Made by a program: the position numbers and the translations under genes. Below are positions 1 to 20,057 of a DNA stretch of 20,057 nt, piece after piece; within the stretch, counting starts at the first letter, position 1, and each line of letters starts with the position of its first letter. The notes beneath the pieces are model-generated. The model was not told the origin of the DNA, did not search any database, and saw only the letters and a list, made by a program, of their open reading frames with translations. Source of the stretch: a virus; IMG/VR virus record IMGVR_UViG_3300028394_000382, positions 1 through 20,057 of that record; one strand, written 5' to 3'.

Positions 1-1
1 T

Positions 2-118
2 TGGCCTTTGCTTGTGGGGTTTGTAACGTTGGTGATTGTTCTTGCCAAAATGGATAATAAAGTGTCTGTTCTTGAAGAAAAAATAAAAACTTTGTTTGAA
101 CTTTGGAATAAGAAATGA
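2..118 (+). CDS. Small TM plus coiled-coil protein, 3' part only
   Basis: The reading frame is open from the window edge to a TGA at 116-118, so only the last 38 codons are visible and the start lies outside. The visible part has a hydrophobic helix (about residues 3-15, rich in V, L, F and I). A charged, heptad-like stretch follows (VSVLEEKIKTLFEL) and the end is basic (NKK). It overlaps the next gene by the ATGA at 115-118, so the two are probably coupled. A membrane anchor plus a short coiled coil, placed just upstream of a holin and an endolysin, suggests a lysis accessory protein such as an antiholin or spanin-like protein. That is inference from position and shape only. Confidence 0.6.
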   Translation, partial: WPLLVGFVTLVIVLAKMDNKVSVLEEKIKTLFELWNKK

Positions 119-378
119 ACATTCAAGACATCCTAAAAGCAGTTCTGCCAATTATTGTAGCGGCTTTGGCATGGCTTTTAGGTCAGGTATCAGACTTTTC
201 TACAAGGCTGACTAAGATTGAAGGACAGATGCCAGCACTAATTACCAAAGAAAATGTGCCGACTGACTCGCCCTTGTCTGCCGAGGCGAGACATAGACTT
301 AAAGAAGAAGTTTATAAAGACATCCATCAACTGCAAGTCAAGGTGCAATTACTTGAAGAACGAGAAAAGAGGAAATAA
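115..378 (+). CDS. Small N-terminally anchored coiled-coil protein, lysis region
   Basis: 87 residues. One N-terminal hydrophobic segment (about residues 8-22, VLPIIVAALAWLLG) is followed by a polar stretch. The C-terminal half is strongly charged and probably coiled coil (about 55-87, ending EEREKRK). The start ATG sits in an ATGA overlap with the upstream gene. The stop overlaps the next start (TAATG, 376-380), so it belongs to the lysis operon. Small phage proteins of this shape beside holins are usually annotated as hypothetical. An inner-membrane spanin or antiholin is possible, but there is no lipobox partner nearby to support a spanin pair. The same TM-plus-coil layout is seen in the partial gene just upstream. 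Confidence 0.75.
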   Translation: MNIQDILKAVLPIIVAALAWLLGQVSDFSTRLTKIEGQMPALITKENVPTDSPLSAEARHRLKEEVYKDIHQLQVKVQLLEEREKRK

Positions 379-779
379 TGTTAGGACTTGATGCAATACT
401 AAACATCGGTGGTAAGTTAATTGATAAACTAATCCCTGACCCAGAGGCTAAGGCTAAGGCACAGTTGGAGTTAGCAACCTTAGCCCAAAACGGTGAGTTA
501 GCCCAACTGCAAGCCGACATGAACGAGCAACAAGAACTGACTAAACGATTACAAGCCGATATGATGTCAGACTCTTGGCTATCTAAGAACATTCGCCCTA
601 TGACGCTTGTATTCATTCTAATGACTTACACTACCTTTGCTATGATGTCCGCTTGGGATATTGAAGTAAATAACAACTATGTAGAGCTGCTTGGGCAGTG
701 GGGTATGTTAATTATGTCGTTTTATTTTGGAGGTAGGACGCTCGAAAAAATTATGGATATGAAAAAAAATGCTAAATAA
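378..779 (+). CDS. Holin-like protein, GTA/3TM holin type
   Basis: 133 residues. An amphipathic, Ala/Gln/Glu-rich N-terminal half (1-65) is probably a cytoplasmic coiled coil. Two clear membrane segments follow (about 73-93, PMTLVFILMTYTTFAMM, and about 103-120, LLGQWGMLIMSFYFGG) and then a lysine-rich tail. This matches the holin family called 'holin of 3TMs, for gene-transfer release' in layout and length, and the N-terminal amphipathic helix may be the third segment. Its role would be timed permeabilisation of the inner membrane to release the endolysin encoded immediately downstream, which it overlaps by 11 bases. The Shine-Dalgarno AGAGGA lies just before the start. The family call rests on recognition and context, not on a search. 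Confidence 0.75.
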   Translation: MLGLDAILNIGGKLIDKLIPDPEAKAKAQLELATLAQNGELAQLQADMNEQQELTKRLQADMMSDSWLSKNIRPMTLVFILMTYTTFAMMSAWDIEVNNNYVELLGQWGMLIMSFYFGGRTLEKIMDMKKNAK

Positions 780-1305
780 TTGGGATAAATCTTTTGATAT
801 GGTCATCGCCCATGAGGGTGGGTTCACTAATGATGAGCGTGACCCTGGCAATAAGTTACCCGATGGTCGCAAGGGTTCTACCATGTGGGGATGTACGCAG
901 GCTAACTGGGAAAAGTATATAGGACATAAAGTAACTCAAGATGATATGAAAGCGTTAAAGAAAGAAGATGTTAAACCGTTATACAAAAGAGATTATTGGG
1001 ATGCCGTTCGAGGTGATGATTTACCTGCTGGCGTGGATTACGCCGTGTTTGATTTTGCTATTAATGCTGGGCCAGCCGCTGCTCGCAAGATGATACAGAA
1101 AGCCCTTGGCGTAACTGCTGACGGCTCTATTGGCCCTGCAACCATGAAAGCAATCCAAGATGCAGACGGTAAAGATTTGCTAGACAAGTTCAGCAACAGC
1201 AAAGAGGCGTTCTACAAGTCGTTGCCGACCTTCCAAACATACGGCAAAGGATGGCTCAAGCGTGTAGCTGACGTACAAACATCTGCCTCAACCATGTTAG
1301 CGTGA
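769..1305 (+). CDS. Endolysin, glycoside hydrolase family 108 with peptidoglycan-binding C-terminus
   Basis: 178 residues, the usual length for a GH108 lysozyme-like endolysin. The N-terminal motif AHEGGF puts the catalytic Glu at residue 16. It is followed by NDERDPGN (about 21-28), the TMWG turn (38-41), YKRDYWD (72-78) and the family's VDYAVFDFAINAGP block (about 89-102). The C-terminal part, ALGVTADGSIGPATMKAI, is the peptidoglycan-binding-like region. There is no signal peptide, so export should need the holin upstream. The enzyme would cleave the glycan strand of host peptidoglycan at lysis. The Shine-Dalgarno is weak and the start lies inside the holin gene. The stop at 1303-1305 overlaps the end of a convergent minus-strand gene by 9 bases, with no terminator between them. 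Confidence 0.93.
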   Translation: MLNNWDKSFDMVIAHEGGFTNDERDPGNKLPDGRKGSTMWGCTQANWEKYIGHKVTQDDMKALKKEDVKPLYKRDYWDAVRGDDLPAGVDYAVFDFAINAGPAAARKMIQKALGVTADGSIGPATMKAIQDADGKDLLDKFSNSKEAFYKSLPTFQTYGKGWLKRVADVQTSASTMLA

Positions 1306-1506
1306 CTGCTGTTTAGCCATCTGACGCGCCTCAAAGCACATCTGTGCGTAGCGCTGCGGTATATCAGGGTGCCAGCCACCCATAATGACATCGCAACTAA
1401 CTCTAGGGCGTTCTTCTCTGCGGGTTAGTTCTGTAAAAGCAATTAGGTAAGTGCAGACAATAATGCCAAACAAACATACCAAAATAGTTATTCCATCCGT
1501 TCTCAT
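1297..1506 (-). CDS. Small single-pass membrane protein, unknown function
   Basis: 69 residues, last gene of the minus-strand early operon. A hydrophobic segment near the N-terminus (about 6-24, GITILVCLFGIIVCTYLIAF) is followed by a polar, Arg-rich tail containing several Cys. The start is supported by AGGAGA about 8 bases upstream and by an ATGA overlap with the sigma-4-like gene (1503-1506). No family is recognised. A type II or signal-anchor membrane protein is likely, with roles such as superinfection exclusion or host takeover possible but unsupported. Its 3' end overlaps that of the endolysin gene. Confidence 0.65.
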   Translation of the reverse strand: MRTDGITILVCLFGIIVCTYLIAFTELTRREERPRVSCDVIMGGWHPDIPQRYAQMCFEARQMAKQQSR

Positions 1507-1685
1507 ATCACGTCTCCTAGTGAGTATTTCTTTAACAAGTGGTACTTAAACTTCCGCAACGCCATACTTTCAATTTCGCTGACTCGACTACGGGAAAGCC
1601 CTAACTCATCTGCAACTTCTTGCTGGCTCATGTGGCCTTCGTTGTTCTGTGGCACAGGCGCATATTCTTCGTAATCGTCGTCCAT
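1503..1685 (-). CDS. Stand-alone sigma-70 region-4-like HTH protein
   Basis: 60 residues. An acidic N-terminus (MDDDYEEY) precedes a helix-turn-helix with the region-4 signature: MSQQEVADELGLSRSRVSEIE (19-39) and then SMALRKFKYHL. This parallels the conserved sigma-70 block in which a GLSRxRVxQIE-type recognition helix is followed by ALRKLR. No other sigma domains are present. It could bind -35-like DNA, or occupy the RNA polymerase beta flap and redirect host polymerase from early to later promoters. Those roles are inferred from the domain. It is joined to the upstream gene by TAATG (1683-1687) and to the next by ATGA. Confidence 0.8.
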   Translation of the reverse strand: MDDDYEEYAPVPQNNEGHMSQQEVADELGLSRSRVSEIESMALRKFKYHLLKKYSLGDVI

Positions 1686-1861
1686 TAGTATGCACCCTTT
1701 TTCGGTGCATTAATAGCGTGGCAGCAATACTTCTCGCCCATCTGTTTAATCATCTTCTTAGAATCTTCAATTTGCTTTTGTTGTAATAACTCGCATATAT
1801 CAGGGGTAAATCGCCCTGCTCGAATCATTTGCGTAATCATATTCTTATCTGTGTTGTTCAT
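1685..1861 (-). CDS. Small hypothetical protein, 58 aa
   Basis: A short gene supported by a good Shine-Dalgarno (AAGGAG, about 6 bases before the ATG at 1861-1859) and by its TAATG overlap with the sigma-4-like gene downstream. The product is polar, with repeated Met, Lys, Gln and Ile. It carries a helical middle (ICELLQQKQIEDSKKMIKQM) and a Cys-Cys-His near the C-terminus. No family is recognised. Its start lies inside the 3' end of the preceding gene (17-base overlap), typical of this operon. A small DNA- or RNA-binding or regulatory protein is possible but unsupported. Confidence 0.6.
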   Translation of the reverse strand: MNNTDKNMITQMIRAGRFTPDICELLQQKQIEDSKKMIKQMGEKYCCHAINAPKKGAY

Positions 1862-2024
1862 AATTGCTCCTTGTATTGACTTGTCGATAGGCTTGGATAG
1901 CCGTTCGCAAATCTTGTTTTAATAATTCTATCTCATAAGTATCCTCTAAAATCCGAGAATACGCTTCTGTTGCAAATTTAACTAAGTTAGCGTGTGACCA
2001 ACAAACAAAATCAGGTTCGGTCAT
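1845..2024 (-). CDS. Small hypothetical phage protein, 59 aa
   Basis: The start overlaps the stop of the HNH gene by ATGA (2021-2024). The product begins TEPDFVCWSHANLVKFATEAY and continues as a predicted helix rich in Glu, Leu and Arg (ILEDTYEIELLKQDLRTAIQAY). Similar short 'CWSHANLVKFA' proteins are familiar from environmental phage gene sets, always without assigned function. That is recollection of a pattern, not a search result. The gene overlaps the next one by 17 bases in a different frame. Context places it in the early/replication operon. Confidence 0.65.
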   Translation of the reverse strand: MTEPDFVCWSHANLVKFATEAYSRILEDTYEIELLKQDLRTAIQAYRQVNTRSNYEQHR

Positions 2025-2512
2025 TCAACACCCCCATGATTAGCAAACGCGCCGTGGTATTTATATCGCATTGTTTCGGCAATAAACTTGGCAACTTCAA
2101 TATCGTTGTATAAACCAAAAGATTTTGAAACACCATTAGTTTTTAATTTAACTTGCCATTTTTTTGTTTGTTTATGCCAAAAAACGCATTTAACCCCACT
2201 AGTATTAGTAATCGGTTTTTTTGAGTTATGTTGATTTTGTGCTGCTGTTGCTTCCCTTAAATTCTCTATTTGATTATTTAATCGGTTACCATCTATGTGG
2301 TCAAGAACTTTAGGTAAATATCCGTGAAACATTAAAAAAATGATGCGATGATTAAGATAAAGTTTGTTTTTAATTGTTGTTTGCAAATAACCACCAAAAT
2401 TTAAACTTCCAGCTATACCGCTAGCTTTTATATTACGCGCGGGGATAATTTTCCAATACAACTTGCCCTTACGGTATTCAAATAAGTCTTTTACTTGATC
2501 TTGTGTAATCAC
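2021..2512 (-). CDS. HNH endonuclease with AP2 DNA-binding domain (free-standing homing type)
   Basis: 163 residues. The HNH_3-type core is LNHRIIFLMFHGYLPKVLDHIDGNRLNNQIENLR (about 53-86): DHIDGN is the central histidine motif, and NN and NLREAT follow. QNQHNSK leads into a C-terminal AP2-like domain (about 103-155, GVKCVFWHKQTKKWQVKL ... FGLYNDIEVAKFIAETMRYKYHG). This HNH-AP2 pairing is typical of phage homing endonucleases. The start is GTG within a GTGA overlap (2509-2512), with a strong AAGGAGG ten bases upstream. The gene is visibly richer in A/T than its neighbours and interrupts a run of tiny early genes, which fits arrival as a mobile gene. No intron is evident around it. Confidence 0.9.
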   Translation of the reverse strand: MITQDQVKDLFEYRKGKLYWKIIPARNIKASGIAGSLNFGGYLQTTIKNKLYLNHRIIFLMFHGYLPKVLDHIDGNRLNNQIENLREATAAQNQHNSKKPITNTSGVKCVFWHKQTKKWQVKLKTNGVSKSFGLYNDIEVAKFIAETMRYKYHGAFANHGGVE

Positions 2513-2703
2513 GGTGCTATCGCCTCCTTCATTATTTCTATACGTTCACGGCTAACGCGCAGAGTATTGTAGCGCATATGCAAACGCTCCATAATAGATG
2601 CTCGCTTGAGGCCACGTCGCTCCTCAATCAACATAATTAATACCTGAGATTCATTGAGCTGATTCAGTACGGCTTGCAGCTTGCGCCAACTTAGCGGTTT
2701 CAT
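2509..2703 (-). CDS. Small hypothetical basic protein, 64 aa
   Basis: I chose the ATG at 2703-2701, preceded by AGAAAGG, over an in-frame TTG at 2727 that has no ribosome site. The product starts MKPLSWRKLQAVLNQLNESQV. It is helical and rich in Arg, Glu and Leu (ERRGLKRASIMERLHMRYNTLRVSRERIEIMKEA). It could be a small helix-turn-helix protein, since LKRASIMERLHMRYNTLRVSRERI reads like a helix-turn-helix pair, but this is not a confident domain call. It overlaps the previous gene's 3' end by 53 bases and hands over to the HNH gene by GTGA. Confidence 0.6.
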   Translation of the reverse strand: MKPLSWRKLQAVLNQLNESQVLIMLIEERRGLKRASIMERLHMRYNTLRVSRERIEIMKEAIAP

Positions 2704-2845
2704 GTTCGACCTTTCTTTGTAGTTCAATTGTTTCAGCAGTAATTTTCTTTAACGATCTAAGCGCAGCGTTGTACTGCCTCGCCCTAATCGTTTCCTCAGC
2801 CATCGCCGCCTTCAGCTTGGCTTTGTATTGTAATAATCTTTTCAT
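2651..2845 (-). CDS. Small coiled-coil protein, 64 aa
   Basis: Begins at an ATG with AAGGAAAAG upstream. The product is almost wholly helical and charged: basic at the N-terminus (MKRLLQYKAKLKAAM), with heptad-like Leu, Ile and Ala positions through to residue 55 and a polar tail. No family is recognised and no catalytic motif is seen. Small coiled-coil proteins of this sort in early phage operons are often protein-protein interaction factors. The gene overlaps the next in a different frame, so both are read from the same stretch of about 50 bases. Confidence 0.55.
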   Translation of the reverse strand: MKRLLQYKAKLKAAMAEETIRARQYNAALRSLKKITAETIELQRKVEHETAKLAQAASRTESAQ

Positions 2846-2857
2846 TCTTTCTTTTCC

Positions 2858-2935
2858 TTATTTATAACAGTACGGACATCTAACCAGTATGGTTAGTATC
2901 TTTGACTTACAATGTACGCAAACGTAACGGGTCAT
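2858..2935 (-). CDS. 25-aa Cys4 zinc-knuckle miniprotein
   Basis: The product is 25 residues long and contains two knuckles, CVHC (6-9) and CPYC (20-23), separated by ten residues. This is the ligand pattern of a minimal zinc ribbon (CxxC-x10-CxxC). The start overlaps the stop of the upstream gene by ATGA (2932-2935), with a GAGTGAGAG purine run upstream. The stop lies 12 bases before the next gene's ATG, so it fills the only gap in an otherwise overlapping operon. Zinc binding is inferred from the cysteines. Partner and role are unknown. Confidence 0.65.
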   Translation of the reverse strand: MTRYVCVHCKSKILTILVRCPYCYK

Positions 2936-3114
2936 CTCTCACTCGCTTTCTTTAGTATTGCTCTTGCAAACTTATACACATCGCTGTACTGATATGTTTG
3001 ATCTTCAGTAAAGATAGAGCCAGCAAGCGCTTCTATTTCTTCGTCTGATATTCCACGCGATAATTGTTTAGGTAAATCGCCATTTTCAAACCTATACGCC
3101 ATTGATTCAGTCAT
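2932..3114 (-). CDS. Small acidic hypothetical protein, 60 aa
   Basis: An upstream in-frame start would give 88 residues with a fake hydrophobic leader that lies wholly inside the previous gene. I prefer the ATG at 3114-3112, which overlaps the previous stop by 8 bases and follows a purine-rich AAAGAGAAAA. The product is MTESMAYRFENGDLPK and onwards, with an acidic middle (SDEEIEALAGSIFTED) and a helical basic end (YKFARAILKKASER). No family is recognised. It hands over to the Cys4 miniprotein by ATGA. Confidence 0.65.
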   Translation of the reverse strand: MTESMAYRFENGDLPKQLSRGISDEEIEALAGSIFTEDQTYQYSDVYKFARAILKKASER

Positions 3115-3331
3115 TTTTCTCTTTCGCTTTCTGTAAAATTTCTCTAATACATTCACGTTGTAGCCAACCAAAATTATCAACATCAAAATACTGGTCATAC
3201 ACTTCTTTTATCTCATCATCGGTTAACTCACGCAACTCAACTTCTTTAGATAGCCGATTAACTTCTAGCATCAGCCGTGCAATCGTACCCTCGGCACTCT
3301 CAAGTAAAGTAATCAACTGTTGTTCGTTCAT
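3107..3331 (-). CDS. Small helical hypothetical protein, 74 aa
   Basis: The start at 3331 has a strong GGAGGAG about 7 bases upstream and overlaps the helicase stop by ATGA (3328-3331). The N-terminal half is a likely coiled coil (LITLLESAEGTIARLMLEVNRLSKEVEL). The C-terminal half is acidic, then basic (DDEIKEVYDQYF ... EILQKAKEKND). No family is recognised. Its place directly after the SNF2-type helicase and the VRR-NUC nuclease suggests an accessory to replication or host takeover, by context only. Confidence 0.7.
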   Translation of the reverse strand: MNEQQLITLLESAEGTIARLMLEVNRLSKEVELRELTDDEIKEVYDQYFDVDNFGWLQRECIREILQKAKEKND

Positions 3332-4668
3332 GTCAGCTCCTCCATAGCTATCTCCGATAAAGCCTTTTTATCTTTCAAGGCACCCAAAATGCGCTCCTCA
3401 ATCGTTTTCGTTGTGATCAGGATGTAAACCCATACATCATGCTTTTGACCGCTTCGGTGCAGTCTACCGATGGTTTGCTCGTAATACTCTAGCGACCACG
3501 GTAGAGACACAAACACCATCTTGCATCCGCCATGCTGTAGGTTTAGCCCATGCCCTGCTGATAGCGGGTGAATTAACAACAGTTCTATTTCGCCTGCGTT
3601 CCAACGGGCAATCGACTGTGGGTCATTGATTGTCTGTGCGCTAGGATACCTACGCTTGAGTTCTGCCAGCTCCTCAACGTAGTTGTAAACAATAATCGTA
3701 TTCGCCCGTTGGTTTTCACTTAACAGCTCATCTAACATATCAAACTTATGGGTGCTAAACCAGATAGGCGTCTGGGTGACGTTCATGCGCCCAGGTGTAT
3801 TGGACGCCGTTGTTTCGGTACTGTAAACAAACCCTGACGACATCTGTTGTAACTTCTGTGTGACTACGGCTGCGCTAACCGCCGTAATTTTTTCTTTACC
3901 GAATTGCACAACAAAGTCCTTCTTCATCTTCTCATAGTGGCTACGGTCAGCCATATCGCAGCGCATCTCTACGATGTGTAGCGGTGGCAACTGATCAGCG
4001 TACTCGCCAGCATCTAACACAAAGGTCGCAGGTTTAATCGTCTGCATCACTTCAGGCAGCGCACCCTTGCGTGGCGCCCATTCGCCAAAGTCTTTGTTCA
4101 TTAGAATAAAATACTTTTGCATAAACGCCCCTTTAGACCGCCCTAACAACTGTTGGTCGATGATCTTACATTGCCCAAACACATCCTCAAGGCCATTGCT
4201 AGTAAACGATCCTGTCAAACCCCAACGTATTTTGATGGGGTCAATCACTTTGTTAAGGGCTTTGAAGCGTGCGCCTGATGGATTTTTTAACCTAGTCAGC
4301 TCATCAAACACAATGCCGTCGAAGTCCATGTCATCGGGCAACGATTGTAAGTTATCGTAGTTAGTTACAACAACCAACGCCTTAGACTCAAACGCTTCCT
4401 TGCGTTGCTTGGGTGTGCCAACAGCTACGGCTAACTTCATAAAAGGCGCCCATTTCGGCTGCTCAACAGGCCACACATCGGTGCAGACACGTTTGGGTGC
4501 AATGACTAGCCATCTAGTAACAACGCCGTTGTACAAACAATCGTACATGGCGCGTAGCGTAATCGCCGTTTTACCTGCGCCAACAGGCGCAAGAATCATA
4601 GCACGGTCATGCTCGTACAAAAAATCAGCGGCTATCTCTTGGTAGTCGCGTAACCTTAACCCATTCAT
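3328..4668 (-). CDS. SNF2/SF2-type DNA helicase or translocase
   Basis: 446 residues from the ATG at 4668, chosen over an upstream in-frame codon because AAAGGAG sits 9-10 bases before it. Two RecA-like lobes are visible. The first has LRDYQ (Q motif, 6-10), Walker A APVGAGKT (27-34), motif Ia VIAPKRV (about 55-61), a Walker B reading VFDELT (about 120-125) where SNF2 proteins usually have DEAH or DExx, and motif III GLTGS (150-154). The second has SAGHGLNLQ and motif VI QTIGRLHRSGQ (398-408), the SNF2-family arginine-finger motif. Proteins of this type sit beside VRR-NUC, DUF2800, PolA and primase genes in many phages, where they are thought to aid replication or recombination. Confidence 0.92.
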   Translation of the reverse strand: MNGLRLRDYQEIAADFLYEHDRAMILAPVGAGKTAITLRAMYDCLYNGVVTRWLVIAPKRVCTDVWPVEQPKWAPFMKLAVAVGTPKQRKEAFESKALVVVTNYDNLQSLPDDMDFDGIVFDELTRLKNPSGARFKALNKVIDPIKIRWGLTGSFTSNGLEDVFGQCKIIDQQLLGRSKGAFMQKYFILMNKDFGEWAPRKGALPEVMQTIKPATFVLDAGEYADQLPPLHIVEMRCDMADRSHYEKMKKDFVVQFGKEKITAVSAAVVTQKLQQMSSGFVYSTETTASNTPGRMNVTQTPIWFSTHKFDMLDELLSENQRANTIIVYNYVEELAELKRRYPSAQTINDPQSIARWNAGEIELLLIHPLSAGHGLNLQHGGCKMVFVSLPWSLEYYEQTIGRLHRSGQKHDVWVYILITTKTIEERILGALKDKKALSEIAMEELT

Positions 4669-4918
4669 CAATTTGCTCCTTTGTCCATAAACACGCATAC
4701 TTTTGGGATAGCCCCGTTACTTCTTCCTGAAAAAATTTCTGTAAGGCAGACACTTTACCGCCCTTTGTCTTTAATTCTACAAACCATGTATCACCGTTGG
4801 GTAGACACGCTATCTGATCTGACACGCCACGTTGGTTGATTGACCTAAACTTATAAGTCTTTCCGCCTATTGACATTACCGCCCATTTAAAATAAGATTC
4901 AATCTCTTTTTCATTCAT
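4625..4918 (-). CDS. VRR-NUC domain nuclease
   Basis: 97 residues, the typical size of a stand-alone phage VRR-NUC (PD-(D/E)XK fold). Visible motifs are an N-terminal Glu-rich helix (NEKEIESYF), then RGVSDQIACLPNG with Asp34, then WFVELKTKGGKVSALQ with Glu48-x-Lys50 as the catalytic E-x-K and Gln60 in the following helix. Members cleave branched or structured DNA and resemble Holliday-junction nucleases. It is first in the minus-strand operon and overlaps the helicase gene by 44 bases, suggesting joint action. There is no clear Shine-Dalgarno before the ATG. It may be read from a short leader out of the divergent promoter region. Confidence 0.9.
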   Translation of the reverse strand: MNEKEIESYFKWAVMSIGGKTYKFRSINQRGVSDQIACLPNGDTWFVELKTKGGKVSALQKFFQEEVTGLSQKYACLWTKEQIDEWVKVTRLPRDSR

Positions 4919-4994
4919 GTAAAAAAGTTTAACACATCTTTTAAATTGTGTGTTATATTAGAATCTCAAATCAACTAAAGTAAAGGAAAATAAA
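4919..4994. promoter_or_regulatory. Divergent promoter region between the two early operons
   Basis: A 76-base AT-rich gap between the minus-strand operon (starting at 4918) and the plus-strand operon (starting at 4995). For the minus strand, TTTACT (reverse of 4979-4984) and TAATAT (reverse of 4955-4960) stand 18 bases apart, a passable sigma-70 pair. For the plus strand, TATATT at 4954-4959 could be a -10 element, but no convincing -35 is seen. It also holds AAAGGAAA, the ribosome site of the plus-strand gene. The promoter role is mainly inferred from the divergent layout. Confidence 0.4.
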
Positions 4995-6122
4995 ATGGCT
5001 CTACATTCAAATATCGTCGGTGGCTCAAGTGCTAAAAGGGTTATGGGTTGCCCAGGCTCTGTTGCTTTATGTGCTAAGATGCCACCAAAACCAAGCAGCG
5101 TGTACGCTGACTCAGGTACATTACTCCACAATGCAATATCACAAGTGTTAGACCAAGGCGTAACGCCTGAGTCTTTAATTGGTATGAAGTACCAAGACCA
5201 AGTGCTAACGCAAGAACTTATTGACAACAAACTCCATGTCGCCCTTGATTTACTTGGCGAGATAGATCCTAAGCTAGAGATGGAATACGCTGTTGAAACA
5301 GAAGTCGGCTTTGGTGACTTCTTACCTGATGTGTTTGGCTCATGTGACTTGCTAGGCCGTATAGGTAATCGGGCTATTGTATTAGATTGGAAGTTTGGCG
5401 ATGGCGTTGCCGTGGGGGTAGAAGAAAACGAACAGCTCTTATTTTACGCAGCAGCAGCTATGCGTACCGAATCAGTCAAATGGGTGTTTGATGGCGCAAC
5501 AGAAATTGAGTGCGTTATCGTGCAGCCACCAAGCGTCAAGCGTTGGGTAACAACCGTTGAGCGTGTCAAAATTTTTGAAAATAATTTAGTTGCATCTGTT
5601 AAAGAATCACAGAAGAAGAACGCTGGATTAAGCGCTGGTGAGCATTGTCGTTGGTGCGCTGCAAAACCAATCTGCCCGAAGATGACAGGCGCAGTCGAGC
5701 GTGCGCTACAGGAGCAGTTGGTGAGCCTCAACGCTGATATGATAGGTGGCTATCTCAAGAATTGTGATCTGTTAGAACAATGGATTACTGATCTGCGAGC
5801 GTTAGCGCACCAGATGTTAGAAGCAGACAAGCCTGTGCCTGGTTGGAAGTTAGTCAATAAGCGTGCTACACGCCAATGGGCAAACGATGATCAAGCAGCA
5901 GACGTGTTAGCAAAAGTAATCCCCGAAGCTGAGTTGTATGTGACTAAACTCATTACACCAGCAGTTGCGGAAAAGGTACTCAAGAAGTTAGGTGATAAAC
6001 TGCCTGACGACTTAGTAATAGCAGTAAGTAGTGGTAGCACGTTGGCACGGGAAGATGATCCCCGTCCAGCCGTAGTACAAATCGGGAAGCAACTTGTTGC
6101 AGCCCTTTCTAAAATCCAATAG
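4995..6122 (+). CDS. DUF2800 protein, RecB/Cas4-like Fe-S nuclease
   Basis: 375 residues. Signature blocks in order: GGSSAKRVMGCPGSVAL with Cys19, GTLLHNA with His45, FGSCDLL with Asp118, VLDWKFGDG with Asp131-x-Lys133, NEQLLFYA with Gln147 and Tyr151, and GEHCRWCAAKPICPKM with Cys218, Cys221 and Cys227. The His, Asp, Asp-x-Lys and QxxxY set is the PD-(D/E)XK exonuclease pattern. One N-terminal Cys plus three C-terminal Cys is the 4Fe-4S arrangement of AddB and Cas4 nucleases. It probably processes DNA ends or recombination intermediates during phage replication. AAAGGAAA precedes the ATG. It is first in the plus-strand replication operon. Confidence 0.9.
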   Translation: MALHSNIVGGSSAKRVMGCPGSVALCAKMPPKPSSVYADSGTLLHNAISQVLDQGVTPESLIGMKYQDQVLTQELIDNKLHVALDLLGEIDPKLEMEYAVETEVGFGDFLPDVFGSCDLLGRIGNRAIVLDWKFGDGVAVGVEENEQLLFYAAAAMRTESVKWVFDGATEIECVIVQPPSVKRWVTTVERVKIFENNLVASVKESQKKNAGLSAGEHCRWCAAKPICPKMTGAVERALQEQLVSLNADMIGGYLKNCDLLEQWITDLRALAHQMLEADKPVPGWKLVNKRATRQWANDDQAADVLAKVIPEAELYVTKLITPAVAEKVLKKLGDKLPDDLVIAVSSGSTLAREDDPRPAVVQIGKQLVAALSKIQ

Positions 6123-6133
6123 GAACTAAACTA

Positions 6134-6820
6134 ATGTCAAACATAACCACGTTTTCAGCAGCAAATCTACCCTCAGTCACTTCATTATCGACAGCACTCC
6201 GAGCTTTAGAAACCGATGTTGGCGCAGCAGGTGTTGTCATCCTCAAGATGGACAAGACAGGTCATTGGGTGTTCGGTGCAGATCAGACCGAAGTTGAAGA
6301 AGATTCAACATGGGCAGTCAATCCGTTCTCATTCGTGCATGGTTTCATAGCATGGGGTGACGGTGAGGTGCTTGGCGAAAAGATGGTATCAGTATCTCAG
6401 CCATTACCTGAGTTAGAAGCAGCGCCTCCAATGGCTCGTAAAGGTTGGGAGACTCAGGTCGGTATGTCTATGAAGTGTTTAAGTGGCGAAGATAAGGGCA
6501 TGGAAGTACGCTACACCACAACTTCGGTTGGCGGTAAGCGTTCTGTACAAGCCCTTGCAGTTGCCATCGCTACACAAGTAGACACAGACCCGAAATTGCC
6601 TGTACCGATTGTAACTCTTGAGAAAGAGCATTACAGTCACAAGTCGTATGGTCGCATTTACACACCAATTTTTAAAATTACAAGTTGGATGAGTATGACC
6701 GATGAGCCAAGCAAAGCACCAAAAGATAGTATTACTGACGATGCGCCCGAAGTATTATGGCCTGCACCTGAAGTAGAATCAGCAGCACCTGTAGCGACAG
6801 CTCGTAGACGTCGTAGCTAA
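6134..6820 (+). CDS. Hypothetical replication-operon protein, possible ssDNA-binding protein
   Basis: 228 residues. ATAGGAAC precedes the start, 11 bases after DUF2800. The N-terminal half has aromatic, beta-rich segments (GHWVFGADQTEVEEDSTWAV, SFVHGFIAWGDGEVLGEKMV). The middle is less conserved-looking. The C-terminus is acidic (SITDDAPEVLWPAPEVE) and ends in ARRRRS. In related phage modules the gene between DUF2800 and PolA is often a DUF2815 ssDNA-binding protein. This one does not show the DUF2815 opening that I know, so a functional analogue is only an inference. The acidic C-terminal stretch would suit an SSB-like recruiter, but the basic last residues are unusual for one. Confidence 0.7.
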   Translation: MSNITTFSAANLPSVTSLSTALRALETDVGAAGVVILKMDKTGHWVFGADQTEVEEDSTWAVNPFSFVHGFIAWGDGEVLGEKMVSVSQPLPELEAAPPMARKGWETQVGMSMKCLSGEDKGMEVRYTTTSVGGKRSVQALAVAIATQVDTDPKLPVPIVTLEKEHYSHKSYGRIYTPIFKITSWMSMTDEPSKAPKDSITDDAPEVLWPAPEVESAAPVATARRRRS

Positions 6821-6825
6821 AGAAA

Positions 6826-6894
6826 TGGGGCTAGTCTGTAAGTATTCAGTCTAGTACACACAAGTCGAACAACTAAGAAAACCGACTAGCCCCA
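6826..6894. repeat. 11-bp inverted repeat flanking the polymerase leader
   Basis: TGGGGCTAGTC at 6826-6836 is the exact reverse complement of GACTAGCCCCA at 6884-6894, with 47 bases between. It fills the gap between the unknown replication protein and polA, and its right arm ends 6 bases before the polymerase ATG. In RNA it would form a long-loop stem placed where a ribosome site would normally be. No T-run follows, so it does not look like a simple terminator. Confidence 0.7.
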
Positions 6895-6900
6895 CCTATT

Positions 6901-8871
6901 ATGACAATTCTATATATTGATTTTGAGACACGCTCACGCTGTGATCTACCCAGCCGTGGCGTTTACAATTACGCAAGGGATGCCAGCACGTCTGTATTGT
7001 GTCTATCCTATGCGTTTGATGATGAGGAAGTGCAGTCTTGGCTACCTGATCAAGAATTTCCTTGGCAGATCGTTGACCATATCGTATCGGGCGGTCAAAT
7101 ACGGGCGCATAACGCTGCCTTCGAGCGCTTGATTATGTGGTACGTCCTCTGCCCAGACAAAGGAATCCCAGAACCGACTACGGAACAGTTCTATTGTACA
7201 GCTACGCAGGCTCGTGCTAACTGTGCGCCAGGCTCGCTTGATGACGTGGGCAGATTCGCAAGCGTGAATATGCGTAAGGATCACCGTGGCAATCAACTAA
7301 TTCGTTTACTATCTATCCCCAAGGCCGATGGTACGTTCAACAATGACGTCACGCTTATGGCTGAGATGGTTGCCTATTGCGAGCAGGATGTTCGAGCAAT
7401 GCGTGCGATTAGTCAAGCTATGCGCCAACTGTCAGATGATGAGCTGTTAGACTATCATGTAAATGAGAAGATTAATGATCGTGGCGTGCTATTGGATAAA
7501 CCCTTAGCCGAGTCAGCAATCAAGTATGCGAGTGCGGAGCTGATAGAAATAGAAAATTTAGTAGCAGAATTGACAGATGGTGAAATATTAAGCGTGAGAA
7601 GTCCACGGATGCGCGAGTGGGTGCTTGCAAGAGTTGGCGATCAGGCCAAGAAGTTAATGGAAAACTACAAAGATGGTGACAAAAAATACTCAATCGACAA
7701 GACAGTTCGAGCTAATCTACTTGTGTGTGCTGAAGAAAATCCCGATGAAGTACCGCCGCAAGTTGCTGATGTTATCCAATGCGCGGACGACCTATGGGCG
7801 TCTAGTGTCGCAAAATTTAAAAGACTAAAGGAGTTAGCAGATGAAGAAGATCAAAGAGTCCGTGGAGCATTTGTCTTTGCAGGCGGAGCAGCCACCGGTA
7901 GAGCCAGCAGTTACGGAGCGCAAGTCCACAACTTCACACGCAAGTGTGCTAAGGATCCCGACGCTGTACGATCCGCAATGGTTAGAGGCCACGCAATTGT
8001 CCCTCATTTTGGAAGGCGGATCACGGATGTTCTCAAGTCCATGCTCAGACCTGCCCTCATACCCCAACGGGGAAAATCATTAGTCGTTGCCGACTGGGCA
8101 GCCGTTGAAGCACGGGTTAATCCGTGGCTATCCAACTGTCCAGCAGGTATTAAGAAATTAGACCTTTTCCGTACTGGTGAGGATGTTTACAAGGTTAACG
8201 CTAGTGCGACGTTCCATGTACCTGTTGATCAGATCACAAGTGAGCAACGGCAGATCGGCAAGGTGCAAGAGTTAGCGTGTGGCTTTGCAGGTGGCGTGGG
8301 AGCTTTCGCTGCAATGGGTCGAGCGTACGGCATTTTGTTACCTGAACCTGAAGCCAAACGGATGGTCAATGCGTGGCGTTTAGCAAATCCGTGGTCGGTG
8401 CCGTACTGGCAAGACCTTGAAAATGCTTACACGCGAGCGATGCGTAACAAAGGACATGAGTTTAGAGCAGGGCGAGTAACCTATTTATTTGATGGGCAAC
8501 ACTTGTGGTATGCACTTCCAAGTGGGCGTGTGTTATGCTATCCTTTCGCCCGATTAGATCAAGACGGAGTCAGTTATGCCAAAGCATCGTGGAAACCCGC
8601 AGCAGACGCAAAAGAGTGGCCAAGAGCAAGATTATGGAAAGGACTCGCCTGTGAAAACATTACACAAGCAGTCGCCAATGACTTACTGCGACACGCTTTG
8701 CGAGGCTTGGATGATGTGGTACTTCACGTCCATGATGAAATTGTGGTCGAGTCAGCAACACCCGAAATAGCAGTACAAATAATCAAAGACGTTATGTGTA
8801 CCCCACCCGCATGGGCAGAGGGGTTACCCTTAGACGTAGAGGCAAGCATTATGACAAGGTATGGAAAGTAA
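6901..8871 (+). CDS. polA: Family A DNA polymerase with 3'-5' exonuclease domain
   Basis: 656 residues, typical of phage PolA-type replicases. The N-terminal exonuclease domain shows Exo I LYIDFET (Asp7, Glu9), Exo II RAHNAAFE (68-75) and Exo III YCEQDV (Asp163). The polymerase domain shows motif A VVADWAAVEARV (395-406, with Asp398, Glu403, Arg405), motif B around RQIGKVQELACGFAGGVGAF (450-469, with Arg450 and Lys454), and motif C LHVHDEIVVE (Asp612, Glu613). All key catalytic positions appear intact. The start is fixed because DFET begins only seven residues in, yet the bases before the ATG (CCCCACCTATT) hold no Shine-Dalgarno. It is probably the phage replicase, working with the primase-helicase downstream. 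Confidence 0.95.
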   Translation: MTILYIDFETRSRCDLPSRGVYNYARDASTSVLCLSYAFDDEEVQSWLPDQEFPWQIVDHIVSGGQIRAHNAAFERLIMWYVLCPDKGIPEPTTEQFYCTATQARANCAPGSLDDVGRFASVNMRKDHRGNQLIRLLSIPKADGTFNNDVTLMAEMVAYCEQDVRAMRAISQAMRQLSDDELLDYHVNEKINDRGVLLDKPLAESAIKYASAELIEIENLVAELTDGEILSVRSPRMREWVLARVGDQAKKLMENYKDGDKKYSIDKTVRANLLVCAEENPDEVPPQVADVIQCADDLWASSVAKFKRLKELADEEDQRVRGAFVFAGGAATGRASSYGAQVHNFTRKCAKDPDAVRSAMVRGHAIVPHFGRRITDVLKSMLRPALIPQRGKSLVVADWAAVEARVNPWLSNCPAGIKKLDLFRTGEDVYKVNASATFHVPVDQITSEQRQIGKVQELACGFAGGVGAFAAMGRAYGILLPEPEAKRMVNAWRLANPWSVPYWQDLENAYTRAMRNKGHEFRAGRVTYLFDGQHLWYALPSGRVLCYPFARLDQDGVSYAKASWKPAADAKEWPRARLWKGLACENITQAVANDLLRHALRGLDDVVLHVHDEIVVESATPEIAVQIIKDVMCTPPAWAEGLPLDVEASIMTRYGK

Positions 8872-8898
8872 AAAAAACCCCTAGTTTTCGGCTAGGGG
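8870..8898 (-). terminator. Intrinsic terminator reading on the minus strand
   Basis: On the plus strand there is an eight-base A-tract (8870-8877), then CCCCTAG (8878-8884), a seven-base loop and CTAGGGG (8892-8898). Read on the minus strand this is a 7-bp GC-rich hairpin followed by eight Ts, a textbook Rho-independent terminator. It lies between two plus-strand genes, overlaps the polA stop codon, and has no minus-strand gene upstream of it. It would stop antisense transcription. On the plus strand it is a hairpin without a T-run. Confidence 0.75.
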
Positions 8899-8923
8899 CA
8901 ACTCATTCACGGAAGGAAACACA

Positions 8924-11230
8924 ATGCACAACTTTTTAGAGTTTATCACGAATTTAGCGCCAGAGGGCGAGACTGCCTTGATTGTGCGCCAAAAGCCACA
9001 GTTGAAGAATGGCGAATTACAGTTGCATGCCGATGGTGCTATTAAATGCACATGGCCTGCGTACTTGCCTAGCCAGAAGATGCGTGCTGGTGAGGCGTGG
9101 TATATCAATACGGCGTCGTTTATCATAGACCGCTTTGAGGATGGACGCGTATCAGCGTCCGCAGCCAACTGCGAGTTTGTATTGTTTATGATGTTAGATG
9201 ACATCGGTACGAAGTCGAAAACACCGCCCCTTGCACCGACATGGATTCTTGAGACTAGTCCTGCTAATTTTCAGTACGGATATGCTTTCTCGGAGCAACC
9301 GACTAAGGGTGAGTTCACGGCAGCAGTCAAAGCCATTGCAGCCGCAAATTACACCGATGCAGGCGCTACTAATGCAGTTCGCAATGTGCGTCTGCCAGGC
9401 TCGATTAACCTAAAGCCTGGGCGTGATAACTTCGAAGCCAAGCTAGTTGAGTTCCACCCTGAGCGTGACTACACGCTAGAGGAAATCTGCACGGCGCTAG
9501 GTGTAACACCCGCCCCTGCCGATACGAATCATTACGCACCGATTAGACTCGCCGACAATGGTGGCGATGATGTGTTATCATGGCTGAATGATCAAGGCAT
9601 GGTATTGTCGAAGATCAACGGCGAAGGGTGGCTTTCAGTCACTTGCCCTAACAACGCCGAGCATACCGATGGCAACCCCGAAGGTCGGTACAAACCCCTA
9701 GATCGTTCTTATTGTTGTCTACACTCGCATTGTGTCGATTTCGGCAGTCAAACATTTCTTGATTGGGTTGCTGCCAATGGTGGCCCTAAAGTTACCCACG
9801 GCCTGCGTGACCAATTGATCGCCGAGGCGATGACCGTAGCGTTGGCTAAGATTACCCCGTCCGATATGTTTACCGATGACGCTGACGCTAAGATTGCCGA
9901 AGTTGAGCGTAAAGAGTTAGGGCGTGTTGAGAAGTCCAAGTGGTATGAGCGTTTTGCCTATGTGCAGGATGACGAATCCTATTTTGATATGCAAGACAGA
10001 CGCGAAGTGTCAAGACAGACTTTTAACGCGCTATTCCGTCATATCAAATGTATGTCAATCCATGCACCGAACACCAGAGTTGAAGCATCTATTTGTTTTG
10101 ACCAAAACAGACAATCATCAGGTGCCAAGGCATTAGTTGGCATCACTTACGCAGCTGGTGAATCCGTGATTGTAACCCGTGATGGTGATCTATATGGTAA
10201 CAGATGGCGTGATGCTCGGCCTAACGTGTCTGATGCAGTTGTTGGCGATATTAGTATGTGGATGGAACATTGTCAAAAGCTCGTTCCTGAACCTGAAGAA
10301 CTTGAGCATGTTTTGAACATCATGGCGTTCAAAGTGCAACATCCTGAGACTAAGATTAACCACGCTGTCTTGCATGGTGGCGATCAAGGTAGCGGCAAAG
10401 ACACCATGTGGGCGCCGTTTATTTGGGCAGTTTGTGGTAGTCATTCGAGGAATCGTGGCATCATGGATAACAACTCCATTAACAGTCAATGGGGTTATCA
10501 ATTAGAGTCTGAAATTTTATTAATTAATGAGTTAAAAGAACCCGACGCTGCAACTCGCAGACAGTTAGCCAATCAACTCAAGCCAATCATTGCTGCACCG
10601 CCTGAGATGCTACCGATCAACCGCAAGGGCTTGCATCCTTACATGATGGCTAACAGACTATTTGTCCTGGCGTTCTCAAATGATCCTGTACCTATCTCAC
10701 TTGATTCACAAGATAGGCGTTGGTTTTGCGTGTGGTCAGCAGCTGCTCGCATGGATCCAACCGAAGCCAAGCAGATGTGGGATTGGTATCGACATGGTGG
10801 TTTCAAGTCGATTGCAGCGTGGTTACACGCCCGTGATATTAGTCAATTCAATCCATCAGCACCGCCTGCCATGACTGAGTTCAAAGCCAACTTGGTTGAG
10901 CATGGCATGAGCATAGCCGAGTCGTTCTTAGTTGAAATGTTACGCGCTCGTAAAGGTGAGTTTGCCAAGGGTGTAATTGGTTCGCCATTACATTCGTTGT
11001 GTGATCGTCTAGCTGGATCAGCGCCTAGTAATGTCAAAGTACCGCAAGCTGCTTTGTTACATGCCCTGAAAGAAGCAGGTTGGGTAGATTGTGGGCGCAT
11101 CAAGTCTAGAGATTTTGACACGAAAAAGCACATCTTTGCTGCACCTGAGTTAGCGTATATCTTGAGTAAGTCAGAGTTAAGGCGAGCGCTTGAGGATAGT
11201 CCGCTTGTGTCTCAAGATGTGCCGTTTTGA
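8924..11230 (+). CDS. Primase-helicase: PrimPol-like domain, zinc finger and SF3-type helicase
   Basis: 768 residues, after a GGAAGGAAA ribosome site. The N-terminal third looks like a RepB/PrimPol-type primase: FVLFMMLDDIG with Asp92 and Asp93 as likely metal ligands, ETSPANFQYGYAF (110-122) and RNVRLPGSINLK (153-164). A zinc-finger pattern follows (Cys241, His247, Cys264, Cys265, His267, Cys270). The C-terminal half is a DUF5906/D5-like SF3 helicase: Walker A GGDQGSGKDT (485-494), Walker B ILLINE (531-536), sensor VLAFSND (581-587) and arginine finger DRRW (597-600). It should prime and unwind DNA for the PolA upstream. It is last in the plus-strand replication operon, and iteron-like repeats begin three bases after its stop. 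Confidence 0.9.
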   Translation: MHNFLEFITNLAPEGETALIVRQKPQLKNGELQLHADGAIKCTWPAYLPSQKMRAGEAWYINTASFIIDRFEDGRVSASAANCEFVLFMMLDDIGTKSKTPPLAPTWILETSPANFQYGYAFSEQPTKGEFTAAVKAIAAANYTDAGATNAVRNVRLPGSINLKPGRDNFEAKLVEFHPERDYTLEEICTALGVTPAPADTNHYAPIRLADNGGDDVLSWLNDQGMVLSKINGEGWLSVTCPNNAEHTDGNPEGRYKPLDRSYCCLHSHCVDFGSQTFLDWVAANGGPKVTHGLRDQLIAEAMTVALAKITPSDMFTDDADAKIAEVERKELGRVEKSKWYERFAYVQDDESYFDMQDRREVSRQTFNALFRHIKCMSIHAPNTRVEASICFDQNRQSSGAKALVGITYAAGESVIVTRDGDLYGNRWRDARPNVSDAVVGDISMWMEHCQKLVPEPEELEHVLNIMAFKVQHPETKINHAVLHGGDQGSGKDTMWAPFIWAVCGSHSRNRGIMDNNSINSQWGYQLESEILLINELKEPDAATRRQLANQLKPIIAAPPEMLPINRKGLHPYMMANRLFVLAFSNDPVPISLDSQDRRWFCVWSAAARMDPTEAKQMWDWYRHGGFKSIAAWLHARDISQFNPSAPPAMTEFKANLVEHGMSIAESFLVEMLRARKGEFAKGVIGSPLHSLCDRLAGSAPSNVKVPQAALLHALKEAGWVDCGRIKSRDFDTKKHIFAAPELAYILSKSELRRALEDSPLVSQDVPF

Positions 11231-11232
11231 TA

Positions 11233-11335
11233 GAGTCGAAAATAGCGTGGTGGAACGGAATCGAAAAAAGCGTCCCCCACGTTAGTTTCAAACCGAATCG
11301 AAAATAGCGTCTCCAGACCGAATCGAAAAAAGCGT
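11233..11335. repeat. Four iteron-like 16-bp direct repeats, duplicated as two pairs
   Basis: The unit GARTCGAAAAWAGCGT occurs at 11233-11248, 11258-11273, 11295-11310 and 11320-11335. Starts are 25, 37 and 25 bases apart, so the set is an imperfect 62-base duplication of a two-copy module. Copies 1 and 3 read AATAGCGT. Copies 2 and 4 read AAAAGCGTCCCC. It starts directly after the primase-helicase stop and is followed by AT-rich DNA. Iterons next to a replication initiator are common at origins, and a repressor or initiator binding cluster is an equal option. Confidence 0.75.
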
Positions 11336-11557
11336 CCCCACAAAACCATCAAAATTCTTATAAAAAATATGCTGCATAAATAATCAGTAAAAAATTGCTG
11401 CAAAAAAAGTCAAAAATTTGTAAGTCCTAACTAACATAAATCCAGCTGTAAAAAATCCTATACCAGCTGGATGCCTAAAAATAGTGGATGCCATTTAAAA
11501 CCTATTTAAGCCACTTGTAACAAGTTTTATTACATGGGTAATGGGTAGCTATAGGAT
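11336..11557. other. AT-rich non-coding stretch with hairpin and short repeats
   Basis: No credible gene is seen. The stretch is strongly A/T-rich with A-runs. It contains a perfect 9-bp inverted repeat ATCCAGCTG (11440-11448) and CAGCTGGAT (11464-11472) with a 15-base loop, and a repeated TGGATGCC at 11468-11475 and 11485-11492. Together with the iteron-like repeats on its left it could be a melting region of an origin. It also separates the convergent plus-strand replication operon and minus-strand amidoligase operon. Confidence 0.5.
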
Positions 11558-11583
11558 AAAAAAAACCCCCTATTTCTAGGGGG
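11558..11583 (-). terminator. Rho-independent terminator of the amidoligase operon
   Basis: On the minus strand, CCCCCTA pairs with TAGGGGG around a GAAA tetraloop (plus-strand arms 11566-11572 and 11577-11583), followed by eight Ts (plus-strand A-tract 11558-11565). The stem is seven perfect base pairs. It lies 28 bases past the stop of the last small minus-strand gene, the right place to end that transcript. Confidence 0.88.
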
Positions 11584-11610
11584 CTGAATTGATGCTGGAA
11601 TAGTGTTAGT

Positions 11611-11673
11611 TTACAGATCGAATAAGGCAACCATCAAAGCCACTATACACAATACAGCTATTGTAATAATCAT
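11611..11673 (-). CDS. 20-aa single-TM miniprotein
   Basis: The ATG at 11673-11671 directly follows the stop of the previous small gene, with AAAGGA nine bases upstream. The 20-residue product (MIITIAVLCIVALMVALFDL) is hydrophobic almost to its end, long enough for one membrane helix, with a single Asp near the C-terminus. The stop TAA is at 11613-11611, ahead of the operon terminator. No family is recognised. A good ribosome site, exact gene-to-gene junction and promoter-to-terminator continuity argue that it is real, but such a short frame could arise by chance. Confidence 0.5.
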   Translation of the reverse strand: MIITIAVLCIVALMVALFDL

Positions 11674-11772
11674 TTAATACCATCCTTTCGCATAAATCCA
11701 AATTGATGCTAAAACTAAACCCATTAATACGCTGAATATTGCACCTAGTAAATAATCAATTAATGTCTTCAT
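11674..11772 (-). CDS. 32-aa single-TM miniprotein
   Basis: The ATG overlaps the stop of the amidotransferase-like gene (ATGA, 11769-11772) and has AAGGTG about 6 bases upstream. The 32-residue product has a short polar start (MKTLIDY), one hydrophobic helix (about 8-28, LLGAIFSVLMGLVLASIWIY) and a small basic end (AKGWY). This suggests one membrane pass with the C-terminus inside by the positive-inside rule. No family is recognised. It is followed without a gap by a second, 20-residue membrane miniprotein. Co-expression with the amidoligase pair suggests a membrane-linked role for the cassette. Confidence 0.62.
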   Translation of the reverse strand: MKTLIDYLLGAIFSVLMGLVLASIWIYAKGWY

Positions 11773-12806
11773 GCGATCACCTTAATAGAGTTAAAAGAGT
11801 TTTGAGTATTTACGCCATGTCTATCGTATGTCTCTGAATTACCAGATACACGATCTAACCATGGGAACGCTTGTCTGGCGTGATCGTGGTTACGCATGCA
11901 CTTAATAAACCAGTCTTCATTAATGGATTGATCTAAGACCATGTAGGCGATATCAGTAAAACAAGTAAAACTAAACTCATTAATAAAGTCTGTGATCACA
12001 GCTGGATTGATATCTGCCGCACTCAAAAATCCATAGTCTTCAAAGTCCATCAATAGTTGTTCTATTTCGTCTTCGTAATAACTGATATCACCATCATCCA
12101 TCCATGCTGTGCTGAAGTTGTTGCCACGAATTCCATAATTATTATCTAGGGCATATCTGTGAATTACAGGCTTCTCTAATGCTTGTTTAGCGATCTTCTT
12201 TTTATCAGTGATAGGCTTCTTAGATGCTGAAGTTGACGCAGACCATGCATATGTATTGGATAACCACATACCAGACCAATACACGCCACTATCTTTATTG
12301 ATTGTTGCCATGCGACCAGCACCATCCATCAAGACAAATTTATTAGACTTACCAATATGATCTGCCACGATCAGCTTGAAAGCTGGATGGAATGCAAAGT
12401 CTGGATTTTTACATAACATGGGTTTTAGATAATCATTGATGTAGTGCCATGTATCAGACTTGTTTGGATTGGCTTTATTACCCGTTGACAAAATGCCATT
12501 GTGCATAAGCCACATATCCAGACCATGTTCTTTTTTATTAAGGACTGGATATGGATGACAGTTGTCAAGATCAATGTTGCCATGTGTTCTCATGCGAAGA
12601 TGCCATGCACAATTTTTACCCTTGATATTTTGATTGTAAAAATTTACTAGGTCTTGATCAGTTTTAGGCAACAATTTTTTGACAACAATATTACCCTTGT
12701 CCACATACATCACGCCTACACCATCACTATTAAAACTATAGAAGTCTTCTAACCAGTCTGTATGTAAAACTGGAGTTTTGTTTGTTTGAGTTATTAATAA
12801 GCACAT
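11769..12806 (-). CDS. Class II glutamine-amidotransferase-like (Ntn hydrolase) protein
   Basis: 345 residues. The second residue is Cys, as needed for the N-terminal nucleophile after Met removal. Family landmarks follow: DGVGVMY (28-34), WHLRMRTHGN (68-77, like the HxRxATHG block), NCHPYPV (82-88) and LMHNGIL (100-106). These match the glutaminase domain that frees ammonia from glutamine. The C-terminal half (about 200-345) is acidic and not recognised, with no synthetase or sugar-isomerase domain attached. It directly follows an amidoligase gene (25-base gap, AAGGAAAA ribosome site), so ammonia or amide transfer to the ligase's product is a reasonable inference. The DNA is A/T-richer than the replication genes. 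Confidence 0.85.
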   Translation of the reverse strand: MCLLITQTNKTPVLHTDWLEDFYSFNSDGVGVMYVDKGNIVVKKLLPKTDQDLVNFYNQNIKGKNCAWHLRMRTHGNIDLDNCHPYPVLNKKEHGLDMWLMHNGILSTGNKANPNKSDTWHYINDYLKPMLCKNPDFAFHPAFKLIVADHIGKSNKFVLMDGAGRMATINKDSGVYWSGMWLSNTYAWSASTSASKKPITDKKKIAKQALEKPVIHRYALDNNYGIRGNNFSTAWMDDGDISYYEDEIEQLLMDFEDYGFLSAADINPAVITDFINEFSFTCFTDIAYMVLDQSINEDWFIKCMRNHDHARQAFPWLDRVSGNSETYDRHGVNTQNSFNSIKVIA

Positions 12807-12831
12807 ATTTTATGTTTTCCTTGTTTATTGA

Positions 12832-14157
12832 TTAAGCTACTTTTCTTAGATGGTCTGGACATACTGTAGGCATCCCACAAACCATATCAAAACCCTTGTT
12901 TTTAAGATAAACCCTTAAAAATCGAGTATCAGACTTGTTTTGTGGCATACAAATAAACTGAATAAACTGTTCAGTTGTGAGTTGATCTATACCAGCATCC
13001 TTACAAAAATGCCATGTGGCGTAAGTAAACTCTAAACATGCCATGATCGTCTCATACTTTAAAGAACCCTTAAATAATCTGAATTCAATGGTTTTATCGT
13101 TATTAAAATTCAATGCTTCATAACGATCACTATTCAAACCCCTAAGTTGACTATGTTTATCTTTTTTATGTCTAACCACATCTTTTAACCATGAAGTATC
13201 AGACTTTTTATCTTTAATTTTTCCATAACTAGCATCTCTTCTTGCTACTGCTTTGATCAGCTGGTAGTTGTTTGTATCATTGATAAAAAACACCATCTTC
13301 GCACCATGTAGGGTAGACATATTCGACTTGCAGATATGCACATGAAGTCCACATGTTTCAGTATTGTGGGATGCCATTCCCTTGAAAGTATGCTTAAAAA
13401 ACTGTAGCTGATCTTTATGCACATCCAGACCTGTATACCCTGTCACCATCTCAAACCCATCATCCAGAGAACCATCCTCTTCGCATAAGGCATAAGTCTG
13501 CCCACGATAGCTACCAATAGCATCCAGCAAGTGTCCTGCCCTACTATCCTTATCATAATCTTCATGCTTGCATTCCATCTCTAATTCCAGACCTAAGAGA
13601 ACCCTAGGGCTTCGTTGATCAAAGCTGGATGGGATATGCCCTAGTCTTCGTTTTGATGAATGATAGCTACCAATATGCTCATGTTCCCTATCGTCATCTT
13701 CGTCATCCGTATTATCTTGATAGTTATTATTACGATCAGACCAATAATAGTTATGTCGACAATTATCACAGACTGAATAATCATCATTGACATTGTGTGC
13801 TTCATTGTCGCTGTCCAAATGCCCACAATCGTTACATTCAAAGTAATACCCATCAAAATGTTCACTTAAAGTGTCATTCCAATTCTTAGTATTTCTGAGC
13901 CATCTATTGTCATTTAAATAACCACAAACTTCTAATGCGGCTTCGTAACTACCATCTTTTTTAAGACTGTTAAACATCTTCCCAAAGTCGACCAAAACTG
14001 ATCGTCTAGCTATTCGACCTACTAGATCAAGACCACGATAAATAGCTTCGTTGTTTGATTGATAGTATTGGCGTGGGTTTAAATTACATCTAATCTTTTC
14101 TCTTATTGCACTAAGAGAATGATTATGATTTTTTCTTAAATACAGTATGTTGTGCAT
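12832..14157 (-). CDS. Amidoligase (COOH-NH2 ligase family) with N-terminal Cys4 zinc knuckle
   Basis: 441 residues. The C-terminal two thirds show the amidoligase pattern related to the glutamine-synthetase fold: LLGLELEME (187-195, Glu191 and Glu193), EEDGSLDDGFEMVT (226-239), CGLHVHI (269-275, His272 and His274) and RYEALNFNNDKTIEFRLFKGSL (345-366). These are the metal- and ATP-binding positions of ligases that join a carboxylate to an amine. Ahead of it lies a zinc knuckle with Cys108-x2-Cys111 and Cys130-x2-Cys133, and an acidic linker (DDEDDDREHEH, about 151-161). Residues 1-100 are unrecognised. AGAAAGG precedes the ATG. It is first of a four-gene minus-strand operon with a glutamine-amidotransferase-like partner. 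The substrate is unknown. Confidence 0.88.
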   Translation of the reverse strand: MHNILYLRKNHNHSLSAIREKIRCNLNPRQYYQSNNEAIYRGLDLVGRIARRSVLVDFGKMFNSLKKDGSYEAALEVCGYLNDNRWLRNTKNWNDTLSEHFDGYYFECNDCGHLDSDNEAHNVNDDYSVCDNCRHNYYWSDRNNNYQDNTDDEDDDREHEHIGSYHSSKRRLGHIPSSFDQRSPRVLLGLELEMECKHEDYDKDSRAGHLLDAIGSYRGQTYALCEEDGSLDDGFEMVTGYTGLDVHKDQLQFFKHTFKGMASHNTETCGLHVHICKSNMSTLHGAKMVFFINDTNNYQLIKAVARRDASYGKIKDKKSDTSWLKDVVRHKKDKHSQLRGLNSDRYEALNFNNDKTIEFRLFKGSLKYETIMACLEFTYATWHFCKDAGIDQLTTEQFIQFICMPQNKSDTRFLRVYLKNKGFDMVCGMPTVCPDHLRKVA

Positions 14158-14258
14158 TTGTTGCCTTTCTTACTTTAGTTTAGATTAGTGAATTTTTACT
14201 GCTGTGTTACTTCTATGATTGTAACAAAAATTGTTGTGCTTGCGTGGTTTTGTTGTTT

Positions 14259-14620
14259 TGTGGATATGTTGTGGACTGAATGTGGGTTTAATGTGGGTAT
14301 AGAGAAATGGGTTTGAGAGATATATAAAACCTAGTTTGTGGGTAATGTGGATAACTATGAAGTCTATATGCTAGTAGATTGATTTTTGATGTATGGGCAT
14401 GTGTCTGGATCGCTGTATGCACGACAGCGTTACCAGCTATTCGTGCGATTTAAAACACCATGTCCACATTGTCCATTTGTCCACACTTTTCCCTTTCCCT
14501 AAAGTGTGGGTAATGTGGATAACCCTAAAACATAATGTCCACATAACCCACATAATAATTATCTAGACTATATAAATACCTACTTAAAACATTATGTCCA
14601 CACTACCCACATAACCCACA
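14259..14620. repeat. Array of DnaA-box-like 9-mers, candidate origin or operator region
   Basis: TGTGG cores start at 14259, 14270, 14281, 14292, 14337, 14346, 14505 and 14514. The reverse, CCACA, starts at 14464, 14481, 14539, 14548, 14598, 14607 and 14616. Two boxes (14346-14354 and 14514-14522) read TGTGGATAA, the exact complement of the classic DnaA box TTATCCACA. Each is joined head-to-tail to TGTGGGTAA, making a perfect 19-bp direct repeat (14337-14355 and 14505-14523). An AT-rich stretch at 14551-14593 lies between the last two clusters. No gene is present. The array lies between divergent promoters, so it may also regulate the flanking operons. Confidence 0.75.
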
Positions 14621-14704
14621 ACGGATTATGTTTGTCTGTATGTGTCTGGTTTTTGTTTGTTTGTCAAACATGAGACAAACACCATGTTAGTTAAGGCTTA
14701 CTAA

Positions 14705-14762
14705 CCATAGGGCAAAAACTTTTAGCATGGGGGGGGTAGGGCCAAGCCGAACGGCCCTATGG
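14705..14762. repeat. Mutually exclusive stems upstream of the terminase operon
   Basis: GCCCTA at 14754-14759 can pair with either of two TAGGGC copies. The long-range stem is CCATAGGGC (14705-14713) with GCCCTATGG (14754-14762), nine perfect pairs. The local hairpin is TAGGGCC (14737-14743) with GGCCCTA (14753-14759), seven perfect pairs and a nine-base loop. The two cannot form at once. The G8 run sits between the two left arms. Confidence 0.6.
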
Positions 14763-14767
14763 CGGCG

Positions 14768-14797
14768 GAGCGTTTGCTCAAACTTTTTATTTTTTTT
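14768..14797 (+). terminator. Weak terminator-like hairpin plus T-tract before terminase
   Basis: GAGC-GTTT-GCTC (14768-14779) forms a short four-pair hairpin and is followed by AAACTTTTTATTTTTTTT up to 14797. The stem is short for an intrinsic terminator, and the T-run begins four bases after it. With the competing stems just upstream it could act as an attenuator for late transcription, or be an AT-rich promoter spacer. Confidence 0.3.
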
Positions 14798-14832
14798 ACA
14801 AACTGCCAAAAAATCTATGATAAGATTCCACC

Positions 14833-15291
14833 ATGTTTGATAACTTTCATTCCTATGTGTATGAGCCACGCAAGCTAGAAGCTACCGAGGCTAGATTGCA
14901 ACGCATATACGATGCTGCCAAGTTAGGACTCAAAGGCGACACACTTGCCCTTGCTGCGGGGATGCGCCCTACCGAATACCGACAGCTTACGCAACTAGAT
15001 CCCATTGCGGAGTATGCTGAACAAAAAGGCAAAGCCGATGGCGAGATGGAGTTATCAGCGATACTGCACAAAGCCGCAGCCGATGGCGACGCTAAAGCTG
15101 CGCTAGAAATTCTCAAGCACCAGCATGGCTGGGTAGCTAAACAACAACTGTCAATAGATGTTGAGCAACGCATCTCAATTACAGCCGCACTCGAACAAGC
15201 GCAACAGCGCGTCATCGAAGGCGTGTTCAAACAAGTGGATAATACCGAAATGCTCCACGTGAAACCTCAACTCAAACAAAAGGTGGCGTAA
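14833..15291 (+). CDS. Probable terminase small subunit
   Basis: 152 residues. The N-terminal part (EATEARLQRIYDAAKLGLKGDTLALAAGMRPTEYRQL, about 16-52) reads as a helix-turn-helix of the kind small terminase subunits use to bind packaging DNA. The middle (AEQKGKADGEMELSAILHKAAADGDAKAALEILKHQHGWV) is helical and typical of TerS oligomerisation regions. The role is supported by its position two genes ahead of the large terminase. The ATG at 14833 has no Shine-Dalgarno (GATTCCACC precedes it). The stop overlaps the next gene by TAATG. Assignment is by context and general pattern, so another DNA-binding packaging factor cannot be excluded. Confidence 0.75.
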   Translation: MFDNFHSYVYEPRKLEATEARLQRIYDAAKLGLKGDTLALAAGMRPTEYRQLTQLDPIAEYAEQKGKADGEMELSAILHKAAADGDAKAALEILKHQHGWVAKQQLSIDVEQRISITAALEQAQQRVIEGVFKQVDNTEMLHVKPQLKQKVA

Positions 15292-15893
15292 TGGCGGATA
15301 AAAGACAGAATGTTAATTCGTTAAGCAAGATGTTGTTTAACGATGATTCAAATGATCGTTACCCTAGTGTAAGTAATGAGTTGCGTAATGCGCTAATGAT
15401 GCAAGAGATAATGGGGCCTGAAACCAGATCGAGCAATCCGAATGTTGCGCCGTACGGTGGCGAGCGTCAGTTCTTGCCAGCAACCAACATACCACTACGC
15501 TATAACCCAGATGTTGATTTAAATTTGTTTACGCCGCAACCGCCGCCTCAGTTTAATACGTCAATTCGAGATGAGCGAGCGCAACAGTTAATGCAAGATG
15601 TACCGCAAGGAACTAACATTTACAACCAAGGGCCGATGAATATGCCACAGGCATTATTGGGGCAACTGCGCGGAAGTACACCACTTGGCCCAGGCATGGC
15701 ACGTGTCGGCGCAACGGGTATAGCGGTACAGATGCCAAACGGGTCAATTAAGTATATGCCCAATATGTATGAAGGTGGATATGGTATGCCGTTCTTGGGT
15801 GGTAGGCTAGATGTGTCAGGCAACATGGGCGCGCAAACAATGCCGCAACGAATGTACGGTGGGAATGTGCGTTTTAGCAAAGAATTTGATTAA
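15291..15893 (+). CDS. Hypothetical Pro/Met/Gly/Asn-rich protein between terminase subunits
   Basis: 200 residues, joined by TAATG at both ends to the small and large terminase genes, so it is surely translated with them. The N-terminal 40 residues are polar and partly helical (NSLSKMLFNDDSNDRYPSVSNELRNALMMQEIMG). The rest is rich in Pro, Asn, Gln, Gly and Met and looks largely disordered (TPQPPPQFNTSIR, MNMPQALLGQLRGSTPLGPGMARVG, MYEGGYGMPFLGG). There is no catalytic motif, signal peptide or membrane segment. It could be a minor structural or packaging-associated protein. No family is recognised. Confidence 0.75.
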   Translation: MADKRQNVNSLSKMLFNDDSNDRYPSVSNELRNALMMQEIMGPETRSSNPNVAPYGGERQFLPATNIPLRYNPDVDLNLFTPQPPPQFNTSIRDERAQQLMQDVPQGTNIYNQGPMNMPQALLGQLRGSTPLGPGMARVGATGIAVQMPNGSIKYMPNMYEGGYGMPFLGGRLDVSGNMGAQTMPQRMYGGNVRFSKEFD

Positions 15894-17419
15894 TGCAATC
15901 CACCATCTACTCAGCGCAAGACGAACAAGAGTTAATGTCACGCCTGTGGAGTCCTGCAATCAAGGACAATCCATTGGCGTTTGTGATGTATTGTTATCCC
16001 TGGGCGCAACAGGGTACGCCGCTGGAGAATTTTACAGGGCCTAGAAAATGGCAACGTGAGATCTTACTGGACATAGCCGAACATATTAAGCAGAACCAAG
16101 GCAAGCTGGACTTTAATGTATTGCGAGAAGCGGTAGCGTCTGGGCGTGGAATTGGTAAGTCGGCGCTAGTCTCATGGCTAGAACATTGGATGTTATCCAC
16201 CAGAATAGGCGCAACCGTCATCGTGTCGGCTAACTCGGAATCGCAGCTGCGCTCAGTCACCTGGGCGGAGATAACTAAGTGGCTCAGTATGTCCATCAAC
16301 AGTCATTGGTTTGAGGTAAGCGCAACCAGAGTGATGCCAGCCAAATGGTTGACTGAGCTAGTCGAACGGGATTTGAAAAAAGGCACGCGGTATTGGGGTG
16401 TTGAAGGACGGCTCTGGTCGGCGGAGAATCCTGATGCTTACGCAGGGGTTCACAACTACGACGGGGTAATGGTTATATTCGATGAGGCGTCGGGTATTGA
16501 TGATTCTATTTGGGCGGTGACATCTGGGTTCTTCACGGAAAACACACCCAACAGGTTTTGGATGGCGTTTAGCAACCCACGACGCAATAGCGGGTATTTT
16601 TATGAGGCGTTCCACTCCAAGCGAGAGTTTTGGAAAAACCGCAACATTGACTCGCGCCAAGTCGAAGGTACAGACAAGAACGTGTATGAGCAGATCATCG
16701 CTGAGTACGGCTCGGACTCGGTGCAAGCCCACGTCGAAGTGTACGGTCTGTTTCCGAACGCGTCCGATGATCAGTTCATTAGCGTCAACACAGTCGAAGA
16801 AGCCATGCAACGGGAAAAGTACAAGGATAATACCGCGCCCATCATCATTGGGGTTGACCCTGCACGGTTTGGCTCGGACTCAACCGTCATCGCTGTTAGG
16901 CAAGGGCGGGATGTCATAGCCATCAAGAGGCACAAGGGTGACGATACTATGGAAACAGTTGGGCGGGTGATCGAAGCTATTGAGGAATATCAGCCGACGC
17001 TAGTCAACATCGACGAAGGTGGGCTAGGAGCTGGTGTAGTGGATCGGCTAAAAGAACAACGCTACAAGATCAAAGGTGTTAACTTCGGGAACAAAGCAAA
17101 GAACAGTATGATGTATGGTAACAAACGGGCGGAGATGTGGGGCGATATGCGAGAATGGCTCAAGTCAGCGAGCGTGCCTACGGATCGGTACTTGAAAAGT
17201 GATTTGATCTCGCCCATGATGAAGCCTGATAGCAAGGGAAGCATATTCTTGGAATCAAAGAAAGACATGAGGTCAAGAGGACTGGCGTCACCTGACGCAG
17301 CGGACGCTATTGCATTGACTTTTGCGTTTCCTGTTGCACATCGGGAATATAAGGGTATAATCCGAAAGAATACGTACCAGAATCAAGGTGCAGTCTCTAA
17401 TTCTTGGATGGGGTCATAA
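15893..17419 (+). CDS. terL: Terminase large subunit (packaging ATPase and nuclease)
   Basis: 508 residues, full length for a TerL. ATPase domain: adenine-contact region around GPRKWQREIL (49-58), Walker A SGRGIGKS (83-90), Walker B VMVIFDEAS (192-200, Asp197 and Glu198) and motif III MAFSNP (224-229). RNase H-like nuclease domain: IIIGVDPARFGSDST (317-331, Asp322), VNIDEGGLGAGV (371-382, Asp374) and ASPDAADAIALTFA (466-479, Asp468 and Asp471). It drives DNA into the prohead through the portal and cuts the concatemer. The start overlaps the previous stop by TAATG with only a weak AAAGAA ribosome site, suggesting translational coupling. The stop overlaps the next start the same way. Confidence 0.95.
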   Translation: MQSTIYSAQDEQELMSRLWSPAIKDNPLAFVMYCYPWAQQGTPLENFTGPRKWQREILLDIAEHIKQNQGKLDFNVLREAVASGRGIGKSALVSWLEHWMLSTRIGATVIVSANSESQLRSVTWAEITKWLSMSINSHWFEVSATRVMPAKWLTELVERDLKKGTRYWGVEGRLWSAENPDAYAGVHNYDGVMVIFDEASGIDDSIWAVTSGFFTENTPNRFWMAFSNPRRNSGYFYEAFHSKREFWKNRNIDSRQVEGTDKNVYEQIIAEYGSDSVQAHVEVYGLFPNASDDQFISVNTVEEAMQREKYKDNTAPIIIGVDPARFGSDSTVIAVRQGRDVIAIKRHKGDDTMETVGRVIEAIEEYQPTLVNIDEGGLGAGVVDRLKEQRYKIKGVNFGNKAKNSMMYGNKRAEMWGDMREWLKSASVPTDRYLKSDLISPMMKPDSKGSIFLESKKDMRSRGLASPDAADAIALTFAFPVAHREYKGIIRKNTYQNQGAVSNSWMGS

Positions 17420-17694
17420 TGGCTACTAAACACGACAAACCAATAGCTCGCACGACCACGGGTAAGGGTAAGAACTATAACCCAACTGATAAGGGTGCGG
17501 GGATGACCGCCAAAGGGCGCGCCGAGTACAATGCAAAAAACAACAGTAATTTGAAAGCACCTGCACCGAATCCGAAAACAAAAGCAGATGCTGGTAGAAA
17601 AGCATCGTTTTGTGCGAGAATGTCAGGAGTTGTTAAAAACGCTAAAGGCGACGCCCCACGCGCTAAAGCTGCACTTAAAAATTGGAACTGCTAA
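17419..17694 (+). CDS. Small basic protein, DUF6321-like
   Basis: 91 residues from the ATG at 17419, which overlaps the terL stop (TAATG). An in-frame TTG at 17404 inside terL lacks support. The product is Lys/Ala/Asn-rich. The central GMTAKGRAEYNAKNNSNLKAPAPNP and C-terminal RKASFCARMSGV ... KAALKNWNC blocks match what I recall as DUF6321, a family found beside terminase and portal genes in environmental phages and without known function. The charge and the conserved Cys-containing tail suggest nucleic-acid or capsid binding, by inference only. Confidence 0.82.
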   Translation: MATKHDKPIARTTTGKGKNYNPTDKGAGMTAKGRAEYNAKNNSNLKAPAPNPKTKADAGRKASFCARMSGVVKNAKGDAPRAKAALKNWNC

Positions 17695-17705
17695 AGGAGA
17701 ATTAA

Positions 17706-17858
17706 ATGGCAACTAAACCTGGACTATATGCTAATATTCTAGCTAAACGTGCAAGAATAGAAGCAGGATCTAAAGAAAAAATGCGCAAAGTGGGTAGTAA
17801 AGGCGCGCCAACTGCCAAAGATTTTAAAGATTCAGCTAAAACTGCAAAGAAGAAATAA
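17706..17858 (+). CDS. Small Lys-rich phage protein, 50 aa
   Basis: AAAGGAGA lies 6 bases before the ATG. The product begins MATKPGLYANILAKRARIEAG and ends AKDFKDSAKTAKKK. It is strongly basic, without hydrophobic segments. Short proteins with the opening ATKPGLYANI are familiar next to portal genes in environmental phages and have no assigned role. That is recollection, not a search. It sits between the DUF6321-like gene and a second tiny basic gene. Confidence 0.8.
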   Translation: MATKPGLYANILAKRARIEAGSKEKMRKVGSKGAPTAKDFKDSAKTAKKK

Positions 17859-17860
17859 TC

Positions 17861-18010
17861 ATGCCGTTAAAAAAATCAGCTAGTCCTAAAGCATTTCGAG
17901 AGAATGTTAAAGCCGAAATAAAAGCAGGCAAACCTGTCAAACAAGCGGTAGCGATAGCGTATGCTACCAAGCGCAGCGCAGCTAAACCAGCAGGCAAGAT
18001 GAAAAAATAA
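17861..18010 (+). CDS. Small Lys/Ala-rich phage protein, 49 aa
   Basis: Starts 2 bases after the previous stop, at ATGCCGTTAAAA. The product opens MPLKKSASPKAFRENVKAEI and continues KAGKPVKQAVAIAYATKR, ending AAKPAGKMKK. The 'GKPxKQAVAIAY' block is common in tiny phage proteins (DUF6496-like by memory). It is basic, probably helical, and could bind DNA or a virion component. The stop overlaps the portal start by TAATG (18008-18012). Confidence 0.8.
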   Translation: MPLKKSASPKAFRENVKAEIKAGKPVKQAVAIAYATKRSAAKPAGKMKK

Positions 18011-20057
18011 TGGCATACGACCAAACAAACATGAACCTTGTCGGTAAAGTAGCCGACGTCGGTAGCAACCCAACAACCAATGAAGATCCAAAGGATAAGT
18101 TATCTACGATGCGCTCACGCTTTACAACAGCGTTGTCGGCGTATAGCGAATCCCGCGAAGATGAACTAGATGACCTTCGATTTATGGCTGGTTCTCCAGA
18201 TAATCAATGGCAATGGCCTGCTGACGTATTGGCAACTAGAGGATCTGTTCAAGGACAGACCATCAACGCTAGACCTTGCCTCACTATTAACAAACTGCCT
18301 CAACACGTCAGGCAAGTTACTAACGAACAACGTCAAAATCGACCCTCTGGGAAGGTAATCCCTGCGGATGATAAAGGCGACGTTGAAGTTGCTGAAATCT
18401 TTGATGGCATGGTGCGTCATATAGAGTACATCTCTGATGCGGATGTAGCCTATGATACGGCTTGCGATAATCAAGTCACCTACGGTGAAGGTTATATCCG
18501 TATTTTGACGGAATATTTAAACGATGCAACTTTTGATCAAGACATCCGTATTGGCAGAATCCGTAACGCTTTTAGCGTTTACATGGATCCATTAATTCAA
18601 GACCCATGCGGATCAGACGCAGAATACTGCTTTATTACAGAAGATATACAAAAAGACGAATACGAAAGAGAGTTCCCAGACGCTGCGCCCATCTCATCCA
18701 TGCTAGCGCAAGGTGTAGGTGACTCCTCACTTAGCCAATGGATAAACGAAAACACAATCCGTATAGCTGAATACTTCTATTACAAACATACACCAACTAA
18801 ACTGAATCTGTACCCAGGCAATATGAGCCATTTTGACGGCTCACCTGAAGATAAGCAGATGAAGATGATGGGTTTAAAGCCAATCAAGAGTCGGATGGTC
18901 GATGTTAAAAAAGTCATGTGGATGAAAACCAACGGCTTTGAAGTCCTAGAAGAAAGAGAATGGGCAGGCAAGTTTATTCCTGTCATTCGGGTAGTTGGTA
19001 ACGAATTTGAAGTTGATGGTCGTCTGTATGTATCGGGCTTGGTTCGAAACGCTAAAGATGCCCAAAGAATGTATAATTACTGGGTTAGCCAAGAAGCTGA
19101 AATGTTGGCCTTGGCACCAAAAGCACCGTTTATTGGTTACGGCGGTCAGTTTGAAGGCTATGAGCAGAATTGGAAAACGGCTAATACAACCAACTGGCCT
19201 TATTTAGAAATTAACCCAGATGTAACGGACGGCGCAGGCGCAGTATTGCCATTACCGCAACGCGCCCAACCGCCAATGGCATCGAGTGGGCTATTGCAAG
19301 CAAAAGCTGGCGCATCCGATGACATTAAATCTACCACAGGCCAATACGACTCGAGCTTAGGTGCCACAAGCAACGAACGCTCAGGTCGGGCTATCCTGGC
19401 AAGAGAGAAACAAGGCGACACAGGTACTTATCACTATGTTGATAATCTATCTAGGGCTATTCGCCATGTAACTCGACAACTAGTCGATATGATCCCTAAA
19501 ATCTATGATACCGAGCGTATTGCAAGGATTGTAGGCTTAGATGGTGAAGTCGATATGGTGAAGATTAACCCAATGCAACCTGAAGCCGTCAAGAAAATCA
19601 TTGATGAGCAGGGCATGGTAATCGAAAAAGTCTATAACCCTAGCGTTGGTACATACGATGTAGTTGTTACTACTGGCCCAAGCTACATGACTAAGCGCCA
19701 AGAGGCATTAGATGCAATGAGCCAACTGTTGCAAGGCAATCCGCAACTTTGGTCGGTAGCTGGCGATCTGTTCGTTAAGAATATGGATTGGCCTGGCGCA
19801 CAAGAAATGGCAAAACGCTTTGCTAAAACAATTGATCCAAAATTAATGCAAGACGACGATAAACCCCCTGAGCTACAGGCTGCTGAACAACAGATTCAAG
19901 CAATGGGCCAAGAACTCGACCAATTACAAGGGATGTTACAAAATGTTAATAAATCAATGGAAGCTCAAGATCTCCAACGTAAAGAATTTGAAGCCACTAT
20001 TAAAGCGTTTGATGCAGAAACTAAGAGACTTACTGCCGTTCAAGCGTCCATGACACC
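18010..20057 (+). CDS. P22-like portal protein, 3' end outside the window
   Basis: Open from the ATG at 18010 to the window edge, 682 complete codons with no stop. The start overlaps the previous gene (TAATG). Landmarks of the P22-type portal family: an early LSTMRSRFTTALSAYSESREDELDDLRFMAGSPDNQW block, RPCLTINKLPQHVRQVTNEQRQNRP, the IRNAFSVYMDPLIQDPCGSDAEYCFITEDI stretch, and GATSNERSGRAILAREKQGDTGTYHYVDNL. A Gln/Glu-rich coiled coil begins near the visible end (QAAEQQIQAMGQELDQLQGMLQNV), like the barrel or C-terminal helix of this family. It forms the dodecameric DNA channel at the head vertex and the docking site for TerL. Confidence 0.93.
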   Translation, partial: MAYDQTNMNLVGKVADVGSNPTTNEDPKDKLSTMRSRFTTALSAYSESREDELDDLRFMAGSPDNQWQWPADVLATRGSVQGQTINARPCLTINKLPQHVRQVTNEQRQNRPSGKVIPADDKGDVEVAEIFDGMVRHIEYISDADVAYDTACDNQVTYGEGYIRILTEYLNDATFDQDIRIGRIRNAFSVYMDPLIQDPCGSDAEYCFITEDIQKDEYEREFPDAAPISSMLAQGVGDSSLSQWINENTIRIAEYFYYKHTPTKLNLYPGNMSHFDGSPEDKQMKMMGLKPIKSRMVDVKKVMWMKTNGFEVLEEREWAGKFIPVIRVVGNEFEVDGRLYVSGLVRNAKDAQRMYNYWVSQEAEMLALAPKAPFIGYGGQFEGYEQNWKTANTTNWPYLEINPDVTDGAGAVLPLPQRAQPPMASSGLLQAKAGASDDIKSTTGQYDSSLGATSNERSGRAILAREKQGDTGTYHYVDNLSRAIRHVTRQLVDMIPKIYDTERIARIVGLDGEVDMVKINPMQPEAVKKIIDEQGMVIEKVYNPSVGTYDVVVTTGPSYMTKRQEALDAMSQLLQGNPQLWSVAGDLFVKNMDWPGAQEMAKRFAKTIDPKLMQDDDKPPELQAAEQQIQAMGQELDQLQGMLQNVNKSMEAQDLQRKEFEATIKAFDAETKRLTAVQASMT

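Follow-up and report, generated by a model that had tools for sequence, protein, structure and literature searches.

Organization of the leftward unit

The window, i.e. the whole stretch of DNA analyzed here, is a virus record of 20,057 bases originating from a freshwater phage; it contains genes for a portal, terminase, DNA polymerase, primase, exonuclease, helicase and endolysin. Between the primase gene (end at 11230) and the small terminase gene (start at 14833), both located on the plus strand, lies a unit read from the minus strand, in which an amidoligase gene is followed by an amidotransferase gene, a 32-aa ORF, a 20-aa ORF and a terminator-like hairpin. Both enzyme ORFs are intact and lie on the minus strand where the initial annotation had placed them. 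The identified features are:

12832..14157, minus strand: Amidoligase_2 protein, 441 aa (PF12224, PHROG_2443, invariant residues, AF2 model, fold match)
11769..12806, minus strand: class II (Ntn) glutamine amidotransferase, 345 aa, nucleophile Cys2 (PF13230, conserved residues, AF2 model, fold match)
11674..11772, minus strand: 32-aa membrane protein with a single span; its start codon overlaps the stop codon of the amidotransferase gene as ATGA (sequence)
11611..11673, minus strand: 20-aa hydrophobic microprotein with C-terminal FDL (synonymous changes, backbone survey)
11564..11585, minus strand: intrinsic-terminator-like hairpin at the end of the leftward unit (9-bp stem, then TTTTTT)
14158..14832: divergent intergenic region with TGTGGGTAATGTGGATAAC / TGTCCACA repeats, which span 14268-14614 (repeat scan)
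14346 and 14514, minus strand: two perfect DnaA-box sequences, TTATCCACA, within 14158..14832
11233..11339: repeat array of approximately 4 copies of GAATCGAAAA(A/T)AGCGTC, lying between the end of the primase gene and that of the cassette

The layout agrees with the initial annotation, which had described an A/T-rich transcription unit opposite in strand to its flanks, bracketed by repeat arrays and closed by a terminator. The orientation differs from that of the primase and small terminase genes on either side, the GC content of the unit is 0.35-0.39 (0.44-0.52 in the replication and terminase regions next to it), and repeats are present at 11233-11339 and 14268-14614. The terminator proposed behind the unit corresponds to the hairpin and T-run at 11585-11564, which draws its weight from its position and not from its rarity, since the terminator scan returned 2 sites against 1.8 expected by chance. 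The promoter scan gave no excess of matches (7, compared to 15.4 in shuffled sequence); the separate transcription of the unit is therefore deduced from its orientation and terminator only, with the leftward promoter probably situated within 14158..14832. A scan with Rfam models gave no match.

The two enzymes and their partnership

The amidoligase exceeds the Pfam cut-off for PF12224 (26.1 bits, cut-off 22) and matches PHROG_2443, “amidoligase enzyme”. It consists of N-terminal helices, a CxxC...CxxC region (approximately residues 108-135) that looks like a zinc ribbon, and a GS/GCS2-like ligase domain (approximately residues 184-424). A sequence search of the protein against solved structures yielded only HypA zinc-ribbon matches (E 0.5). 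The motifs quoted in the initial annotation are all present and kept across 34 homologues, in which residues G189, E191, E193, G234, E236, G270, H272, R307, N350, E358 and R360 are invariant. Judged by motif order, without superposition, the series ExE ... E ... H ... ExR presumably corresponds to the metal- and ATP-site residues of glutamine synthetase, and none of these (E191, E193, E236, H272, R307, E358, R360) has been lost in any of the 34 homologues. In the predicted structure (AF2, mean pLDDT 81.6) the ligase domain (residues 184-424) has YbdK as its top structural match (1tt4; Foldseek E 1.8e-5, Z 11.4, rmsd 4.7 over 214 residues) and scores Z 10-11 against glutamine synthetases. Fold and family thus suggest that the protein is a carboxylate-amine ligase.

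The amidotransferase passes the PF13230 cut-off (23.8 bits, cut-off 23). The Ntn glutaminase motifs first noticed by eye (Cys2, THG, HNG) proved to be conserved: in 34 homologues C2, R71, T74-H75-G76, H84-P85, H102-N103-G104 and D118-T119 are invariant or nearly so, and SDT 117-119 is also conserved. C2 is absent from a single row, that of an ORF cut by a contig end. The active site expected of the Gn_AT_II type, i.e. a Cys2 nucleophile following Met, R71, the N103-G104 oxyanion residues and the glutamine-binding D118, is therefore retained. The predicted structure (AF2, mean pLDDT 77.7) has an Ntn domain that resembles EgtC (4zfj/4zfk; Z 10.7) as closely as it does the GlmS glutaminase (1xff; E 5.3e-6, Z 10.3). 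Since EgtC fits as well as GlmS, the fold does not prove ammonia donation; the adjacency of the two genes favours this role, and we predict that the amidotransferase serves as the ammonia donor of its partner ligase.

Estimates of dN/dS in the nearest clade (0.08-0.18 for the amidoligase and 0.03-0.05 for the amidotransferase) indicate that both proteins are under purifying selection.

The partnership was examined by searching IMG/VR with either protein, which identified 104 distinct viral contigs. Both sides of the gene are visible in 96 of them, the remaining 8 ending too near to it. All 96 judgeable contigs contain both genes, as the co-occurrence check suggested in the initial annotation called for, and in 95 the amidotransferase gene directly follows the amidoligase gene on the same strand; one contig has a gap of 610 nt. 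The pairwise distances of the two proteins are strongly correlated (Mantel r 0.95, 0 of 2000 permutations), although shared ancestry alone would explain much of this value. Within the amidoligase family of the window the partnership looks obligate. It is a trait of this family and not of all phage amidoligases, since the distant amidoligases of Clostridioides phage AR1086-1 and a Microcoleus phage have no amidotransferase partner, and a Christensenellales phage has small genes between amidoligase and amidotransferase.

A gene fusion was considered as proof of contact, as one contig (L132) has both domains in a single ORF. It was not used, because Met-Cys is internal in this ORF, so that the Ntn nucleophile would need processing or an internal start, and because the linker looks like read-through.

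With intact active sites and a partnership that holds across phages, the real enzyme pair postulated in the initial annotation is upheld, and a modification system is plausible; none of the refuting outcomes named there was observed. The pair is likely to form a working two-subunit enzyme.

Distribution in phage backbones and bacterial genomes

The cassette loci are spread over at least 3 large-terminase and at least 3 portal families. The backbone of the window was surveyed in 80 contigs carrying its primase, with the slot defined as the region from the primase end to the terminase, which could be judged in 71. Three of these contain the cassette and the other 68 have different leftward genes, including those for a sliding-clamp-like protein, DUF7227/GP88 proteins and ORFans; a related, cassette-free genome (MW202483) carries a cytosine-5 DNA methyltransferase gene at this position. 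Leftward orientation was found for 146 of the 169 slot ORFs longer than 100 aa. Since its contents differ among backbone relatives, the slot is a variable leftward region, of which the cassette is an optional, swappable cargo. Cassette-free sister phages thus provide natural controls for the role of the cassette.

The initial annotation had counted the tiny membrane genes behind the amidotransferase gene as part of the system, which does not apply to the 20-aa protein (MIITIAVLCIVALMVALFDL) and applies only perhaps to the 32-aa protein. The 20-aa gene was initially found only behind the amidotransferase gene, as would be expected of a cassette-specific tiny membrane pair, but the backbone survey detected it in cassette-free phages too. 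A relative of 19-20 aa lies just past the primase gene in 62 of the 79 contigs surveyed, nearly all of them cassette-free; shuffled sequence gave none. Close relatives of the 20-aa sequence show synonymous changes only, and two other pairs have synonymous:nonsynonymous ratios of 5:1 and 9:1. It is therefore a conserved microprotein gene of the phage backbone, outside the enzyme cassette. Overlapping small membrane ORFs follow the amidotransferase gene also in contigs L005, L006, L008 and L043. In the backbone survey, the start of the microprotein gene is overlapped by a short membrane ORF in 3 of 3 cassette contigs and, under an equally permissive threshold, in approximately 4 of 59 others, so the 32-aa ORF may be linked to the cassette.

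A scan of bacterial genomes (84,980 species) revealed 21 loci, several of them in metagenome bins. Three Polynucleobacter isolates, JS-Safj-400b-B2, AM-25C3 and 31A-FELB, carry the pair (amidotransferase approximately 50% identical) at a common chromosomal site, with a tyrosine integrase on one side and a relaxase/LPD7 region on the other; this setting is that of an integrative mobilizable element. Approximately 0.5 kb downstream of the pair, AM-25C3 and 31A-FELB contain the SIR2 and HerA genes of a known defence system (PADLOC on AM-25C3: SIR2 E 3e-85, HerA E 1e-176; the 31A-FELB genes fall into the same clusters); in JS-Safj-400b-B2 a 416-aa gene without known function occupies their place. 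The position among defence-type cargo is an association, since the three isolates are related and share the chromosomal site.

PADLOC defence models gave no match for the Polynucleobacter pair, and the window amidoligase, the protein of the pair that was scanned, produced only a weak match to PDC-M03B (E 0.0015). A host origin of the cassette was considered and rejected: the single match among 398 genomes of the Polynucleobacter family was the query genome itself, and plasmids contained no match to the pair.

Predicted reaction, possible targets and comparison with known systems

In the proposed mechanism, the Ntn amidotransferase would free ammonia from glutamine by means of Cys2, while the GS-fold amidoligase would activate a carboxylate with ATP to an acyl phosphate, which would then react with the ammonia on the amidoligase to give an amide. 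Fold and family make amidation somewhat more probable than another kind of ligation. The likeliest carboxylate would belong to a stem peptide of host peptidoglycan or its precursor (the D-Glu alpha-carboxylate or diaminopimelate), and an envelope amidated in this manner would hinder competing phages. Taken as a whole, the best explanation of the locus, which we hold at a little below even probability, is a two-subunit amide synthetase, carried as optional cargo, that acts on a peptidoglycan carboxylate and hinders competing phages.

The individual parts of this proposal differ in strength. The probable effect of the pair is a change in the cell wall or in some other molecule of the host. That the cell wall is the target is a tentative suggestion, based on analogy and neighbourhood: peptidoglycan is proposed because of a published cassette proposal and the MurT/GatD system (of unrelated fold), and the sequence itself has no feature pointing to peptidoglycan in particular. 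No export signal or transmembrane segment is obvious from the sequence of either large protein, so that, if the wall is the target, the enzymes would have to act on a precursor in the cytoplasm. The endolysin of the window phage is a glycan-cutting GH108 enzyme, which should tolerate peptide amidation and would be compatible with a changed stem peptide; this argument is weak, as it covers the endolysin of this cassette-bearing phage only. Analogy and neighbourhood likewise underlie the exclusion role that we infer for the pair. We lean towards a function in phage-host or phage-phage conflict, to which both the slot with its exchangeable cargo and, in Polynucleobacter, the proximity to SIR2-HerA point. 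That the pair is a stand-alone phage-exclusion module, shared by phages and bacterial mobile elements and acting through amidation of an envelope carboxylate, seems quite unlikely. In such a module phages would shut out competitors, and mobile elements would carry the pair as defence cargo, as in Polynucleobacter beside SIR2-HerA.

The same variable leftward operon, composed mostly of ORFans, is typical of host-takeover regions and would also suit an enzyme that amidates a carboxylate of a host or phage protein, or extends it with an amino acid, in counter-defence or takeover; transcription, translation or defence factors are examples of such targets. Amidoligases have been predicted to make peptide modifications of proteins (Iyer 2009, as cited in PMC10580990). 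The DNA methyltransferase gene occupying the slot in a relative fits this explanation, and the zinc-ribbon-like N-terminal region of the amidoligase could bind a protein, but no gene for a substrate protein accompanies the cassette consistently from one backbone to another, and we consider protein modification rather unlikely. The structural matches call for another comparison, with the ergothioneine pathway, in which EgtA is a GCS2-fold ligase and EgtC a class II Ntn hydrolase that cleaves a gamma-glutamyl amide. By this chemistry the ligase would make a gamma-glutamyl or other amide of a small metabolite and the Ntn protein would hydrolyze it, without ammonia donation. EgtC is indeed among the best matches of the Ntn domain (Z 10.7), YbdK, the best match of the ligase, is a relative of glutamate-cysteine ligase, and larger phage cassettes contain a gamma-glutamyl cyclotransferase. 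On the other hand, the GlmS glutaminase matches the Ntn protein equally well, the cyclotransferase family PF06094 is absent from 21 IMG/VR records in a scan with a positive control, and the strict one-to-one adjacency fits a synthase-glutaminase complex more naturally. No other gene of the ergothioneine pathway was seen in the window, and chemistry of the EgtA/EgtC kind appears distinctly unlikely.

Copies of the pair in OM43 phages have been annotated as auxiliary metabolic genes (PMC10580990), in agreement with an auxiliary enzyme for nitrogen or a metabolite, which would redirect host glutamine in the infected cell and have no part in envelope change or conflict. Against this, the pair is almost missing from hosts (1 of 398 family genomes, the query, and no plasmids), and its Polynucleobacter copies lie within a mobile element, in two isolates beside defence genes, which makes a purely metabolic role improbable.

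Two known bacterial systems that amidate cell-wall carboxylates serve for comparison. Enzymes of the LtsA/AsnB type amidate diaminopimelate, AsnB being a different synthetase domain fused to a class II glutaminase. MurT/GatD of Staphylococcus aureus (PMC3267633) is, like the window pair, a ligase acting with a glutamine amidotransferase, and it amidates a carboxylate of the peptidoglycan stem peptide, but its folds, those of a Mur ligase (MurT) and a class I amidotransferase (GatD), are unrelated.

The occurrence of such a pair in a phage is not unusual, having been published already for phiEco32, LUZ24-like phages, RIO-1 and OM43 phages. RIO-1-like podoviruses carry a seven-gene “peptidoglycan modification cassette” proposed to hinder superinfection, which is also present in phiEco32, PA11, tf, LUZ24 and others (PMC5498523), and LUZ24-like UFV-P2 has an amidoligase-amidotransferase cluster (PMC3890496). 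The cell wall/superinfection label of such pairs dates from 2009, as a proposal; we found no assay in the literature on these phage clusters, in which action on peptidoglycan likewise stands as a proposal. Since cultured Polynucleobacter isolates carry a relative of the pair and only two genes are involved, this old question of the target becomes testable. New in the present analysis are the cargo status of the cassette, the exclusion of the 20-aa gene from the enzyme system, the mobile-element context in Polynucleobacter, next to defence genes in two isolates, and the clean co-occurrence count.

The cassettes of phiEco32, RIO-1 and the LUZ24-like phages resemble the window in that the genes for an Amidoligase_2 protein and a class II amidotransferase are clustered, and profile comparison showed that both window proteins are remotely akin to the UFV-P2, phiEco32 and RIO-1 enzymes. 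These cassettes differ in their longer, GATase_6-type amidotransferase and in additional genes for a COOH-NH2 ligase, an ATP-grasp enzyme and a gamma-glutamyl cyclotransferase, whereas the window has the two enzymes only. None of 24 records, the window among them, gave a match to the COOH-NH2 ligase (PF14395), in a scan that detected the UFV-P2 and phiEco32 proteins and missed the annotated RIO-1 copy. As the window is a 20-kb fragment, it is relevant that this ligase was not found in the same-backbone contigs L005 and L008 (36-38 kb) either. The gamma-glutamyl cyclotransferase (PF06094) was found neither in the 21 cassette-bearing IMG/VR records, the window among them, nor in MW202733 or MEP401, while StenR_269 and 9 control genomes were detected. 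The ATP-grasp scan relied on the R2K_2 model only and lacked a strong positive control, the UFV-P2 enzyme scoring below the Pfam cut-offs. Given that PF14395 and PF06094 were not found despite working positive controls, a full phiEco32-type cassette in the window was rejected.

The closest counterparts are the lean pairs of OM43 phages MEP401 and MEP402, known from more than 30 OM43 phage genomes (PMC10580990), and of Manatee Spring podovirus ctgrD200 (MW202733). In MEP401, MEP402 and ctgrD200 the amidoligase gene is directly followed by the amidotransferase gene, as in the window, with 30-39% identity to the window enzymes; the differences include the phage backbone and the longer amidoligase N-terminus. 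MEP401 belongs to the Zobellviridae, and its pair is co-directional with the replication genes that follow. The window thus contains an already known phage pairing in its lean, two-gene form and not the full cassette, this form being the smallest version of the cassette and common in viral contigs.

Sequences flanking the enzyme cassette

The whole window contains two perfect DnaA boxes and no others. Both are located upstream of the cassette (the amidoligase and class II amidotransferase genes), within a TGTGG/CCACA repeat region. A different repeat, with tandem-like spacing, lies directly past the primase gene.

11233-11339, GAATCGAAAA(A/T)AGCGTC repeat, approximately four copies
14346-14354 (-), perfect DnaA box TTATCCACA
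14514-14522 (-), perfect DnaA box TTATCCACA

In the related genome MW202483, the equivalent, cassette-free slot contains a gene annotated 'dnaa protein helix-turn-helix'.

Small proteins encoded in the window

A hydrophobic microprotein of 19-20 aa with a C-terminal (F/L)D(L/I), encoded at 11611-11673 (-) in the window, is conserved in 62 of 79 contigs sharing its phage backbone, where it adjoins the end of the primase gene (loci L151-L230), and is found in backbone contigs both with and without the cassette. Elsewhere in the window, a 60-aa protein (1503-1685, minus strand) scores as sigma-70 region 4/HTH alone.

Arrangement and neighbourhood of related enzyme genes

In two Polynucleobacter isolates, the enzyme pair is directly followed by a SIR2-HerA defence pair (L121:9470-12429 and L122:9467-12456), and the element holding both is bordered by an integrase/relaxase. 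A single ORF spans amidoligase and amidotransferase in an Atopobiaceae metagenome bin (L132:5173-7218), with the catalytic Cys internal; this arrangement is possibly a read-through or assembly effect. In a Brachyspira-labelled contig (L135:6390-9812) the amidotransferase precedes two amidoligase-like genes, an order seen at no other locus.

The enzyme genes of Stenotrophomonas phage StenR_269 (L038:4022-12180) encode two amidotransferases, a short one resembling that of the window and a long, phiEco32-like one, together with an amidoligase, GS-like and ATP-grasp-like ligases and a gamma-glutamyl cyclotransferase. This set may form a bridge linking the lean, two-enzyme cassette with the full cassette of the phiEco32 type.

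Follow-up and report, generated by a model that had tools for sequence, protein, structure and literature searches.

A repeated word changes in step with the wing segment of a primase-helicase at a putative replication origin of related freshwater phages

Introduction

Among the systems that most resemble the locus described here is the P4 alpha protein. A primase and an SF3-type helicase are joined in it, and the origin repeats are bound by a winged helix at its C-terminus (PMC4234260, citing Ziegelin & Lanka, 1995, and Yeo et al., 2002). Paired change of an initiator domain and its iterons is already known from two further systems. In the Vibrio satellites termed PLE, the DNA-binding domain of RepA covaries with the origin iterons, and exchanges of these modules have taken place on repeated occasions; their cognate specificity was proved in swap experiments, and the exchanges are believed to be driven by a phage nuclease that cuts the origin (PMC8263062). 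In geminiviruses, as described in papers on the iteron-related domain, a short segment of Rep is paired with a short repeated word that differs among close relatives (PMC12548392). The genome of phage NrS-1, which encodes a primase-polymerase, holds only two copies of an 8-nt recognition sequence and no array (PMC7102993).

The window analysed here, by which we mean the whole stretch of DNA, is a 20,057-base virus record from a podovirus-like phage with a P22-like portal, TerL, a family-A polymerase and a primase-helicase. The latter resembles P4 alpha in that a primase, an SF3 helicase and a C-terminal winged helix, the last of these predicted, occur in one protein; short words are likewise repeated in a non-coding region, and the specificity of the initiator appears to match these repeats, as judged by covariation. 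The two differ in that the N-terminal part is of the Toprim type in P4 alpha and of the RepB_primase type (Pfam) here, and in that the word varies across the phage family studied here. P4 also has crr, a second site, whereas no second word cluster was found in the loci and records that we searched, with the exception of locus L125, in which the array runs past the excised region; in records of 32-39 kb, the word pairs cluster at a single place. PLE RepA shares the paired change of DNA-binding domain and iterons, but it is a RepA_N protein without a predicted primase or helicase, both of which are found here, and PLE has two specificities compared with the 55 distinct wings with a determined word reported below. 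Geminivirus Rep shares the segment/word pairing but is a rolling-circle Rep of single-stranded DNA plant viruses, unrelated to the phage primase-helicase. NrS-1 has a related SF3 helicase domain, but its two recognition copies contrast with an array of 15 words. What is new here is the type of protein, the number of variants, a signal confined to the wing and the partial predictability of bases from residues. We found no earlier report of wing/word pairing in these phages in the open-access literature, although such an absence is weak evidence.

Organization of the array

The features of the locus are collected in Table 1. The original prediction had placed 15 TGTGG/CCACA cores in the array, and each was found where it had been reported. 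This is far above chance: dinucleotide shuffles give an expectation of 40 cores per 20 kb, or about 0.7 per 362 bp, and when the same intergenic region was simulated 5000 times under a Markov model, the richest 362-bp stretch held a mean of 2.3 and a maximum of eight cores. As 9-mers, the words comprise TTATCCACA (twice), TTACCCACA (twice), ATGTCCACA (three times), TTGTCCACA (once) and seven looser variants, arranged as <<<< (45) << (117) > (17) > (25) << (24) >> (50) >>>. The regularities that had been described in this region also hold. Four cores are spaced by 11 bases (14259, 14270, 14281 and 14292), 9-base steps occur at 14337/14346, 14505/14514, 14539/14548 and 14598/14607/14616, and the 19-nt sequence TGTGGGTAATGTGGATAAC recurs exactly at 14337-14355 and 14505-14523. 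The array is indeed non-coding and lies between divergent genes, approximately 100 bp from the start of a leftward amidoligase gene (14157) and 210 bp from that of the rightward terS (14833). Two perfect DnaA boxes had also been claimed; TTATCCACA is present at 14346 and 14514 (minus strand), but 'DnaA boxes' alone show no excess, because TTWTNCACA occurs five times across the whole window compared with 2.9 expected.

Table 1. Positions of the array, its parts and the proposed reader in the window
Feature	Position	Strand	Description or basis
Primase-helicase, 768 aa, proposed array reader	8924..11230	+	Pfam domains, structure match
C-terminal winged helix (aa 650-768), proposed origin-binding domain	10871..11227	+	Model of the domain alone, mean pLDDT 82
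Wing loop codons, aa 727-733 (KSRDFDT)	11102..11122	+	Covaries with the array word
Iteron array	14259..14620	.	15 words of the TTGTCCACA class
Left block	14259..14354	-	Six words: 11-bp steps in the first four, a 9-bp tandem pair after them
Central gap, ~110 bp	14355..14459	.	AT-rich left part, inverted repeat, then CGATTTAAAAC before the right block
Right block	14460..14620	+	Words mostly plus-strand, one inverted tandem pair at 14505-14522

The central gap is a candidate melting region, and a gap of about 110 bp is found in most of the relatives of the TGTGG and TGACCCAAA classes for which layouts are shown. L016 has retained its inverted repeat, CGCTGT-ATGCACG-ACAGCG at 14409-14428, and L003 has a slightly changed form of it. 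No hits were obtained when the window or the array was scanned for Rfam families, tRNAs, sigma-70 promoters and terminators.

Exchange of the word among relatives

Related loci were gathered by TerL (80 loci), and the relatives carrying the array are freshwater phages. Many of these loci, to TerL identities as low as approximately 79%, also have an array upstream of terS, and comparison reveals the words TTGTCCACA (the class of the window), TTGTCAAAT, TGACCCAAA, TGACCCACA, TGACTAACA, TAGCCAACA and TTGTCCATA. At 98-99% TerL identity about half of the phages have no TGTGG core at the array site and carry TTGTCAAAT/TGACAATT repeats there, and we therefore conclude that the site has been kept while the word has been exchanged. 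The orientation and spacing of the words are similar between classes with unrelated words, as illustrated by L062 of the TGACCCAAA class, < (44) > (44) << (108) >> (43) << (20) >> (48) >>>; the alignment of the TTGTCAAAT class to the common layout is less clear. A lack of conserved box spacing in relatives had been named as evidence against the original prediction, and since the layout is conserved this evidence did not appear.

In close pairs of different word type the array regions are 53-63% identical, compared with mostly 87-96% for terS at the DNA level; in the phages with 98-99% TerL identity the word has been replaced as a block, and identity in the array region is 56-62%. In the same pairs the differences within the primase gene are concentrated in the last ~300 bases, which encode the predicted winged helix. 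The pattern fits word switching by exchange of two modules about 3 kb apart.

The primase-helicase and its C-terminal domain

The primase-helicase contains an N-terminal RepB_primase domain (aa 85-168), a DUF5906/SF3 helicase domain (aa 483-599) and a predicted C-terminal winged helix. The helicase domain matches that of the NrS-1 primase-polymerase (PDB entries 6k9c/6k9e) with an E value of 5.5e-5. AlphaFold2 models of residues 424-768 and 650-768 have the order helix-strand-helix-helix-strand-loop-strand, which is that of a winged helix, and place residues 727-733 in the wing, formed by the loop that joins the final two strands. The preceding helix, corresponding to the recognition helix, is conserved and much less variable than the wing. 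The structural neighbours of the C-terminal domain are winged helices, although the similarity is weak (best Foldseek E value 0.096, best Z score 6.6); a fold search of the PDB by Foldseek and VIA gave generic low-score winged helices, and the P4 origin-binding domain was not among the matches listed.

Covariation of wing and word

In close relatives the primase segment divides by word type, reading GR[IL]KSR[DE]FDTKKH in one and GRLASADFKSKKH in the other. Comparison of 14 TGTGG loci with 14 TTGTCA loci gave four perfectly separating columns in the primase, at residues 727 (K/A), 729 (R/A), 732 (D/K,T) and 733 (T/S). No separating column was found in TerS, TerL, the ORF after TerL or the portal in the same 14 and 14 loci, or in PolA in the eight and five loci available, and TerS, TerL, the portal and PolA were rejected as genes that track the word; the best TerS column makes nine errors in 28. 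The comparison covers those genes that enough contigs of both types contain; to the left of PolA, no gene is reached by more than one contig of the TTGTCA type.

Two further scans extended the set to 139 distinct segment/array pairs with about ten words. KSR..D wings pair with TTGTCCACA, KSRAHTT with TGACCCACA, ASADFKS with TTGTCAAAT, ASG and ASS wings with TGACCCAAA or TGACCCATG and MSR wings with TGACTAACA; KSSLHDT, in which serine replaces Arg729, is found with TTGTCCATA and not TTGTCCACA. The association of Arg729 with C at base 8 of the word is strong (fourfold count 70/5/0/57, p = 6e-32); a few Arg729 arrays (L020, L101, L109 and L141) have degenerate words. On a primase tree built without the C-terminal domain Arg729 changes about 15 times, and in the supported independent pairs on that tree the word changes the same way in 6.2 of seven on average and the opposite way in none. 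Across 330 residues, the highest mutual information with base 8 is that of residue 729 (1.01 of 1.27 bits), and with bases 2, 3, 4 and 6 that of residue 732, in a calculation that ignores kinship and leaves out the divergent lineage described below and a few non-word rows. The corresponding rules for Lys727 and Asp732 hold only in part.

Three more scans provided a held-out set of 129 new distinct loci, including many unseen segments. With the same Arg729 rule and word grammar the fourfold count was 36/5/0/13, and no word could be called at 75 loci, where words starting with a left half included in the grammar were too scarce. A wider grammar, which was set after the held-out words had been seen, gave 82/0/5/16, and all five exceptions belong to one divergent lineage with the wings FAPELST, LAPEIPT and AAEELPT and the words GTTTACAT. 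We note that this lineage (wings FAP/LAP/AAE/HAP; L399-L412) carries a stand-alone Bac_DnaA_C protein of ~98 aa near the primase (31423-31719 in L475), which might read the array in these phages. Taken on sequence comparison, the repeated word changes in step with residues 727-733 of the primase-helicase in related freshwater phages, and since it tracks a patch of seven residues the letters of the putative origin are partly predictable from the protein.

Proposed function and alternative explanations

The array is, with good confidence, an iteron array that most likely serves as the replication origin, and its probable reader is the primase-helicase that the phage itself encodes, acting through the wing of the predicted C-terminal winged helix. 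We propose it as an origin by analogy with P4 alpha, which binds its origin repeats with a winged helix, unwinds the DNA and primes synthesis (PMC4234260). In this model the winged helix would bind the array with the wing loop KSRDFDT reading the 9-bp word, and occupation of the inverted blocks that flank the central gap would place SF3 helicase rings. These rings would melt the DNA and the attached primase would prime synthesis, as P4 alpha does at the P4 ori; replication would start at the array. Joint exchange of the wing and word modules would leave every phage lineage with an origin specificity of its own. The origin reading had been part of the original prediction, and here the repeated initiator sites fit it well and the layout is conserved, but its host-DnaA component finds no support. 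GC skew gave no consistent support for an origin: a local minimum lies about 300 bp from the array in the window, but this is not so in most relatives, and in most of those longer than 20 kb the minimum is 4-5 kb away.

The alternative that the array recruits host DnaA as an origin, or titrates it, draws on the two perfect boxes and on the class consensus TTGTCCACA, which is one base off the Escherichia coli DnaA box and matches the actinobacterial one. Against it, near-identical phages carry arrays at the same position made of non-DnaA words such as TTGTCAAAT. Arrays of the TGTGG class contain a mean of 0.77 TTATNCACA boxes, 69 of the 111 lack them altogether and the other classes have nearly none. 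Moreover, the word follows a phage protein, the primase-helicase. Word exchange and the absence of TTATNCACA from most arrays lead us to reject host DnaA as the common reader, and we consider a host-DnaA site in the window highly improbable; the array is very probably a landing array for the phage's own replication enzyme.

An operator through which the primase-helicase or another phage regulator controls the divergent operons, with no origin function, would suit a position between divergent genes. The leftward gene, however, varies among relatives while the array stays, no sigma-70-type promoter was called in 14100-14900 (scans of this kind are weak) and the combination of primase, SF3 helicase and winged helix is that of a replication protein; we regard a pure operator as unlikely, although autoregulation may exist on top of origin function. 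The array could also be a packaging (pac/cos) site to which the product of the neighbouring gene, the terminase small subunit, would bind. A position immediately upstream of terS would suit this, as would the distinct conserved G-tract element that lies between the two. TerS, however, stays largely identical across the word switch and none of its columns separates the types, and this explanation appears extremely improbable.

Most studies of initiator-origin specificity have only two or three natural variants to work with. In the present case 55 wings are paired with words in a conserved protein and layout, and how a replication protein changes its origin sequence without loss of function is therefore directly testable. 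The pairing could also be used to find the likely origin of hundreds of phages that have not been cultured, and it warns that clusters of 'DnaA boxes' in phage genomes can be look-alikes. We suggest, tentatively and as a possibility that we do not favour outright, that one phage family holds dozens of origin specificities, read by a few wing residues via a partly predictable code, in which Arg729 goes with C8 and residue 732 with bases 2-4, and kept diverse by selection, for example against satellites, nucleases that cut the origin or competing phages by which an origin word is targeted or shared.

Neighbouring elements

A scan of a genome collection for hosts returned only seven binned metagenome contigs with mixed assignments. 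The conserved element between the array and terS (14727-14795) consists of a G tract, GTAGGGCC...GGCCC and then a T run, and variants occur in relatives of several word classes. This element might serve in packaging or in termination; no terminator was called there by the scan. To the left of the array, the leftward genes for a putative amidoligase and a class-II glutamine amidotransferase (11769-14157) form an accessory cassette, which was found elsewhere only in L016, one of the 82 other loci searched. An ORF of 200 aa without a family match lies between terS and terL (15291-15893); it is seen in a few relatives (L020, L030 and L041) and is missing from most. Finally, a 60-aa protein (1503-1685) matches sigma-70 region 4 and other helix-turn-helix models and is possibly a small phage transcription regulator.
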